The notes below the pieces were generated by a model that worked only from the letters and a program-made list of their open reading frames with translations, was not told the origin of the DNA and did no database searches. Both the position numbers and the translations under genes were made by a program. A stretch of 64,000 bases of DNA, taken from NCBI GenBank assembly GCA_017625775.1, contig JAGAKE010000002.1, positions 248,001 to 312,000 on the forward strand, written 5' to 3'. Source of the DNA: Fibrobacteraceae bacterium. GTDB taxonomy: Bacteria > Fibrobacterota > Fibrobacteria > Fibrobacterales > Fibrobacteraceae. This document shows positions 1-64,000 of the stretch, one piece after another (the first letter of the stretch is position 1; every line of letters begins with the position of its first letter).

Positions 1-1
1 T

Positions 2-463
2 GTTATTGGAAAATTAGCCGTAGGTCATAACCGAAAATTTCATCATTTTCCTAGAGCTCTCAAAGGCAAAGAAAATGCAGAATTTTCATTTAGTGGTTTA
101 AAAACTTCTGTTTTGCGTTATGTAGAAACTCATTCGCCAGAATACATCCAAGAAAATTTAGGCGATATTTGCGCTTCATTAGAAGAAGCTATTGTAGATA
201 TTTTAGTTTCAAAAACGGTTTGGGCCTTGAAAAAAACAGGAATGAAAACTTTGGTAGTTGGCGGCGGTGTGAGTGCAAACCAACATTTGAGAGAACAATT
301 ACAGAGGTATTGTGTAGGGCGTGGTATTCGTTTGTGTTTCCCTGATCGTTCTTTAAGTACTGATAATGGAGCTATGATTGCCGCTGCTGCTATTCGACGT
401 GAAAAAGAACACGCTCTTTTGAATATTGAAGAAGTTAAGCCATGGATGCCGCTTGCACCATGA
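2..463 (+). CDS. tsaD: tRNA N6-adenosine threonylcarbamoyltransferase TsaD, C-terminal part (5' end outside window)
   Basis: TsaD transfers the threonylcarbamoyl group to A37 of ANN-decoding tRNAs in the cytoplasm. The reading frame is open from the first bases of the window. It shows the family blocks FPRALKG, FSGLKT, then GGGVSAN (nucleotide-binding region of the ASKHA fold) and DNGAMIAAAA near the end, in the order known for TsaD/YgjD/Kae1. About 150 C-terminal residues are present. The first ATG inside the window, at 113, is internal to the protein and is not the start. The stop is followed after 33 bases by a small secreted-protein gene on the same strand. The identification is firm; only the N-terminal half is missing because of the window edge. 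Confidence 0.93.
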   Translation, partial: VIGKLAVGHNRKFHHFPRALKGKENAEFSFSGLKTSVLRYVETHSPEYIQENLGDICASLEEAIVDILVSKTVWALKKTGMKTLVVGGGVSANQHLREQLQRYCVGRGIRLCFPDRSLSTDNGAMIAAAAIRREKEHALLNIEEVKPWMPLAP

Positions 464-496
464 TGAAAATCCGTATATTGTTTGTGTGAGGTTTTT

Positions 497-901
497 ATGC
501 GGATTTCAAAAGAATTTTTAATCGTTAGTTTGATTTTTTTAGCTGATTTTGCATTGGCTACAGAACCCGCTATTTTCCGCCCAGAAAAACGCGCCACAAA
601 AGTAGAAATGGTTGATTCTACTCAAGCGGACAACATTAGATTAAATGTGGATATTTTTGGTGATATTCCAGTCGGTTCTTATTACATTTTTTGGGATAAT
701 GTGGACGTCAGCGATGAAATGAAAAAACTGATGACTACAAGAGATTTTGCTAAAGATGAATTTTTTATGCAAAACATAGACCGTGAAGAATTTGAACAAG
801 AACGAATGCTTTTATTATTTGAAGATCGTAAAAGAGAATTTTTCCGTTTATATCCAGAAGAAGCGTTAAAAGAATTGGAAGAGGAAAAAGCAGATCAATG
901 A
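497..901 (+). CDS. small secreted protein of unknown function
   Basis: I do not recognise this 134-residue protein. It begins with a typical signal peptide (MRISKEF, a hydrophobic stretch, then ALA before TEPAIF), so it should be exported to the periplasm or surface. The mature part has no cysteine and is rich in Glu, Asp and Lys, with an acidic, probably helical C-terminal third. I chose the ATG at 497 because GAGG lies at 488-491, a good distance upstream; an in-frame TTG at 482 has no such site. The last codons overlap the birA start as ATGA, so the two are probably translationally coupled. The position between tsaD and birA does not suggest a role. Confidence 0.75.
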   Translation: MRISKEFLIVSLIFLADFALATEPAIFRPEKRATKVEMVDSTQADNIRLNVDIFGDIPVGSYYIFWDNVDVSDEMKKLMTTRDFAKDEFFMQNIDREEFEQERMLLLFEDRKREFFRLYPEEALKELEEEKADQ

Positions 902-1662
902 TTTCTTCGTTTGAAGATTGGAAAATTCAGGGGCTTTTTGGTGCGCCCTCCGTTTTGTTTGATTCTGTGGATAGCACTCATTTAGAAATGAAACGCCGCT
1001 ATCAAGATTTAATTGATGGCACGGTAATTGTGGCGAATTCTCAAATAGCAGGGCGTGGGCGTCATTTTCGTCAGTGGGTTTCGCCTGCTGAAAAAAATTT
1101 GTATTTCAATATTCTTCTTCCGCTTCATGAAATTCCTTTGAAAAACGCTCCTCAGTTGATGCAAGTCGCTGCTTTGTCCATAGCAGAATTTTTAAATGAT
1201 TCGGGAATATCAGGAATTTTTGTAAAGTGGCCAAATGATATTTGGCATGGAAAAGAAAAATTAGGCGGAGTGATTGCGGAAATTTTGCCTAGTCCTGTTG
1301 AACGGAAATTGTCTTTAGGAATTGGCCTGAATGTCAATGTAAGTGTTTCTGATTTGAGTGGTATTGATAAGCCGGCCACTAGCCTCTCTATTTTGAGTGG
1401 AAAAATTTTAGATCGAGAAAAGTTGTTGATAGACATATTGAAAAAATTAGAGCAAGCCTTTGAAGAATTTCGTAATTTTGGAATTTTACCTTGGTTAGAA
1501 AAATGGCGTAAAATGGCTTGTTTTGTAGGTTCGTCAGCAAGTATTGTGGAAGGGAAAACAAGCATAACAGGAAAAATTTTAGGAATTGAAAATGATGGCA
1601 GTCTTTTGTTTGAAACGGAATCTGGGGTGCGGCGAATTTACTCTGGAGATTTAGAAATATGA
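898..1662 (+). CDS. birA: biotin--[acetyl-CoA-carboxylase] ligase (BirA, class I)
   Basis: This cytoplasmic enzyme activates biotin with ATP and attaches it to the lysine of biotin carrier domains. The 254 residues match the catalytic core: GRGRHFRQW with the Gly/Arg loop that binds biotinyl-AMP (about residues 52-60), NLYFNILL, then VKWPNDI and KLGGVIAE, followed by a short C-terminal SH3-like part. There is no N-terminal helix-turn-helix domain, so it is a class I ligase that should not act as a repressor. The start overlaps the upstream gene and the stop overlaps pflA, both as ATGA. A plausible client pathway in this window is the carboxyltransferase at 57834, which would need a separate biotin carrier. 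Confidence 0.93.
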   Translation: MISSFEDWKIQGLFGAPSVLFDSVDSTHLEMKRRYQDLIDGTVIVANSQIAGRGRHFRQWVSPAEKNLYFNILLPLHEIPLKNAPQLMQVAALSIAEFLNDSGISGIFVKWPNDIWHGKEKLGGVIAEILPSPVERKLSLGIGLNVNVSVSDLSGIDKPATSLSILSGKILDREKLLIDILKKLEQAFEEFRNFGILPWLEKWRKMACFVGSSASIVEGKTSITGKILGIENDGSLLFETESGVRRIYSGDLEI

Positions 1663-2384
1663 ATCAGGGTTACGTTCATTCATTTCACACAGCGGCCGCA
1701 GCAGATGGGCCTGGAGTTCGTTTTGCAATATTTCTAAGCGGTTGCCCTTTTCGTTGCAAGTATTGTCATAATCCGGATACTTGGGAAATGAAACGAGGAA
1801 CCTTAAAGACAGTAGATTCTTTATTAGATGAAATCAAAAAATATGCGAGTTTTCTTCGTATGGCTGGCGGGCTTACTATTACTGGTGGGGAGCCTTTAGC
1901 ACAATCAGAGTTTGCTTATGAAATTTTTTCTCGTGTAAAGCAAGAATTTAGTTTGCACACGGCTCTAGATACTCAAGGTTTCCTTGCTGGAACTTTGCCT
2001 GATACTTATTTTGAACCTATTGATCTTATATTGCTTGATATTAAAGAAATGAATCCTGAACGTCATCGAGCATTGACTGGTAAAGAATTGCAGCCAACAT
2101 TAGATTTTGCTTTGCGATTAAAACGTTTAAATAAAAAAGTTTGGTTGCGTTATGTTCTTGTTCCTGGCTTAACCGATTTTGCTGAAGATATTGAAGCTTT
2201 GGCAGAATTCATTCGTCCGCTTTCTAATATAGAACGCGTAGATGTTTTACCCTTTCACAATATGGCTCTTCATAAGTGGGAAGAACTTCAATTTCCTTAT
2301 GAATTAAAAAATCAGCGTTCTCCAACGCAAGAAGAAGTAAAAAAAGTTCAAGAATTTTTAAACTCAGCTATTTCTACTCATTAA
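1659..2384 (+). CDS. pflA: pyruvate formate-lyase activating enzyme (radical SAM)
   Basis: A radical-SAM enzyme that makes the glycyl radical on pyruvate formate-lyase under anaerobic conditions. The 241 residues carry the CxxxCxxC cluster motif in GCPFRCKYCHNPDTW near residues 30-44, the GGE motif in TITGGEPL, and the length of PflA-type activases. The DGPGVRFAIF block just before the cysteines is characteristic of glycyl-radical activases. No extra ferredoxin-like [4Fe-4S] insert is visible, which favours PFL over other glycyl-radical enzymes. The gene overlaps birA by ATGA and is followed by a strong hairpin. The lyase gene itself is not in the window. Function as activase is firm; the exact target is inferred. 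Confidence 0.9.
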   Translation: MNQGYVHSFHTAAAADGPGVRFAIFLSGCPFRCKYCHNPDTWEMKRGTLKTVDSLLDEIKKYASFLRMAGGLTITGGEPLAQSEFAYEIFSRVKQEFSLHTALDTQGFLAGTLPDTYFEPIDLILLDIKEMNPERHRALTGKELQPTLDFALRLKRLNKKVWLRYVLVPGLTDFAEDIEALAEFIRPLSNIERVDVLPFHNMALHKWEELQFPYELKNQRSPTQEEVKKVQEFLNSAISTH

Positions 2385-2391
2385 ATTGTAG

Positions 2392-2436
2392 CGATAAAAA
2401 TTAAAGTCCCGCTTTGCGGGACTTTAATTTTTATCG
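2392..2436. terminator. bidirectional hairpin terminator between pflA and the YqeY gene
   Basis: A perfect 45-base inverted repeat with a 21-bp stem and a TTT loop, A-rich on the left and T-rich on the right. It can end transcripts of pflA and of the convergent YqeY gene. The right arm includes the YqeY stop codon. Confidence 0.9.
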
Positions 2437-2880
2437 TAAGGCTTCTTGCACTAGCTGACTTAAATGTTTGGCGTCAAAGCGTCCTTTCGTAATTGGAGAA
2501 AGTTCCTTCATCATTTTGCCCATATCTTTTGGAGAAGAAGCTCCTAACTTTTCTTTTAATTCGGAAATAATCGTTTTCACTTCTTCTTCAGAAAATGGTG
2601 CTGGTAAATACTTGCGGTAGAGGTCTGCAGCTTTCACTTCTTCTGCCGCTTTGTCTTCTCGACCACCATTCTTCAGCATTTCAATGGCTTCGTTTTTTTG
2701 TTTTAAACTTTTAGCCAAAACATCTAAAACAATTTCATCAGAAATTTCTACTCCGGAATTGATAGAAACGTTTTTAATGTCAGAATGTAAAGTACGCAAA
2801 GTACCGAGTGTTTCAGTATCTCGTGCTTTCATTGCTGATTTAATGTCGTCAAGGATTTTTTGTAGTAAATCGCTTGCCAT
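2431..2880 (-). CDS. GatB/YqeY domain protein
   Basis: A 149-residue protein of the YqeY family, related to the C-terminal tail domain of GatB, the amidotransferase subunit that handles Glu-tRNA/Asp-tRNA. The whole length fits the family: a helical N-terminal part with KAMKARD-like SAMKARDTETLGTLR and a C-terminal part with KGRFDAKHLSQLVQEAL, which resembles the GatB tail that contacts tRNA. It lacks the kinase-like catalytic domain of GatB. Its own role is not established; YqeY genes are often found beside rpsU, as here. A hairpin at 2908-2936 between rpsU and this gene suggests partial or full transcriptional separation. Confidence 0.88.
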   Translation of the reverse strand: MASDLLQKILDDIKSAMKARDTETLGTLRTLHSDIKNVSINSGVEISDEIVLDVLAKSLKQKNEAIEMLKNGGREDKAAEEVKAADLYRKYLPAPFSEEEVKTIISELKEKLGASSPKDMGKMMKELSPITKGRFDAKHLSQLVQEALR

Positions 2881-2907
2881 GAAAACTCCTTAGCTTATTT
2901 TAAACAC

Positions 2908-2936
2908 AAAAAGAGGAAGGCCACATGGACTTCCTC
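2908..2936 (-). terminator. hairpin downstream of rpsU
   Basis: On the minus strand GAGGAAG and CTTCCTC pair around a 10-base loop and are followed by five T. It lies between rpsU and the YqeY gene and could end or attenuate the rpsU transcript. Confidence 0.65.
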
Positions 2937-2955
2937 CAAGTAATCATAAAGATGA

Positions 2956-3165
2956 TTAATAAAGACGCTTGCGGTTTTGTTCGGCAAGTTCTTTCAAACG
3001 CTTACGACGAGCAGCAGTTTCTGCGTGCTTACGTACTTCAGAAGGCTTTTCAAAGCGTTGACGCTTCTTAACGTCAGAAATGATACCGTTCTTTTCACAA
3101 GACTTGGTAAAACGCTTAAGAGCTCTTTCAAAAGGTTCGTTGGATTTTACGATAACGCCAATCAC
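2956..3165 (-). CDS. rpsU: 30S ribosomal protein S21, GTG start
   Basis: S21 is a small basic protein of the 30S subunit that lies near the anti-Shine-Dalgarno end of 16S rRNA. The 69 residues show the family core IGVIVKSNEPFERALKRF and the basic C-terminal tail ending in RKRLY. A longer in-frame reading exists to 3204, but the extra residues are not part of S21. I place the start at the GTG at 3163-3165 because AAAGGA lies five bases upstream and S21 proteins begin at this point. The neighbour downstream is the YqeY gene, a frequent pairing. A candidate terminator separates the two. Confidence 0.93.
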   Translation of the reverse strand: MIGVIVKSNEPFERALKRFTKSCEKNGIISDVKKRQRFEKPSEVRKHAETAARRKRLKELAEQNRKRLY

Positions 3166-3264
3166 GGTAATCCTTTGGTTAAAATTAAACTGATTTTTTG
3201 CCAAATATATTTAAGTCCCTAAAAATCGTCAAGGCTATTTAAGTAAAAGTGCGTGCAAAAAAAC

Positions 3265-3285
3265 GCTTTTTTAAAATATAACTTG
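3265..3285 (+). promoter_or_regulatory. candidate promoter of the SPOR lipoprotein gene
   Basis: GC followed by a T run and then TAAAATAT, about 70 bases before the ATG. The same layout occurs upstream of three other genes (see findings). A weak call from pattern alone. Confidence 0.35.
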
Positions 3286-3342
3286 CGATAAATCAAAGAC
3301 TTAAGTATATTTTAGGAGAGAAATAATTTTAGAGGGTTTCTT

Positions 3343-4113
3343 ATGAAATTTTCATTTTTTTCGGTAATTTTGGCTTTTGGGCTCAGTATTGGCTTTTTTG
3401 GCTGTTCTGAAAAAGAAGAAGTTACTCCAGAACTCCCAGCTCCAAAAGCAAAACCTGTAGAAGAAGCTCCAGTTAAGGATGATGATCCTGAACTTCAACC
3501 AATGGTTGCTCCAGCGAAGGCTGTTCCTCAAGCAGAAGAAAAGCAAGTTCCTGCTAAAGAAGAATCAAAAGAAAAAGCAGCTCAAAGTGTTTCCTCTGTA
3601 GTTCCTGCAGAAGAAGGTGAATATGTTATTCAAGTAGGAATTCAACCTTCAAAGAAAAGTGCAGAAACTTTGATTCAAAAGTTACAAGAGAAGGGAATCC
3701 AAGCTTATTCTTCAGCGGTTGAAAATCCTGGCGAATTAGAAGGTACATATTATCGCGTTCGAGTTGGTTTTTTTAAATCCATTCAAGATGCGAATGATTT
3801 TGGGAAAAATAAGTTAGAACCAAACGGTTTTCCATGGTGGGTCGATAATCGCAGTAATGATGCCGTTGGGAATCCCTCGGGGGGAGAATCTCTTTATGAA
3901 GATTATGGTTCTGCAAATAACTTAGAAGAATCTGAAGAACGCGTTTCGGCTACGGTGGCAGAACCTGCTTCTGCGGAAGAAAACGTTCCAATGGAAGAAG
4001 CTGAAGGTCCTATTCCAGATGCGTCTATGGAAGAAACTGAAACGGCTGAAGTTTCGGAAGGAGTGCCAGCTCCGGCAGCGCCAGCTTTAGAGTCTGAAGG
4101 TGAAACCTGGTAA
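3343..4113 (+). CDS. lipoprotein with SPOR domain and long acidic linkers
   Basis: An envelope protein of 256 residues. It has a lipoprotein signal with lipobox IGFFGC (Cys near residue 21), a Pro/Glu/Lys/Ala-rich linker, a SPOR domain at about residues 85-150 (beginning EYVIQVGIQPSKKSAETL), and a long acidic Ala/Glu tail. SPOR domains bind denuded glycan strands of septal peptidoglycan, so the protein probably sits at the division site or the wall, anchored in a membrane. AGGAG-like sequence precedes the ATG. A second SPOR protein lies at 8732, on the far side of the fibro-slime gene. The low-complexity tail has no recognisable fold. Confidence 0.85.
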   Translation: MKFSFFSVILAFGLSIGFFGCSEKEEVTPELPAPKAKPVEEAPVKDDDPELQPMVAPAKAVPQAEEKQVPAKEESKEKAAQSVSSVVPAEEGEYVIQVGIQPSKKSAETLIQKLQEKGIQAYSSAVENPGELEGTYYRVRVGFFKSIQDANDFGKNKLEPNGFPWWVDNRSNDAVGNPSGGESLYEDYGSANNLEESEERVSATVAEPASAEENVPMEEAEGPIPDASMEETETAEVSEGVPAPAAPALESEGETW

Positions 4114-4136
4114 AAATTATTTTTGGGGAATAACGG

Positions 4137-4157
4137 CTCTCTAACGGAGAGTTTTTT
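4137..4157 (+). terminator. hairpin terminator after the SPOR lipoprotein gene
   Basis: CTCTC and GAGAG pair around a five-base loop, followed by six T. A short but well-formed intrinsic terminator. Confidence 0.65.
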
Positions 4158-4294
4158 ATTTGAAAATAATTGATTGTAAGAAAAAAATGATTTTGTTGTA
4201 TATCAAAATTTACAAAAGAATGTTTTAAACGCAGAAACAGTTCTATTTTTCTCACATAATTTCACAAATCAGAAAAAAATTAAAGAAATAAATT

Positions 4295-4357
4295 GCTTTT
4301 TTTTCTAGAATAGCATAAATTTCGGTTGTATTGTGCAATAGGCTGAGTGGTCTATTG
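4295..4357 (+). promoter_or_regulatory. candidate promoter and leader hairpin of the fibro-slime gene
   Basis: A GC-T-run-TAGAAT motif lies at 4295-4310; TTGCTT and TAAATT 17 bases apart in the same stretch also fit a sigma-70 promoter. The leader carries a small hairpin at 4336-4357 (CAATAGG with TCTATTG, one G-T pair). Both calls are from pattern only. Confidence 0.4.
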
Positions 4358-4391
4358 TCTTTGTAAGTATATAAGGAATAGAGAGATTTCT

Positions 4392-7300
4392 ATGTCGATG
4401 ATACATAAATGGAAAGGTGTTCTATTGGGTTCTGCTCTAGCATGTGCTGGGTTAGTTTCTGAAAGTGCTGCTCAAGCTTGTGAAGGAACTGCTTATATAA
4501 AGGTTCCCGCTGAATGGGCCGATGTTAAAATTTATTATGGAAACCAGATCAATGTAGTTCCAGCTACAAGTTATGATGCTGCTACAGGATTTTATGTTGT
4601 AGATTTAGCGACAATTACTGGTAATAATGCAACGACTTTTGTTGTTTTTACTGGGGATGGCAATATTGACTATCCTGGTGTGTTAGGAATCAACGGAACC
4701 GTTTATAACAAAAATTTTACAGGACGCCCTGCTGCTGGTGATATTCCTTGCCCAGGTAAGGGGAATCCAATTTATGTAACAGAACACCCTGCTACTGCAG
4801 GAGCCCCTCTTATTTCAACAGAACCACCTAACGCAAAATATTTTTATGTTTTAATTCCTGAAGATAAGGATTGGCAATCTTCTTTGCCTATGATTAGTAC
4901 GGATGGTGGTGCTACAGGTACGAATTTGATTGCTGACCCTAATCGTTGTGGTTGGTACTTTACGACTTATTTTGGTAGCCAGCCAGTTCCAGATAGCGTA
5001 GTTATTTATCGCGATGACGACCCTACAGATCAAATTGGTATTAATGGACTTTGGGGAACAGAAGAAATAGCGACTCCAATTATGCTTAGGAATATGTTCG
5101 ATTCGTTAGGAGTTACGGAACTCTTCTTTATTCCAGATGATGCTGCTTGGCCAGATGATGGTTCTACTTATGGTTGGTACACAAATGATAATGGTGTAGA
5201 AGGCGTTTGTACTTATACTCTTGCTGCTATTATTTATGACACTGATGTAGCTGTAAATAATCTTTTCTCCGAATATCAAGGTGCAACAGGCCCTTACACA
5301 GAAACTTGTACAGGCGTTCGTCACGGTGTTGTAGCAGATTTGCTAGGTCCAGACAACAAACCGCAGCTTAATGTTGGTAGTTCAAATGCTCTTCAATGCT
5401 TTGGTAATGATCCTGCTTTGTTTAATACTTTGTTTAATTACACTCCAGGTAAAAACGAAGTAGTGTGTTATGATTTGCCATTCTCTCGTGCTGCTGATGG
5501 TCGTTGGTCTTATAACTCTGATGAAGCGGTTACTGGGCCTACCATTGGAGGCTTTTACCCTGTAGAAAATACTACAGATGAAAGCGTTATTACTATAAAT
5601 GGCGTAAAGCAAGGGCCTTTGATGGCTGCTAGAATGAAGCGAAGAGCAGAAGGTCCTGTAGATGTAGCTAAGTTGCCTGCTGGTATCACAAATATTGACT
5701 ATGTATGTAATGGTCCAGGTTGGAATCAAGGAATTGATTGCGAAGGATTCTTTATTTCTGATGATGCTTTAGGCGTTAGTTGGCAATGGGATAAGTCTCC
5801 GACAGGAGGACCTCGTTGGGGCGGAACTGTAAATCGTAACCAACATTTCTGCTTTGAAAGCCATGCTACCTTTACTTATAAACCAGGTCAAGAATTTACA
5901 TTCCGTGGTGATGACGATATTTGGGTCTTTATCGCAGGCAAACTTGCTGTAGATAACGGTGGTGCTCACTTGGCTGCTCCTGCTCATGTGGTGTTAAGTC
6001 AAATCACGGATAAAGATGGCAACCCTCTCATTGCTGGTCAACAATACAACATTGATATCTTCTTCTGTGACCGTCGTACCACTATGTCAAACGTCATTAT
6101 CAAAACAAACATGTATATTAAGCAATCTACTGGTCTTGATATAGCTCCTACAGGTAAAGATCAATCTGGTGGTATTTCTTATGAAGTTTGTTGGGAAAAA
6201 TCTGGCGATTCTGACTGTGCTGCTGTAGCAATGGGGTCAGGAGGTGCTAGTGGCGGAACTCAACGTTTCTGCGGTAAAGATATTGAAACTGCTCTTGGTG
6301 CTGGCGTGATTAGTTATTACATCACTACTCGTGGTGGCGATAAAATTGCTGATTTGCCCGGTGGAAAAGTTTGGTATGGTGGCTTTGATTTAACAGACCC
6401 ATATAACCCCAAAATTAACACCAATAAGGTCGGTGGCTTGAACCCAGGTGCTTATCGTCTTGTTGTAGAAATTCAAGGGAAAAAGACTTATGTTAATTTC
6501 CGCGTAAAAGGTAATTTGGATATTGTAAATCAAACTGTAACGTATCAGCCAGTAACTGGTGACTCAGTAAGCACATTCTACAAACCAGGAACTAAATGGG
6601 AATTTGTTGACAAAGCTCTTGCGGGTACTCGCGTTCCTCTCTATGTTTCCGCAGTAGTAGATGGCGATATTGACCTTCTTTCTGCCGCTGGTCAAAATTA
6701 CTCTTTAACAGTTGCTGCAGGAATGAATATTTATACCACTAAAGATGGTAACGAAGCTGCTGTATTCCCAAGAACGATTGGTGAAACAGGCGTTGATACC
6801 GTTTGGGCTTCTGTGCCGCTTGCTGGTATGACTGCTGCTGTAGAAACAAAAACAGCTCAAGTTCGTTCTAATGTAGCTACCATTGAATTCCATGCTCCAC
6901 AGTTGCAATTTGTGACAAATGTTGAAGAAGATTCTACTGGCGCTATTGCTTCATTCACTCCTGTAACTGGAGACCCAGATTCTTTAGATGGAACTGAATA
7001 CTATAACTGGGTTGGTTCTGATGTGGAACTCTCCTTGCTTGCCATTAACCCAATTACTGGCAAAGCTTGTTCAGAATGTAACTTCAGTGTTGATGCTATT
7101 GATGCATCTCCTCGTATGGAAATTACAGCCTCTGCCTTTGAAGGAGGTTTGGCTACCGTTCGTGTTCGTTCTTTCAAAGAATATATGGATACAACAGCTG
7201 CTTTCACAATGGCTAGTGCGGAAAATCCAACTCTCGTGTTAGCTACTTACACCAATATGAAATTCCGTGAACCACCAGTTCCGTACCCAACACTAGTTGA

Positions 7301-8663
7301 ATTGTATGACTCTCGTGGTGAAGCCGCTCAAACTTCTATGAGAATTCCTACTCCTTATCACGAAGAAAGTAGAGAGTATTTAGATGGTATCGCAGATTCA
7401 ATTTCTATTACTTACCATCGTTCATTCCATAAGGACTCACTCCCGAACTTTATTTGCCTTGAATGGGATGAAGACAAGGAATTTAAGTTGAAAAACTTCA
7501 AATTTGATAGTGAAAAAGGACTTGAATCTTCTGTAAAGAAAGATACTTTGGTCATTTGCTCTGATTCTATTGGTCGTGCACAAATTTTGGCTGCTTATAA
7601 AGATCGCCCAAATGATAGTACACTCGTTTTCGGTGGATTTAAATTCTCTGAAAAGGTAAAGACTGTTGGCGACGGTAAAGTTCGTTCTTGGGCAACCTTT
7701 GAAGATAGAAAGCAAGTTTCTGTGCAATCTTTTGACAGAGGAACGACAGATCGTATTCCTCCAGTTGTTCTAAAAGCTCGTTTATCAACGAACAAGACAA
7801 ACAAGGAATTTGACGATATTCGTTTCGTATTCTCAGAACCACTTGCAGCCGAAGATTCTTCTAAGTTGAAGAATATGCTTGCTTACTATATGCCTTCAGC
7901 AACAGAATATGCTGTTGATGAACGTTATGGCTCTCCAGATGCTGTTCAAAACTTAACTCTTGGTCGTGATTCTGTAACAGTAAGTTATCGTCACTTGCAA
8001 GGTGAAAAGATTTTGAAAACCCCTCAAGTGGGAGACTACGTGCGTTTTGTTGCAACGGCGGTAACTGACACAATGGGTAATAAACCTGTGGCTTACGATG
8101 CAGACATTCCTTCTCCATGGTACACCATTACGGGTGATGTGCGTTCAATTGTTCGTACTATCAAGTATGCCGAAATTGACCCATCTGATCCAGCGGTACA
8201 AAAGAACCTTGAAGATAAGAAAATTGTAACTGTAGCTCTCTTTAGCCCATACGATAGTCTTGGTCGTATTCAGGATTCCTTGCCATATACAGTTGGTCAT
8301 TGGATTCAAACGGATATGGCGAACTTGTTTGAAAAGTACCAAGCTAGTGATCCTGATTTGAAACCAGAAGATGTTGTTCTTAAATTTGAAGTAGATTATT
8401 TCACGAACTTAGGCGGTTTTGTGGCTAATGAAAGTGGTGAAATTAAGTGTACTGACGAAAGTATCTTCGGTGTTGGTGAAAATTGTACCACGAACCCAGG
8501 TTATATTTACGTTGGTTGGAATGGTATTTCAAATGATGGTCGTATCGTTTCTTCTGGCGCTTACGTATCTAAAATGACTTCAGTGTTGAAAGTCGGTAAG
8601 CATAAAGATGCTAAACAAGATCAGACAAATGTATTTGGTATGCGTCGAATCAAGAGAAAATAA
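4392..8663 (+). CDS. large fibro-slime domain surface protein
   Basis: A 1423-residue exported protein. A signal peptide (hydrophobic LLGSALACAGLVS, then AAQA before CEGTAY) is followed by repeated beta-rich modules. At about residues 385-575 is a fibro-slime/PA14-like domain with GGFYPVENTT, RGDDDIWVFIAGKLAVDNGG and a C-terminal FFCDRR block. The fibro-slime family is typical of Fibrobacter and of slime-mould and other PA14 adhesins. The DDD-W-VF and NGG-H residues resemble the calcium/sugar site of PA14 lectins. The C-terminus (GWNGISNDGRIVSSGAYVSK) resembles a FlgD-like Ig module. I start at ATG 4392, after AAGGAA and before a clear signal peptide; the upstream GTG reading is rejected. A role in adhesion to plant cell wall is inferred from the family. 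Confidence 0.88.
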   Translation: MSMIHKWKGVLLGSALACAGLVSESAAQACEGTAYIKVPAEWADVKIYYGNQINVVPATSYDAATGFYVVDLATITGNNATTFVVFTGDGNIDYPGVLGINGTVYNKNFTGRPAAGDIPCPGKGNPIYVTEHPATAGAPLISTEPPNAKYFYVLIPEDKDWQSSLPMISTDGGATGTNLIADPNRCGWYFTTYFGSQPVPDSVVIYRDDDPTDQIGINGLWGTEEIATPIMLRNMFDSLGVTELFFIPDDAAWPDDGSTYGWYTNDNGVEGVCTYTLAAIIYDTDVAVNNLFSEYQGATGPYTETCTGVRHGVVADLLGPDNKPQLNVGSSNALQCFGNDPALFNTLFNYTPGKNEVVCYDLPFSRAADGRWSYNSDEAVTGPTIGGFYPVENTTDESVITINGVKQGPLMAARMKRRAEGPVDVAKLPAGITNIDYVCNGPGWNQGIDCEGFFISDDALGVSWQWDKSPTGGPRWGGTVNRNQHFCFESHATFTYKPGQEFTFRGDDDIWVFIAGKLAVDNGGAHLAAPAHVVLSQITDKDGNPLIAGQQYNIDIFFCDRRTTMSNVIIKTNMYIKQSTGLDIAPTGKDQSGGISYEVCWEKSGDSDCAAVAMGSGGASGGTQRFCGKDIETALGAGVISYYITTRGGDKIADLPGGKVWYGGFDLTDPYNPKINTNKVGGLNPGAYRLVVEIQGKKTYVNFRVKGNLDIVNQTVTYQPVTGDSVSTFYKPGTKWEFVDKALAGTRVPLYVSAVVDGDIDLLSAAGQNYSLTVAAGMNIYTTKDGNEAAVFPRTIGETGVDTVWASVPLAGMTAAVETKTAQVRSNVATIEFHAPQLQFVTNVEEDSTGAIASFTPVTGDPDSLDGTEYYNWVGSDVELSLLAINPITGKACSECNFSVDAIDASPRMEITASAFEGGLATVRVRSFKEYMDTTAAFTMASAENPTLVLATYTNMKFREPPVPYPTLVELYDSRGEAAQTSMRIPTPYHEESREYLDGIADSISITYHRSFHKDSLPNFICLEWDEDKEFKLKNFKFDSEKGLESSVKKDTLVICSDSIGRAQILAAYKDRPNDSTLVFGGFKFSEKVKTVGDGKVRSWATFEDRKQVSVQSFDRGTTDRIPPVVLKARLSTNKTNKEFDDIRFVFSEPLAAEDSSKLKNMLAYYMPSATEYAVDERYGSPDAVQNLTLGRDSVTVSYRHLQGEKILKTPQVGDYVRFVATAVTDTMGNKPVAYDADIPSPWYTITGDVRSIVRTIKYAEIDPSDPAVQKNLEDKKIVTVALFSPYDSLGRIQDSLPYTVGHWIQTDMANLFEKYQASDPDLKPEDVVLKFEVDYFTNLGGFVANESGEIKCTDESIFGVGENCTTNPGYIYVGWNGISNDGRIVSSGAYVSKMTSVLKVGKHKDAKQDQTNVFGMRRIKRK

Positions 8664-8680
8664 ACTGATTTTTCTTACGA

Positions 8681-8707
8681 AGGACTCCTAAACAGGAGTC
8701 CTTTTTT
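8681..8707 (+). terminator. terminator of the fibro-slime gene
   Basis: A perfect 9-bp stem (AGGACTCCT with its complement), AAAC loop and a T run. Confidence 0.9.
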
Positions 8708-8731
8708 ATAGAAAATGCTATTTTTAGTGCT

Positions 8732-9136
8732 ATGATAAAATATGTTGCTTTCTTTTGTTTGATTGTTGTAGGTGTTTCTTTTTCAGAATCCCCAACAGAC
8801 TTGGATTCTTTATTCCGTGGCAAGGAATATAAATTGCAATTAAATGATTCTTTGCGTTATAAAACACAAGAAGCTAAGGTTGCTGAAGAAACAGAAAAAA
8901 AAGCAAAAGGCAAATCTTGGTATGTATTGCAATTTGAAGCATTAGCCGATTTTGATGCTGCTCAACGCCGACGCGATCAGTTAGTAGCAAGTACAGGCTA
9001 TTCTATTCAAGTAGTGTTTGATACACCATTTTACAAGTTGCGCGCTGGAGGTTGGTCCACAAAAGCAGAGGCTGAAGACAAGGCTCGAGAGCTTTCTGCC
9101 TATAATATTTCTGCCTTTGTTGTGAAAGTCCGCTAG
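8732..9136 (+). CDS. secreted SPOR-domain protein
   Basis: A 134-residue protein with an N-terminal signal peptide (hydrophobic YVAFFCLIVVGVSF) and a SPOR domain filling the C-terminal half (WYVLQFEALADFDAAQRRR to ISAFVVKVR). SPOR modules bind septal peptidoglycan. There is no lipobox, so the mature protein is probably periplasmic or held by the uncleaved signal. The gene starts only 25 bases beyond the terminator of the fibro-slime gene. It shares the domain type with the lipoprotein at 3343 but is much shorter and lacks the acidic tail. Partner and exact role are unknown. Confidence 0.82.
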   Translation: MIKYVAFFCLIVVGVSFSESPTDLDSLFRGKEYKLQLNDSLRYKTQEAKVAEETEKKAKGKSWYVLQFEALADFDAAQRRRDQLVASTGYSIQVVFDTPFYKLRAGGWSTKAEAEDKARELSAYNISAFVVKVR

Positions 9137-9162
9137 ATATTGCAAAACTGAAAAAAAATAGT

Positions 9163-9183
9163 GCTTTTTTTCTTAAAATTGAG
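9163..9183 (+). promoter_or_regulatory. candidate promoter of the serine-rich lipoprotein gene
   Basis: GC, a run of seven T, then TAAAATTG, about 45 bases before the ATG at 9217; same layout as upstream of 3343, 4392 and 10406. Confidence 0.4.
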
Positions 9184-9216
9184 TATTTTCAAAAAAACAA
9201 AACCAAAGGATCGATT

Positions 9217-10191
9217 ATGAATAAAATGATCTGGAAATATGGGCTTTTAGCTCTATCTATTTTTGCTTTATCTGCTTGCAGTGACGATACTTCTTCTAAT
9301 GCAGATGGAGAGGAATCTTCTTCTTCTGCCGCACCTATTAGTATGTCATCTGCATCAGAAGTTTCTCCGATTAAAATGGAAAACTTGGCTGCAAATGTTA
9401 TGTCTGATGGTGCTGGTGGTGAAATGCTAAAATTGAATGGTTCTGTCAGTTTGGATTATACTTTCCGAGTTGAAGACCGTGAAGATGAAGATATTTTCTT
9501 CAATATTGATAGTATGTCATTTATCGCTGGTCATGTAGATAATGGAACAGTTTATGAATCTCCTTTACAAGTTCCTATGTCCACTACATTCCCAACAGAC
9601 CGAGTGACCCTTGGTACTTCTACAAGCGAAGTTCTTTTGAATTCTCTTGAAGGTTGTGGTGATTTCCGCGTTTATGTTTGGGCTTTTGCCAGTGCTTCTG
9701 ATGAAGGTGGAATTGATGTTTCTAAGGTTCCTACTTATTCAGCAGTTGATTCTATTGATTTTAAAAAGGCATGCCCTAAAGAAGAGGTTTCTTCTTCTTC
9801 AGTAGAAGCTGTTTGTACAGAAGTAGCTGCTAATGAAATAACGCTTTCTAATAAACTTGGAACAGACCAGTTTGCGATTAACCTAGTTACTGGTTCTGCT
9901 GAAAATCCACATGTGACATTGGAAATCGTTGATAATATGGCTTATTTACAAGCTAGCGAAGGTGTTGAAATTTGGGAAGAAGAAAACCAAGATTTCGGAC
10001 TTTTGCCAGAAGCTCCAGTTTGTGCTGAAGATTTCAAAACAGCCTTTGGTACTAAAACAGGCCGCATTGAATTGATGGGGAATATGTGGTTGGTAGTAAA
10101 AACTGCAGAAGGATCTTTCCCAATGATGATTGGTAAAGCAATGTACCAAGATGAAACAAGAGGTTCTGTAATTATTACTTACTATAAATAA
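9217..10191 (+). CDS. serine-rich linker lipoprotein of unknown function
   Basis: I do not recognise the fold of this 324-residue protein. It has a lipoprotein signal with lipobox LSAC (Cys at about residue 21), then a Ser/Glu/Asp-rich tether (EESSSSAA) of the kind common in Fibrobacter lipoproteins. A beta-rich domain of about 130 residues follows, then a second Ser-rich linker (EVSSSSVEAVC) and a second small domain ending at YYK. The two cysteine-containing domains may be disulphide-stabilised. AAAGGA precedes the ATG. It is a single-gene unit with its own promoter-like motif and two terminators. A surface-exposed role is inferred from the tether. Confidence 0.72.
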   Translation: MNKMIWKYGLLALSIFALSACSDDTSSNADGEESSSSAAPISMSSASEVSPIKMENLAANVMSDGAGGEMLKLNGSVSLDYTFRVEDREDEDIFFNIDSMSFIAGHVDNGTVYESPLQVPMSTTFPTDRVTLGTSTSEVLLNSLEGCGDFRVYVWAFASASDEGGIDVSKVPTYSAVDSIDFKKACPKEEVSSSSVEAVCTEVAANEITLSNKLGTDQFAINLVTGSAENPHVTLEIVDNMAYLQASEGVEIWEEENQDFGLLPEAPVCAEDFKTAFGTKTGRIELMGNMWLVVKTAEGSFPMMIGKAMYQDETRGSVIITYYK

Positions 10192-10197
10192 CTTTTC

Positions 10198-10224
10198 AAA
10201 AAGTCTCGGTGTCCGAGACTTTTT
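10198..10224 (+). terminator. first of two tandem hairpins after the lipoprotein gene
   Basis: A perfect 12-bp stem with TGT loop (AAAAAGTCTCGG and complement), ending in five T. Confidence 0.9.
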
Positions 10225-10230
10225 GAATTT

Positions 10231-10267
10231 AATTATAAAGCCGACGCCTAGCGTCGGCTTTATAATT
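10231..10267. terminator. second tandem hairpin
   Basis: A perfect 17-bp stem with a CTA loop, six bases after the previous hairpin. It lacks a long T run on the plus strand, so it may stabilise the 3' end or act as a back-up terminator. Confidence 0.65.
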
Positions 10268-10354
10268 ATATGGGTCAATGTTTTAAGTTTTTAAAACTGA
10301 AATAGGGAGATTTAAACAAAGCATAGCTTTGAATTAAATCTCTTTTATTGATTT

Positions 10355-10373
10355 GCTTTTTTTGCTACATTTG
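10355..10373 (+). promoter_or_regulatory. candidate gpmI promoter
   Basis: GC, a run of seven T, GC, then TACATTTG, about 40 bases before the gpmI ATG. TACATTTG matches the TAnnTTTG type of -7 element known from Bacteroidota. Confidence 0.4.
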
Positions 10374-10405
10374 ATTTGAATTTTAACACTTGATGGAGTG
10401 CAGTT

Positions 10406-12040
10406 ATGCTGAAAAAGAAAATGGATTTTGCGGGTTTAAATGGACCTGTTGTTACTATCGTAATGGATGGTTATGGTTTTAACCCAAGTGGAGAAGGAAA
10501 TGCGATAGCGGCTGCTTGTAAGCCAACTCTCGATCGTTTACTTGCAAATTATAGTAACGTGTTGTTAAAGGCTCATGGTCGTGCAGTAGGTATGCCAACA
10601 GATGATGATATGGGGAATTCCGAAGTTGGGCATAACGCAATTGGTGCAGGTCAAGTCTATAACCAAGGTGCAGCTCTTGTAGCAGATTCCATTCAGTCTG
10701 GTGAAATTTTTGGCCGTGATGCATGGAAAGAAATTGTTGGTAACGCTCGTGAAAAAGGAACAACCCTTCATTTTATTGGTCTATTTAGTGATGGTAATGT
10801 GCATAGCAATATTAGCCACTTAAAAGCAATGGTCGCTCAGTCCAAACAAGAAGGTTTGAAGAAAGTTCGCATTCATATTCTTTTAGATGGTCGTGATGTT
10901 CCAGAAACTTCTGCATTAGATTATGTATTGCCATTTGAACAATTCCTTTCTGAACTTCGCTCTGAAGATTTTGATGTTTGTATTGCTAGTGGTGGTGGTC
11001 GTATGCAAATTACGATGGACCGTTACAATGCTAACTGGAAAATGGTAGAAGCTGGTTGGAAAACTCATGTATTGGGTGAAGGTCGCTTGTTTGAAAGTGC
11101 TGCTAATGCCATTGAAACATTGCGTGGTGAAACAAAGGCTATTGACCAAGATTTGCCTCCATTTGTAATTGCAAAAGATGGTGCTCCAGTCGGCCAAATT
11201 GTAGATGGGGATTCTGTTGTATTCTTCAATTTCCGTGGCGATCGTGCTATTGAAATTACACGTGCTTTTGAAGAAGAAAATTTTGCTGAATTTGACAGAG
11301 TTCGTTTCCCAAAGGTTTGTTACGCAGGCATGTTGCAATACGATGGTGATTTGAAATTGCCTAATCGTTTCTTGGTTCCACCTCCAGCGATTAAGGAAAC
11401 TAGCGGAGAATGGTTTGCTAAATCTGGTATTAAACAATTTGCATGTTCTGAAACTCAAAAGTTTGGACATGTAACTTATTTCTGGAATGGTAACCGTTCT
11501 AGTAAATTTGATGGAGAAACTTATTTAGAAATTCCTTCTGATGTAGTTCCTTTTGAGCAACGTCCTTGGATGAAAGCGGCAGAAGTTACCGATGCGATGA
11601 TTGAAGCTTTGAAGAGCGGAAAGTACAAAACCTTACGTTGTAATTACCCAAACGGCGATATGGTTGGTCATACTGGAAGTTTCCGCGCCGCTACTATGGC
11701 TATTGAAGCTGTTGATTTAGGACTTTCTAGGCTTTTGCCTGTAATTGATGCTTTAGGTGGTGTAGCGTTGATTACAGCAGACCATGGTAATGCTGATGAA
11801 ATGTATGAAATCGACAAGAAAACAGGGCTTCCTAAGGTGAATAAAGATGGTTCTTTCAAAGCAAAGACAAGCCATACTTTGAACAAGGTTCCTTGTATTC
11901 TTTATGATAATGTTTCTGGTGGTAAGCTTGCTTTGCGTGAAGGCGATTGGGGTCTTTCTAATTTGGCAGCGACTACTGCAAATCTTCTAGGATTTGAAAA
12001 GCATGAAGCTTGGGACGATTCTATGTTGATTATTAAGTAA
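10406..12040 (+). CDS. gpmI: 2,3-bisphosphoglycerate-independent phosphoglycerate mutase
   Basis: Interconverts 3- and 2-phosphoglycerate in glycolysis, in the cytoplasm, with two metal ions and a phosphoserine intermediate. The 544 residues match the alkaline-phosphatase superfamily iPGM: MDGYG at about residue 20 for metal, GNSEVGHNAIG with the catalytic Ser near residue 70, LLDGRDVP, NFRGDRAIEI, NYPNGDMVGHTG and ITADHGNADEM with conserved His/Asp metal ligands. Length fits the family (about 510-550). GGAG stands seven bases before the ATG. The gene is single, between tandem terminators upstream and a strong hairpin downstream. Confidence 0.96.
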   Translation: MLKKKMDFAGLNGPVVTIVMDGYGFNPSGEGNAIAAACKPTLDRLLANYSNVLLKAHGRAVGMPTDDDMGNSEVGHNAIGAGQVYNQGAALVADSIQSGEIFGRDAWKEIVGNAREKGTTLHFIGLFSDGNVHSNISHLKAMVAQSKQEGLKKVRIHILLDGRDVPETSALDYVLPFEQFLSELRSEDFDVCIASGGGRMQITMDRYNANWKMVEAGWKTHVLGEGRLFESAANAIETLRGETKAIDQDLPPFVIAKDGAPVGQIVDGDSVVFFNFRGDRAIEITRAFEEENFAEFDRVRFPKVCYAGMLQYDGDLKLPNRFLVPPPAIKETSGEWFAKSGIKQFACSETQKFGHVTYFWNGNRSSKFDGETYLEIPSDVVPFEQRPWMKAAEVTDAMIEALKSGKYKTLRCNYPNGDMVGHTGSFRAATMAIEAVDLGLSRLLPVIDALGGVALITADHGNADEMYEIDKKTGLPKVNKDGSFKAKTSHTLNKVPCILYDNVSGGKLALREGDWGLSNLAATTANLLGFEKHEAWDDSMLIIK

Positions 12041-12061
12041 TCTTTATTGTCATTCAAAATG

Positions 12062-12098
12062 AAAATCCCTGAAAAGCAAAGCTTTTCAGGGATTTTTT
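12062..12098 (+). terminator. gpmI terminator
   Basis: A perfect 16-bp stem with an AAA loop followed by further T. Confidence 0.92.
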
Positions 12099-12123
12099 TA
12101 TTTAAAAACATTAAATTTAGAAT

Positions 12124-13668
12124 ATGAAAAAAAATGATAATTTGGAAAAAATCCGATTCAATATTTTGTCTGCTAATAAAGTTCAGTCTTTAGATAAAGC
12201 GGAAAAGGGAGAATCTTTAGAGAAAGGTTATGCTTTAATGAAAGAGGCGGGGAACGCCTTGTTTAAAAAGATAAAAGAAAAAATTCAAAAAGACAAAACG
12301 GCTCAAGGGATTGTTTACGTTTTTGTAGGCGCCGGAAATAATGGTGGTGATGGACTTGTTGTGGCTCGGCTTTTATTAGAACAAAAAATACCTGTCTGTG
12401 TGTATGGTATGAAACCTTCAAGTGAATTGAAAAATGAAGCCGGTTTAGCATTTAAAGATTTTGAAAAAGCTGGTGGAACTTATGAATTATTTTCAGAAAT
12501 AAAAATGCCTGATTTGAAAAATGCAACTTTAATTGTAGATGCTTTATTAGGTTTAGGTTTTGAAGGAATTTTAAGACCGAATTATCAAAAATTAGTGGAT
12601 TATTTAAATCAATCTGGAGTTCCAATATATTCTGTAGATTGTCCAACAATTCCTTTGCAGGCAAATTATACAATGTTGATGGGGTTTGCTAGAAATGAAA
12701 TTTATACAGAGAAAGAATCTGTGTATTATGGAACTTGGGAAGTTGCACCTTTATCTTATTCTCACAAGAATGTAGAGTTTTTTTCTGAAAATGTATATGG
12801 TTTAATCGATGCAGAAATGTGGAGATTGCTTCCTAAAAGAAATGAATGGGGTGATAAGCGTATTCAGGGAACGGCGTTAATAGTAGCTGGCTCGCGCGGA
12901 ATGTTAGGTGCTGCTAGTTTGTGTGCTAAGGCTGCACTTCGTTCGGGAATAGGTCTTTTAAGTTTAGCAGTGCCTGCATCATTGTTGCCTGAACTTTCTG
13001 TGAAACTTGACGAGCCTGTGCTTCTTCCTTATGAGGATTTTGGCTCTGGGCATTTAGTTGCAGAAAACATTCAAGAGATAAAAAATTTTTTAAAGCATCA
13101 AAAAGCTTTGGCCATTGGCCCAGGGATTTCAAGGCATGTAGGAATAGCTGAAGTGGTTACATCTTTTGTTTCGCAAGTTTCTGTTCCTATGGTTTTAGAT
13201 GCTGATGCTTTAAATGCTTTTGAAAAAAAATTAGAAGCTTTGAAACATCATTCTGAAGAGGTGATTATCACGCCTCACGAAAGAGAATGGGAACGCCTGT
13301 TCGGAGCTTTACCCAACTCAATAGAAAAACGGGATCAAGAACTTCGAGAAAAAGCAAAAGAGTATAATTTTGTGATTATTTTAAAAGGTGGCGTAAGTTG
13401 CATTGCATTTCCTGATGGTGAAATTTATAGAGTAGGAAGTCCAAATTCAGGAATGGCGAAAGGTGGGTCTGGAGATGTTTTAACGGGAATTCTTGTGGCT
13501 TTGCTTGCGCAAGGATGCTCGGCTAAAGAAGCGTCGCTTCTAGGTACCTGGCTTCATTCTGAAGCAGGGAAAAGTGCGCGTAATCGTTTAGGGGCTTTTT
13601 CTATGTTACCATCAGATGTGATTCAAGAATTGCCTAATGTATTTTTAAAACTTGAAAAGAATTTCTAA
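12124..13668 (+). CDS. nnr: bifunctional NAD(P)H-hydrate epimerase / ADP-dependent dehydratase
   Basis: A cytoplasmic repair enzyme that restores damaged NADH and NADPH hydrates. The N-terminal YjeF_N epimerase half carries VGAGNNGGDGLVVARLL at about residues 61-77 and VDALLGLGFEG. The C-terminal ribokinase-like dehydratase half carries VAGSRGMLGAA, LDADALNAF, ITPHEREW and the nucleotide site KGGSGDVLTGILVALL. The 514 residues match the fused two-domain form (about 490-520). The epimerase half is less typical in its middle third, where the usual proline-rich substrate loop is hard to see. polA starts nine bases after the stop, so the two genes are likely co-transcribed. Confidence 0.93.
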   Translation: MKKNDNLEKIRFNILSANKVQSLDKAEKGESLEKGYALMKEAGNALFKKIKEKIQKDKTAQGIVYVFVGAGNNGGDGLVVARLLLEQKIPVCVYGMKPSSELKNEAGLAFKDFEKAGGTYELFSEIKMPDLKNATLIVDALLGLGFEGILRPNYQKLVDYLNQSGVPIYSVDCPTIPLQANYTMLMGFARNEIYTEKESVYYGTWEVAPLSYSHKNVEFFSENVYGLIDAEMWRLLPKRNEWGDKRIQGTALIVAGSRGMLGAASLCAKAALRSGIGLLSLAVPASLLPELSVKLDEPVLLPYEDFGSGHLVAENIQEIKNFLKHQKALAIGPGISRHVGIAEVVTSFVSQVSVPMVLDADALNAFEKKLEALKHHSEEVIITPHEREWERLFGALPNSIEKRDQELREKAKEYNFVIILKGGVSCIAFPDGEIYRVGSPNSGMAKGGSGDVLTGILVALLAQGCSAKEASLLGTWLHSEAGKSARNRLGAFSMLPSDVIQELPNVFLKLEKNF

Positions 13669-13677
13669 ATTCAAAGA

Positions 13678-16416
13678 ATGGTTCAAAAGACATTGTTTTT
13701 GCTCGATTCTTACGCATTAGCGTTTCGAATGTTTTATGCTTTTTCTAAAGCCCCTTTGCATAATTCTAGTGGACTAGATGTTTCTATGGTTCATGGCTAT
13801 TGGGGAGCGGTTCTACGGATTTTAGATAAACATAAGCCAACACATTTTGCGATTGTGCGAGATGTGAATGCTCCGACTTTTCGGCATGACTTGTACCCAG
13901 AATACAAAGCAAATCGAAGCCCGATGCCAGAAGAAATGGCTGCTCAAATGCCTTTGCTTGCAGAAACTTTAGAAGCGAGCGGTTTACCGCTTCTTTCAGA
14001 AATGGGGTTTGAAGCCGATGACGTGATGGCAAGTGTCGCTTGTGCAGCAGAAAAAGCGGGATTTGATCGAGTTTTTTTGGTAACTAAAGATAAGGATTTA
14101 TCTCAAATAGTTTCTGATGTGATTCATCAATTACATTTAGAAAAGGGGGCCGACGGAATTGATTTTGGCCCAGAAGAAGTTTTAAAAAAATATGGAGTTC
14201 CGCCCTCACAAATTAGAGATTATCTGGCGTTGATGGGGGATTCTTCTGATAATGTTCCTGGCGTACCTAAAGTAGGCCCGAAAACAGCTGTGCAATTATT
14301 GCAACAATTCGGGGATATGGATAACTTGTACGCTCATATAGATGAAATAGAAAAAAAAGGCTTGCATGATAATTTAGCCGCAAATAAAGAAAATGCTTTT
14401 TTGTCGCGAGAATTAGTAACCTTGCAATCAGCACGTGGTTTTTCTGGTACTTTAGAACAATTAGAATTTAAAGGCCTTGCTAGTGATGCTTTAGCCGATA
14501 TTTTTAGAACGAATGAATTACGCCAATTGGAAAAATTATTAGAAAAGGTTCCAAGTCGTTCTGGTTGGGTGCCTTCTGAAGAAAATGAAATTATTCAAGA
14601 AGATCTTCCTGATTACATTCTTGTGGATTCTTTAGAAAAATTAGAGGCTTTGAAAAAGAAAGTAGAAGAAGCTTCTGAAATTGCAGTGGATACAGAAACG
14701 GATGGCTTGAATTTTATGAAGTGTTCGCTCGCTGGATTGTGTATTTCTATTGATGAAGGCGAAGGTTATTACATTCCTCTCGGTCATACAGATGTATTTG
14801 GTTTGCCACAGGGAAATTTACCGTTTGAATTGGTTCAGGAATGGTTTATTTCAATGTGGAAAAGAGAAAATTTGTTTTGGATTTTCCATAATGCAAAATT
14901 TGATCTGCATGTTTTATGTAGGGAATTTTCACTTGAAGAAATGCCAAAAAAAATTGGAGATTCTTTAATTCTTGCTTGGATGCTTTCGCCTGGAAGCCAT
15001 ACTTTGAGTTTAGATGAACAAGTTCGAGCGGAATTAAATCACGTAATGATTCCAATTACAGATTTAATTGGTCGAGGAAAAACGCAAATTCCATTTACTC
15101 AGGTTCCTATAGATAAGGCCGCTGAATATGGCGCTGAAGATGCGGTTTATACCTTAAGGCTTTGGCATAAAATATTCCCGAAACTTCAAGAAGCAGGGTA
15201 TGAAAAATTCTTCTTTCAAATGGAAATGCCTTTATTAGGCGTTCTACTTGAAATGGAAAAAACGGGAGTCGCTCTTGATAAATTAAAATTGCAAAAGTTA
15301 GCTCGTGAAATGGAAAGTCGTTTGTTTGTATTAGAAAAAGAGATTTATGAAACGGCTGGTAAAGAGTTTAATATCGCTTCCCCAAAACAATTAGCCGAAA
15401 TTTTATTTGATGATTTAGGACTTCCCGAAATAAAAAAACGTAGTACCGACAGTTCCGTTCTTGAAGAACTTTCTGTGGTAGCGCCACATCCGATAGTTGA
15501 ATCTATTGTAGAATACCGTGAACAAAAAAAATTATTGAGCACATACGTTAGCGTTCTTCCTTCTTTGATTTTACCAAATACAAACAGAATTCACACAAGT
15601 TTTATCCAATGGGGAACAGCTACAGGGCGTTTATCTAGTCGCGACCCGAATTTGCAAAATATTCCAATTCGAAGTGAAAGTGGAAAAAGAATTCGAGCGG
15701 CATTTGTTCCAGGAAATTCTGAAAATGTAATCTTAGCTGTTGATTATTCACAAATAGAATTACGCATGCTGGCGCATTTAAGTGAAGATAAGAATTTGAT
15801 TGCTGCTTACGCAGAAAATTTAGATATTCACGCACAAACTGCTGCCGCTATTTATGGTGTTTCTCAGGAAGAGGTAACCGCTGATCAGCGTCGAGATGCA
15901 AAGGTGGTGAATTTTGGCGTTCTGTATGGAATGACCGCATTTCGTTTAGCTCGAGATTTGAAGATTTCTAGAAAACAAGCTCAAGAATTTATTGATGGTT
16001 ATTTTAATTTGTATGCAGGTGTGCAAAAATTTATTGATAATACCATAGAATTTGTTCATAAAAATGGTTATGTCGAAACACTTTCTGGGCGCCGTCGTTC
16101 AATTCCAGGAATTTTTTCAACAGACCGAATGGAATGTAAAATGGCCGAACGTATGGCCGTAAATACTCCAGTGCAAGGAAGTGCTGCCGATTTGATTAAG
16201 CTTGCGATGATTCGTATTGCTGAAAAAATAAAGAGAGAATCACTGCCGTTAAAAATGATGCTTCAAGTACACGACGAATTGGTTTTTGAATGCCCTAAAA
16301 ATCAAGTAGAGGAAATGGGGAATATAATTCGGCAGGAAATGGAAAACGCTATGACTTTAAAAGTTCCTTTGGTGGCTTCTGTTGGATTTGGCGAAAATTG
16401 GCTAGAAGCTCATTAA
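13678..16416 (+). CDS. polA: DNA polymerase I with 5'-3' and 3'-5' exonuclease domains
   Basis: Fills gaps and removes RNA primers in replication and repair. The 912 residues show three parts: an N-terminal flap nuclease (LLDSYALAFRMFYAF, GFEADDVMAS, LMGDSSDNVPGVPKVGPKTA), a DnaQ-like 3'-5' exonuclease that keeps its acidic residues (AVDTETDGL, FHNAKFDLHVL, YGAEDAVYTLRL), and an A-family polymerase with SRDPNLQNIP, VDYSQIELRMLAHLS (motif A), RRDAKVVNFGVLYGM (motif B) and QVHDELVFE (motif C). Proofreading should therefore be active, unlike in many PolA proteins with decayed exonuclease domains. It follows nnr by nine bases and mrp starts 20 bases after its stop. Confidence 0.97.
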   Translation: MVQKTLFLLDSYALAFRMFYAFSKAPLHNSSGLDVSMVHGYWGAVLRILDKHKPTHFAIVRDVNAPTFRHDLYPEYKANRSPMPEEMAAQMPLLAETLEASGLPLLSEMGFEADDVMASVACAAEKAGFDRVFLVTKDKDLSQIVSDVIHQLHLEKGADGIDFGPEEVLKKYGVPPSQIRDYLALMGDSSDNVPGVPKVGPKTAVQLLQQFGDMDNLYAHIDEIEKKGLHDNLAANKENAFLSRELVTLQSARGFSGTLEQLEFKGLASDALADIFRTNELRQLEKLLEKVPSRSGWVPSEENEIIQEDLPDYILVDSLEKLEALKKKVEEASEIAVDTETDGLNFMKCSLAGLCISIDEGEGYYIPLGHTDVFGLPQGNLPFELVQEWFISMWKRENLFWIFHNAKFDLHVLCREFSLEEMPKKIGDSLILAWMLSPGSHTLSLDEQVRAELNHVMIPITDLIGRGKTQIPFTQVPIDKAAEYGAEDAVYTLRLWHKIFPKLQEAGYEKFFFQMEMPLLGVLLEMEKTGVALDKLKLQKLAREMESRLFVLEKEIYETAGKEFNIASPKQLAEILFDDLGLPEIKKRSTDSSVLEELSVVAPHPIVESIVEYREQKKLLSTYVSVLPSLILPNTNRIHTSFIQWGTATGRLSSRDPNLQNIPIRSESGKRIRAAFVPGNSENVILAVDYSQIELRMLAHLSEDKNLIAAYAENLDIHAQTAAAIYGVSQEEVTADQRRDAKVVNFGVLYGMTAFRLARDLKISRKQAQEFIDGYFNLYAGVQKFIDNTIEFVHKNGYVETLSGRRRSIPGIFSTDRMECKMAERMAVNTPVQGSAADLIKLAMIRIAEKIKRESLPLKMMLQVHDELVFECPKNQVEEMGNIIRQEMENAMTLKVPLVASVGFGENWLEAH

Positions 16417-16436
16417 AATATTCTAACTTTGACATT

Positions 16437-17546
16437 ATGACAGAAGAGCAAATTTTAAAAGCTTTAGAAGCAGTAATGGATCCCGATTTAAATCGGAATA
16501 TTGTTGAATTAGGTTTTGTTCAAAACTTAGTTATTGGTGAAGATAATTCTGTTTCCATGGAATTAGTTTTGACCACTCCAGCGTGTCCAATTCGAGACCG
16601 TTTTAAAGAACAATGTGAACGGATTATTTTGGCTTTAGGAGCAAGTTCTGCTGAAGTTACTTTATCTGCAAAGGCTGGTCGCGTTTCCATGCCAGAAGTT
16701 AGTGAGTCTTTTTTGAATGATGTGACTCATATTGTGGCGGTGGCTTCAGGAAAAGGTGGAGTAGGAAAATCAACAGTAACAGCTAATTTAGCGGTTGCGC
16801 TTAGTCTTTCTGGTGCACGCGTAGGAATTTTAGATGCAGATATTTATGGGCCTTCAATGGGTGTAATGTTTGGTATTGACCAAGCGCCTGCGGTGTATGA
16901 AGATAAAACGATTTCTCCAGTGCTTGCTCGTGGTGGTATTTCTATTGTTTCTATGAGCATGTTTTCTGATTCAGATAGAGCGACAATTTGGCGTGGCCCT
17001 ATGGCAAGTCAAATGATTAAGAATTTCTTGCATCGTGTTCGTTGGGGAACTTTGGATTATTTGTTGGTTGATTTTCCTCCAGGAACTGGTGATATTCAGT
17101 TAACGCTTACGCAAGAATGCCCACTTTCAGGAGCTGTAGTAGTTACAACTCCGCAAGAAGTGGCTTTGGCCGATTGTCGTAAGGGGCTTTCTATGTTTGA
17201 TTCTGTAGGGGTTCCTGTTTTAGGCGTCGTAGAAAACATGAGTTATTTTATTTGTGATAAATGTCAAAAGGAACATTATATTTTCCCACAAGGTGGTGGC
17301 GAAAGAATTTCCAAAACATTTGGGGTTCCTCTATTAGGGAAAATTCCTATGGAAGCAGCATTGGCATCTTGTGGGGATCAGGGAATTCCGGGAGTTTTAT
17401 ACAATCCGAATAGTGTTTCTGCAGAAGTCTTTACCCAAGTAGCATCTGAAGCAGTTCGTAAAATTTCAGTTTTTGCTGCGATGGCATCGGAATCTCTTTC
17501 TACATTCCGCTACACTTTTGAAGAATTACCGGAGGAATCTTTATGA
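16437..17546 (+). CDS. mrp: Mrp/NBP35-family iron-sulfur cluster carrier ATPase
   Basis: A P-loop ATPase that carries Fe-S clusters to apoproteins in the cytoplasm (ApbC/Mrp). After an N-terminal MIP18/DUF59 domain (about residues 1-80, with ELGFVQNL and TTPACPIRD) comes the deviant Walker A GKGGVGKSTVTANLA, the switch DADIYGPSMG, and the CDKC motif in YFICDKCQKEH that holds the bridging cluster. I start at ATG 16437 (MTEEQ); the longer TTG reading overlaps polA and adds residues foreign to the family. No strong ribosome-binding site is seen. The stop overlaps the next gene as ATGA. Confidence 0.94.
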   Translation: MTEEQILKALEAVMDPDLNRNIVELGFVQNLVIGEDNSVSMELVLTTPACPIRDRFKEQCERIILALGASSAEVTLSAKAGRVSMPEVSESFLNDVTHIVAVASGKGGVGKSTVTANLAVALSLSGARVGILDADIYGPSMGVMFGIDQAPAVYEDKTISPVLARGGISIVSMSMFSDSDRATIWRGPMASQMIKNFLHRVRWGTLDYLLVDFPPGTGDIQLTLTQECPLSGAVVVTTPQEVALADCRKGLSMFDSVGVPVLGVVENMSYFICDKCQKEHYIFPQGGGERISKTFGVPLLGKIPMEAALASCGDQGIPGVLYNPNSVSAEVFTQVASEAVRKISVFAAMASESLSTFRYTFEELPEESL

Positions 17547-17851
17547 GTTCTGTAATGCTTTCACCAAAAAAATTTTTTAGAACTCCAGAAGGAAAGCTTG
17601 GAGTGGAATGGGCAGATTCATCAAGAGAATGTGTTGATTTAATAAAACTTCGTTTGGCTTGCCCCTGCGCTCTTTGTGTGGATGAAAATACTGGAGAACG
17701 TATTGTAAAGAGAGAACAGATTCCTGAGAACTTGAAATTAGAATCTCTGCTTTCTGTTGGTCGGTATGCGGTAGGTTTTATATGGTCTGATGGGCATAAA
17801 ACGGGAATTTATCCTTATCCTTTGTTAAAGGAATTGACAAAAACGCCATAA
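17543..17851 (+). CDS. DUF971 domain protein (gamma-butyrobetaine hydroxylase N-terminal-like)
   Basis: A 102-residue protein matching the small DUF971 domain, known as the N-terminal zinc-binding part of gamma-butyrobetaine hydroxylases and as a stand-alone bacterial protein. It shows LRLACPCALCVDE with three cysteines, and the closing block VGRYAVGFIWSDGHKTGIYPYPLL. The pairing with an Mrp ATPase, here overlapping by ATGA, is common in bacteria and suggests a link to iron-sulfur or zinc handling. That link is an inference; no activity is known for the stand-alone form. Confidence 0.88.
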   Translation: MSSVMLSPKKFFRTPEGKLGVEWADSSRECVDLIKLRLACPCALCVDENTGERIVKREQIPENLKLESLLSVGRYAVGFIWSDGHKTGIYPYPLLKELTKTP

Positions 17852-17911
17852 ATAGCAATATTTGGCTAGAATTTATAAAACTTCGCTACTTATGTTTTTG
17901 CAGGCCTATTT

Positions 17912-18760
17912 ATGAGTGATTTTAATGAGTCTCTTTATTTTCGCGATTTGAATCGTCATCAAACTCTTTCGCCAGAAGAGGAAGGGGCGCTTCTTGCAAT
18001 TATTAAGCGAAATACAGAAACACAGGAAATCAAAAATCTCGCAATGAAACGCTTGATTCGAGGCAATCTTCGATTTGTAGTGAGTGTAGCAAGAAAATAT
18101 CAAGGGCGAGGTCTTCCATTACTAGACCTTATCAATGAAGGAAATTTAGGTTTGTTTAAAGCCGCTAAGCGTTTTGATATGGACAAGGATGTGAAGTTCA
18201 TTTCATACGCTGTATGGTGGATTCGCCAGTCTATTCAAAAGGCTTTGTTTGAACAAGTTGGCTCTGTAAGAATTCCGCCGAACAAGTTAGCTTTGGTGAC
18301 TAAGTTTAAACGTGCTTTAATGCAAAATAATGGTGATTACGACAAAACGATGTCTTTGCCTGAATTTAATCAGTATGAGCGAGATATTGTTGAAGTAATG
18401 GAAAAAATCGTTGATATTTCTTTGGATGCTCCAATTGGCGAAGATGGAATTGCTGGTGGTGATTCTGTAAGTACTTTAATGGATGTTCTTGGAACTGAAG
18501 GTAATCAAGAAACAGAATTAGAAGACGAAGAACGCAGAAAGTTACTTCACGATACTTTGAAAGGTTTGCCGCCTAGAGAAGATGAAATTTTGCGAATGTT
18601 CTATGGATTGGATGCTGTAGAAGATACTACCTTGCGCGATATTGGAGAAGATTTAAAATTAAGTAGAGAGCGAGTTCGTCAAATAAAAAATAAAACTCTT
18701 CGAAAACTGCAAAAGAGTAAAGAACTCAAAGAAAAATTCATGGACTCCTTGAGGGGCTAA
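17912..18760 (+). CDS. RNA polymerase sigma factor, short RpoD/SigA type
   Basis: A sigma-70 factor of 282 residues. It has a short region 1.2, region 2 (LRFVVSVARKYQGRGLPLLDLINEGNLGLFKA in part, then FISYAVWWIRQSIQKAL for -10 recognition and melting), region 3 and region 4 with DIGEDLKLSRERVRQIKNKTLRKL for the -35 element. There is no region 1.1. The size and layout resemble the compact RpoD of Bacteroidota and group-2 factors, so whether it is the housekeeping factor cannot be decided from this gene alone. It overlaps the following TPR gene by one base (TAATG), which ties the two together. Confidence 0.93.
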   Translation: MSDFNESLYFRDLNRHQTLSPEEEGALLAIIKRNTETQEIKNLAMKRLIRGNLRFVVSVARKYQGRGLPLLDLINEGNLGLFKAAKRFDMDKDVKFISYAVWWIRQSIQKALFEQVGSVRIPPNKLALVTKFKRALMQNNGDYDKTMSLPEFNQYERDIVEVMEKIVDISLDAPIGEDGIAGGDSVSTLMDVLGTEGNQETELEDEERRKLLHDTLKGLPPREDEILRMFYGLDAVEDTTLRDIGEDLKLSRERVRQIKNKTLRKLQKSKELKEKFMDSLRG

Positions 18761-20466
18761 TGGCAAGTAAAAAATCCATTGTGCGCAAGTTAATATTCGC
18801 ATACCTTTTCTTGTGCGCAGCGGGAGTGCTTGCTTATGTAGTGGTTGAACTTTACGATCGCTTTGGTCCATCAAAGCTAGTCGTAGAGGGAATCCCGTTT
18901 GGTTTGCCGGCAGGAACTGAATTAGCAGTTGGTGAATCGCCTGAAATTGAAAAGTCTTTGTCAGATTATTCTTTTGCGACAAGAGATGAAATTCGTAGAG
19001 CTACAGACTTACTTGAAAATGGGGAAGTGCAACAAGCATTAGAAGTATTTGATGCAATTGCTTTAACATACCCTGCTTTGGAAGCAGCACGATTTGGCTC
19101 TATGACAGCACTTTTTGAATTGGATTCATTAGATGCGTCTCGTCGAGTACGTCTAGAAACTTTGACTGAAGATTGGATAAATCGTTATCCTGCTGGAGCC
19201 ATGAAAGCTTATGTGGATTCAAGAAAAGCATACCGAGAAGGCGGCTTTACAACGGCGTTAGAATTTGCTCGTGTGGCAAGTGATAAAGCTCAAGCATTCT
19301 TTGCTTATCGAATTTGGTATGCCGAATTACTTTTACAAGCTGGTCAAGAAACTCGAGCCGCCGAAGAAGCCCGAGCGGCCATTAGTCTTTCGCAAGGAGG
19401 CTCTTTAAAAGCTTATGCGCTTCTTGCTAAAGTGTTTCATTCTGTAGGACAATTGGATAGTTGTTCTTCATTGTTAGAATATGCTTCTTCTAGGTTTCCG
19501 GCAGCACCAGAATTACTTTTGTTGAGAGGCTTGCTAGAAGAATATCGCGGTAATTATGACCAAGCTGAAATTCTATATCAAAAAATTCTTGCCTTGCGCC
19601 CGCAATTTAGAGATGCTAGCGAGGCTCTGGCTACATTAGGTGAAAAAACGCCACCAGGTAATGGCCTTGGGGTTTCTATAACACCTTCTGATCGAGCTAA
19701 AGTGGCTAGGGAAATTTTAGAGCCATTAGTCAACCAGTATCCAGACAATTTACCTCTTCGTGAAGCATTAGGTCGAGCATACCTGAAAGGAAAAGATTTT
19801 GATTTGGCTCGTATGCAGTTTTTAGAAATTCAACAAAAAGATTCCGAATATCCTGATATTCAACTGCGTTTACAAGAGGCATCTGCTGTTCGAGAAATGG
19901 CTACCCCTATGGTAGGCCTTGCGGAAAATTTGAATCGAGTGGCTGATAGTTTACGAATTTCAAACCCCGCCACGAAACATGATTTTAATACACGATTAGG
20001 ACATTATCTTGTACGTTATGGAGCTTCTCCTAAGGAATTTTTCTCGCATTATGCAGAATCAAATTTTAAGCAAATAAAGAAACGTGTTTGGCAAGAAACT
20101 TTTGAAGATGGGCATCATACTCATATTTATACAGTTTTGTTTGATTCTAGAGATCGTTATTATGGTGTGCATGTTCGTGTGGTGGATTCTTCTACCGCTG
20201 GTAAAGAACATGGTCGAGCACCAGAAGTATTTACCCGTCTTTTGCAGCAAAATTCAAGAATTTCAGGAATAGGTTCTGCGACAGGAGAAACAGAATGCGG
20301 TGATGTCGTTATAGACGCTGCTGTTTGGGACGCTCAAGATAATTTTGAAATTTTAGCTCGAGTTGTAGGTAAGCCCGAAGAAGTTCGGATGGTTCGTTTT
20401 GACAAAAGATACTTACCGATGGGATTAAAACTTTGTGATTATCTGGATTATTTGAATGCGTATTGA
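18760..20466 (+). CDS. membrane-anchored TPR protein
   Basis: A 568-residue protein with one N-terminal transmembrane helix (LIFAYLFLCAAGVLAYVVV, about residues 11-30), a short linker and many tetratricopeptide-like helical repeats from about residue 75 to 380 (for example ATDLLENGEVQQALEVFDAI and RGNYDQAEILYQKILAL). The C-terminal 180 residues form a different, mixed domain that I do not recognise. The helix would anchor it in the inner membrane with the repeats in the periplasm. It overlaps the sigma-factor gene by one base and a second TPR gene by ten bases, so the group is probably one transcript. Partner unknown. Confidence 0.82.
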   Translation: MASKKSIVRKLIFAYLFLCAAGVLAYVVVELYDRFGPSKLVVEGIPFGLPAGTELAVGESPEIEKSLSDYSFATRDEIRRATDLLENGEVQQALEVFDAIALTYPALEAARFGSMTALFELDSLDASRRVRLETLTEDWINRYPAGAMKAYVDSRKAYREGGFTTALEFARVASDKAQAFFAYRIWYAELLLQAGQETRAAEEARAAISLSQGGSLKAYALLAKVFHSVGQLDSCSSLLEYASSRFPAAPELLLLRGLLEEYRGNYDQAEILYQKILALRPQFRDASEALATLGEKTPPGNGLGVSITPSDRAKVAREILEPLVNQYPDNLPLREALGRAYLKGKDFDLARMQFLEIQQKDSEYPDIQLRLQEASAVREMATPMVGLAENLNRVADSLRISNPATKHDFNTRLGHYLVRYGASPKEFFSHYAESNFKQIKKRVWQETFEDGHHTHIYTVLFDSRDRYYGVHVRVVDSSTAGKEHGRAPEVFTRLLQQNSRISGIGSATGETECGDVVIDAAVWDAQDNFEILARVVGKPEEVRMVRFDKRYLPMGLKLCDYLDYLNAY

Positions 20467-22414
20467 TAAAATATTAAATCCAGAGGTTCTTGTTTTGTAT
20501 TTTAAATCTATGTTTTTCCGCTTGTTTTGCTTGTGTGCATTTGCATTGTTTTTAGAAGGTTGTACTTGTTGCGCCTATTTGAATCATATGTTTAATGCAG
20601 AACGCGCTTATGAAGAAGCCGAAGAAATGCGAACAGCTAGGTTGGATTCAACGGCAAACGAGGAATCAAAGCCTGTTGGTGAAGAGGCGAAAAAATATGA
20701 TCGGGTTATTGAAAAAGGGTCACGAGTTTTAGAACGTTTTCCAAAAAATAAAAAGCGTTCTTCTGATGCAGTATTTTTAATTGCTGAATCTTACAGGCAC
20801 AAAGGTGAATGGGGGAAAGCGGTTGAAAAATATGATGAATTAGAACGTTATTTTCCAGAACATGATTCTATGGAAGCGGCGCAGTACCAAAGAGCTTATT
20901 GTTTGTACAAAAATAAGGAATTTAATATTAGCCGTTTTGCTTTAGAGCCGGTGATTGAAAAGGGAAAAGAACACCCTTATTATTTCCAGGGTTTGAATTT
21001 GCTTTCTTTATTGGAAGAAGTTTCTGAAGACCCTGGACAGGCGATTGCCGCATTAGAAAAGTTGTTGGCAGATACAGCAGGAACGCCTTTTATGCGAGGT
21101 AAGGCTCATTTCCGTTTAGCCACTCTTTATTATGCGCAAGGAACGTATGAAAAGGCTAGAGAAAATTATTTAGCTAAAGAAATTCAAGAATTGCAAGATC
21201 GCGATAGATACACGGCAGCAACACAAGCTGCAGAATGTTTAGCAAATCGTGAACAATATGAAAAAGCGGCCGAGGAATATTTAACGGCGGCGAAAAATCC
21301 GGATTATCAGAGTAGGTTATCTCTTTTGTTGGTGCGCTATGGGGAATTATTATTTCTTGCCCAAAAATATTCAGAGGGAATTGCTGTATTTCAAAAGGTG
21401 ACTACTGATTTTCCTAAAACAGAAGAAGCTTCGCGGGCTTATTATCAACAGGGATTTCATGAACAAGAGGATACAAAGGCTTATGAAGTAGCTATGCTTT
21501 TTTATGATAGTAGCTATGTGGCACGACCACCTTCAAAATGGGGGAAGGAAAGTAAAGAGCGTTATGACGCTTTAAAGCAATTGTTGATTTTACAAGGAAA
21601 TAATGATGCGATGGATTCGGTGGCTCGTACCGAAAAGCCTTTTTTTGATAATGAGTTTCAAATTGCTGAGTTGTTCTTATTCAAGTTGTCGGAATCGGAT
21701 AGTGCTATTGCTCGTTTGAATGGAATTATTGAAAATTCAGATGATTCCTTAAAGGTTTTGCGTGCTGCTTATGCTAGAGCATTTATTTATGATGAGTTTT
21801 TGAATGACCCAGAAACTGCTGAAGAATATTATATGGAAATCATGGAAAAGTATCCAGATTCAGAATATGCAAAACAAGCACAAGTGAATCTTGGAATGAG
21901 AGTTACCTTAAAAACACAAGAAGATTTAGCTCACGATAAATTTTTAGCGGCAGAAAGTTTGTGGTTAGAAGCTAAGGCTCTTCCTCTTGAAATGATGGAT
22001 GCTGTGGATAGTGCTTATGCAAAGGCTTTAAATGCATACGATAGTGTGTATTTGGAATTTCCAAAAACGAATGCCGGGATTCAAGCTTTGTATATGTCGG
22101 CAATGCTTTATTCTAGTTTCCCTTCTGGTTTAGATAGTGCGGCAGCGAAACTTCGTTTGATTCGTGATGTGGCTCCTACTTCGCCTTGGGGAAAATCTGC
22201 GGCAGTAATGCTATCTGGGCGAGTTTCTATTTCTGATGAGGATTTAATTAGAATGCGAAAGCGAATAGAACAAAATGAAGTCCGTTCGTCAGAACTTTCA
22301 AAACAGTATTATGATTCTTTTAAACAAGAGAAGAAAGAAGATAAAGTTGAAGTAAAAAGTAAAGAAGAAGAAATTCTTGAAAATACATACAATAGCATGT
22401 ATGATTTTGAATAA
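20456..22414 (+). CDS. TPR lipoprotein, BamD/YbgF-like repeats
   Basis: A protein of up to 652 residues with a lipoprotein signal (FCLCAFALFLEGC, Cys near residue 36 of the longest reading) followed by a long array of TPR repeats of the outer-membrane-lipoprotein type, for example AEEYYMEIMEKYPDSEYAKQ. The repeats resemble those of BamD and of the cell-division protein YbgF/CpoB, but it is about twice as long as either and should not be equated with them. The start is uncertain: ATG 20456 overlaps the previous gene; a TTG at 20495 has AGAGG eight bases before it; ATG 20510 also precedes the signal. It is part of the sigma-factor/TPR/rlpA group. Confidence 0.82.
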   Translation: MRIDKILNPEVLVLYFKSMFFRLFCLCAFALFLEGCTCCAYLNHMFNAERAYEEAEEMRTARLDSTANEESKPVGEEAKKYDRVIEKGSRVLERFPKNKKRSSDAVFLIAESYRHKGEWGKAVEKYDELERYFPEHDSMEAAQYQRAYCLYKNKEFNISRFALEPVIEKGKEHPYYFQGLNLLSLLEEVSEDPGQAIAALEKLLADTAGTPFMRGKAHFRLATLYYAQGTYEKARENYLAKEIQELQDRDRYTAATQAAECLANREQYEKAAEEYLTAAKNPDYQSRLSLLLVRYGELLFLAQKYSEGIAVFQKVTTDFPKTEEASRAYYQQGFHEQEDTKAYEVAMLFYDSSYVARPPSKWGKESKERYDALKQLLILQGNNDAMDSVARTEKPFFDNEFQIAELFLFKLSESDSAIARLNGIIENSDDSLKVLRAAYARAFIYDEFLNDPETAEEYYMEIMEKYPDSEYAKQAQVNLGMRVTLKTQEDLAHDKFLAAESLWLEAKALPLEMMDAVDSAYAKALNAYDSVYLEFPKTNAGIQALYMSAMLYSSFPSGLDSAAAKLRLIRDVAPTSPWGKSAAVMLSGRVSISDEDLIRMRKRIEQNEVRSSELSKQYYDSFKQEKKEDKVEVKSKEEEILENTYNSMYDFE

Positions 22415-22871
22415 GCGAAATTTCCTGAGTGTTTGTCTGTGTTGTTTTTTGCTTTCGGCCTGTTCTATGCCGATGCGTGGTGGTTATGATCGCACAAGTG
22501 GAAGTTATACGACGAAATCAGAAGTCACGACTAAGTCAGGGAAAAAGAAAACGGTAAAGAAAGCTAAAATAGGTTCGGTGCTTCGTGGAGAGGCTAGCTA
22601 TTATGGGCCTGGATTAGAAGGAAATTTAACAGCAAATGGTGAAGTTTTTAACTCTAGTGAAATGACTTGTGCTCATAAGTCACTTCCTTTTAACACGTGG
22701 TTGCGTGTGACACGTGAGGATACCGGGGAAAGTGTTGTTGTGCGAGTCAATGATCGAGGACCTTATGCAAAAGACCGAATTTTAGATTTGAGTGCCGCTG
22801 CAGGAAAAAAAATAGGGTTAGATAAAGTGGGGCACGCTGAAGTTCGCGCCGAGGTTATTGAGGCTCCTTGA
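22401..22871 (+). CDS. rlpA: RlpA-like septal lipoprotein (double-psi beta-barrel)
   Basis: An outer-membrane lipoprotein of 156 residues. A lipobox LSAC lies in the signal (Cys near residue 21). After a basic linker comes the RlpA double-psi barrel: GEASYYGPGLEGNLTANGE, then SLPFNTWLRVT and VRVNDRGPYAKDRILDLS. In some bacteria RlpA is a lytic transglycosylase acting on denuded glycans at the septum; the barrel Asp and His-like positions are partly preserved (MTCAHKSLPF, NDRGP). No SPOR domain follows the barrel, but two separate SPOR proteins exist at 3343 and 8732. I prefer ATG 22401; a TTG at 22377 is the alternative. It converges with prmC with one base between the stops. Confidence 0.9.
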   Translation: MILNKRNFLSVCLCCFLLSACSMPMRGGYDRTSGSYTTKSEVTTKSGKKKTVKKAKIGSVLRGEASYYGPGLEGNLTANGEVFNSSEMTCAHKSLPFNTWLRVTREDTGESVVVRVNDRGPYAKDRILDLSAAAGKKIGLDKVGHAEVRAEVIEAP

Positions 22872-22872
22872 T

Positions 22873-23727
22873 TTATTTGACTCTAAATTCTACGAAACGA
22901 ATGTTTTCAAAATAATCTTTGTGAGCGCCAATCCACTCTAAATGGTCATAATTTTTTGTTTCAGCTTGCAGAATGTCTTCTTGCCCGGAGGCTATTTCTA
23001 AAAGAATAATTCCTCCACTTTTTAGTTTTTCTTTTGATTGAAATAGCAATTCTCGAATTAAATCTAAGCCGTCTTCTCCGCCAAAGAGTGCTAGTTCTGG
23101 GTCAAAACAAACTTCTGGTTGTAAAGATGTTTTGTCTTTATTAGGAATGTAAGGAAGGTTGGCGATTAATCCGTCTAATGGAAATGCTGTTTCTGGAAGG
23201 GCGTTTAATAAATTCCCTTGGTAAAAAGAAAGGTTTGCTGGATTCCCGTTTATTTCTATGTTACTCTTGGCGAGTTCTAAAGCATCATTTGAAATATCGC
23301 TAGCAAACACCTTAGCATTTTCAATTTCTTTTGCAAGAGAAATAGCAATAGCCCCGGTTCCCGTGCCAATATCTGCTAAATGAACGCTTTCGTTAGAAGA
23401 CAAACGATCCTTTAGCATATCAACAAGCATTTCTGTTTCAGGTCTAGGAATTAATGCTCTTGCATCGCATTTGATTTCATGTCCGCGAAAGGAAGTATTT
23501 CCAACAATGTGTTGCAATGGTTCTCTTTTTGTGCGTCTTGCAACCATAGGACGTAAAATATCCAATTCACTTGGGCTGAGTGGTCTATCAAAATTCAGAT
23601 ACAATTCCATGCGCTTCATTTTTAAGCCATGAGCGAGTATGTATTGTGCATCTAACTTAGGGTTAGGAACGCCTTTTTTTTGGAAAAAATCCGTTGTTGA
23701 ATTAAGAATGTCGATTAGCTTTTGCAT
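22873..23727 (-). CDS. prmC: peptide chain release factor N5-glutamine methyltransferase
   Basis: Methylates the Gln of the GGQ motif in release factors, using S-adenosylmethionine. The 284 residues contain the PrmC/HemK N-terminal helical domain, the SAM-binding block DIGTGTGAIAISLA at about residues 118-131, and the active-site loop IANLPYIPN. The usual form of that loop is NPPY; here the second residue is Leu, which remains inside the wider [DNS]-x-P-[YF] pattern of amino-methyltransferases. The start overlaps the prfA stop by one base, giving the classic prfA-prmC pair of enzyme and substrate. Confidence 0.95.
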   Translation of the reverse strand: MQKLIDILNSTTDFFQKKGVPNPKLDAQYILAHGLKMKRMELYLNFDRPLSPSELDILRPMVARRTKREPLQHIVGNTSFRGHEIKCDARALIPRPETEMLVDMLKDRLSSNESVHLADIGTGTGAIAISLAKEIENAKVFASDISNDALELAKSNIEINGNPANLSFYQGNLLNALPETAFPLDGLIANLPYIPNKDKTSLQPEVCFDPELALFGGEDGLDLIRELLFQSKEKLKSGGIILLEIASGQEDILQAETKNYDHLEWIGAHKDYFENIRFVEFRVK

Positions 23728-24794
23728 TAGGCGTTAAATTTCCCTAGTTTTTCTTGAGCATTTGCCATTTGGAGTCCATTAATGACTTCTTGGATATCGC
23801 CAGTCATTGCTTGATCAAGGCTGTAAAGCGTTAGACCGATGCGATGGTCGGTAATGCGGTTTTGTGGGTAATTATAGGTTCTAATTTTTGCAGAACGATC
23901 GCCTGTTCCTACTAAAGCCTTACGATTAGCAGCCTCTGCTTTTTCTTTTTTTGCAATAACTTCATCTAAAATTTTAGAACGAAGCATTTCCATAGCGTGT
24001 AAACGGTTTTGTAATTGAGAACGTTCTGTTTGACAGCTAACCACAACACCTGTTGGAATGTGAGTAAGACGCACAGCGGAATCCGTTTTGTTAATGTACT
24101 GACCACCAGCACCGCTTGCTCGATAAGTATCCATTTTGATATCGGCTTCACGAATTTCTACATCAACCTCTTCCGCTTCTGGTAGAATTGCTACTGTTGC
24201 GGCAGAAGTGTGAACGCGTCCTTGAGTTTCCGTTTCTGGTACTCGTTGCACACGATGAACTCCGCTTTCAAATTTTAGTGTGCCATAAACACTTTCGCCT
24301 TCAATGAATACTCGAATTTCTTTGAAACCCCCAACAGTTCCTTCAGAAGCTTCTTGAATAGTCATTTTCCAACCCATTCGGTCTGCGTAGCCTCTGTACA
24401 TTCGGAAAAGGTCTCCAGCAAAAAGCGCTGACTCGTCACCGCCTGTACCACCACGAATTTCAAGCGTGGCGTTTCTAAAATCCCACGGATCCCTCGGAAC
24501 CATTAAAATTTGAAGTTCGTCAGTCATTTCGGGAAGTTTCTTTTCTATAGAGGATATTTCCTCTTTGGCGCAAGCAACCATTTCTGGGTCTGAGTCAGAA
24601 AGTGCGATTTTCCATTCTTCTAGATCGCTTATGATTTGCAAGTATTCTTTGGCTTTTAATACGGCTTTTTCAATGCCTTTGTACTGTTTGTGAATTTTAG
24701 AGTAGCGAACTTGATTGGCCACAATATCTGGGTTTCCAAGTTCGGATTCTAATTCTTCGTATTTTTCAATAAGTTTTTGAGCTTTTTCTTTCAT
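23727..24794 (-). CDS. prfA: peptide chain release factor 1
   Basis: Recognises UAA and UAG in the ribosomal A site and triggers peptide release. The 355 residues carry the codon-reading PxT tripeptide as PET in RVPETETQG, and the GGQ release motif in SGAGGQYINKTDSAVR near residues 226-236, followed by the basic C-terminal part. The PxT form, rather than SPF, identifies RF1 and not RF2. The N-terminal helical domain is full length. It heads a two-gene unit with prmC, which modifies its GGQ glutamine. Confidence 0.96.
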   Translation of the reverse strand: MKEKAQKLIEKYEELESELGNPDIVANQVRYSKIHKQYKGIEKAVLKAKEYLQIISDLEEWKIALSDSDPEMVACAKEEISSIEKKLPEMTDELQILMVPRDPWDFRNATLEIRGGTGGDESALFAGDLFRMYRGYADRMGWKMTIQEASEGTVGGFKEIRVFIEGESVYGTLKFESGVHRVQRVPETETQGRVHTSAATVAILPEAEEVDVEIREADIKMDTYRASGAGGQYINKTDSAVRLTHIPTGVVVSCQTERSQLQNRLHAMEMLRSKILDEVIAKKEKAEAANRKALVGTGDRSAKIRTYNYPQNRITDHRIGLTLYSLDQAMTGDIQEVINGLQMANAQEKLGKFNA

Positions 24795-25034
24795 CGCACG
24801 ATAATGTAGTAATTTAAAGAAAAATAAGTTTTTGATTGATTTTTGATTAGCGTTTAAACAGAATGTTTTTCAATTTCGCAAGTAATATATTTTCCACACG
24901 ATTGCGAAAAAATTTATCTATTTACTATTGAATTTTACCTATAACATTTTCATTGGCTTTGCGATAAAATGAGATTGCGGTTCTTGCGTGAGGTTCTTGT
25001 CACTTGAACGGGTTTTGTCTCTCGCGAGGACTTA
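24795..25034. other. gene-poor AT-rich stretch upstream of prfA
   Basis: No gene is supported here. The part next to prfA should hold its promoter, but I could not pick one with confidence. Near 25012-25027 a TTTTGTCTCTCGCGAG motif begins that recurs, slightly changed, near 25185 and 26690. Confidence 0.5.
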
Positions 25035-25197
25035 TTTTTTCTTTGGAGGGAACCCAGCTCGGAGTTGCGAAGGCCGCACGGTCCCCTCCAAGCCTCCCCT
25101 TCCTTGGCCGACGCTCTTGCTGCTTAATTTTAGGTGAGTTTTGTTTTTTGAAAATATTGTTTTGTTTTGGGTTTTCGTTTTTCGTTTTGTCTCTTGC
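25035..25197. repeat. left direct repeat flanking the Rpn gene
   Basis: An element of about 163 bp, repeated in the same orientation at 26540-26702. The first 81 bases differ at only three positions between the copies; the rest is more diverged but ends in the same TTCGTTTTGTCTC block at equal distance. The core contains 12-base inverted arms (TTGGAGGGAACC with GGTCCCCTCCAA) around 24 bases, so it can fold into a hairpin. It is more GC-rich than its surroundings. Confidence 0.85.
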
Positions 25198-25419
25198 AAG
25201 TAAGTTTTGTTGTGTGAGTATTTTGTCATTGCGATGGAACGTAGTGACAGAAGCAATCCTCTTCGCAATTCCTGCCGCATTTATGTAAAAATTCTTTTTT
25301 CAAAAATTTTTGTTCGAATTTCCTTTCTCAAACGTTTTATAGAAGTAGAGGCATTGCTCTGTTTAAGCAACGCTCTTATCCGTTTTATATATCAACCACA
25401 AACCTAAAGAAGAAGGTTT
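25198..25419. other. non-coding stretch with a degenerate interspersed repeat
   Basis: At about 25226-25270 the sequence runs GTCATTGCGATGGAACGTAG and on to GAAGCAATCC, a form typical of dispersed palindromic repeats in many bacteria. A related sequence occurs in reverse near 26812-26838. The last bases before 25420 contain AAGAAGG, a likely ribosome-binding site of the Rpn gene. Confidence 0.5.
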
Positions 25420-26475
25420 ATGACAAGTTCACAAAAAAGAAACCACGATAACTTCTTTCGCACGATTTTTGCGGACCCAAAAAACACAGCCAACTTGATT
25501 TCATTGGCGGCGAAAAACAATCCAAATTTGAAAGAACTACTCAGCCTAATCAACCTGGAAACGCTTCAAGAAATCTCAGGAGCGGCAACACGAGAGGGCG
25601 CGAGCGGGTCAGGCGATCTAACTTTCAAAGTAGAAATCAAAAACTCTACAAAGAATAAACGCCGGAATCATTCTCTCGCAGAAAACGAAATAGACTCTAT
25701 CTCCAAAAGTAACCGCCCGGATCAATTGCTTGTCGGTTTAATTCTTGAACACAAATCCTACCGCGATTCAAAAATCAGGAATCAACTTTTGAAATATTAC
25801 TTTGAAGTGATGCATCAAAAAGCAGGCAATATTCCTGCGGTGGCAATTATCGTTTACAATGGACGCGATAAGTGGAATCCGCTAAAAATTAAGCCTCACC
25901 CAGGTTATCCCGATTTCTTCCAGAAAGTCGGGTTGCCTTTCCGAGTGGAATTTATCGATTTAGGTCGTGAACCTGTTGATTTTTCGAACTTGGACCCGCT
26001 TTTGGCCTTAGCGATTGCCGCCATGCGGATGGTTTTTGATGCTTACGGTGCTGAAAAATATTTTAAAACGGCACTTCGAAGGCTTTTAAAATCAAAACAA
26101 AACTTCCGTAGTATCGTTGAAGAAATTTTGGTATATTTAAGAGGAATGCTCCCCGAAGAAGAAAAGGAGATGATTATGGATTCGCTCGAAGTCATTCAAA
26201 ATAAAGGCTATGTCTCAATAGCCGATGCTGACTATAATCGTGGATTTTCTGAGGGCAAAGCTGAAGGTTTTCTTGATGGTAAGGCCGAGGGTTTTTCTGA
26301 AGGGGAAGAGAAGGGGTTCTCTACAGGTTTCTCCGAGGGCAAGACCGAGGGCTTCTCTGAAGGGGAATATATTAAAGTTCGAAAAATGGCAAAAGCGATG
26401 CTTGTAAAAGAGTATCCCATTTCTGATATTGCCATAATATCGGGGCTTTCGGAAGATGAAATTCTAAAGTTGTAG
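25420..26475 (+). CDS. Rpn-family recombination-promoting nuclease / PD-(D/E)XK putative transposase
   Basis: A 351-residue protein of the Rpn/YhgA-like family (formerly Transposase_31), whose members are PD-(D/E)XK DNA endonucleases linked to RecA-independent recombination. Seen here: FFRTIFADPKNTANLI at the start, LLVGLILEHKSYRD with the E-x-K catalytic pair at about residues 110-112, and IPAVAIIVYNGRDKW, the usual third block. The expected upstream Asp is probably in GDLTFKVEIK, although an insertion of about 30 residues rich in Lys, Asn and Ser follows it. Between about residues 273 and 315 are tandem copies of a G-F-S-E-G-K-x-E unit, a variable repeat common in this family. Base use looks richer in GC than the neighbours. 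The gene lies between two direct repeats. Confidence 0.85.
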   Translation: MTSSQKRNHDNFFRTIFADPKNTANLISLAAKNNPNLKELLSLINLETLQEISGAATREGASGSGDLTFKVEIKNSTKNKRRNHSLAENEIDSISKSNRPDQLLVGLILEHKSYRDSKIRNQLLKYYFEVMHQKAGNIPAVAIIVYNGRDKWNPLKIKPHPGYPDFFQKVGLPFRVEFIDLGREPVDFSNLDPLLALAIAAMRMVFDAYGAEKYFKTALRRLLKSKQNFRSIVEEILVYLRGMLPEEEKEMIMDSLEVIQNKGYVSIADADYNRGFSEGKAEGFLDGKAEGFSEGEEKGFSTGFSEGKTEGFSEGEYIKVRKMAKAMLVKEYPISDIAIISGLSEDEILKL

Positions 26476-26492
26476 CTTTTAATTTCATAAAT

Positions 26493-26522
26493 CTCCCGCT
26501 AGTTTAAGTGGGAGTTTTTTTT
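26493..26522 (+). terminator. terminator of the Rpn gene
   Basis: CTCCCGCT pairs with AGTGGGAG (one G-T pair) around AGTTTA, followed by a run of eight T. Confidence 0.85.
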
Positions 26523-26539
26523 AGTTTTTCTTTTGCAAT

Positions 26540-26702
26540 TTTTTTCTTTGGAGGGGACCCGGCTCGGAGTTGCGAAGGCCGCACGGTCCCCTTCAAGCCT
26601 CCCCTTCCTTGGCCGACGCTTTTTTCTACTTAATTTTAAGCGTGCTTTAATTTTTGATAATAGTGTTTGCGAGGGATTTTAGTTTTTCGTTTTGTCTCTC
26701 AC
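26540..26702. repeat. right direct repeat flanking the Rpn gene
   Basis: Second copy of the element at 25035-25197, displaced by exactly 1505 bases with no gaps over about 163 positions. Its 12-base arms (TTGGAGGGGACC with GGTCCCCTTCAA) have one mismatch at a different place from the left copy. Confidence 0.85.
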
Positions 26703-26960
26703 GAACCCTGAAATATTTTTTCGCGAAGCCAAAACGTAAACCTGCCACGCGCCACACTTGTTTTGAGTGTGGCGTGCTGGAAGCAATCTCATTGCAAGCA
26801 ACACTTGCTTTGGGATTACCTCGCTATGCTCAATGACAAAAAATAGATGGCCACGAGGCTTAAAGCCCCTCGCCATGACAATTCACACTACGTTTTACGA
26901 TAACGAATCGCAATTTGTTTACCATGACATTTTGAGTAATAAACACTAATTAACTATAAC
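26703..26960. other. non-coding stretch with palindromes
   Basis: No gene is supported. GCCACACT (26751-26758) pairs with AGTGTGGC (26766-26773), and the flanks extend this imperfectly. Near 26812-26838 is a reversed copy of the GTCATTG-type interspersed repeat, and at 26848-26878 another imperfect palindrome (ACGAGGCTTAAAGCCCCTCG). The region looks like a deposit of repeat fragments. Confidence 0.5.
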
Positions 26961-26992
26961 AAAAAGAGGCGACTTATCAGTCGTCTCTTTTT
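26961..26992 (-). terminator. terminator of the secreted sorting-domain protein gene
   Basis: A 14-bp stem with one G-T pair and TATC loop, A-rich on the left and T-rich on the right; it can work in both directions and lies 21 bases beyond the stop at 27014. Confidence 0.85.
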
Positions 26993-27013
26993 GTTGAAAT
27001 TGTTCAAAAGAAA

Positions 27014-27928
27014 TTACTTGAGAACAATCTTTTGGCTGTGGTTAACGGCCTTACCAGCAACGCGAACCATATAAACACCAGCGTCCAAAGAAGCGAGGTT
27101 CAAGGAAGAAGATGCGCTTACAGCACCCTTCAACACAACCTGACCTTGGAGGTTGATAACTTCAGCAGCAGCAACGGAGTTGATGCCGGAGAAGGAAAGT
27201 GTACGGCCAGAAAGCATAGCCTTAACAGAGGAAGCTGCAACTGGAGCAGAGATAGCATCAGAGCCACCACCAGGACATTGACCATTTTCACCAACTTCCA
27301 TAATGTTAAAGTCACCAGAAGTACCAGCCTTACCGGAGAATTTAACCTTAACGGCAGCAACCATTCCCAAATAAGATGCTTGAGGAACGGTTACACCCCA
27401 ACCTGATTCTTGTTTGAAATCAGACCAAGCGAGGTTTACAGTGGTCTTGCTTGCTGCAACTTTCAACTTGCTCATGTAGTTATTGTATTCAGTAACAGTA
27501 GCTTCATCTTCTGGAGCAACTTCCAAAATAGGAGCAACACTAGCAGAATAAGTGATGCAAACACCACCCCAGCTAGTTACATCAGCACCAGTCTGAGATG
27601 GACCAGTCAAGTTAAAGCCAAGACCTGCGAATGGGTAGTCGTAACCAGCACCAAGTGATACATTACCACAAAGGCCACCACAGTTATCAATGATTGGGTC
27701 AAGAGCGTTATCATCGTATTCGTTACCAGTTGGTACAGGCCAAGTGATAGCAGAAGAACCACCATTTGCGTCATCAGCATAGGTGTACCAGTAACCAGAT
27801 TCGTCAGAACCATCGTCCAAACCAGTATCTACGCGGTAATCACCATTTGGTCCGCTCCATGTAGTCAAAGCAGAAACCATTGTTGCAGCAGCAAGGAAAG
27901 CTGAAGCAATAAGAATTTTCTTGTTCAT
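27014..27928 (-). CDS. secreted beta-rich protein with T9SS type A sorting domain
   Basis: A 304-residue secreted protein. A signal peptide (ILIASAFLAAATMVSA) precedes a beta-rich domain of about 190 residues with GYWYTYADDANGGSSAITWP, LGFNLTG and WSDFKQESGWGV, which resembles jelly-roll carbohydrate-binding domains of the CBM11/CIA30 type. After a short Gly/Ser/Ala linker come about 75 residues ending AEVINLQGQVVLKGA ... GVYMVRVAGK ... KIVLK, a type A sorting domain of the type IX secretion system. It has no enzyme domain, so binding or structural function is inferred. It has its own promoter-like sequence and terminator, and lies downstream of the cellulase genes. Confidence 0.8.
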   Translation of the reverse strand: MNKKILIASAFLAAATMVSALTTWSGPNGDYRVDTGLDDGSDESGYWYTYADDANGGSSAITWPVPTGNEYDDNALDPIIDNCGGLCGNVSLGAGYDYPFAGLGFNLTGPSQTGADVTSWGGVCITYSASVAPILEVAPEDEATVTEYNNYMSKLKVAASKTTVNLAWSDFKQESGWGVTVPQASYLGMVAAVKVKFSGKAGTSGDFNIMEVGENGQCPGGGSDAISAPVAASSVKAMLSGRTLSFSGINSVAAAEVINLQGQVVLKGAVSASSSLNLASLDAGVYMVRVAGKAVNHSQKIVLK

Positions 27929-27956
27929 GTTCTCTCTCTTTGTTTATTGTGAATTG

Positions 27957-28010
27957 CCCAAAAGGGCTGTTTGGCGTTAATATATCTTTTTTTTATTGAA
28001 ATGTGACAAA
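27957..28010 (-). promoter_or_regulatory. candidate promoter and leader hairpin of the 27014-27928 gene
   Basis: On the minus strand TTGTCA (28005-28010) is followed 17 bases later by GATATA, or 19 bases later by TATATT (27980-27985), a good sigma-70-like pair. A small hairpin of GCCC and GGGC (27957-27968) would lie in the leader. Confidence 0.5.
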
Positions 28011-28119
28011 TATTTTTTTCATATTTCATTTTTTTTTATAAAATGTTGAATTTTATGGATTAAAGGCATTTCGTTTTGTTTTTTTTACTTCTGTAAACAG
28101 TCATTTTAGAATAGTTTAT

Positions 28120-28150
28120 AAAAAAAGGAAGGTTAAACCTTCCTTTTTTT
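28120..28150. terminator. terminator after the GH5 gene
   Basis: GGAAGGT and ACCTTCC pair around TAA and are flanked by seven A and seven T, so the hairpin can act in both directions. It closes the GH8-GH5 unit on the minus strand. Confidence 0.88.
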
Positions 28151-28158
28151 GTTCGTTT

Positions 28159-30360
28159 CTATTGCTTATTTAGCCGTAAAATAAATTGGTTAGATTCCTG
28201 CTTAATTCTCATTATATAAAGCCCTGCCGGTAATGTTTCAATAGACAAGTAGTGCGAACCACTAGAATAATATTTAGAAAAACTCTGTTCTAATTTGCCT
28301 AATGCAGAATAAATATCTAAAGAAACCAAACCAGGCTTTGCAATTTGCAACAAAACTCCATTACTTTGCATTTCTGCACGGAATGGGATACTTGGAGCAA
28401 GCGCTATAATTGGAGATTCTTCATATTCCCCTTTATTCACCGCAAGAGAACTATCTCCAATAACTACTGTTATTGTTTTAGAAAAAGCTTCATAAAAGTC
28501 TGTTTCGGGAGCGGTTGCTGTTATAGCGACAATTGCATTTTCCGTACCTGCAACAATTCCATTTCCAACATGAGTTAAATATGGAGTCGTTGCTTCACCA
28601 TTAAATGTATATGTTACAGGAATTCTTTCATTCATCATTGTGTCTGGCAAACAATCGGCAACAGAACCTCCTAATGCAATATTTTGATCTTTAAATTTTG
28701 AATGAATTCGATTGAAAGCTTTTGCCAAAGTAACTGTAATGGTATCATTTAAAGCTCTATAACCTGTAACTGCTGGCGCCGTAGCCACAATTTTAGCTTC
28801 ACCTAATGATTTAAATTCAATCATAGTAACACTAGCATTTAAATTATCCCCATAGCAATACGAAGAATTCGAGCAAACTGCTTTTTTTACATCAGCAACT
28901 GCAGGATTTAAAGAAGTCAAGGTAAATGTAGCCCCTTCATTTGTTTTTCCTGTTGAGGATATTACAACTTCTTTTAATCCAGATTTAGTCAAATCGCGCA
29001 TTTGACGGCTACCACTACAAGAACCATTCAAGCGACACAGAAAGTCTTCAAATTTGCTAATAGTTTGCTTAGGTTCTGCAGATACCATTACAACGGATTT
29101 CGAACCATCATTTCCTTGCAAAATAGCATAGCCAGCACCAATCACCTGTAATGAAGAACCATTCACAACAATTACACTTTCATCGCTAGATGTATAAGAA
29201 CACGACGCATTCAAAACACCTTCAATTGATGCTTGTGTTTCCTTTACTGTTTGAGTTTTGAAGGAACAAGCTCCAGTAGCGCCAGCCACTAAAGTATCAG
29301 CCCAAGAACTACGATACTGATTTAAATAATTTGTTACAAGTTTTCCTGATGAAGTAAAAGTTGCTTTGCTCAAAGCTTCTTTTGTTGTTAAGTATTCACT
29401 ACCATTCAAAATAGCTGATTCTTCATTTGAATTGTTTAAAGTACTTGTGTATTGACGCATACTCCAATTGCAGTTACTAATTTTATTTTGTTCCATAAAA
29501 TTAATCCACTGTTGTGTAGCACTAGCATCTGGATTTCCAGAACCACTTGCAGAAGTAGTGCCCCATTCAGAAATAAACACTGCATTACCGGAATTAATTG
29601 CACTTGTTATTCTGTTACCATATGTTCCTACACTATGTGAAGCGGCATAAAAGTGAAATACATAAGCAACATTTGTTGCATTTACATTACCATAGCTAGT
29701 CAATTGAGACCAACTCGGTGTACCAACAAGAATCAAGTTCTGCGTATAATTTCTAATTCCCGCTCCGATATTGTTAGCATAACTTTGAATTGTGGCCCAA
29801 TTTGTATTTACAGGCTCATTATAAATTTCATAAATAATATTAGGCACATTCGCATACTTTTGAGCTACATAATTAAAAAATTCTTTTGCTGCAAGTAGTT
29901 CACTTTCAGCACGATGACTATGCCAATCTACAATAATGTAAACATCATTTTCAATAGCAGCCTGAATCATTTGATCTAATTTTGATAAGTAACTTTCTTT
30001 AGCGCCCATGTAAGAATATGCTTCATCAAGAGGGTCAGAAGCACTGCCCTGGCTATTGTAATATTGAATACCCATAGCAAAGCGGAAAACATCTATTCCA
30101 AGAGTTTCCGCCATATAGGAAATCACCTCTGGGTTATAATATTGAATACCTGTAGCATCTGACCAGAAAAGACTAATACCTCGTAACATCACTTGTTTTT
30201 GATTTACTAGGCTTATAATTTTTCCGCCACTAGTCCCAAGAGCGCCATAATTCTGCACAGGCCCTACTCTCAACGGCTTTGCAGAAAGAGCGTCTGCAAA
30301 AGCACTTGACGCACCTAACGCAAAGGCAGTGACCAATAATAAATTCAATATTTTTTTCAT
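28159..30360 (-). CDS. secreted GH5 endoglucanase with T9SS sorting domain
   Basis: A cellulase of 733 residues that should cut internal beta-1,4 bonds of cellulose or related glucans. After a signal peptide (ending SSAFA) comes a GH5 barrel at about residues 30-350, subfamily-2-like: VMLRGISLFWSD, YIIVDWHSH, the acid/base Glu182 in IYEIYNEP and the nucleophile Glu265 in VFISEWGTT. The next 300 residues are beta-rich modules with TVTLAKAF and TKTITVVIGD repeats, which look like Ig- or cadherin-type linkers. The C-terminus (YSALGKLEQSFSKYYSSG ... GLYIMRIKQ) is a type A T9SS sorting domain. It lies 75 bases after the GH8 gene with no terminator between and AAGGAG before its ATG. Confidence 0.93.
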   Translation of the reverse strand: MKKILNLLLVTAFALGASSAFADALSAKPLRVGPVQNYGALGTSGGKIISLVNQKQVMLRGISLFWSDATGIQYYNPEVISYMAETLGIDVFRFAMGIQYYNSQGSASDPLDEAYSYMGAKESYLSKLDQMIQAAIENDVYIIVDWHSHRAESELLAAKEFFNYVAQKYANVPNIIYEIYNEPVNTNWATIQSYANNIGAGIRNYTQNLILVGTPSWSQLTSYGNVNATNVAYVFHFYAASHSVGTYGNRITSAINSGNAVFISEWGTTSASGSGNPDASATQQWINFMEQNKISNCNWSMRQYTSTLNNSNEESAILNGSEYLTTKEALSKATFTSSGKLVTNYLNQYRSSWADTLVAGATGACSFKTQTVKETQASIEGVLNASCSYTSSDESVIVVNGSSLQVIGAGYAILQGNDGSKSVVMVSAEPKQTISKFEDFLCRLNGSCSGSRQMRDLTKSGLKEVVISSTGKTNEGATFTLTSLNPAVADVKKAVCSNSSYCYGDNLNASVTMIEFKSLGEAKIVATAPAVTGYRALNDTITVTLAKAFNRIHSKFKDQNIALGGSVADCLPDTMMNERIPVTYTFNGEATTPYLTHVGNGIVAGTENAIVAITATAPETDFYEAFSKTITVVIGDSSLAVNKGEYEESPIIALAPSIPFRAEMQSNGVLLQIAKPGLVSLDIYSALGKLEQSFSKYYSSGSHYLSIETLPAGLYIMRIKQESNQFILRLNKQ

Positions 30361-30435
30361 AAAAACTCCTTAAGCGGATTTATTTAAAATTATCGCTTTT
30401 ATAATTTGATTTACTAATTCTCTTCTCTTTTTTGT

Positions 30436-32631
30436 TTACCGCTGAATACGCACACTACGAGAATATTCAGAATCAGTAATGCGAATCATATACACACCCT
30501 TACTTAAATTTGTGCTAGTTAAATCTAACGATTTTTGTCCTGAAATTTTTGTTGCCAAAACTTCAGTTCCATCTAAAGAATATATTTGCACTTTCACATC
30601 GTTTTTAAACCCATTAAAGAACACCGTGTTTCCGTACTGAGCTATAGAATGAGCATTTACTTGATTTTTAAAACTTTCTGGAATCGCATTTGTACCTTGC
30701 ATTGATTGAATAATGTTACCACTTGCATCTAGCAAAGAAACTTGAGTTAAAGCAAAAGATGCATAACCAGCTTTAGCCATTTTTGCATCAAATTTCAAAC
30801 CACGTACTGCAGGTAAAACATCACTACAAGAATTTTCCCATGCCCAACTTGGGAATGTCAAAGTATTAAAATCACCATAAGAATCACAAGAAATATCTAT
30901 ATCAATAGTTGTAAATTCAGCTACTGGAGGTAAATAAAAACCCGGTTCGCCCCCCTCATTACCATCGCTGAGAGTCATTTGATCTAATAAAGCAAAACGC
31001 ATTACACCTTCACTTCGATAAGTAATTCGCACGGTATTTAAATCACTTAAATTGTAATAACCTTGATTTTCATCGAAAGACACCGAAATACCAGCAAAGG
31101 GGTACTTTAAATCAGCATCTGCATCATAAGTAGGTTCAGGCCCTATAAAGAGTTCTGTTGCCACAACAGGAACACCGTCTTGCAAATAAAGCCCACTCGT
31201 TCCAGAATCTGGATACATAACAGTGACCCCAAGCTTATCAGAATAAGCACCCCAACGTTCAAACCCAGAGATAGAATACCCACTTCCTTCAGGTTGTAAT
31301 TCCCCAATAGGAGCTTTAGGGCGACGAACTCCATTAATTGGATCTGGAGTAAAATCAGTGTAACCAGTCATATTATAAAAATTTGGCATATTGCCAGTAA
31401 GAGTAAGCAAGTAAAGAATATTCAAGGTAGCGGCAAAATAATTTTCCCCTTTTCCTGCTCTAGCACTATCCTTACCCACTGTATTACGCAAACAATAATA
31501 AACCGTTTCTAAATAATTTTTTTCATCATCTACAGAAGCCATCGCAAGGCCTAAACCGCCGGTATAAGTAGAAGAAACGAAAATGTCTGCATTAGAAGTA
31601 CCATCTAAATTATAACCAGGTAAAATCATTCCAGCATAGCCGTAGGTGGAGTTGTACAACCAATTAGAAATGGCTACGTTAACAGCTTTTGCTTCTTCTA
31701 AGCCATACCAATGATACCCTTGAGCTGTACGCCAAGCTGTTCTTGCGGCGTCATCACCAAAAGTTCCACCACCGGTTCCAACAGCAGCACCAGTTGTAGT
31801 TCCCTTATGCGTATTCCAATCACACCAGTCTGGCATTAATCCCGTTGTTTTATCTTGACATAAACGTAAATGATTTAGTGTAGTTGCAGCGGCTGTATTC
31901 CAAAATGCATCACCTGTCACTTCTGCAAATAGTTTAAATGCTGCTACATTAGAATAACTTGGGTTAAAAGCATCGTTCCAATTACTACCAGGACGAACGC
32001 TTCCATCAGAACTCATATCATATTGTTTTGTCCAAGTGATTAATTTTTTTGCATCATCAAGGTAAGAAGTGTTACCCCATTGCTTGTAAGCCATCACAAG
32101 GGCGACCGCCGCATCAAATTCAGCATCACTTGCGGTTCCTCCACTTACAGAACCTTTATAGTTATCTACTTGCCAATCCATCCCCTGGCCGCTCCAAGAA
32201 TTGCAGCCATTGCCATTCAAACCTTTACCATAACATTTCCAGTACTTCCAAAGTTTATCAAATTCAGTTTGGTAATTATTTTGAGCGCTAGACATATAAA
32301 CTGTTAAAAGCATGCCATAAGCAATTCCTTCGGAAACAGTCAACTCTACGTTTGCATTCGGGCTAATAACGCGTGCCGTTCCACTCGGCATTCTCTGGTT
32401 TGCGTTTTCTGAAGCACCGCCATAAAGTGCATAAAACTGCCCCGCTTCTGTGTACCAAGCTTTTTTCCATGTATTAAAATGATCTTGGATAACAGAAGTT
32501 TCTGCCCCTTGGAATGTTTTTCCATAAGGGTAAATTTTATTTTGTGGGAACGGGAACTGTGGTGAAGCAGCAGAAACCGTTGTGATTGCAAAGGCGCTGA
32601 TAATGCCAGCGATTACGAACAAATTCTTCAT
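30436..32631 (-). CDS. secreted GH8 glycanase (endoglucanase type) with T9SS sorting domain
   Basis: A secreted enzyme of 731 residues. After a signal peptide (ending TVSAA) is a GH8 (alpha/alpha)6 barrel at about residues 30-425: TVSEGIAYGMLL with the acid Glu101, GMDWQVDN, GTASDAEFDAAVALVMA with conserved acidic residues Asp169/Asp173, and PSYSNVAAFKLFAEVTG. GH8 members cut beta-1,4 glucan, xylan or chitosan; the neighbouring GH5 genes favour cellulose or beta-glucan here. A beta-rich module of about 200 residues follows, then a type A T9SS sorting domain (QIYSLDGTEVLATKISG ... GVYMIRITDSEYSRSVRI). I start at ATG 32631, after GGAG, and not at the upstream in-frame start. Confidence 0.93.
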   Translation of the reverse strand: MKNLFVIAGIISAFAITTVSAASPQFPFPQNKIYPYGKTFQGAETSVIQDHFNTWKKAWYTEAGQFYALYGGASENANQRMPSGTARVISPNANVELTVSEGIAYGMLLTVYMSSAQNNYQTEFDKLWKYWKCYGKGLNGNGCNSWSGQGMDWQVDNYKGSVSGGTASDAEFDAAVALVMAYKQWGNTSYLDDAKKLITWTKQYDMSSDGSVRPGSNWNDAFNPSYSNVAAFKLFAEVTGDAFWNTAAATTLNHLRLCQDKTTGLMPDWCDWNTHKGTTTGAAVGTGGGTFGDDAARTAWRTAQGYHWYGLEEAKAVNVAISNWLYNSTYGYAGMILPGYNLDGTSNADIFVSSTYTGGLGLAMASVDDEKNYLETVYYCLRNTVGKDSARAGKGENYFAATLNILYLLTLTGNMPNFYNMTGYTDFTPDPINGVRRPKAPIGELQPEGSGYSISGFERWGAYSDKLGVTVMYPDSGTSGLYLQDGVPVVATELFIGPEPTYDADADLKYPFAGISVSFDENQGYYNLSDLNTVRITYRSEGVMRFALLDQMTLSDGNEGGEPGFYLPPVAEFTTIDIDISCDSYGDFNTLTFPSWAWENSCSDVLPAVRGLKFDAKMAKAGYASFALTQVSLLDASGNIIQSMQGTNAIPESFKNQVNAHSIAQYGNTVFFNGFKNDVKVQIYSLDGTEVLATKISGQKSLDLTSTNLSKGVYMIRITDSEYSRSVRIQR

Positions 32632-32662
32632 ATTAAACTCCATCTAGGTAGTGAAAATAAAT

Positions 32663-32702
32663 CTTTTTATTACAAACATTTCATTTGTATGGTAATAAAA
32701 AG
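32663..32702. promoter_or_regulatory. inverted repeat upstream of the GH8-GH5 unit
   Basis: Perfect 11-base arms (CTTTTTATTAC and GTAATAAAAAG) 18 bases apart, starting 32 bases before the GH8 start. It could be an operator or an RNA hairpin in the leader. It lacks a T run placed to end transcription. Confidence 0.5.
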
Positions 32703-32799
32703 TTTAATCTTTACAAAAACAATAGTTTAATGGGGCAATTTGTGCCACAAATCATCATTTTTTGTTATTCACCCAAACACCGAGCTTAAAATAAAGCAG

Positions 32800-32825
32800 A
32801 AAAAAGCTCCTTATTTTAAGGAGCT
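32800..32825 (-). terminator. terminator of the six-gene outer-membrane set
   Basis: On the minus strand a perfect 9-bp stem (AGCTCCTTA and complement, AAA loop) followed by a T run, directly after the GH18-like gene. Confidence 0.9.
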
Positions 32826-32830
32826 AATTT

Positions 32831-33892
32831 TTATTTCTTCTTTTTCGGTTTATAATCTATATCAGGACGCAATTCAAGACCAATTGTGACTAGCAATGAA
32901 ACAATTGGCTCATGATGATCCTGTGATAAATCATAAACAGCAACACCAGCCATGCCTTCACTCTTCACTTTTTGAGAAAGTGCTTGCACAGAAGGAATTC
33001 CCATAAAAACAATTGCTTCAGAAGCACTAACAGCATATTCGGACTTTGTAGATTCATCAAAAGTTACCTTATAGTCAGGAGAATCAAATTTTCCTAACAA
33101 CTCTTTATAAGAAAGGTAGCCTTCATTTCCACTTCCAATTCCCGAATGAGATGAACCTAAGCCTGTTGCTCCAGTAAAGGATTTTCCGTACATATAAACT
33201 ACAGGAATCATTTTTTCTTTATTTAAACCCTTTCCTGTCATAACATTCAAAGCTTCTTCAATTGAAGTCAAACTTTGGTTTGGTTTCAAAGCAGATTCTT
33301 CTTCAGTCATTTGATCTGGCATAAATACAGTCACATAATCCAATTCATTTAAAACAGAAACATCGTATGCATCTGCTGAAACCATTGGATAAACGACCGC
33401 AGACAAAATGTATTTTCCATTAAAGGCTGTTTTCAAAGCATTTAACAAAGCACTATAATCAGCGGTATTTTCTGCAGCTAAATTTTGCCAATCAATTTCA
33501 ATACCAGAAGCTCCGTTTGATTCCATCCAAGAAACCAAATTAGAAGCAAATGCATTGCGAGATTCTTCTGATGCAGCAATTTCTTGCAAAGTAGATTCCA
33601 TTTCCATTCCACCTACAGAAACTACTAGCTTTACCCCATTTTCAGCAGAAAGCTTGGCAAGTTCTTTTAGGTTTGGTGCATCGTTTTCATCGGCAAGAGC
33701 AACAGTTCCATCTGATGATGGATTTAGAGACGCATAATGAATATGCGTCAATAATGAATAACGAATATCCTTTGGATAAAATTGAGAATACTGACTCCAA
33801 TAAGGGAAGAACCCTACAACCTTATCAGCAGCGGCATGTGCCATCATAGCACAACCTAATGTCAAAGCAATAGCGATAGTTTTGATATTCAT
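32831..33892 (-). CDS. secreted GH18-fold protein with altered catalytic motif
   Basis: A 353-residue exported protein (signal ending AHAAA) with a GH18 barrel over its full length: VVGFFPYWSQY, VVSVGG (the SxGG strand), VVYMYGKSF (the usual product-strand motif) and GVAVYDLSQD. In active GH18 enzymes strand four reads DGxDxDxE. Here residues 129-136 are S-G-I-E-I-D-W-Q: the catalytic Glu is Gln136 and the second Asp is Glu, while Asp134 is kept. Hydrolysis is therefore unlikely, and a sugar-binding role as in chitinase-like lectins or SusE/F-like partners is inferred. It ends in a Lys-rich tail (DYKPKKKK). Last gene of a six-gene set, 16 bases after the lipoprotein gene. Confidence 0.87.
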   Translation of the reverse strand: MNIKTIAIALTLGCAMMAHAAADKVVGFFPYWSQYSQFYPKDIRYSLLTHIHYASLNPSSDGTVALADENDAPNLKELAKLSAENGVKLVVSVGGMEMESTLQEIAASEESRNAFASNLVSWMESNGASGIEIDWQNLAAENTADYSALLNALKTAFNGKYILSAVVYPMVSADAYDVSVLNELDYVTVFMPDQMTEEESALKPNQSLTSIEEALNVMTGKGLNKEKMIPVVYMYGKSFTGATGLGSSHSGIGSGNEGYLSYKELLGKFDSPDYKVTFDESTKSEYAVSASEAIVFMGIPSVQALSQKVKSEGMAGVAVYDLSQDHHEPIVSLLVTIGLELRPDIDYKPKKKK

Positions 33893-33908
33893 AAAATCAC
33901 CTTACTCG

Positions 33909-34766
33909 TTATTTAATTTCGCGAATGAGTGCACCATCAGCGCAATAAAGTTTTGAGACTGGATAAGTTTCTGTTTGAATAGGATTATCAAGTTCGTCAT
34001 CTTTACATGCTCTATATGGCCAACCATGAGAACGACCAAATAAAACATACTGATAGCTAATTGCAAAAGTATCTACAGGAACTTTAAGAAGTTTTTCGTA
34101 ATCCTTCTCAGTATCATGGAAAGAGAACAACTTCAACTGGCGCACAACATCTTTTGTTAAACCACCGGATATTTCAACCTGAATAGTTTCGCAAGAAAGA
34201 GTATCGAGTTCCGTTTTCGTTCCTCTTTTAGCTACAGCATAATCTGCACCTATAGGGAATGTGACTAACGTTGCTTTTGTAGAATCTTCATAACCTTCAA
34301 TTTCAGTGATAATTCCATCTGCATCGTAGGTAATATTTTCTACATAAACAGTCACAACAGCATCATTGACCAAATCGTCAAGTTTCATAACGACCGTGTC
34401 TTCTTTTGTGGTACAAGCAATTGAATCTTGATAATACGATTCCCAAGATTCTTCCCAAAGTTCCTCAGAATAACCACCTAAAGTTGGGTCCGTATAGATT
34501 TTATGTAATTGAGCGGTATCTGCCATAAATGCAGCCGTATCCGCTTCAATTTCTTCTTTGGAAAGACCTAAGTTATCGTTATATGCATCTACATAATCAC
34601 GAACTTGTAAACTGCGCAAAGATGGATGCAATTCCATATATTCGGCAGCCACAAAATCAGAAGGGAAATTTTCTTCAACTGCTTCTGCCTCATCTACTTC
34701 CATGGAAGAACATGCAGTAAGAGCAGCAACAGCAAGAAGCATTAAATATTTGAAAGAATTCTTCAT
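33909..34766 (-). CDS. lipoprotein of unknown function in the outer-membrane set
   Basis: I do not recognise this 285-residue protein. It has a lipoprotein signal with lipobox LTAC (Cys19) and an acidic start to the mature part (SSMEVDEAEAVEE). It then has a helical part with EEIEADTAAFMADTAQ and a beta-rich C-terminal half with three pairs of conserved-looking Cys (YYQDSIACTTK, LSCETIQVEIS, YRACKDDEL, SKLYCADG). The Cys residues suggest disulphide bonds, so it is outside the cytoplasm. It lies 11 bases after a barrel gene and 16 before the GH18-like gene, which places it with the barrel proteins as a probable outer-membrane partner. Confidence 0.75.
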   Translation of the reverse strand: MKNSFKYLMLLAVAALTACSSMEVDEAEAVEENFPSDFVAAEYMELHPSLRSLQVRDYVDAYNDNLGLSKEEIEADTAAFMADTAQLHKIYTDPTLGGYSEELWEESWESYYQDSIACTTKEDTVVMKLDDLVNDAVVTVYVENITYDADGIITEIEGYEDSTKATLVTFPIGADYAVAKRGTKTELDTLSCETIQVEISGGLTKDVVRQLKLFSFHDTEKDYEKLLKVPVDTFAISYQYVLFGRSHGWPYRACKDDELDNPIQTETYPVSKLYCADGALIREIK

Positions 34767-34777
34767 GATAATACCTC

Positions 34778-36910
34778 TTAGAATGCTACCGTAACATCGG
34801 CGATAATTACGTTTTTATCTATAGAAAGTTCGTCGTTTACAGCAATTGGTGTTACACCATCTTCAGCCACTCCCATTCTTGAGAAGCTAACTGCATTAGT
34901 CAACATTCCATACTGCACAGAAATGTAAGAAGCCGGAGCAATTTTAATGCGTGGACCTACAAGTAAAAGAGCTTCTTCTGCTTTAGTAATTGCAGATTCT
35001 GTAGCAATCCAAAGCGGATTACCATATTCCTTTACAACGCTTTGGTAACCAGCAAGCAAGGAAATTGGTCCCCAAATATCTAAAGAAGCACCAGCCATGA
35101 TTCGATCAGAAGTGCGTTCATAGAAAGCATCTTCTTCTGCATGATCATAAGATCCCTGAATGATAAGATCACGATCAAGACCAAATAAACGACCAACATT
35201 AACACCAAGACCTGCTGCAAATTGAGTGTATTTGTTATCGATTGCATCTTGATTGTATTGAGAGAAACGTCCATTCACTTCAATAGCTTCTGCATAATCC
35301 AAATCTAAAGATACCGCAAAGCCTTTACGATCAGGAGTTGCTATTCCATAAGGCAAAGCCATGTTCATAGAAGGATCCATCAGCATAAATGCTTCTGAAG
35401 CTTCAAGTCGTTTCATAACATCGGCATTGTAACCATTACGATAGAAATGAGCATTCTTGAAGTTATTGTATAGACGAGAGGTAGAGAATGCAGATTCCAA
35501 ATCTCCACTCAAAGCCGTAGCTGAAGCAGGAGACATAATGTTCTGCTGATTCAATGGATTTGAATTGTAAACAGAGAAGTAAAGATTTTCAAGGCTTGAT
35601 GCTCCAAAAGAAGCAACCAAATTCGTATATACTGAATCAGCATACAAACCATTGGAATTCAACACAACAGAATTTCCACGATATGACGGCGAAGAAGCCA
35701 TTTCTGACCAGAAATTTTCGTCATTTTGTAAATAGCGACCTTTCAAATCAAAGCTAAAATCACCAAATTCACCCTTTACAAATGGTTCTACATAAAAACT
35801 CATTCCATCGTCATCGCCAAATTTCTGTTTAACAACTTTATTTGAATACTTCGTTTGCGATTTGATGTATGCCACAGTATCTAAGATACCATCTACATTA
35901 GGGTAAAGCCCTGTTGAAGTTCCATAGAAAGGTTCTCCAACACGTTCAGATGTCCACATATCGGCTTTCCACCAAGACATAGCCATTTCACCAAAGACTC
36001 CAAATGAAATTGGAAGATTTGAAAGCGCTGACTTTGAATCGTAACCGACTTCAGCAGAAAATACTGCGTTGTCGTCTAGAATCAATGTATCTGCAGAACC
36101 TTGATCATGAGAATCTGTAGAAAGTTTTCTATCAAAAACATTTACAAAGTTCGCTCCAACATGAGCTCCGAAAACATCTAAGCCTAAACGACCGCCATAG
36201 AGGTAACGATCTGACCAATCGAAATCAAAGAATACCTGATCGTTTTTCTTAGCAATGTTACGTAAACGAGCGCCAGTTGCTTGAGCGTGAATATCATCAA
36301 AGAAAGCAACCTTTCCGCTATGATAATCTACATTCAAACCTTGCAACAAACGCCTTGACGTAGTGTCAAGATTACGTTGAGCTAATGCTTCCGAACGGCT
36401 TTCTGCAAAAACTTCTGGTTCTTGCAAAAGTTCTGCTTGCGGGGTGTGCATAGTTAAAGGTGTATAACCTACACGCATATAACCTAAGTTAAAAGCAAGC
36501 GTTTTATTGAATAACAAACCATCGTAAGAGAACCAGTGGCCTAAAACCGGGTTATTATTTTCTTCAAAACCACTCTGCCAATCTTTGTGCAAACGGAGTT
36601 CTACACGAACTTCTGTTTCTGAACTAGGGCGAGCAGTCACAACCAAGTTAACATCTGTATAAGCTTGGTTTTCTTGAGTTGGAGACAAATCACTAAATTG
36701 ATCAGAAGAAGCCATAGAAGTAGCTCCACCTGCTTTTGCAGAACCATTAAGTTTTAAACCCAAAACGGCTGCATTTAGTGAATCCAATTTCTCTAAAAGA
36801 GATTTTTGTTGTTGAACAACTGTATCTTGTTCTGCAGCAAACGCCGTTGCAGCAGAAAGCAAAAGAGCAGAAGTTAAACCAATCGAACGCATTTTCATAT
36901 TAAAGCTCAT
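34778..36910 (-). CDS. outer-membrane beta-barrel protein, PLTM family (third barrel of the set)
   Basis: A 710-residue protein with signal peptide (ALLLSAATAFAA), a short coiled-coil (VVQQQKSLLEKLDSLNAAVLGL) and then many alternating beta strands to a terminal Phe (NVIIADVTVAF), the usual signature of outer-membrane barrels. It carries the motif TPLTM at about residues 150-154 followed by a Glu/Arg-rich loop, shared with its two neighbours. I start at ATG 36910 with GGGAGGG seven bases upstream. It resembles the next barrel more than the first. The family is not one I can name; a porin-like or adhesin-like role is possible. Confidence 0.8.
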   Translation of the reverse strand: MSFNMKMRSIGLTSALLLSAATAFAAEQDTVVQQQKSLLEKLDSLNAAVLGLKLNGSAKAGGATSMASSDQFSDLSPTQENQAYTDVNLVVTARPSSETEVRVELRLHKDWQSGFEENNNPVLGHWFSYDGLLFNKTLAFNLGYMRVGYTPLTMHTPQAELLQEPEVFAESRSEALAQRNLDTTSRRLLQGLNVDYHSGKVAFFDDIHAQATGARLRNIAKKNDQVFFDFDWSDRYLYGGRLGLDVFGAHVGANFVNVFDRKLSTDSHDQGSADTLILDDNAVFSAEVGYDSKSALSNLPISFGVFGEMAMSWWKADMWTSERVGEPFYGTSTGLYPNVDGILDTVAYIKSQTKYSNKVVKQKFGDDDGMSFYVEPFVKGEFGDFSFDLKGRYLQNDENFWSEMASSPSYRGNSVVLNSNGLYADSVYTNLVASFGASSLENLYFSVYNSNPLNQQNIMSPASATALSGDLESAFSTSRLYNNFKNAHFYRNGYNADVMKRLEASEAFMLMDPSMNMALPYGIATPDRKGFAVSLDLDYAEAIEVNGRFSQYNQDAIDNKYTQFAAGLGVNVGRLFGLDRDLIIQGSYDHAEEDAFYERTSDRIMAGASLDIWGPISLLAGYQSVVKEYGNPLWIATESAITKAEEALLLVGPRIKIAPASYISVQYGMLTNAVSFSRMGVAEDGVTPIAVNDELSIDKNVIIADVTVAF

Positions 36911-36925
36911 TCTTAAACCCTCCCA

Positions 36926-39169
36926 TTAAAATTCCACATTAATGGAAGCTTCGATGATAGACTGTGTAAATTCATGCGTGTACTTACCAGCTTGATCTGT
37001 TGTTACATCGTAGTAATCCGGAAGATTATAAGCACCTTCTGCAGAACCAGCAGCTACAAGACCAGCTGTATTGTATTCATTTTCAACAGAAATCATACCA
37101 TAGTTCAAAGAGAACCATGCGTTTGAAGCAAGTGAATAATCTAAACCAACCATCCATTGCATCTGTTTACTTTTCAACATAGGAGCTTTCAAATTAGTAA
37201 TCATGCCCTGGAAATCATTATATTCTGTTGTAATGTATTGGAAACCAGCAGTCACACCAAGTCTTGGCAAATACTGAACGTAAATACCAGCATTGATAAA
37301 ATCACTCTTTAATTCTGCTGTTCCATCTACTAAGCCAGCAAGAGCCCAACCATCTGTATCGATACTACGTTCAGAATGTTTATAAGAACCTGAAATTTCA
37401 AGAGGTGTTTTGAATCCTATCAACTTGAAAACATCCACCTTAGCGCCGCCACCATATTCCATGTAAGAAGCTTCTTTGAAGCCAACAAGTGGTGATACTT
37501 GGTTAAACATACTAAATAAACCCTGAACTTCAGCAGCTTCAGACCAACCTGCAGTTAAAACACCACGGGCACCCATACGGTTTGAGGTAGCTAAACCATT
37601 TGGCAAGGAAAGCTGGAGTGCTGGATCTGTCATGGTTTCAATTAGAGCTAATTGATTACGAGTATAAATTGCCGTTCCCCAAGAATTTTTATTGAACGGA
37701 GCAATGTTATAACTTTCTGTTTGACCATCACGAATTCCACCATCATCTGTTGCAAGGGAGGTTGATGCTGGAGAAAATTTTGGAACATAATTATAAAGAG
37801 CATCAAAAGAAGAATACAAAGGAGCATTCACACCATAACGAATGGAATTTCCATCTTTATCTGTATTCAAAATACGTTGAGCAAAGAATTGTGGAGATTG
37901 AGCTAAGTTGTTAAACCAGTTGCTATCGTTACGAACAAAGTCAACAACTAAGTTCAAATTCAAATCTGAAACTTTATAACCTGCATTCAATGTCACAAGT
38001 AAAGCAGTTCCATTCAAAGTTTCCTTATCAGCCACATCAACAAATACTTGTTCTCCAGATTCAGGATCAACCAAAGGAGTTGCTCCTGTTGGGTCTGCTG
38101 GATCCATTGCAGGAACAGATGTATGGGTATAAACATCATCAGAAGAATAAGCAAATTCACCAACAAGGTCCAAAGTCAAATCTTTTGATTTCAAAAGCCC
38201 TGCTACATCAGCACCAACTCGGCCACTCACGACCATTGTTTTCTGTGGATCTACATCAAACGGATTCACAGGTTCTAATTCGTAAGGCATTGAAAGGTCA
38301 TTTTCTGGATGACGATAAGTGTATGTAAATGAATCCTCGTTATCAAAGATATACATTGGAGTTACACCAACATACAAGTTCTTGCTCAATGGAAGCAATT
38401 CTAAGTTTCCAGCCACTAACCATTTGTCCATATTAGCAGCCTGAGATGCACCAGCAAAAGTTCCATTTGGGAAAATGTTTCCTTCGGCACCAGAAAAATC
38501 GAGAACTGCAGGGCGATTCAAGCGAGCAAAAAGAGCTTCTGCACGAAGTTCACCAGCAGCGTCATTGAAATAATGACGGAACTGAACATTCGCCCCTTGA
38601 AGATTTCTTTGGTTTCCTTCAATCAATTCCTGCTTTTGAGCCATGTGACGCTTGCGAGCAAAAATTGTTGGCTCATACATCACATCTACGCCTGGAGCAT
38701 ACATAGTTAAAGGAGAATATTGTTGGCGGAAATCCCCAACAATCCAATAAAATGATTGACCAATATTCCCTTCTACATTAATCCAACCCACAGAAAGAGT
38801 CTTTGAGGCAGAGGAGAAATATTCTTGCATACCTGCTCCAAGACGAAGCATTACATTGGCACGAACATTTTCCCATGGACGGAAATGAAAATCAAGATCC
38901 GCCATTGCCACAGCACTACGTTCCTCGTCCGGCATAATATTTTTACCAGTAGGATCCTGGTCATTATCAAGATAAGAGTTCTGTGTAACAGCACGAATGC
39001 TTCCACCGATTTCAACACCACGCTTGGCATTGATAGAATCTACTTTATCTTCCAAGGCTTTTTGGTTATCAAAAACAGAGGTAGCAGAAGCTAGAGCTGT
39101 CGCGGATAACAAGACCGTTAAAGTTCTTTTCCACATTTTAAAACCTTTCGAACTTTTCTTCATATTCAT
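36926..39169 (-). CDS. outer-membrane beta-barrel protein, PLTM family (second barrel of the set)
   Basis: A 747-residue protein with signal peptide (TLTVLLSATALASAT), a short helical stretch (NQKALEDKVDSINAK), then amphipathic strands to a terminal Phe (SIIEASINVEF). Motif YSPLTMY is at about residues 151-157, followed by YEPTIFARKRHMAQKQELIEGNQRNLQG in part, similar to the corresponding loop of the third barrel (ending RRLLQGLNVDYH). This similarity marks the two as paralogues. Long loops with DPADPTGATPLVDP-type turns suggest surface exposure. It lies 15 bases after the first barrel gene and 15 before the third. Confidence 0.8.
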   Translation of the reverse strand: MNMKKSSKGFKMWKRTLTVLLSATALASATSVFDNQKALEDKVDSINAKRGVEIGGSIRAVTQNSYLDNDQDPTGKNIMPDEERSAVAMADLDFHFRPWENVRANVMLRLGAGMQEYFSSASKTLSVGWINVEGNIGQSFYWIVGDFRQQYSPLTMYAPGVDVMYEPTIFARKRHMAQKQELIEGNQRNLQGANVQFRHYFNDAAGELRAEALFARLNRPAVLDFSGAEGNIFPNGTFAGASQAANMDKWLVAGNLELLPLSKNLYVGVTPMYIFDNEDSFTYTYRHPENDLSMPYELEPVNPFDVDPQKTMVVSGRVGADVAGLLKSKDLTLDLVGEFAYSSDDVYTHTSVPAMDPADPTGATPLVDPESGEQVFVDVADKETLNGTALLVTLNAGYKVSDLNLNLVVDFVRNDSNWFNNLAQSPQFFAQRILNTDKDGNSIRYGVNAPLYSSFDALYNYVPKFSPASTSLATDDGGIRDGQTESYNIAPFNKNSWGTAIYTRNQLALIETMTDPALQLSLPNGLATSNRMGARGVLTAGWSEAAEVQGLFSMFNQVSPLVGFKEASYMEYGGGAKVDVFKLIGFKTPLEISGSYKHSERSIDTDGWALAGLVDGTAELKSDFINAGIYVQYLPRLGVTAGFQYITTEYNDFQGMITNLKAPMLKSKQMQWMVGLDYSLASNAWFSLNYGMISVENEYNTAGLVAAGSAEGAYNLPDYYDVTTDQAGKYTHEFTQSIIEASINVEF

Positions 39170-39184
39170 AACTTAAGCCCCTCC

Positions 39185-41416
39185 TTAGAACCAAACCTTC
39201 GTTTCTGCAGCAATGTAATGAGAATGCCAATCATTAATCGAAAGTGTTTCGTCGGAATGAGTCATCCATTTATAGCGAACGTGCAAGCCAGCACGATCAG
39301 CAAAATCCCAATCAAAGCCTAAGCCTATCGCCGTTTCCATATAGTTGATAGGAGCCTTTACATAGTAAGAAGTTCCTACTTGTGTTACTAATGAGGATGT
39401 CTTCAAAATTGTGTTATCCACACTCATAGTAGTATATGCGTTTTCAGCACGGAATGTTTCAAGCCCTAAAATACCTACAACGTGGAATTTCGGAGTAACC
39501 GCAATGGTTGGTTCAAATTGACCGTAGAAACTCCAGAGCAACATATCATCTTGAGATTCACTATATGCTAGTGGAGCAAAGGAAGTTGAAATACCAGAAA
39601 GGGAAGCGTAGGCAGTCATCATGATATTACGATCTGTACCAAACCAATGACCAATATCATAACCACCCATTAAAGATACGAAAGAAGACCACTTGGTATG
39701 AGCAGGAACAACGGAATCACGTAATTGCTCTGCATTTTCGTAAGCAACAAAAGATTCCCACATTTCCCATGTTCCACCATAGAGACCGCCCTTCTGACGA
39801 AGCATTTTTACACCAGTTCCGCGATGTTGAACGCCTGTGCGAGCTACATAGCCATTTGCACGTGGGTTAGCGTTACCAGAGTCAGCATTAAACAATGGTT
39901 TATGCTTTGTCCAAGAATTAGTACTTTCCCACATATTACGGCCATTTAAACGATAGTTGAACGCGAGAACATCGTTTCCTTCTTCAACTTGTCTATGCTG
40001 ACCATACTGGAAGTCAAAATAACCACGATTGAATGTAGGTTCTAACTTAAAGTTAAGACCCATCATATTTGGGGTATAACGAAGAGAACCAGCATTTAAA
40101 TACATTTCATCTTTACGCCAACTTGTAAAGCGAGATGGGTTGCTCATAGAATAAGGTGAGTAGAATTCTTTTGGCAAATAAATACCTTCAAGAGTCATTG
40201 GCCAGCCTTCTACATACTTACTTTGAGCCTTTACGTAAACACCAACTTGCGGAGTAGCAAGTTCTGAATCATAGGAATTCTTTTCATAACCTGCAATAAA
40301 ATCAGATTCTTCAGATTTATAGAATTTCATGGAATCTGTAATGCTTAAAGCAACATCAGCCATCAAATAAAGTTTTGGGGTAATATTTCCCTTCACATCT
40401 AAAGAGGCAACGTGTGTATTCAGCAAGTGTGGTTGAACTTTAACAGCATCCCATTGAGAATAGAAATCTTTTTCATAAACGATTCCTTCGTCAAAAACGA
40501 CACCCATATAGTTCAAGCCAAGGCTCAAATTATCAAGAATCTTATTTTTCGCGATGCGACCATGATAAACGTCGCCACGGAAATCATGCATACCATAAGT
40601 TTCTAGTTCGCCCGGTTGACCACCATAAAGACGAAGACCATCACGAGTACCCATGTCAGCATCGATTGGCTGAGATAACATGAATTGTGCAGTCATGTTC
40701 CAAGGAAGTTGGTAGAAATTGAGGAACAAGCCACCAAATGAACGGTTTGTCCAGAATGCACGACCACCTTCTTTTACTGGTTTAAAGGATTTTTCTTTAT
40801 AGTAAGTACTTACTGTTTTTTCATCTTCAAACAATTCGTATTGCCAAGAGAAACGAGGAGCTGTTTCACGTTCCCACATTGTTAGCGGAGAAGAGTTAGC
40901 CCAAATCACACCACCTGCAGTTACATATGCACCAAAAACGCCTGCACGAATATCAACGCCTACGTTAAATTCTTCGTTAATCGTTGGGCCATAGTAATCT
41001 GTTGAGTGATCCCAAAGAACTCGTTCATCTGCTGTAGGAGCATTTGTTGGAGTTTTGGAAAGCAAGTTTCCATAAGTTCCAGACAAATCAAATGGGAATG
41101 CCAAATTTGTCCACAAGGTCATGTAGGAATTTGGCATAGCAACAATAGACATATTCAATAACGCATCTACTGGAGTACGAGCATAATCGCTACCTGTCCA
41201 AGGAGAACGTTCTGAATAATGGAAATTTTTCAAGCGAAATGCCATGTAACCAGAAACTGCTAATGGCAAATCATCTTTGCCAAGCAAGGTGGATTCCATG
41301 TTGGAAGCTAGCGTATCCAAAGAAGCGTTAATAGAATCCAATTGAAGCTGTGGTGGCAAAGCCAACGCGGCACTGACGCAAGAAGCAAGAAGAATAGAAG
41401 TAAGTTTTTTACGCAT
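39185..41416 (-). CDS. outer-membrane beta-barrel protein, PLTM family (first barrel of the set)
   Basis: A 743-residue protein with signal peptide (MRKKLTSILLASCVSAALA), a short helix (LQLDSINASLDTLASNM), then beta strands rich in Trp and Tyr to a terminal Phe (HYIAAETKVWF). It carries SSPLTMW at about residues 175-181. Its sequence is the most divergent of the three and the loop after the motif is longer. Aromatic residues are frequent in the predicted strands and loops, which fits contact with sugars but does not show it. It starts nine bases after the stop of the CBM-like gene. Confidence 0.8.
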   Translation of the reverse strand: MRKKLTSILLASCVSAALALPPQLQLDSINASLDTLASNMESTLLGKDDLPLAVSGYMAFRLKNFHYSERSPWTGSDYARTPVDALLNMSIVAMPNSYMTLWTNLAFPFDLSGTYGNLLSKTPTNAPTADERVLWDHSTDYYGPTINEEFNVGVDIRAGVFGAYVTAGGVIWANSSPLTMWERETAPRFSWQYELFEDEKTVSTYYKEKSFKPVKEGGRAFWTNRSFGGLFLNFYQLPWNMTAQFMLSQPIDADMGTRDGLRLYGGQPGELETYGMHDFRGDVYHGRIAKNKILDNLSLGLNYMGVVFDEGIVYEKDFYSQWDAVKVQPHLLNTHVASLDVKGNITPKLYLMADVALSITDSMKFYKSEESDFIAGYEKNSYDSELATPQVGVYVKAQSKYVEGWPMTLEGIYLPKEFYSPYSMSNPSRFTSWRKDEMYLNAGSLRYTPNMMGLNFKLEPTFNRGYFDFQYGQHRQVEEGNDVLAFNYRLNGRNMWESTNSWTKHKPLFNADSGNANPRANGYVARTGVQHRGTGVKMLRQKGGLYGGTWEMWESFVAYENAEQLRDSVVPAHTKWSSFVSLMGGYDIGHWFGTDRNIMMTAYASLSGISTSFAPLAYSESQDDMLLWSFYGQFEPTIAVTPKFHVVGILGLETFRAENAYTTMSVDNTILKTSSLVTQVGTSYYVKAPINYMETAIGLGFDWDFADRAGLHVRYKWMTHSDETLSINDWHSHYIAAETKVWF

Positions 41417-41425
41417 AAAATCCTC

Positions 41426-42163
41426 TTAAATCGCGTTGCGGAATGGATAGTTAGCAGGACCTTCATAAGGTTTGCCGTGCTTCTTAATTACAACATCATC
41501 AATCCAAACCTTAAATTCTGTATTTTCATCCTTGCGGACTTCTAAACGGAAACCCTTAAAATTAGCCCATCCGAATGGCATAAAGACATCGCGAGTATTT
41601 TTAGCATCCCAATAGAGACCTGTCATACCGAATAATTTCAAAGGAATGCTTACATGCTTCCATTCCGTTGTAATTTCACCAAAACTAGAAGAACGAAGCT
41701 TTACCTGGAGTGATTCACCACCGCTTTTAACACCGTCATCAACTAGTACGAACAAAGCGTTTTCACCACCCTTGTTTCCCTTAATCCAGAACTCAAGGAC
41801 GCCTTCTTCTAAATACGGAGTCAAATCAACAGAACCAGCAATACAGATAGCTACGCCAGAATAATCACTTGCAATAAGTTCTATTTCCATAGAAAGCGCG
41901 CCTTCTTTGGCATACTTATCGGTCATGATTGGTTCTGGGTTTTCTCGAGGATATTGGTAAGTATAACCACCACCGCGAGGAATCGCTTCGCGCATGATTA
42001 CAGACACAACATCCTTATCTGGACGGAAAGGTTTTGGGTCCTTTAAGATGAAACGGGACTGGTCGCGATCACGATATTCGCTAAAACCGGCGTAAGAAAA
42101 AGACACAAGAAGAAATGCGCTCAAAGCACACTTCCAGATAGCATTCTTTAGACGTGAGTTCAT
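41426..42163 (-). CDS. secreted carbohydrate-binding-like protein, head of the six-gene set
   Basis: A 245-residue exported protein. The signal peptide is WKCALSAFLLVSFSYAG. The mature part is one beta-rich domain with GALSMEIELIASDYSGVAIC, LEFWIKGNKGGENALFVLVDD, WKHVSIPLKLF and FKVWIDDVVIK. This layout resembles the CBM11/CIA30 jelly-roll seen in Fibrobacter glycanases and in polysaccharide-binding proteins. No catalytic domain is present. I start at ATG 42163, giving a normal signal; the longer TTG reading is less likely. It heads a six-gene set and shares an upstream region with the divergent GH5 lipoprotein gene. Confidence 0.78.
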   Translation of the reverse strand: MNSRLKNAIWKCALSAFLLVSFSYAGFSEYRDRDQSRFILKDPKPFRPDKDVVSVIMREAIPRGGGYTYQYPRENPEPIMTDKYAKEGALSMEIELIASDYSGVAICIAGSVDLTPYLEEGVLEFWIKGNKGGENALFVLVDDGVKSGGESLQVKLRSSSFGEITTEWKHVSIPLKLFGMTGLYWDAKNTRDVFMPFGWANFKGFRLEVRKDENTEFKVWIDDVVIKKHGKPYEGPANYPFRNAI

Positions 42164-42406
42164 AATTGGTAAAAGTCTCCAAATTCCAATGTGCAATAAT
42201 ATAACTTGTTTTTTTGACTCTGAATCGCTATGTTAGGAAAAAAAAAGATACAATTCTTACAATTCCATGACATTTCTGCCGTTTTTTTTGCAAAAATTGC
42301 CAAAATACACTGTTTTCGCGAGTAAACACAATATTTTATCTTTCCTAATTTCATTAGATATTTTTTTGTGTATCTTTTCGTATAGCAACCACTTACAGGT
42401 AAAATT
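42164..42406. promoter_or_regulatory. divergent control region between the six-gene set and the GH5 lipoprotein gene
   Basis: A 243-bp AT-rich region that should hold promoters for both directions. I see several short inverted repeats (for instance near 42247-42262, AATTCTTACAATT) and long A and T runs, but no promoter that I would place exactly. Joint control of the two sides is possible but unproven. Confidence 0.45.
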
Positions 42407-43591
42407 ATGAAAAAATTTTTACTTTTCACGGCATTTTGCGCAAGCTTGATAGCATGCTCTGAAGACTCTAAAGGATTAAGTGCTTCAGAAGAATCCAACG
42501 AATCTTCAAGCGACTCTGTCGCCTATGTTCCCGTTCCAGTAGATTATTCTGCAGGAAGAGCTATGAACAAAAGACTTGGTAAGGGAATGAACCTTGGTAA
42601 TTCTTGGGATTCTAAATCTTATAGCGGAGACGTTCCAGACGAACCCTATAACTTTGGCTATAACGATAATCTTGACGCTGGCTGGGGCAACCCAATTAAA
42701 GACGAATATTTCCAAATCCTTAAGGATGCGGGCTTTAATTCTGTTCGTATTCCTGTTCGTTGGCAACACAACTCAGACCCGGTTACTCACACCGTTAATC
42801 CAGAAAGATTAGCTGGCGTTAAAGAAGATATTCAACTAGCTATGGACGCCGGCTTAGCAGTTATTGTGAATTTCCACCACTATTCAGAATTAAATGAAGC
42901 CGCCAATAATTCTGATAAAGACCCTGCTGCATACGAAGCAGAAAAAGCTCACTTTTTTGCATTGTGGGAACAAGTGGCTGAAGAAATGAATGCTTTCCCA
43001 GATTCTCTTTTGGTTTTAGAATTGTTAAATGAACCAACAGTAAAAAGTGTAGATCACCTTAATGAAATTACCCTGGGAGCTTATGAAATCGTTAGAAAAA
43101 AAGCTCCTAATAAAACAATTATGATTGAATCGTACCATGCAGGGAAATTTGCTGACATTGACGTTCTTAGATTACCACAAGACGGAAATATCATTTTCTC
43201 TGGTCACTATTACGAGCCATTTACTTTTTCTCATGAAGGACACGGTTACAACTGCGTAGGAGATGAATCTTATGTAAATAGTGCCATGACTGATATGCAA
43301 AAATATGTTGCTATTGCTCAATCCATGTACCCAGATGTAAATGGCGGGCACATACCTATGAACCTAGGTGAATTCGGAGTAGCCGGTCAAACAGGATCTT
43401 GCGGTTCTAATGGACCTTCTGATAGAAGTCGTTTGCTTTGGACTAAGAAAACGATTCGTGCCGCAGAAACATACGATATGTCTTGGCATTATTGGGGATT
43501 CACAAAAACTGGTGGATTTGAAGCATACGATTTAAAAACTAATTCTTGGCTTCCTGGAATGCTAGATGCGTTTCAAAATCCTAACGACTAA
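42407..43591 (+). CDS. GH5 endoglucanase lipoprotein
   Basis: A cellulase of 394 residues bound to a membrane by lipid. Lipobox LIAC (Cys17) is followed by a Ser/Glu/Asp-rich tether (about 20-47) and a GH5 barrel close to subfamily 4 or 2 forms: GMNLGNSWDSK, NSVRIPVRWQ, VNFHHYSEL, acid/base Glu209 in LELLNEP and nucleophile Glu322 in MNLGEFGV. There is no sorting domain, so it reaches the surface by a different route than the GH5 at 28159. Its 3' end overlaps lpxA tail to tail by 11 bases. It diverges from the six-gene set, which suggests a shared task. Confidence 0.94.
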   Translation: MKKFLLFTAFCASLIACSEDSKGLSASEESNESSSDSVAYVPVPVDYSAGRAMNKRLGKGMNLGNSWDSKSYSGDVPDEPYNFGYNDNLDAGWGNPIKDEYFQILKDAGFNSVRIPVRWQHNSDPVTHTVNPERLAGVKEDIQLAMDAGLAVIVNFHHYSELNEAANNSDKDPAAYEAEKAHFFALWEQVAEEMNAFPDSLLVLELLNEPTVKSVDHLNEITLGAYEIVRKKAPNKTIMIESYHAGKFADIDVLRLPQDGNIIFSGHYYEPFTFSHEGHGYNCVGDESYVNSAMTDMQKYVAIAQSMYPDVNGGHIPMNLGEFGVAGQTGSCGSNGPSDRSRLLWTKKTIRAAETYDMSWHYWGFTKTGGFEAYDLKTNSWLPGMLDAFQNPND

Positions 43592-44342
43592 TTAAATTAC
43601 CAGTCCAATTTTCAAAGAAGGCGCGGAGTAACGGCTCCGTGCTTTTTTTCATTTTTTCAACAGAATTTGCAATTGTATTTCCAGAACGAAATAATTCTCG
43701 ATAACTATCCTCTAAAAATTTTATTCTTTCTTCAGGAAATTCATTTGGGAACCTTCGTAAAGCATGCAAATTCAGCCCTGCAAATCGTAATGGAGAACCA
43801 AGAGCTTTTACTGCCGGCGGCACATCTCTATCTACTTTTAGTGAAGCACCAACAAAGGCGTAATCCCCTATACAATTCCTTTGTTGCACACCAGCAGTTC
43901 CCCCTAATGTTGCGTATTTACCAATCTGAACATGACCACCTAACTGACAAGCATTAGCAATCACCGCCCCTTCTCCAATACAACAATCATGAGCGACATG
44001 AACATAAGCCATTAACAAGACATTATCAGCTACTTCTGTGCACCCAGAAGCAATCGTTCCTCGATTCAGTGTACAATATTCTCGAATAATGCAATTGCAC
44101 CCTATTTTTAGACTTGTATTTTCGTTGGCGTACTTTAAATCCTGAGGTGGAGCCCCAAGAACACAACCATCATAAATTTCTGTATTTTCGCCTATTTCCG
44201 TACCTGAAGCAACACGAACTCGTGCCACCAGACGAACATTAGACGCTATCTTCACACCACTTTCTACGATGCACCAAGGGCCAACATAGGCATTTGGGTG
44301 AATTTCTGCATCATTTGCAACAATTGCACTAGGATGAATCAT
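43581..44342 (-). CDS. lpxA: acyl-[ACP]--UDP-N-acetylglucosamine O-acyltransferase LpxA
   Basis: First step of lipid A synthesis, in the cytoplasm, which shows the organism is Gram-negative with LPS. The 253 residues form the left-handed parallel beta-helix with hexapeptide repeats (IHPNAYVGPWCIVESG and many similar) and the C-terminal helical part. The catalytic His is in YVHVAHDCCIGEG at about residue 119-124, and the acyl-chain ruler region is near GGTAGVQQR. Length matches (about 255-265). The usual neighbours fabZ, lpxD and lpxB are absent here, so the gene stands alone. It ends inside the GH5 gene tail and diverges from the glycosyltransferase gene. Confidence 0.95.
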   Translation of the reverse strand: MIHPSAIVANDAEIHPNAYVGPWCIVESGVKIASNVRLVARVRVASGTEIGENTEIYDGCVLGAPPQDLKYANENTSLKIGCNCIIREYCTLNRGTIASGCTEVADNVLLMAYVHVAHDCCIGEGAVIANACQLGGHVQIGKYATLGGTAGVQQRNCIGDYAFVGASLKVDRDVPPAVKALGSPLRFAGLNLHALRRFPNEFPEERIKFLEDSYRELFRSGNTIANSVEKMKKSTEPLLRAFFENWTGNLISR

Positions 44343-44369
44343 ACGGCAAAATATATATTTTGCTTCAAT

Positions 44370-45473
44370 ATGAGTGAATGGATTCTTGCAAGTTTAAGCG
44401 CCCTCTATGTGTTGCTTTTCTTGTTTTTTACAATTGGACTATTAAAAACAAAACGCTTCAAAGGAAAAAAAGCAACTCCAAGCGTTTCTGTTGTAGTTCC
44501 TATGAGAAATGAAGAAGAATTTGCTCAGAGAACCTTAGAAGCTCTTGCTATGCAGGACTATAGTGGCGAATGGGAAGTTATTTGCGTTGATGACCGATCA
44601 ACTGATAGAACAAAAGAAATTTTAGAGAACTTTGCCAAAACTCATTCTAATTTTAGAGTTCTTTCTCTGCCGTTAGATTTACCTACCATAGAAAGCCCTA
44701 AAAAACGAGCTTTGGAAAGTGCTTTCAAAATAGCCAAAAATGAAGTGCTTTTAACTCTTGATGCTGATTGCTTGCCTAAAAAAAGTTGGATAACCTCTAT
44801 GGCCGGGCGTTTTGTAGATGGAATAGGCATTGTACAAGGTCCAAAACAAAACAACGGCAAGCGCACTTTGCCTCATTTGTACCAAAAGCTTGAAACACTG
44901 GGCTACACTGCGATGGAGGCTGCTGGGTTTAGTTTCGGACACCCATTGGTAGCAAGTGCAGCTAGTCTTGCTTACAAAAAAGAACTTTTTTTCAAAGTTG
45001 GGGGATTTGGAGATCTGATTCATCTTTCATCTGGTGATGACGATATGCTTATTCACAAAATGCTAAAAATTAAAGGCACTAAAGTTTGTTATAATCTGGA
45101 TAAAGACGCTGTGATTGAAACGGCTCCTGTACATACTTGGAAAGCTATTTTTAATCAAAGAGCACGTTGGAGTAGTAACGGCACTAATTATGAAAGTAAA
45201 TTCTACATATTCCTTTTAACATTAATTTATACATATTATGTATGGATGTTCATTAGCCCTTGGTGCGTTTTGTTTTTAGATTTTCCTTGGGAATGGTGTG
45301 TATTTACAATTCTTCCTAAAATCATCATTGACTTTATCTTTTTAAGTATAGCCTCATGGAAATTACAGACAAAAAAACGAATGATGGCTTTTTTGCCTGT
45401 AGAACTCATTCAAATTCCTATGATAGTATTTGCAGTTCCTGCAGGAATTACCGGTTTATTTAAATGGAAGTAG
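44370..45473 (+). CDS. membrane glycosyltransferase, family 2
   Basis: A processive-type GT2 of 367 residues. An N-terminal helix (WILASLSALYVLLFLFF) is followed by a GT-A domain: VVVPMRNEEEFAQRTL, CVDDRSTDRTKEIL, LTLDADCLPKKSW (DxD), GDDDMLIHKML and QRARW (Q-x-x-R-W motif), then two to three C-terminal helices. Such enzymes add sugars or make poly-N-acetylglucosamine-like chains at the inner membrane; the acceptor is not known. I start at ATG 44370; a longer in-frame reading overlaps lpxA and lacks a plausible start. It converges on the next gene with a 14-base overlap. Confidence 0.88.
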   Translation: MSEWILASLSALYVLLFLFFTIGLLKTKRFKGKKATPSVSVVVPMRNEEEFAQRTLEALAMQDYSGEWEVICVDDRSTDRTKEILENFAKTHSNFRVLSLPLDLPTIESPKKRALESAFKIAKNEVLLTLDADCLPKKSWITSMAGRFVDGIGIVQGPKQNNGKRTLPHLYQKLETLGYTAMEAAGFSFGHPLVASAASLAYKKELFFKVGGFGDLIHLSSGDDDMLIHKMLKIKGTKVCYNLDKDAVIETAPVHTWKAIFNQRARWSSNGTNYESKFYIFLLTLIYTYYVWMFISPWCVLFLDFPWEWCVFTILPKIIIDFIFLSIASWKLQTKKRMMAFLPVELIQIPMIVFAVPAGITGLFKWK

Positions 45474-46821
45474 AAATTCGTTTTTTAGCAAATGAAATTG
45501 CTTCTTCTGAACTAGAAATTAAACCATCTAATTGCAAATCAAAACTTTCTTGAATCAATATTCCCATTTCTTTTCCTGGCGTTACTCCTAGTTCTAACAA
45601 CATTTTTCCTGTTAAAAATGGCTTAGGAGCTTTCTCTAATAAATTCAAATTTTTAGCTTCTTGAAAGAATTTTACCTGATATTCAGAACTTTTGAGTAAT
45701 TCACTAGGCAAAGAATAAATAAGCATAACCAAAAGAGACAAACCGCCTAAACGAACCGCATAGCGACGCATTTGTGGAGCTGAAGGAACTGTTTTAAAAT
45801 CAAGTTCACAACAAACAGACAATATTTCCGGAACTTTTTTTAACAAATGAATTTCATTGGTCATCTTTCCTAAAAACTGAAGAACTTGATTTTTCATTGC
45901 TTGAATATTTTGAAAACTTTGCTGCTCTTTTTTTATTAAAACTTGGCCAAATAATAAAACCGAAAAAGCGAGTTCCATTTTTTCTTCTTCAGTTAAAGAA
46001 AGAGAGGCTGTTGCTTCCGTTGAACAGAAAATATTTTCTCGCACATCAAACATATTGTCAAGCATTTTGCCTAACAAATCAAAAGAGCCATTTAATGGAA
46101 GAATTTCAGGAAAAAATTTCTGCAATTCTATTTCTAAAAAAGCTTTCAATCCAAACGAAGGCTTACCTGGTTTCAACAACCATTTTTTAAATTCTTCAAA
46201 TAAACGTTCAATAGACAAATCTGATAGAGATAACGTTCTACATAAAGCTATTGTTTCTTCAGCTAAAATAAATTTAAATCGGCTAGCAAATTGAACGCCT
46301 CGCAGTATTCGTAATGAATCTTCTGAAAAAGCTGGGCCGACATGACGCAAAACTTGATTTTTTAAATCCTGCACGCCTCCATAAGGATCGCACAAAGCTA
46401 AATCAGGAAGTTCCATTCCCATTGCATTAATGGTAAAATCTCTTCTGTAAGCCGCTTCTTTAAAGCTCAACTTAGGATTCGTTTTTACTAAAAAACCACG
46501 ATGCCCATAACCAATCTTACTTTCTGTTCTTGGAAAAGAAAAATCTAATGATAACCCCTTCATTGATAAATGAAAAACACCAAAGGCTTTTCCAACAATA
46601 TCTGTACGTCCAAATGATTTTAAAATTTGCAAAAGCGTTTCTTGGTCTAGATCGTAAGCCTCAATATCAAAATCTCGACTTTCTGTATTCCCTAACAATG
46701 CATCGCGAACAAAGCCACCAACTAAAAATGCTCTTCCGCCAGCCTCTCGAATTCGTTCAGCTATTTCTAAAATTTTTTCCGGAATGTTTAAATCAGAAAT
46801 GGGTTCCATAAATTTTTCCAT
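45460..46821 (-). CDS. tRNA nucleotidyltransferase / poly(A) polymerase family protein
   Basis: A class II polymerase-beta-fold nucleotidyltransferase of 453 residues. It has the family motifs AFLVGGFVRDALLG, SRDFDIEAYDLD with the DxD metal pair, RRDFTINAMGMEL and LRILRGVQFASRF, followed by a helical C-terminal half that is not the HD domain of E. coli CCA. It should add CCA to tRNA 3' ends or, less likely, a poly(A) tail; the sequence does not settle which. An alternative start is ATG 46809. It is followed by the PorZ-like gene only five bases away in the upstream direction, so the two may share a transcript. Confidence 0.88.
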   Translation of the reverse strand: MEKFMEPISDLNIPEKILEIAERIREAGGRAFLVGGFVRDALLGNTESRDFDIEAYDLDQETLLQILKSFGRTDIVGKAFGVFHLSMKGLSLDFSFPRTESKIGYGHRGFLVKTNPKLSFKEAAYRRDFTINAMGMELPDLALCDPYGGVQDLKNQVLRHVGPAFSEDSLRILRGVQFASRFKFILAEETIALCRTLSLSDLSIERLFEEFKKWLLKPGKPSFGLKAFLEIELQKFFPEILPLNGSFDLLGKMLDNMFDVRENIFCSTEATASLSLTEEEKMELAFSVLLFGQVLIKKEQQSFQNIQAMKNQVLQFLGKMTNEIHLLKKVPEILSVCCELDFKTVPSAPQMRRYAVRLGGLSLLVMLIYSLPSELLKSSEYQVKFFQEAKNLNLLEKAPKPFLTGKMLLELGVTPGKEMGILIQESFDLQLDGLISSSEEAISFAKKRISTSI

Positions 46822-46826
46822 GTCAC

Positions 46827-49061
46827 TTAATAAACAATTAGCAGCCGACCTTTCTTTACCTTGCTTCCTTTCTTTACAAGATAATGATATAATCCTGGAG
46901 CGACCATTCTTCCGGAATTATCCTTTGCATCCCATTCTGCACGACCACCTTCCAAATCTTTTCCATTAAAAAACTGAACTAACTTGCCGCCTGCATTATA
47001 AATACTTATCGTAGCATTTTCCGATACATAATCAAATATGATTTTTTTATGTTTTGATGGTTTAAACGGATTTGGATAAACGGTAACTTCATTAGAGGCG
47101 GAATCTGTCATAAACTTAACTGCAGAACGCAAATCATTTCGTTCTAACCTAGTGATTCCAAGATCCTGAGCAAACCATATACTTCCTGTGAGTGAATCCA
47201 AAGCGATATCATACACGTTTTCACTTAATAATCCGTCTCTAGTTTTTAACCTTGTTGCAAAAAGTGTATCTACTGAATTTTTATTTTTCTGCAACCTAAA
47301 AACACCCTGACCATTTGAAGCAACCCATGGATTTCCTTGAGGGTCAATCGCAATCGCAGAAAATGCAGAGGCTGCAAATTGAGAAATACGATGAGGAACT
47401 CGTAAAGAATCATTTGAATCCATAAAGCCTATATTTGAATATGTTACACCCCATAAGCGTCCTTCTCCATCAAAAGCCATATCCAACACAAAACCATTTT
47501 CTGGAGTTGCAATAGTTTTGTGTTCTATAACACGTAAAGAAAAACCACTCCGAGAAGGTTCTTCAAGCAAAAATTTATCAATGTTGCCCGTTCCATTCAA
47601 AGCTGCTGTTTTACCAGAAGAAACGTAAATTTCCCAATTAGAACTTCCTTCAGACTTTCTAGCAACCATCGCTCCAGCAAATGATGAAGAGCCTACCGCT
47701 GGTGCACAAAAAACATCACCATATAAATTGATAAAAGCTAATCCATACGCCTCCTTGCCCCAATAAGAAATTAAAAAGCCTGAAGAATCCGGAGCCGGTA
47801 TTGCTGAAGCAGAAACAAAGTAATTCTCAAGAAAATTTTCAACGCAGGAACCTGACGTTGCCGTTACAGAACTTCGAAGATTAGAAGATTTATAATTTTC
47901 ATAAATAAAGCCACCTAACCCCCAGAGTCCATAGTATAATTGCCCTTGCGGCAAAACAGATAAAGTTTTCATTAAATGATTTGGACCATCAAAAGCATTA
48001 GACCACCCTATTTCATTGCTTGGCATCGGTTCTGAAAAAAAGTTCCCTTTAGCATCAATGTATGATAACATAGAGTTATTACCAGAGGCAATAATTCCGC
48101 CGTTAGGAAGTGCAGTCAATTCATAAACAGGCCCTAGTTGATAAGCTTGCCATAAAGAAAAATCTTTTACTTTGTATGCTGAACCAAATGCAATATAATT
48201 TGAACCAACAAAAAAGAAATCATCTTCAAAAGGAAGAACCCATTGAACCCGGCTCGAATCATTTTTATAAAGATCAGAAAGTTTTAATTTATTACCATCA
48301 AGTATAATTGTTGATGTATCTTCTGAAGCGGCTATTTCAAGTTTATCAGACCAAACAAATGTTCCTCTTTGCTCACGAGTTTTAATATTTCCTTTAGAAT
48401 CTATAGCAATGGAACCCACCAAATTCTTTGTTTCTATTTTTTCCCAAGTGACCGGGTCTGCTAGGTGCCTGTCTGCTTTCAAATTTTCCCAATTCATTTT
48501 ACGAACATAAACCACTTTCCCAGACGCGACTAATAGAGAATCGCCGTGAATAGCAAGGGCCGCCGGGGATTGAACATCTAAACGAGAATCGCCTATTTTA
48601 GAAAGACTTATTAAAAATTCTTCATTTTCAAGATCAAAAAAAGCAACCTTATTTTCTAAGCCAACAACCATTATTTTCCCTTCAATTACGGACAATGATG
48701 GCAAAGCTTGTATTCCTTGTTCTAGAAAAGAACGATTGATTACTTGAAATGAATTTCCACCTTTGGGCAATCTAGCAATAGCACCTTGACGAGAAACTAC
48801 ATACAAGGCTTGAGCTGACGCACAAACGCTAACAAAAGAAGAAAATTCTAAACCATCTTCAGCGGTGTAAAGAGAAGATTCTCCACTAGAAGAAACCGTT
48901 CTAATTCCGCTAGATGTCGCAAGATATAGTTTTCCATCAAAAATGGTCGCATCTTGAATGGGAAACGGAACGGCAAACCCTTCTAGTCGGGAAGTTGCAG
49001 AAAATGCAACTCCAGTTATTACCAATAGAACTAATACAACAAAACGAAACTTTAAAATCAC
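46827..49061 (-). CDS. PorZ-like beta-propeller protein with C-terminal FlgD-like/sorting domain
   Basis: A 744-residue exported protein (signal VVLVLLVITGVAFSA). The main part is beta-propeller blades of the two-component-regulator type, best seen near the end (IDPQGNPWVASNGQGVFRL and SENVYDIALDSLTGSIWFAQ). The C-terminal 90 residues (VTVYPNPFKPSKHKKIIFDY, ISIYNAGGKLVQFF, VAPGLYHYLVKKGSKVK) form a FlgD-like Ig or type A sorting domain. The order propeller, propeller, beta-sandwich and the size match PorZ, a surface component of the T9SS attachment complex in Porphyromonas. The link is by architecture and by the need for a T9SS for three proteins in this window; it remains a candidate. Confidence 0.68.
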   Translation of the reverse strand: MILKFRFVVLVLLVITGVAFSATSRLEGFAVPFPIQDATIFDGKLYLATSSGIRTVSSSGESSLYTAEDGLEFSSFVSVCASAQALYVVSRQGAIARLPKGGNSFQVINRSFLEQGIQALPSLSVIEGKIMVVGLENKVAFFDLENEEFLISLSKIGDSRLDVQSPAALAIHGDSLLVASGKVVYVRKMNWENLKADRHLADPVTWEKIETKNLVGSIAIDSKGNIKTREQRGTFVWSDKLEIAASEDTSTIILDGNKLKLSDLYKNDSSRVQWVLPFEDDFFFVGSNYIAFGSAYKVKDFSLWQAYQLGPVYELTALPNGGIIASGNNSMLSYIDAKGNFFSEPMPSNEIGWSNAFDGPNHLMKTLSVLPQGQLYYGLWGLGGFIYENYKSSNLRSSVTATSGSCVENFLENYFVSASAIPAPDSSGFLISYWGKEAYGLAFINLYGDVFCAPAVGSSSFAGAMVARKSEGSSNWEIYVSSGKTAALNGTGNIDKFLLEEPSRSGFSLRVIEHKTIATPENGFVLDMAFDGEGRLWGVTYSNIGFMDSNDSLRVPHRISQFAASAFSAIAIDPQGNPWVASNGQGVFRLQKNKNSVDTLFATRLKTRDGLLSENVYDIALDSLTGSIWFAQDLGITRLERNDLRSAVKFMTDSASNEVTVYPNPFKPSKHKKIIFDYVSENATISIYNAGGKLVQFFNGKDLEGGRAEWDAKDNSGRMVAPGLYHYLVKKGSKVKKGRLLIVY

Positions 49062-49092
49062 CCTTAAAAAATACGAAATCTTAAAAGAAAAA

Positions 49093-49605
49093 TTATTCTT
49101 TTGCTAAAGAAGTAGGCTCTCTTAGCAATTGAGTTTTCAATTTTTTTAATCTGCGACGAATAGCCATTGATGATAAACCTAAGATTTTTGACAATTCCGG
49201 AATAGAAAAACCTGCTTGAATAAATTCTAAAATCATTTTTTCCAAAGGGGTACAAGTGATAAAAGAAAGTTCCATTTCCATACATTCTTGAAATTCATCA
49301 CTCGTTTTTTGACACCACAGTTGCTCATTTTCTTTTACCAACTCTTCTCGACGACGATTTTTGCGCCAAATATTTGAAAATTCGTTATTTATTACCGATT
49401 TAAACCAGTAATATGGAGCGGGATGCTCCGCTACTTGACGAGCATGTTGTGAAAATTTTAAAAATACCTCTTGATAAAAATCTCTTGCTTTCTCTTCATC
49501 CTTATTACATTTTAGTAAACAAAGTTTATAAATTGTGTCTGAATAACGGAACCAAACATCATAGGCGGTATTCGATGCTTTAGCAAGGAAATGGCCTGAT
49601 TTCAT
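49093..49605 (-). CDS. ECF-type RNA polymerase sigma factor
   Basis: A 170-residue alternative sigma factor with region 2 (DTIYKLCLLKCNKDEEKARDF in part, then YYWFKSVINNEFSNIWRKNRR) and region 4 (CTPLEKMILEFIQAGFSIPELSKILGLSSMAIRRRLKKLK), and nothing between. No anti-sigma gene is next to it; upstream is the divergent dsbD and downstream, 31 bases away on the same strand, the PorZ-like gene. In Porphyromonas an ECF factor (SigP) controls T9SS genes, so a similar link is possible here but not shown by sequence. Confidence 0.88.
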   Translation of the reverse strand: MKSGHFLAKASNTAYDVWFRYSDTIYKLCLLKCNKDEEKARDFYQEVFLKFSQHARQVAEHPAPYYWFKSVINNEFSNIWRKNRRREELVKENEQLWCQKTSDEFQECMEMELSFITCTPLEKMILEFIQAGFSIPELSKILGLSSMAIRRRLKKLKTQLLREPTSLAKE

Positions 49606-49657
49606 GTTGACCTCTTTGGAGTTAAAATTGCAGATATATATAAAACAACCGAAATGT

Positions 49658-51607
49658 ATGAAAAATAACGCAAAAAAAACTCTTTCTTGTATTTTTGCAA
49701 CCCATGGGTTTCAAAACGTCTTCATTTTTTACATTTTTTTCATTCTTTTAGCTGAATTTGTTCCTGCTCAGGTATTTGAACTTAACAATATGCCTCCTCC
49801 GCAAATTCGCCTAACTTATGACAAAACACCATTAAATCAGTCAGGCTTTGCCGTAGCGGAAATAACAATTCCTGAAACTTGGCATGTCAACTCACATATT
49901 TTGGTCGATGATTTTTTAAAACCTTCGCAATTAAAAATATATGCTGAGGGAATTTCTTTTGATTCTCAAGAGTGGCCAAACCCTAAAAAAGACTATAATG
50001 AAATTTTAGAAATGGAAAATCTAATTTTTGAGGGAACATTCTATATCAAAATTCCAGTCAAGCATACTGAAAATTTATATGACTCCACCAATTCTAAAGT
50101 TTCTTTTCACTATCAAGCGTGCAGTAAATCTATTTGCCTAGCTCCAGATTCAGTTACTACCTCTACACTGTCCATTTTTGAGCATCCATTTAAACAGAAA
50201 AGTAAAAATAAAACTTCAGAAAAAAAAACTAATCCTGCGGGAAAAACTGCAACAAAAAAAGCTTTAGAAGAAACGCTAGACACTTCTTCAAAAGAAAAGT
50301 TTGATTTAATAATTCCCGAAAAAATCACAGCAGAAACAACCATTTCTCAAACAAATGAATCTAATGAAAAAGAAAAAACGCCTCTCTTGCTCCTTCTACT
50401 TTTCGCTTTTGTTGGCGGACTACTGTTGAATTTTATGCCCTGCGTTTTGCCTGTTCTTTCTTTAAAATTATTTTCACTTGTCAAACAATCTCAAGAATCA
50501 AGAAAAAGATTAACTCTTCTTTCTTTAACAACGTGTCTTGGAATTTTAGTTTCATTTTGGGTTTTAGCCGCTATTGTTCTAATTGCTCGAATGGGCGGAA
50601 ACAATCCCGGTTGGGGAATGCAGTTTCAGAGTCCATACTTTGTTGGAGCAATGGTTGCCCTATTAACTTTATTTGCGATGAGTTTTTTTGGCCTATTTGA
50701 AATTTGGCTCCCTAGTCAAACTTTGACTAAAATGGATGGGGCTACCAAACGAGAAGGTTTATCTGGAGCTTTCTTTACAGGCGCTCTTTTAGTTTTACTT
50801 AGCACTCCTTGTTCTGCACCATTTCTTGGAAGTGCTATGGGATTTGCCTTTAACGCTCCAAATTCCATTCTCTTACTTTTCTTTTCTGCGGCTGGTTTAG
50901 GCTTATCAATTCCTTACTTGTTCGTTGGATTTTTCCCAGCCTTACTTCGCATTTTCCCTAAACCTGGAAAATGGATGAATACCTTACAAAAAATAATGGG
51001 ACTACTTCTTTTGGCTAGCGTGATTTGGTTGATTTGGGTAGGTTTCTCTGGTTTTGGTTTTTCAGGATTAATTCTCTTTTCCACCATTGCAGTAATAAAC
51101 ATTCTACTCGCCTTTGGAATAGGAAAATTTGCGCCGCCTTACCGCCCATTCATAAGAGAAATTTTCGCTTTGAGTTTTACCATTTTAATAAACATCGGAA
51201 TCGCCCTACTAGGCACTACTTATCTACAACAAAAAGAGATTTTGCCTGAAGATGGATGGCAAACTTATTCAAAAGAGACTCTCAAAGATGCTAGAATAAA
51301 TGGTCATATTGTTTTTCTTGATGTCACCGCCGATTGGTGCATTACTTGCAAAGCAAACGAAGTAGCAGTACTTGAAACAGAAGAAATGAACCAAATTTTT
51401 GAACAACATAACATCAAAAAAATAAAAGCGGATTGGACTCATGCAGACGAAGAAATCACTAACCTTCTCCGTTCTCTCGGTCGCTCTGGAGTGCCTGCTT
51501 ACGCTATTTACCCAACCGACACAACCATTCCACCTATTGTGTTACCAGAAATTTTATCGACCAAAGAAATTTTAAATACAATAAAAACAGCACAAAAAAC
51601 AAAATAA
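49658..51607 (+). CDS. dsbD: thiol:disulfide interchange protein DsbD
   Basis: Carries electrons from cytoplasmic thioredoxin to the periplasm. The 649 residues hold the N-terminal DsbD-alpha domain with CSKSIC near residue 155-160, a Lys/Thr-rich linker, the eight-helix membrane core with the two key cysteines in LNFMPCVLPVLSL and LLSTPCSAPFLGS, and a C-terminal thioredoxin domain with WCITC at about residues 561-565. All six redox cysteines are therefore in place. I start at ATG 49658; an earlier ATG at 49604 overlaps the divergent sigma gene and adds residues that do not look like a signal. It suits the many Cys-containing exported proteins here. Confidence 0.94.
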   Translation: MKNNAKKTLSCIFATHGFQNVFIFYIFFILLAEFVPAQVFELNNMPPPQIRLTYDKTPLNQSGFAVAEITIPETWHVNSHILVDDFLKPSQLKIYAEGISFDSQEWPNPKKDYNEILEMENLIFEGTFYIKIPVKHTENLYDSTNSKVSFHYQACSKSICLAPDSVTTSTLSIFEHPFKQKSKNKTSEKKTNPAGKTATKKALEETLDTSSKEKFDLIIPEKITAETTISQTNESNEKEKTPLLLLLLFAFVGGLLLNFMPCVLPVLSLKLFSLVKQSQESRKRLTLLSLTTCLGILVSFWVLAAIVLIARMGGNNPGWGMQFQSPYFVGAMVALLTLFAMSFFGLFEIWLPSQTLTKMDGATKREGLSGAFFTGALLVLLSTPCSAPFLGSAMGFAFNAPNSILLLFFSAAGLGLSIPYLFVGFFPALLRIFPKPGKWMNTLQKIMGLLLLASVIWLIWVGFSGFGFSGLILFSTIAVINILLAFGIGKFAPPYRPFIREIFALSFTILINIGIALLGTTYLQQKEILPEDGWQTYSKETLKDARINGHIVFLDVTADWCITCKANEVAVLETEEMNQIFEQHNIKKIKADWTHADEEITNLLRSLGRSGVPAYAIYPTDTTIPPIVLPEILSTKEILNTIKTAQKTK

Positions 51608-51648
51608 ACAGTTCCATTTCTTAATTCTTAAAGTATTTTAAGTAAACT

Positions 51649-52881
51649 ATGAAAGTTGCATTATTAACAAATGAATTTCCACCTGATATTTATGGTGGTG
51701 CAGGCATACATATTCAATACCTTTCCAAGGAATTGCGTAAATTCTGTTCAGTAGAAGCTCGTGCTTTTGGCAATCAAAACGATACAGAAGAAAACCTGCA
51801 CGCCCTTGGTTTTTCAAAGAAATTAGATCTCTCTCCTGCAGATTCTAGATTTTCTAAAATTTTAAAACCATTAGACATTAACTTACAATGGGCAGCCTCT
51901 TTAAATGACATTGATATTCTTCATTGTCATACTTGGTATAGCCATTTCGGCGGCGTTCTTGCAAGTAAACTCTTGCAAAAACCTCTTATTTTAACTACTC
52001 ACTCATTAGAGCCTCACAGACCATGGAAAGCAGAACAATTAGGCGCCGGTGGCTACGCTATGAGTACGTGGATAGAACGCACTGCTTATGAGAGTGCTGA
52101 TGGAGTTATTGCTGTAAGTCAAGGAATGAAACGTGATGTTATGAAACTTTATGGAGTTCCAGAAGACCGCGTTCATGTTATTTACAATGGTATTGATCCA
52201 GAATTCTATTCACCAACATTTGATAATTCAATCCTTGAAAAATATGGCATTTCTCCAAACAAACCTTTTGTGTTGTTTGTTGGACGAATCACAAGACAAA
52301 AAGGAATATCGCAACTCATTCGAGCTATTCCATACCTAACTCCAAATACGCAAATTGTTCTTTGTGCAGGCGCCCCAGACACTCAAGAACTTGCTGATGA
52401 ATGCAAAAATTTAATTGAAGAAGAAAAAAAGAATCGCGATGGAATTATCTGGATTGAAGAAATGATGCCCCATTCAGAGCTTCGTGTTCTCTATAGCCAC
52501 GCCACTGTTTTTGCAACGCCATCTCTTTATGAACCATTTGGCATTATTAATTTAGAAGCGATGAGTTGCGGTACTCCCGTTGTAGGAAGTGCTGTTGGAG
52601 GAATTCCAGAAATCATTGTTGATGGAGAAACTGGGTTCTTAGTTCCTCTTGAACCAAAATCAGAAACTGATTTTGACCCTATAAACCCAACAAAATTCCA
52701 AAAAGACTTTGCAGATAAATTAAATGTTTTTTTAACAAATCCTGAACTTGCTAAAAAAATGGGCGAAGCCAGCAGAAAACGTGCTATGGATGTTTTCAGT
52801 TGGAAAGCTATTGCTCAAGAAACATATCTCTTTTATCAAAAGGTCATAGAACGTTATTCTAAAGAAGGCGCTAGAAAATAG
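51649..52881 (+). CDS. glgM: glycogen synthase of the actinobacterial GlgA/GlgM type (GT4)
   Basis: A retaining GT-B glycosyltransferase of 410 residues. It shows the N-terminal NEFPPDIYGGAGIHIQYL glycine loop, HCHTWYSHFGG, LTTHSLEPHRPWK, VIYNGIDPEFY and the C-terminal nucleotide-sugar block SLYEPFGIINLEAMSCGTPV with the E-x7-E pair. This pattern fits the family named glycogen synthase of the Corynebacterium type, members of which make maltose-1-phosphate (GlgM) or elongate glycogen. Fibrobacter is known to store glycogen, which fits. The actual product is not fixed by sequence. The gene is 41 bases after dsbD and has a strong terminator. Confidence 0.9.
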   Translation: MKVALLTNEFPPDIYGGAGIHIQYLSKELRKFCSVEARAFGNQNDTEENLHALGFSKKLDLSPADSRFSKILKPLDINLQWAASLNDIDILHCHTWYSHFGGVLASKLLQKPLILTTHSLEPHRPWKAEQLGAGGYAMSTWIERTAYESADGVIAVSQGMKRDVMKLYGVPEDRVHVIYNGIDPEFYSPTFDNSILEKYGISPNKPFVLFVGRITRQKGISQLIRAIPYLTPNTQIVLCAGAPDTQELADECKNLIEEEKKNRDGIIWIEEMMPHSELRVLYSHATVFATPSLYEPFGIINLEAMSCGTPVVGSAVGGIPEIIVDGETGFLVPLEPKSETDFDPINPTKFQKDFADKLNVFLTNPELAKKMGEASRKRAMDVFSWKAIAQETYLFYQKVIERYSKEGARK

Positions 52882-52898
52882 CTTCTAAAGACAAAATG

Positions 52899-52936
52899 AA
52901 AAATATTCGAAGGTTTGCCACCTTCGAATATTTTTT
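52899..52936 (+). terminator. glgM terminator
   Basis: A perfect 16-bp stem around TTGCC with an A run and a T run, so it may also act in the other direction. Confidence 0.92.
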
Positions 52937-52955
52937 ATAAAGTTCAAAACTAAAT

Positions 52956-53090
52956 AAGCGAGAGTCGCGGCAGATGCAAACTTGTTTGCAATCTGACATG
53001 ACCGAGCGTAATAAGTTTCTCCAAAACTTAAGCAAGCGAGAGCAGCGACAACCGCACTTGTGCGAGTTGGCATTGCCGAGTGCAGAGAGA
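52956..53090. repeat. pair of diverged structured repeats in the glgM-HU gap
   Basis: Two imperfect copies of a unit of about 57 bases (52956-53013 and 53034-53090). Both start AAGCGAGAG and carry CCGAG near the end. The centre of each folds into the same hairpin, with the four bases CTTG at the tip and one unpaired A at the same place, though most paired bases differ. No gene is supported in this stretch. Confidence 0.7.
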
Positions 53091-53092
53091 TT

Positions 53093-53128
53093 CTTAAAAT
53101 CCACCTGCTATAGCAGGTGGATTTTAAG
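53093..53128. terminator. perfect 36-base palindrome
   Basis: Two 18-base arms without spacer (CTTAAAATCCACCTGCTA and its complement). It probably forms a hairpin in RNA and backs up termination from either side. Confidence 0.7.
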
Positions 53129-53133
53129 TTTAT

Positions 53134-53164
53134 AAAAAAACTCTCCTAATAGGAGAGTTTTTTT
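53134..53164 (-). terminator. terminator of the HU gene
   Basis: A perfect 14-bp stem (seven A, then CTCTCCT) around AAT, ending in T on both strands; 13 bases beyond the HU stop. Confidence 0.92.
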
Positions 53165-53176
53165 CGCTAGAGAAAA

Positions 53177-53536
53177 TTATTTTTTCTTCTTTGCTGGAGC
53201 CTTCTTAGCAGCAGGGGCCTTAGGAGCAGCTTTTTTCTTTGCAGCAGCCTTTTGAGCCTTAGCAACAGCTTCCTTCAAAGAAGCGCCTGCCTTAAAGTTT
53301 ACAGACCAAGATTCTTTAATCTTGATTTTTGCACCTGTCAAAGGATTGCGACCATCACGACCAGGACGATATTTGGCCTTGAAAGAACCAAAACCAATCA
53401 ACTGAACTCCGTCACCCTTCAAACCTTCTGTAAGTGCGTCCAAGACAGCATTTACAGCACGTTCTGCAGCAGCTTTGGTTTCAATGCCAGCTTCCTTATT
53501 TGCAAGCACGGCAGCAATCAATTCTTGTTTGTTCAT
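53177..53536 (-). CDS. HU-family DNA-binding protein with Lys/Ala-rich tail
   Basis: A nucleoid protein of 119 residues. Residues 1-90 are a normal HU/IHF subunit: MNKQELIAAVL, GFGSFKAKYRPGRDGRNP (the DNA-binding arm, which normally carries R-x-G-R-N-P) and VNFKAGASLKEAV. Residues 91-119 are a tail of Lys, Ala and Pro (KAAAKKKAAPKAPAAKKAPAK and so on), like the tails of histone-H1-type bacterial proteins. Such tails bind DNA non-specifically and may compact the nucleoid. A TATAAT box (53573-53578 on the minus strand) lies about 35 bases before the start, and AAGGAG precedes the ATG. Confidence 0.93.
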   Translation of the reverse strand: MNKQELIAAVLANKEAGIETKAAAERAVNAVLDALTEGLKGDGVQLIGFGSFKAKYRPGRDGRNPLTGAKIKIKESWSVNFKAGASLKEAVAKAQKAAAKKKAAPKAPAAKKAPAKKKK

Positions 53537-53572
53537 CGAAGAAACTCCTTGAGATTAAGATGATGATTACCT

Positions 53573-53578
53573 ATTATA
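53573..53578 (-). promoter_or_regulatory. -10 box of the HU gene
   Basis: TATAAT on the minus strand, 37 bases before the ATG. No good -35 box is visible at the usual distance; an A tract takes its place. Confidence 0.55.
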
Positions 53579-53657
53579 CCTTTTTTTTTCGATTTCGGCT
53601 TTATTTTTAAAGTTTTTTTTGAAAAAAATTTCATTTCACAACCAGAAAACCTCTATT

Positions 53658-54821
53658 TTAAACTTTCTTTTCTGATTTTTCTGAATTTATGGGTATAGAA
53701 GAACCCTCCAAAGCCAATTCTTCATTGGAATGATCTTCTATTTTATTTGAAATCTTTTGTAAGTATATCAAACAAAGACATGTGAAAGGAATCGCTACAA
53801 TCAACCCTAAAAAACCCAAGAGTTTTCCCCAAATAGATAATGATAAAAGAATTCCTATTGGAGGCAAATTCATACTTTTCCCAACAATATTTGGTACTAA
53901 TACTAAATCCTGTAATAACTGAATACCAACATAAATTCCAGTAACCATTAAAGCTACTTCCCAAAAAGGAATGCCTGCATCAAGAGAATACACAATTCCT
54001 AAAAGTAATGCAATGGGAATACTTAGAATTTGCATATAAGGAATCATGTTTAAACACCCAATAAAAATACCAAACATTAACCCAAGAGGAAAACCAACTA
54101 TAGTAAACGCCGTTGAAAAAAGAACTCCGACTAAAAACGCAACCCAAGCTTGAGCTCTAAAATAACTCCCCATAGCAACATCCATATCTTTCGCCAAAGA
54201 AGATGCCGACGCTTTCCATTTTTTAGGAACAAGGCGCCACGCCCCCTGACGTAAACGAGGCATGTCAAGCATTATAAAAATGAGATACAACAAAACAAGA
54301 GTTAGGCTAGCAAACCAAAACACAACCATCGCCGTTCCAGAAAGCATACCAATGGAGCCAGAAATTAATTTAGAACCCACTGAATGCAAAGCATTCCAGA
54401 AATCCATCGTTTGCATAGCATCTGCAATTTTGTCCCATGAAATAAAATTTTGAGCAACACTCCAAAGATCCTTCGGGATAAATTCCATAATTTTAGAACT
54501 CCATTCCGCATCATAAAAAATCTTTGAAATTAGTGTTCCTAATAAGCGAACTTCCTGCACGATTCTTGGAATAAAAAGATACAAAGCACCGCCAATTAAT
54601 AAAAAAGCTCCTAAGAACACAGTCAATACCGCTAATATGCGATATCGCATTTTTTTCTGCAAATAATTTACCAACGGATCTACAATATAGGCCACAATAA
54701 ATGCTAAACAAAATGGTAAAAGCACGCCACTTAAATAATTCAAAACTAATATCAGTAGTGTAATTATAATCGCTATTTGCACCCAGCGCATTATTCGATC
54801 AACATTCCAACGATACCCCAT
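53658..54821 (-). CDS. AI-2E family transporter (PerM-like membrane protein)
   Basis: An inner-membrane protein of 387 residues with about seven to eight hydrophobic helices, the first at residues 13-40 (IAIIITLLILVLNYLSGVLL). The family block VGFPLGLMFGIFIGCLNMIPYMQ and the closing helices with VPNIVGKSMNLPPIGILLSL fit the AI-2E/PerM family. Members export small molecules or act as Na+/H+ antiporters; the substrate cannot be told from sequence. The C-terminal 30 residues are charged and cytoplasmic. It lies seven bases after the next gene upstream on the same strand. Confidence 0.88.
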   Translation of the reverse strand: MGYRWNVDRIMRWVQIAIIITLLILVLNYLSGVLLPFCLAFIVAYIVDPLVNYLQKKMRYRILAVLTVFLGAFLLIGGALYLFIPRIVQEVRLLGTLISKIFYDAEWSSKIMEFIPKDLWSVAQNFISWDKIADAMQTMDFWNALHSVGSKLISGSIGMLSGTAMVVFWFASLTLVLLYLIFIMLDMPRLRQGAWRLVPKKWKASASSLAKDMDVAMGSYFRAQAWVAFLVGVLFSTAFTIVGFPLGLMFGIFIGCLNMIPYMQILSIPIALLLGIVYSLDAGIPFWEVALMVTGIYVGIQLLQDLVLVPNIVGKSMNLPPIGILLSLSIWGKLLGFLGLIVAIPFTCLCLIYLQKISNKIEDHSNEELALEGSSIPINSEKSEKKV

Positions 54822-54827
54822 ACTACG

Positions 54828-55580
54828 TTACCCCCTTTTCTTTTTTTTAAAAGCTCCGAACGCACAAATAATCGTTAAAACAATAGAAATCCAACCAATC
54901 GTTAATAAGAAATCTCTATTTACACCAAATAATTCTAATTCCTTCACTTCTAACGCATCCGGAATACCAAGCAACGCCCCAGTTGCACTCAGAACTTCAA
55001 GACGCATTCCTCGGTCTAAATACCGCCATTCGTCTAAAACCTCTATCCCCATTTGATCAAACCAACGTTCAGGCACCGCAAAGTCACTTAAAGAAACTCT
55101 GTACTCGGCATATTTTCTATCAGCTCCTATTACTAAATCTAATGGTCTTGCAGAAAATACTTCATTTGGTTTAGTCCACTTAGGATCGTGAACGGAAAGA
55201 CGAAGCGTTACTTTTGGCATCCGATCTGTAGCAAGAATAACTCGTAAGGAATCGTATTTTGAAAAATCTATAAACTCTTCCTTCAAAATTTGCGTAGGAG
55301 AAAGGAAGGAAAATCCAACACCGGCATAAGGCGTTGGCGCTCCAGACCTCAAAAGAAAATCTAAACGGTATGTAGAATCCATTAAGGAAAGAGATGCTCG
55401 AGAAAACCCCTCTTCTAAAGAATCGCTCCGCACAAATGTTTGATAATTTCCGGGAATTACTACTAAGCGATTTTCTTTAAAACAAAATGCAATGACTCCC
55501 AAAATAAGCAAGCCAAGAATCCAAGCAAAAATCCAAAATTTTTTTGATATGAATACTTTATACTTTTGCATATTTTTCAT
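54828..55580 (-). CDS. two-TM membrane protein with beta-rich outer domain (A)
   Basis: I do not recognise this 250-residue protein. One helix near the start (FWIFAWILGLLILGVIAFCF) and one near the end (FLLTIGWISIVLTIICAFGAF) enclose about 180 residues of beta-rich sequence (YDSLRVILATDRMPKVTLRLSV, AEYRVSLSDFAVPERWF), which should lie in the periplasm. The pattern of strands and the WFDQ/YRVSL block recall CBM11/CIA30-type jelly-rolls. The next gene upstream codes for a protein of the same layout, so the two are probably paralogues. ATG 55580 and ATG 55571 are both possible starts; the 5' end overlaps the upstream gene by 23 bases. Confidence 0.72.
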   Translation of the reverse strand: MKNMQKYKVFISKKFWIFAWILGLLILGVIAFCFKENRLVVIPGNYQTFVRSDSLEEGFSRASLSLMDSTYRLDFLLRSGAPTPYAGVGFSFLSPTQILKEEFIDFSKYDSLRVILATDRMPKVTLRLSVHDPKWTKPNEVFSARPLDLVIGADRKYAEYRVSLSDFAVPERWFDQMGIEVLDEWRYLDRGMRLEVLSATGALLGIPDALEVKELELFGVNRDFLLTIGWISIVLTIICAFGAFKKKKRG

Positions 55581-56301
55581 ACTCCTTTTTCTTATGACGA
55601 TAGCCAACAGCGATTGTTGCAATAGCTAAGAAAAAGAACAACAATAACCCCAATGCAAAACTACTAACACCTTTTGCTTCAATACTATAAATTTTTAAAG
55701 AGAACGATTTCCCTCGTTTCATGTTCCAGCCAGAAGATATTTCTAAACGAGCCGCTCCTTCTAAATGTTTTAATTCTAAAGAACGATCCACTTTTTGCGA
55801 TTCATACCAATAATCCGGTACATATAATTGAGAAATAGGAACCACAATCCGTTGGCGGCCTTCTTTCTCTACAGTAACTTCCTTAATTAAAGGACGAAAA
55901 GAAAATTTATTCTCTGGATCCGTTACATCAGGGTCGAATGTCCATAGCTTAATTAGAAATTCCGTTGTTCCTTGAACATCAACATCAAAAACCAACGAAT
56001 CAACTAGCATCCAATTTCTATAATGCAGTAAGGAATCTGGGGCAAAACTCCAAAGTAATCCACACCAAGCAGGCGATTCTCCTGTATGCAATGTACAAGA
56101 AAAAAGCAAAGAGGAATCAGCATCCGTTGTAGATAAATTTGCTATTGACATTCCCCCATCATCTCTATCATCATAGGCGGTTAAAATCATAGATTCTTGA
56201 AGCGGGAAAACCATATCTTTGAAATAACGTTCTGGCGCTAAACCATAAACCGCTATTCCTATAACGCTTAGAACAAATAAAATTCTATTTAAGCGTTTCA
56301 T
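55558..56301 (-). CDS. two-TM membrane protein with beta-rich outer domain (B)
   Basis: A 247-residue protein with the same layout as its downstream neighbour: an N-terminal helix (ILFVLSVIGIAVYGLAP), about 190 residues of beta-rich periplasmic domain (WMLVDSLVFDVDVQGTTEFLIKL in part, RQRIVVPISQLYVPDYWYES), and a C-terminal helix (FALGLLLFFFLAIATIAVGY) with a basic cytoplasmic tail. Family unknown to me; possible ligand-binding domain of the jelly-roll type. I start at ATG 56301, which overlaps the zinc-ribbon gene by 17 bases. Overlaps at both ends suggest that the proteins are made in fixed proportion. Confidence 0.72.
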   Translation of the reverse strand: MKRLNRILFVLSVIGIAVYGLAPERYFKDMVFPLQESMILTAYDDRDDGGMSIANLSTTDADSSLLFSCTLHTGESPAWCGLLWSFAPDSLLHYRNWMLVDSLVFDVDVQGTTEFLIKLWTFDPDVTDPENKFSFRPLIKEVTVEKEGRQRIVVPISQLYVPDYWYESQKVDRSLELKHLEGAARLEISSGWNMKRGKSFSLKIYSIEAKGVSSFALGLLLFFFLAIATIAVGYRHKKKEYEKYAKV

Positions 56302-56809
56302 TTTCTGGTTCCAAGATTTTCTTAAAATAAAGATGATACTGCATGCTTTCAATAGGATCGTCTTCAATTGAAATAGTTTCGTTTCCTAATATTTTAGAAA
56401 CCAATCGGTCAATTAAACGAATAAAAGCAAAATGATGTTTTCCTTCTTGTTTCATAAAAGAAGTTTCTAATGTTTTTTTCAAAACCTCCTTCAACAACGG
56501 AAGCGGTAAATGAAGCATATCACAACAAGAAGCCACTCTACCTTCTAACCCATAATTTGGAAGAATTCCTTGAACTAATGCTTCTTGATGCATTAAACAA
56601 TTACCCACATTCTCCTCAGAAATAACTTCCTTCGTTTCTAAAACATCTAGCCAAAGTTTTCGCGTCATTGGGAAAAGTTCCCGACGAAAAGCCATAGATG
56701 CACTCGCTGCAAAAAATGCAGCATAACAATTAGGGCAGATCCATAAATCCAAACGATTTACTTCTACCTTAACAACATTTGATTTACAAAAAGAACACAA
56801 TTTTTCCAT
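56285..56809 (-). CDS. zinc-ribbon protein of unknown function
   Basis: A 174-residue soluble protein with an N-terminal CxxC-x18-CxxC zinc ribbon (LCSFCKSN and LWICPNCYAAFF). The rest is mainly helical with a further CC pair (VASCCDMLHLPL) and no recognised domain. It is probably cytoplasmic, as it has no signal. GGAGG stands five bases before ATG 56809, which decides the start. It heads a set of four same-strand genes with two-TM proteins A and B and the AI-2E-family permease. This tie suggests a sensor or regulator for a membrane complex, but nothing in the sequence shows that directly. Confidence 0.75.
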   Translation of the reverse strand: MEKLCSFCKSNVVKVEVNRLDLWICPNCYAAFFAASASMAFRRELFPMTRKLWLDVLETKEVISEENVGNCLMHQEALVQGILPNYGLEGRVASCCDMLHLPLPLLKEVLKKTLETSFMKQEGKHHFAFIRLIDRLVSKILGNETISIEDDPIESMQYHLYFKKILEPENETLK

Positions 56810-56873
56810 TATTACCTCCAATATACTTAATTCATTTACTTCTATTTAGAACAATCTTTCTATTTTTTGTCCT

Positions 56874-57698
56874 ATGACACAAATTATCGATGTTTCTTTG
56901 CAAAATTTCGAATCAGAAGTTTCTATTCCTTCTATGGAAAAACCGATGGTTCTTACCTTTCTTTCTTCTCGTTATCCAGAATGCGGCAATTTATTTTCTA
57001 CACTCCAGCTGCTTGCTGAAGAAATGAACTTTACTTTGGCCAAAGTAGATTTAGATCAAGTAGAAAACCAGGCATTTATTCAATACTTTAGAATTTCTGG
57101 TATTCCCGACACTCGTGTGATTTTTAAAGGCGAAATTGTAGATATGATTCAAGGCGTTGCTACAGAACAAGCCCTAAGGGAACGCCTAAGCAAACACTTT
57201 ATTTCTGATTCTGAACGTCTTTATTTAAAAATAGAGGCTACCATTGCAGATAAAGAGTATGAAATAGCCTTTTCTTTATTAAACGAAGCGCTTTCCAGCG
57301 AACCCGATAATAAAAAACTCAAAATTCTTCAGGCGAAATTATTTGTCGGACTAGGCGACACCGAAAAAGCACGTTCCTTACTTGAAAGTTTTAAACCTCA
57401 AGAAGATGAATACGAAAAAGCAACACATTTGTTAAAATTGCTTGATTTTTATACAGAAGCTGCTCAAAAAAGCCCTGTTGAAGGTGAAGCCTTATTGTAT
57501 CGTAATGCGTGTCAACTTGTAACAGAAAGCAATTATGAGGAAGCTTTTGAAACTTTCTTAAAAATATTGCAAATCAATAAAGAATGGAATGATGGAATGC
57601 CTAGAAAAGCAATGATGACTCTTTTTGGCGTTCTTGGACCAAAACATGAATTGACATGGAAATACAGAGCAAAGCTAAATTCTATTTGGTTCATCTAA
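56874..57698 (+). CDS. CnoX/YbbN-like thioredoxin-fold protein with TPR part
   Basis: A cytoplasmic protein of 274 residues. Residues 1-110 form a thioredoxin fold (VLTFLSSRYPECGNLF, LAKVDLDQVENQAFIQYFRI, SGIPDTRVIFKGEIVDMIQGV) in which the active-site CxxC is replaced by R-Y-P-E-C, so it cannot act as a classical dithiol. From residue 120 on are TPR-like helices (YEIAFSLLNEALSSEPDNKK). This layout matches CnoX/YbbN, a chaperone-assisting protein that protects substrates in oxidative stress and passes them to GroEL or DnaK. The redox-inactive form is common in the family. It diverges from the zinc-ribbon gene with 64 bases between starts. Confidence 0.85.
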   Translation: MTQIIDVSLQNFESEVSIPSMEKPMVLTFLSSRYPECGNLFSTLQLLAEEMNFTLAKVDLDQVENQAFIQYFRISGIPDTRVIFKGEIVDMIQGVATEQALRERLSKHFISDSERLYLKIEATIADKEYEIAFSLLNEALSSEPDNKKLKILQAKLFVGLGDTEKARSLLESFKPQEDEYEKATHLLKLLDFYTEAAQKSPVEGEALLYRNACQLVTESNYEEAFETFLKILQINKEWNDGMPRKAMMTLFGVLGPKHELTWKYRAKLNSIWFI

Positions 57699-57833
57699 TT
57701 TTAGAGACCTAATTCCTTTTTTTAGCTTTCTCTCAGCCATCAAATTATTTATATTAGGTGCAATATTTATTGACTCCTTAAATTTGTCAATAATTAAGTA
57801 AAGTTTAACACATGATGACGAAATAGGAAAAAT

Positions 57834-59417
57834 ATGAAACGAATTCTTTTTCAAGATACTTCATTTCGTGACGGTTTCCAATCCATTTTTGGAGCCCGTG
57901 TTTTCACGAAAGACTTTATGCCTGCAGTGGAAGCTGCCTGCAAGGCTGGTATAACACATTTTGAAGCAGGTGGTGGTGCTAGATTCCAAGCACTTTACCA
58001 AAACTGCGGTGAAGACGCTTTTGATATGATGGATGAATTCCGTCGTGTTACAGGCCCAAAAGCAAGACTACAGACCTTAGCTCGTGGAATTAACGTTGTA
58101 GCACTTGCTCCACAACCACGTGATATGATTAAGCTTCATGCAGAAATGTTCAAGAAACACGGCATGACTCGTATCCGTAACTTTGACGCTTTAAATGATG
58201 TCAACAACCTCATTTATTCAGGCAAGTGCATTACAGAAGCCGGGCTAGAACACGAAGTTGTCGTTACCATGATGGAACTTCCTCCTGGTTGTACTGGCGC
58301 TCATGATCCGGAATTCTATGAAAGAATTCTTCGCAACATTTTAGATGCCGGCATTCCTTACGCTTCTGTATGCTTTAAGGATGCTTCTGGTACAACTAAC
58401 CCAAGAAAAGTTTACGAAACATTCAAACGCGCTCGCAAATTGCTTGGCGATAATGTAGAACTTCGCATTCACTCTCACGATACTTGCGGCACTGGAATTT
58501 CTCAATATGTTGCCGCTATCGAAGGTGGAGCTGATGGTGTTGACCTCGCTCGCAAGCCTTTGTCTGGCGGAACAAGTCAACCTGATTTATTCAGTATGTT
58601 CCACGCCTTGAAAGGAACTGATTTTAAACTTGCTCTTGGCGAAGATAGCATTGTGGACGATCACATCAAGGAATTGATGGAAGCCAACAACGTTGCTGTT
58701 GAATGCCTCAAGGATTACAACTTCCCTCCTGAAGCTCGCCAAATTACAACTGACGTAATTTTCTCACCTATGCCAGGTGGCGCTCTCACTGCTAATACTC
58801 TCATGATGCGTGAAACGAAAACGTTCCACCTTTATGATCAAGTCATCGCTAATATGAGCGAATGCGTTAGCCGCGGTGGATTTGCTTCTTCCGTAACTCC
58901 AGTTTCTCAATTCTATTTCCAACAAGCTTTTGTTAATACCGTTAACAAAAGTAAGGGTTTAGATACTTGGGCAAAAATGACTGAAGGTTATGGTAAAATG
59001 CTTCTTGGTTACCAAGGAAAAACACCTTGCGAACCAGATCCAGAATTGGTAAAAATTGCTTCGGAACAATTAAACTTGAAACCTTTTGCCGAAGCTCATC
59101 CTGGAATTCAATGCGCAGAAGAAATTCTTGAACCAGGAATTCCTGCAGCAAAGAAACTCCTTGAAGAAAATAACTTGCCAACTACCGATGAAAATATTTT
59201 CATTGTTGGTTGCTTACAAACTAAGGGCGGAAACAAAGGACTTGACTTCCTTCTTGGCAAGCGTATTATTGGCGTTCCTAAAAAGAACCCAGAAGAAGAA
59301 GCTAAGAAAGCAGCCGCTCCAGTTAATACCGCAGGCATGGCTGTTACCGGAACAAATACTTACCGTGTAGCACTCAATGGTCAAAGCTGGGATGTTCAAG
59401 TTAGCTCTTTGAAGTAA
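57834..59417 (+). CDS. oxaloacetate decarboxylase / pyruvate carboxylase-type carboxyltransferase subunit, without biotin domain
   Basis: A carboxyltransferase of 527 residues. The TIM-barrel HMGL-like domain shows QDTSFRDGFQS, VCFKDASGTTNP with the metal-binding carbamyl-Lys region, HSHDTCGTGISQYVAAIEGG and KPLSGGTSQP, followed by the conserved carboxylase domain (PGGALTANTLM). It moves CO2 between biotin and pyruvate/oxaloacetate. The C-terminus ends just after NTYRVALNGQSWDVQV, the strand that usually precedes the biotinyl domain; there is no M-K-M lysine. The carrier must therefore be another protein. Propionate/succinate metabolism of Fibrobacter would use such a complex. A strong terminator follows. 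Confidence 0.9.
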   Translation: MKRILFQDTSFRDGFQSIFGARVFTKDFMPAVEAACKAGITHFEAGGGARFQALYQNCGEDAFDMMDEFRRVTGPKARLQTLARGINVVALAPQPRDMIKLHAEMFKKHGMTRIRNFDALNDVNNLIYSGKCITEAGLEHEVVVTMMELPPGCTGAHDPEFYERILRNILDAGIPYASVCFKDASGTTNPRKVYETFKRARKLLGDNVELRIHSHDTCGTGISQYVAAIEGGADGVDLARKPLSGGTSQPDLFSMFHALKGTDFKLALGEDSIVDDHIKELMEANNVAVECLKDYNFPPEARQITTDVIFSPMPGGALTANTLMMRETKTFHLYDQVIANMSECVSRGGFASSVTPVSQFYFQQAFVNTVNKSKGLDTWAKMTEGYGKMLLGYQGKTPCEPDPELVKIASEQLNLKPFAEAHPGIQCAEEILEPGIPAAKKLLEENNLPTTDENIFIVGCLQTKGGNKGLDFLLGKRIIGVPKKNPEEEAKKAAAPVNTAGMAVTGTNTYRVALNGQSWDVQVSSLK

Positions 59418-59428
59418 ACTTTCTAAAC

Positions 59429-59463
59429 AAAAAAAACTCGCGGCTATGCCGCGAGTTTTTTTT
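59429..59463. terminator. terminator after the carboxyltransferase gene
   Basis: A perfect 16-bp stem (eight A, CTCGCGGC and complement) with TAT loop; also usable for the convergent lipoprotein gene. Confidence 0.93.
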
Positions 59464-59473
59464 TGTTTATGTT

Positions 59474-60247
59474 TTAAAAGGTAAATACTTTACCGATACC
59501 TATAGACATTCCATTTTCAGAAAATGCAACTCCTCCAAAATATTTATCAGGATGTATATAAGTCAAAGATAATGTATGTACAAAAAACTCATCTGAATCT
59601 AAATCATAAGCGTAATTCATAGCATCTTCTACGGTAACAGATCCATATCGACCTAGATGGAACCCTATGAAATAATTCATGTGGAATGTAATATTCCAGA
59701 AATCTTCATCACCGCGAGCAGCATTTAATTTCACTAAATCACGACGAGCATCTTCCATTTCTCCAAAGTTTTCATGAAATTGCGCTCCTAAAGCCAAGCC
59801 ACCGAATATTAAATCATTTCCAAATTCAGCACCTAAACGCAATCTTTGTTGAAGACTCCAGTAATCCATAGATTCACCTTCTATAACTTCCCAAGATTTT
59901 TCAACTAGCTTAGATACATGGCATTTTTCTTGACAAGCAAATTCACCTTGTCCATAAAAACCTCCAAGAGTAATTTCAGCAAATAAAGGCTTCGCTAACA
60001 GCCCCTGATAAAGGTACGATAAATTACCGCCAATAGCAAAATCCTGTTCCATGTTCATACCTTCAGAAGGAATTGTTGCTGTAATTTGCGCCCCAATGGC
60101 TTGCTCTGATTTTTCTGCCCCTGGCGCTCTTGGAATATGAGGCATTAAATTAGATGTAGCCCCTTGAGACAATACTCTTGGTGAAGAAATACACCCACAC
60201 AAGAAGCAAACCGCCAAAACAGGCAATAGATAAAACTTATAATTCAT
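59474..60247 (-). CDS. outer-membrane lipoprotein with beta-barrel-like domain
   Basis: A 257-residue protein. The lipobox LCGC (Cys19) follows a hydrophobic signal. The mature part alternates strands and turns (LRLGAEFGNDLIFGGLALGA, NITFHMNYFIGFHLGRYGSV) and ends in Phe (GIGKVFTF), which fits an eight- to ten-stranded outer-membrane barrel. Residues 104-112 carry a Cys pair (FACQEKCHV) likely bonded. Family not recognised. The gene stands alone between two terminators. Confidence 0.72.
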   Translation of the reverse strand: MNYKFYLLPVLAVCFLCGCISSPRVLSQGATSNLMPHIPRAPGAEKSEQAIGAQITATIPSEGMNMEQDFAIGGNLSYLYQGLLAKPLFAEITLGGFYGQGEFACQEKCHVSKLVEKSWEVIEGESMDYWSLQQRLRLGAEFGNDLIFGGLALGAQFHENFGEMEDARRDLVKLNAARGDEDFWNITFHMNYFIGFHLGRYGSVTVEDAMNYAYDLDSDEFFVHTLSLTYIHPDKYFGGVAFSENGMSIGIGKVFTF

Positions 60248-60311
60248 AAAATCTCCTATTATTTAAAGGCAAAAGCCCATAAAGTAAATGTTCATAATAT
60301 AAGCCATAGGC

Positions 60312-60332
60312 GCTTAAGACAATTGCTTAAGC
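60312..60332. promoter_or_regulatory. inverted repeat upstream of the barrel lipoprotein gene
   Basis: GCTTAAG and CTTAAGC with a seven-base gap, 65 bases before the lipoprotein start. It may be an operator; the sequence shows nothing more. Confidence 0.35.
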
Positions 60333-60423
60333 ATTGCCAAAACTAACTTATTATCATAACAACATTGTAAGTTTAATGTAAATTTTTCTCATTTTAAACT
60401 TTTGTTGAATAAATATTCATAAA

Positions 60424-60445
60424 GTTCTGGGGATTACCCCAGAAC
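60424..60445 (-). terminator. hairpin after the hydrolase-like gene
   Basis: A perfect 9-bp stem (GTTCTGGGG and complement, ATTA loop). On the minus strand it lies before the next lipoprotein gene, but the T run after it is short (TTTATG), so ending is probably partial. Confidence 0.55.
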
Positions 60446-60452
60446 AAAATCA

Positions 60453-62927
60453 TTATTTCAATTGAATTGAGTTAATTGCACATGATGTTTTTTGTTTTCC
60501 TGCCTGCAAAATAAGTTTTGAAGCACTTAATCCACCATCTTGCGAAATTTCAACATCAATTAGTTTATCTAATGGCAATTCTAATATTTCTTGGTTATTT
60601 TGAATTTTACCATTACCTAATTTTAAAACCTCCTTCGGAGATAGAAGTGCGTCAAAATAGATTCTAACATCTTGACATGAACCTGCTTCATAAGCAACTT
60701 CTAAATTTTTATAACCCTTAAAGGAGTAAACCTGGGTAAGATCCAAGAAAACGCCGTCGTAAGCTTTTTCAAAATAAAAATCAAGAGTGCCATTTTCTAG
60801 TTGGCTTTCTTTTTTCCACGGAATAATTCTATACCCCGAATTAGGGTAAAGCTTTGATGAAGAAATTAACTGAGGGTTTACTTCTTGAACAATCGTTTCT
60901 TTAATAATTCTTAATCCCTTTAAAGAAACCTGACCGCCAGCTGAATTTAATATCAAACGCCCCCAACGATAATTTTTTAAAGCTTCATCAGTACCAGGAA
61001 TACGCCAACGCAAAGTATAATAAGAACCATCGGGCTTAACCGTCAATTCCTCTAACTGAATTTGAGAACCACCATTTTTTTGTCTTGTCAGCATAAATTC
61101 TGCTTTTAACCAGTTCGCCCTAGGATTTTCCATTTTTACCTGCACTTCTACGATAGAACCAGCAGGAAAGCCATTCCCATAATCCATACGCACTGATTTT
61201 TGCCAACCAGCAGGTAATGCAAACGAAACTTCTTCTTCGCGTTCTGTTGCTTGCGAATGAAAATCATAACGAACCCAGCTAAATTTTTGCTTATTTAATA
61301 CTCCAGCATTTTTTAACATCGGCGGCATTTTGCTTTGATCTAAACAACTTGCCGTCGGGTCAAAAAATCCCATAAAGGCGGAATTCCTAAATTCCTGACT
61401 TGACTCATCAAAATCACTTTTTGCTAACTCACATAACAAGCGCCACATATCAGTTTGTATTCCAGCCAATACGTTCTTTTTTCCTTCAGGAAACTCAATA
61501 TGGCGACCGGACATTTTTTCACTTGAACGAGGATGAGTTGCATCTACTGCATAAATAGAACTTCCTGTACTGCGACTTCCTGGATTTTCCCATTTCAGTC
61601 CTGATTCTGTTTGTTTACGCACACAATCTGTTAAAACAGAAAGTTTACCATCGCATTTTAAATCTAAAGCACTTGTTGTAGGAATAAATGTTGAAGAACC
61701 TTCTTTTAATTCGTCACTTTCCCATTTGGTAGAAATAGAAATGCTACCCAATAATGGAATTTTTTGCTTCATATTCTCCGGCATTTCTTCAAGCATTCCT
61801 TCTCGTAAAGCGGAATACATCATTTCACCAAAAGGATAAACACTTCCTTGAACTCGATCAAAAGGTGTTTTACCTTTTTTCGTTTCCTTTGTACTTGTTG
61901 GAGATTCATAAACACGATTATAACTAAATTCAGAATCTTCTGACTCAGAATAAGATACTCGGCTTACTGCCCGACCAAAAGTTTTAGAAAATTTTTCTGC
62001 ATAACGATTCAATTCAAAATAAAGTTTTTCATTTGAATTCAGTTTTCCAAAAATTTGTCCTTCACTTAGCAAAATACTTGGAAATCCCTTGTATTCAGCA
62101 GCTTTTCTGTAATCATTCAAAAGCCAACGATCAGAATCAAGTCTTGGACCAAACATATTCAACAAGCCCATTTCAGTATCATAAAGAAGTAATTCTTTAG
62201 CGCCTGGCGCAGAAACTAAATCGGCAAAATCTTCTGCGGCTCGGATTCCCTGACCAGCCCAAAAATTAATGGTAGCTAATATACCACGAGGAATTACTGC
62301 CCCTTGATGAGGAGAATCTAAAGAAGCAAAAAAGCATACTGGAGCTTCATCACTCTTTTTAGAAATGTCATACAAATAACTTCCATAGCGACCTAAAACG
62401 CCTCCTTGACTAATTCCAAAAACAACGAAACCATCTTGATTTGGATAAGTCCAAGGAATCACTTTCGCTTTCGCGAAATACTGTAAAACCTTTGCCAAAT
62501 TTTTTCCATTTACCTCTAACTCCATATTCACAGTTTGAGGAAATTGAATAAGCATTGGAGTGTAGCCAAGAGACTTTAATAAAGTAGGAAGCCCGTATGC
62601 TTCTACATCCTTTTCAAAATCAGATAAACTTCTTGGATTTTCTGGGTCCAAATGAATTCCATCTACGATTAAAAAAGGACGTTCTAATCGAAATCCCGGT
62701 GAAGATGAATACTGTGGAGCATCTAATACTCGAACACGCACTGATTGGAAAAGAGAGCGCAGCACGGAGCTTTTCATTTGAGAACATTCGCTTCCATCCA
62801 TTTTCCAAAAGCCATCTTTTCCAGAAATTTTTGCGCACATTTCTCCAAATCCATAGAAGTTAATGTCATAAGATTTTCCAAAAGAAATGCTCACAAACAA
62901 AAAACAAATCGCAAGAAACTTTTTCAT
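60453..62927 (-). CDS. large exported protein with serine-hydrolase (alpha/beta) domain
   Basis: An exported protein of 824 residues (signal LAICFLFVSISFGK). Residues 85-280 look like an alpha/beta hydrolase: RPFLIVDGIHLD, GYTPMLIQFPQT, then the nucleophile elbow VVFGISQGGVLGRY with Ser173, and CFFASLDSPHQGAVIP, a block found in lipases and esterases. The later Asp and His of the triad cannot be assigned with confidence. From about residue 560 on come beta-rich modules (SIVEVQVKMENP, LDFYFEKAYDGVFLDL) that resemble carbohydrate-binding or Ig-type domains. Starting at ATG 62927 gives TAATG overlap with the upstream gene, so they are coupled. Substrate unknown; an esterase on plant cell wall is one option. 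Confidence 0.75.
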   Translation of the reverse strand: MKKFLAICFLFVSISFGKSYDINFYGFGEMCAKISGKDGFWKMDGSECSQMKSSVLRSLFQSVRVRVLDAPQYSSSPGFRLERPFLIVDGIHLDPENPRSLSDFEKDVEAYGLPTLLKSLGYTPMLIQFPQTVNMELEVNGKNLAKVLQYFAKAKVIPWTYPNQDGFVVFGISQGGVLGRYGSYLYDISKKSDEAPVCFFASLDSPHQGAVIPRGILATINFWAGQGIRAAEDFADLVSAPGAKELLLYDTEMGLLNMFGPRLDSDRWLLNDYRKAAEYKGFPSILLSEGQIFGKLNSNEKLYFELNRYAEKFSKTFGRAVSRVSYSESEDSEFSYNRVYESPTSTKETKKGKTPFDRVQGSVYPFGEMMYSALREGMLEEMPENMKQKIPLLGSISISTKWESDELKEGSSTFIPTTSALDLKCDGKLSVLTDCVRKQTESGLKWENPGSRSTGSSIYAVDATHPRSSEKMSGRHIEFPEGKKNVLAGIQTDMWRLLCELAKSDFDESSQEFRNSAFMGFFDPTASCLDQSKMPPMLKNAGVLNKQKFSWVRYDFHSQATEREEEVSFALPAGWQKSVRMDYGNGFPAGSIVEVQVKMENPRANWLKAEFMLTRQKNGGSQIQLEELTVKPDGSYYTLRWRIPGTDEALKNYRWGRLILNSAGGQVSLKGLRIIKETIVQEVNPQLISSSKLYPNSGYRIIPWKKESQLENGTLDFYFEKAYDGVFLDLTQVYSFKGYKNLEVAYEAGSCQDVRIYFDALLSPKEVLKLGNGKIQNNQEILELPLDKLIDVEISQDGGLSASKLILQAGKQKTSCAINSIQLK

Positions 62928-64000
62928 TATTGAACCTCCACTGTATATTTCCATTCAGTTTTTATTCCGGCTCGTTGAACTCGAAGAACCATTTCATATT
63001 TTCCTAATTGTGGGAATTCAATCATTACAACAGAAGCTCCCTTCATGGAATAATTTTTTCCAGCCACAGAAACTTCTAATTCAAAGGATTGTTCTCCATT
63101 ACGATTGCTGAGCCAAAAATATGGATCAAATACCAACTGAATTTGCGAGCCACGAACAAATTCTAATGCAGGAGCTGCTCCTAAGAAATGCCCCTTTACC
63201 ACTTGATATTTTGCACATGATGAATCTGCAGAAAGCGATTCACATTCACTAGCGTCATAATCCACATCCATAGCAAGAATTGGAAGCAAAGTATAATCAT
63301 GAGATGCTGATAATAACTTTCCATTTTGCAATAATGTTCGAGGGTTAGCAATCACACTATCACGCACTAAATTTTTAGCAAACAAATAAGCCTTATTCAT
63401 AAAGCTTGAAACCGAAATTTCTTTTGGCATTTCTTTTATTTTTTCATTTTCCATTTCGGAAAGAAAAATTCCTGTAGATGAAATGTTTTTTAAGGAATCT
63501 CTTACTTCTATGGAATAACCTGCGCGAGAATAAGGCAATGTAAAACTACCTTCCATAAAATCTCGACTTGGCTTAGAAAAAACTGTTTCCGATAAAACAA
63601 AAGTTTCAGAAGATTCCTGAGTAGGAAATTCCAAATTACTTTCATTTTCTGAATTTTTTGAATAAATGGAAATTTCACCTACTAGCAATGTTATATAATG
63701 CCAAGCAGGAACTCCCTTCAATTTTAAATTCAACGAGGAAACTTCAACTGGAAAAGAATCAAAAATATCCTCTAAAGGAATTTTTATTTCTTTTGCCGTA
63801 TTTGCGGGCAAAGAAACATTCTTCTTAGAAGAATTCCCAAGTGACAATTCTAATTCCACCTGTTCTGTTACGAAAACTTTAAAACTCAAAAAACCACCGT
63901 CTAATTTCAGCGGCAACTTTTCAAATTTCAAAATAGCATTCCAGTCAGAATCATAATTTTTCTGACCAGAAAAGCGAATGTAAGGCGGCTCTAATCCGCC
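62927..64000 (-). CDS. large exported beta-rich protein, C-terminal part (5' end outside window)
   Basis: The frame stays open from 63931 to the window edge (GGLEPPYIRFSGQKNYDSDW is encoded before the first possible internal start), so the gene starts outside. The 357 residues seen are beta-rich (FKVFVTEQVELELSLGNSSKK, WHYITLLVGEISIYSK, FDPYFWLSNRNGEQ) with a helical stretch in the middle. The pattern is that of secreted modular proteins with jelly-roll domains. One disulphide is possible at SECESLSADSSCAKY. It ends at the start of the hydrolase-like gene with a one-base overlap and so is probably its partner. Confidence 0.65.
   Translation of the reverse strand, partial: GGLEPPYIRFSGQKNYDSDWNAILKFEKLPLKLDGGFLSFKVFVTEQVELELSLGNSSKKNVSLPANTAKEIKIPLEDIFDSFPVEVSSLNLKLKGVPAWHYITLLVGEISIYSKNSENESNLEFPTQESSETFVLSETVFSKPSRDFMEGSFTLPYSRAGYSIEVRDSLKNISSTGIFLSEMENEKIKEMPKEISVSSFMNKAYLFAKNLVRDSVIANPRTLLQNGKLLSASHDYTLLPILAMDVDYDASECESLSADSSCAKYQVVKGHFLGAAPALEFVRGSQIQLVFDPYFWLSNRNGEQSFELEVSVAGKNYSMKGASVVMIEFPQLGKYEMVLRVQRAGIKTEWKYTVEVQ

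Follow-up and report, generated by a model that had tools for sequence, protein, structure and literature searches.

Fibrobacter is a main cellulose degrader of the herbivore gut, we know of no cellulosome in it, and a chain-import model was proposed earlier for Fibrobacter and Cytophaga. Among the described systems closest to the locus studied here is SusCD of the Bacteroidota, which likewise combines a barrel, a surface glycan binder and a lipoprotein encoded with glycoside hydrolases, and has the capture and import role that we propose below. SusC is TonB-dependent and carries an N-terminal plug, and a SusD/RagB lipoprotein is encoded beside it. Plugless barrels for oligo- or polysaccharides are represented by chitoporin, AlgE, OccK and the Sphingomonas alginate uptake model. 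For Fibrobacter itself, a proteome study stated that the mechanism of cellodextrin transport was unknown (PMC6851124), and published views differ on whether glucan chains pass through the outer membrane (PMC3079729, PMC4668043).

The stretch of DNA analysed here (64,000 nt, hereafter the window) belongs to a Fibrobacteraceae genome of 2.0 Mb that is 71% complete (G000). It contains six minus-strand genes at 32831-42163, ordered A-B-C-D-E-F from 5' to 3' and separated by 9, 15, 15, 11 and 16 bases, as an earlier note on this DNA had described. The block ends at a hairpin terminator on the same strand (32805..32825, a 9-bp stem and a T run with the tail TTTTTCT), which that note had placed at 32800-32825; such hairpin patterns also arise by chance (9 found against 7.1 expected from shuffles), but the stem at this position is perfect and lies at the operon end. 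On balance we favour the view that these genes provide the outer-membrane components of a system for cellulose capture and cellodextrin uptake that is not related to SusCD. No description of such a system, or of its barrels, was found in the open-licence papers searched, in agreement with the earlier note.

Three of the genes encode predicted outer-membrane barrels: B (39185..41416, 743 aa), C (36926..39169, 747 aa) and D (34778..36910, 710 aa). The signal, the (S/T)PLTM motif and the terminal Phe that had been noticed earlier were seen in all three. Among the homologues the motif is mostly (S/T)PLT[MLIV], and the terminal Phe is shared by 123/123, 122/124 and 103/104 sequences, respectively. 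AlphaFold predicted beta-barrels for B (pLDDT 77) and C (pLDDT 85, pTM 0.83), each with the short N-terminal helix that had been claimed; the model of B resembles that of C at lower confidence, and both predicted models show the many amphipathic strands, signal and terminal aromatic residue of outer-membrane barrels. In the model of C, about 22 strands are joined by short turns at one side of the barrel and by long loops at the opposite side. Strand parity places the (S/T)PLT motif of this model in extracellular loop 3; residues 415-530 make up another conserved loop, and of approximately 73 strongly conserved positions 11 and 19, respectively, fall within these two loops. In B and C the part ahead of the first strand is only some 50 residues long, which leaves no room for a TonB-type plug, and both are predicted to be plugless, in contrast to SusC; a Pfam match to TonB receptors was also lacking among the window proteins.

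The lipoprotein E (33909..34766, 285 aa) carries the lipobox LTAC, and its assignment in the earlier note is borne out by a lipobox in 98 of 101 homologues and a near-lipobox in the remaining 3. Where SusCD has SusD/RagB, E gave no Pfam match in the profile search of the window proteins, and PF07980 (SusD) had no match in the window genome and was found in 9 of the 168 genomes of the phylum. The block, already described as different from SusCD in the earlier note, further departs from it in having two unrelated barrel families together with a CBM30 binder, and in the linkage of the B-C barrels to ABC importers and phosphorylases (see below). It differs from the oligosaccharide porins in its larger barrels (about 22 strands against 16-18), in the lack of a sequence relationship, and in the constant association of two barrel families with CBM30 proteins. 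A match to a known porin family, which the earlier note had regarded as contrary to its proposal if that family had no sugar role, was not found: B, C, D and E had no match in Pfam or NCBIfam, and a PDB sequence profile search with the barrels gave no relative. The Fibrobacter members of the PopA ring-barrel superfamily, FSU_2404 and FSU_0230, were considered as candidates, and are other genes, encoding 16-stranded proteins.

The six-gene block is conserved throughout the family. All parts were mapped in 128 retrieved loci. Among the 108 Fibrobacteraceae loci (window included), 95 keep the order A-B-C-D-E-F on the same strand. The other 13 run into a contig end or contain ORFs that are fused or frameshifted. 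Median gaps across the Fibrobacteraceae loci were 9, 6, 15, 7 and 13 bases. The flanking genes (GH5, GH8, lpxA) are rearranged between genomes and the block remains intact; the order, loss of which would have spoken against the system envisaged in the earlier note, is kept family-wide, which argues that the block is more than a chance arrangement. Essentially every sequenced Fibrobacteraceae species has the six genes in this order, and barrel C had no match in three incomplete Fibrobacteraceae genomes (62-81%).

Across the phylum, barrel C is present in 146 of 168 Fibrobacterota genomes. When barrel and CBM30 were tallied together, 145 genomes had both, 20 neither, 1 only the barrel and 2 only CBM30, two genomes without listed names being placed by elimination; the three discordant genomes are incomplete. 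All 9 genomes without GH9 also lack the barrel. These co-occurrence counts ignore shared ancestry; the absences are nevertheless scattered across many genera. Four small genomes of genus g15 in the class Fibrobacteria (G160-G163, 87-100% complete) are without barrels, CBM30 and GH9, and provide a natural contrast that lacks these cellulose genes. As far as searched, the system is specific to the Fibrobacterota: when 84,980 species were scanned with the alignment of B, the best 80 of 123 matches comprised Fibrobacterota and three short, oddly labelled contigs.

The surroundings of the block point to cellulose. Divergent from A lies a GH5 cellulase gene (42407..43591, plus strand; Pfam Cellulase, 126 bits) in the position of Fisuc_1523/FSU_2005; this GH5 gene adjoins A in most Fibrobacteraceae loci. 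On the other side are, on the minus strand, the GH8 (30436..32643; 93 bits) and GH5 (28159..30360; Cellulase, 152 bits) genes of the earlier note, both real by Pfam and both with a T9SS-type C-terminal tail (Por_Secre_tail just below the cut-off in GH8 and below it in GH5). Unlike these neighbours, A and F had no Pfam match to PF18962 (Por_Secre_tail). A 304-aa protein with a T9SS-type tail, also below the cut-off, is encoded at 27014-27928; members of its family occur together with the GH8 and GH5 genes next to the operon in many genomes, and precede the CBM30 gene in g14 loci.

The link to cellulose that the earlier note drew from these neighbours became stronger outside the Fibrobacteraceae. 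In other Fibrobacterota classes B and C are followed, in one operon, by a protein of about 1050 residues with the architecture CBM30-CBM30-CBM11-GH51-like, the same as that of Cel51A of F. succinogenes (Fisuc_3111), with which we equate it by architecture only. In the Fibrobacteraceae the Cel51A-type protein is encoded apart from the barrels: each of 8 genomes has a single gene of its own for it, with 48-50% identity over some 1000 residues to the protein of the other classes, and A of the window aligned only to the first CBM30 of the latter (42%). ABC-importer genes adjoin B in 21 of the 26 non-Fibrobacteraceae loci (L160-L185) whose neighbourhoods were read. Most are of the opp type, comprising SBP_bac_5, two BPD permeases and two ATPases, one with oligo_HPY; these are usually on the strand of the barrels, divergent in L161 and L180, and partial at contig starts. 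In the class Fibrobacteria the importer is instead of the CUT1 type, with SBP_bac_1. GH94 or GT35 phosphorylases or GH9 cellulases are often found nearby, beyond the importer genes. That these barrels adjoin importers of two unrelated types provides an independent argument for uptake. Orthologues of the opp-type solute-binding protein were found in the Fibrobacteraceae tested, mostly with 57-73% identity (G152 has only fragments and a paralogue), and in the window genome permeases and ATPases adjoin the orthologue on contig C30. Since importer, Cel51A and phosphorylase lie outside the six-gene operon in the Fibrobacteraceae, the link in this family is one by orthology.

The barrel trees, rooted at the midpoint, suggest how the two arrangements are related. 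In the tree of B, type I (B-C-Cel51A) and type II (A-B-C-D...) separate with 100/100 support, and G156 and G158 of g14 carry both, from which it appears that the Fibrobacteraceae kept type II and encode Cel51A apart. C and D share profile matches, D forming its own clade, so that by sequence they are paralogues, and B is a separate family. Neither this relationship nor the B-C-Cel51A unit, which is the more widespread one, was part of the earlier note; the same holds for the counterparts of the block in F. succinogenes S85 and for the experimental detection of two of its members there.

In S85 the published locus tags are Fisuc_1523 (GH5), Fisuc_1525 (CBM30, FSU_2007), Fisuc_1530 (GH18, FSU_2012, CBP-9) and Fisuc_1531 (GH9) (PMC3079729, PMC4668043, PMC4619616, PMC6851124). 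From Fisuc_1525 to Fisuc_1530 (FSU_2007 to FSU_2012) there are four genes between CBM30 and GH18, the same layout as in the window, and by order and annotation this segment is the likely counterpart of the block, which is also present in MAGs labelled F. succinogenes. For the four middle genes no published text was found by locus tag in open-licence papers, where only the two end proteins are mentioned. Fisuc_1525, the counterpart of A, was detected both in the medium and in the cell envelope of S85, the CBM30 protein being present on glucose and cellulose alike, and Fisuc_1530, the counterpart of F, is recorded as cellulose-binding with high and stable expression (PMC4668043, PMC4619616, PMC3079729, PMC6204037). 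A slight decrease on cellulose was reported for FSU_2012 (-1.30; PMC6851124). Cellulose induction was therefore not seen, but constitutive expression still fits a cellulose specialist. Cel51A is a constitutively expressed endoglucanase of S85 (PMC6204037).

Taken together, the block is probably the long-missing outer-membrane machine by which cellulose is held and sugar chains are taken in. The earlier proposal of a system that binds or passes polysaccharide at the surface is supported; for its transport part we infer an inward passage of glucan through the barrels, with all the proteins joined in a single complex. In the mechanism that we propose, the CBM30 protein A and the non-cutting, glucan-binding GH18 lectin F would bind individual beta-glucan chains on the outside of the cell, B and C would form plugless channels with D as a paralogous extra pore, and the glucan would be selected by two conserved loops on the extracellular side, the one with (S/T)PLT and the long second one. 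Lipoprotein E may attach or gate the barrels. Cellodextrins in the periplasm would then be taken up by the ABC importer and split by the phosphorylases in the cytoplasm. The analysis thus names two barrel families not described before, a putative GH18 lectin whose lack of catalysis is conserved, and the importer and phosphorylases that accompany them, and with these genes named the question of cellodextrin uptake in Fibrobacter becomes testable.

The main rival, to which we give a minor though appreciable probability, is that the barrels are an anchor or display platform on which CBM30 protein, GH18-like lectin and Cel51A are presented at the surface for adhesion or vesicle formation, uptake proceeding via other porins. 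The linkage to CBM30 is even tighter than that to the transporters, and both A and F are putative binding proteins without catalysis. A (41426..42163, 245 aa) is a secreted stand-alone CBM30 protein, as its CBM-like appearance had suggested (66.8 bits against a Pfam cut-off of 27; PDB sequence relatives 1wmx and 2c24), and this membership makes it a putative binder of cellulose or beta-glucan. Cel51A is reportedly cell-associated until cellulose is met, and a role in the blebbing of the outer membrane has been suggested for it (PMC6204037, citing earlier work). For a pure anchor, however, it is unexpected that two unrelated ABC importers and GH94/GT35 phosphorylases are repeatedly encoded next to the barrels, and two or three barrels of more than 700 residues seem excessive. 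Against the uptake reading, part of the CBM30 and GH18 proteins of S85 was detected in the culture medium, and cellulolysis was held by the authors to be mostly extracellular (PMC4668043).

A bolder form of the uptake reading is that the barrels thread whole single cellulose chains, peeled off the crystal by the CBM30 protein and the GH18 lectin, into the periplasm for endoglucanases. If true, this would name the channel of the chain-import model. Such import is conceivable, but the data do not require it and we regard it as doubtful.

Could the GH18 fold of F instead reflect the true substrate, chitin or a peptidoglycan-like GlcNAc polymer? F (32831..33892), the CBP-9 counterpart, aligns to the whole of PF00704 (150.2 bits, profile positions 1-317 of 317), and the absence of the catalytic Glu reported in the earlier note is confirmed: where active chitinases have DxxDxDxE, the window protein has Gln at the Glu position (ASGIEIDWQN). 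In an alignment of 107 family members this column is Glu in 8, all from g14 of the class Fibrobacteria, and in none of the 99 Fibrobacteraceae F proteins, 78 of which have Gln and the rest another residue; G[VI]E[LV]DWQN is found in 11/11 MAGs labelled F. succinogenes. With the catalytic Glu lost in 99/99, F is very probably not a chitinase. FSU_2012, a chitinase by literature assignment, is on the same grounds probably not active as one, and the published link between its abundance and chitinase activity (PMC6851124) deserves re-examination. In g14, GH18 genes with an intact DxDxE lie beside type II barrels (L056, L057, L060), so this branch may use chitin, and growth on chitin is reported for some Fibrobacterota (PMC4814513). 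Nevertheless, a GlcNAc polymer seems a very unlikely substrate of the system, given the loss in all Fibrobacteraceae, the CBM30/CBM11/GH51, GH5, GH8 and GH9 neighbours indicative of beta-1,4-glucan, and the record of CBP-9 as a cellulose binder (PMC3079729).

A secretion or export apparatus, either for polysaccharide as AlgE or for neighbouring T9SS cargo, is brought to mind by AlgE and FimD among the fold matches and by the T9SS-type tails of the GH5 and GH8 proteins. The Foldseek matches against PDB are, however, spread over many barrel families (MtrB, FimD, AlgE, chitoporin, TonB receptors) with TM scores to the query below 0.4, which we take as non-specific, so that no fold family is claimed. 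As no polysaccharide synthase was recognised nearby and the linked transporters are importers with solute-binding proteins, export is highly improbable. Equally improbable are general-purpose porins that lie near cellulase genes by accident, since weak generic barrel/porin Pfam matches in a few relatives (scanned on reduced alignments) stand against phylum-wide co-occurrence with CBM30, operon linkage in several classes, and a CBM30 link that other classes keep despite different surrounding genes.

Finally, a few individual loci are of note. The three oddly labelled contigs (L171, L181 and L185; 5.6, 14.9 and 5.6 kb, with B (and C) genes) are labelled as Thermodesulfovibrionales, Draconibacterium orientale and unnamed bacterium, respectively. 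They are probably misbinned Fibrobacterota; binning error being likelier for such short contigs, no transfer between phyla is claimed. In L084 (G136:C15) an open frame of about 1638 residues for one barrel lies next to D, C not being called separately, which is either a real fusion or a sequencing error. Two copies of the barrel operon, L192 and L214, occur in one MAG (SRR11784286_bin.20), possibly reflecting mixed strains.
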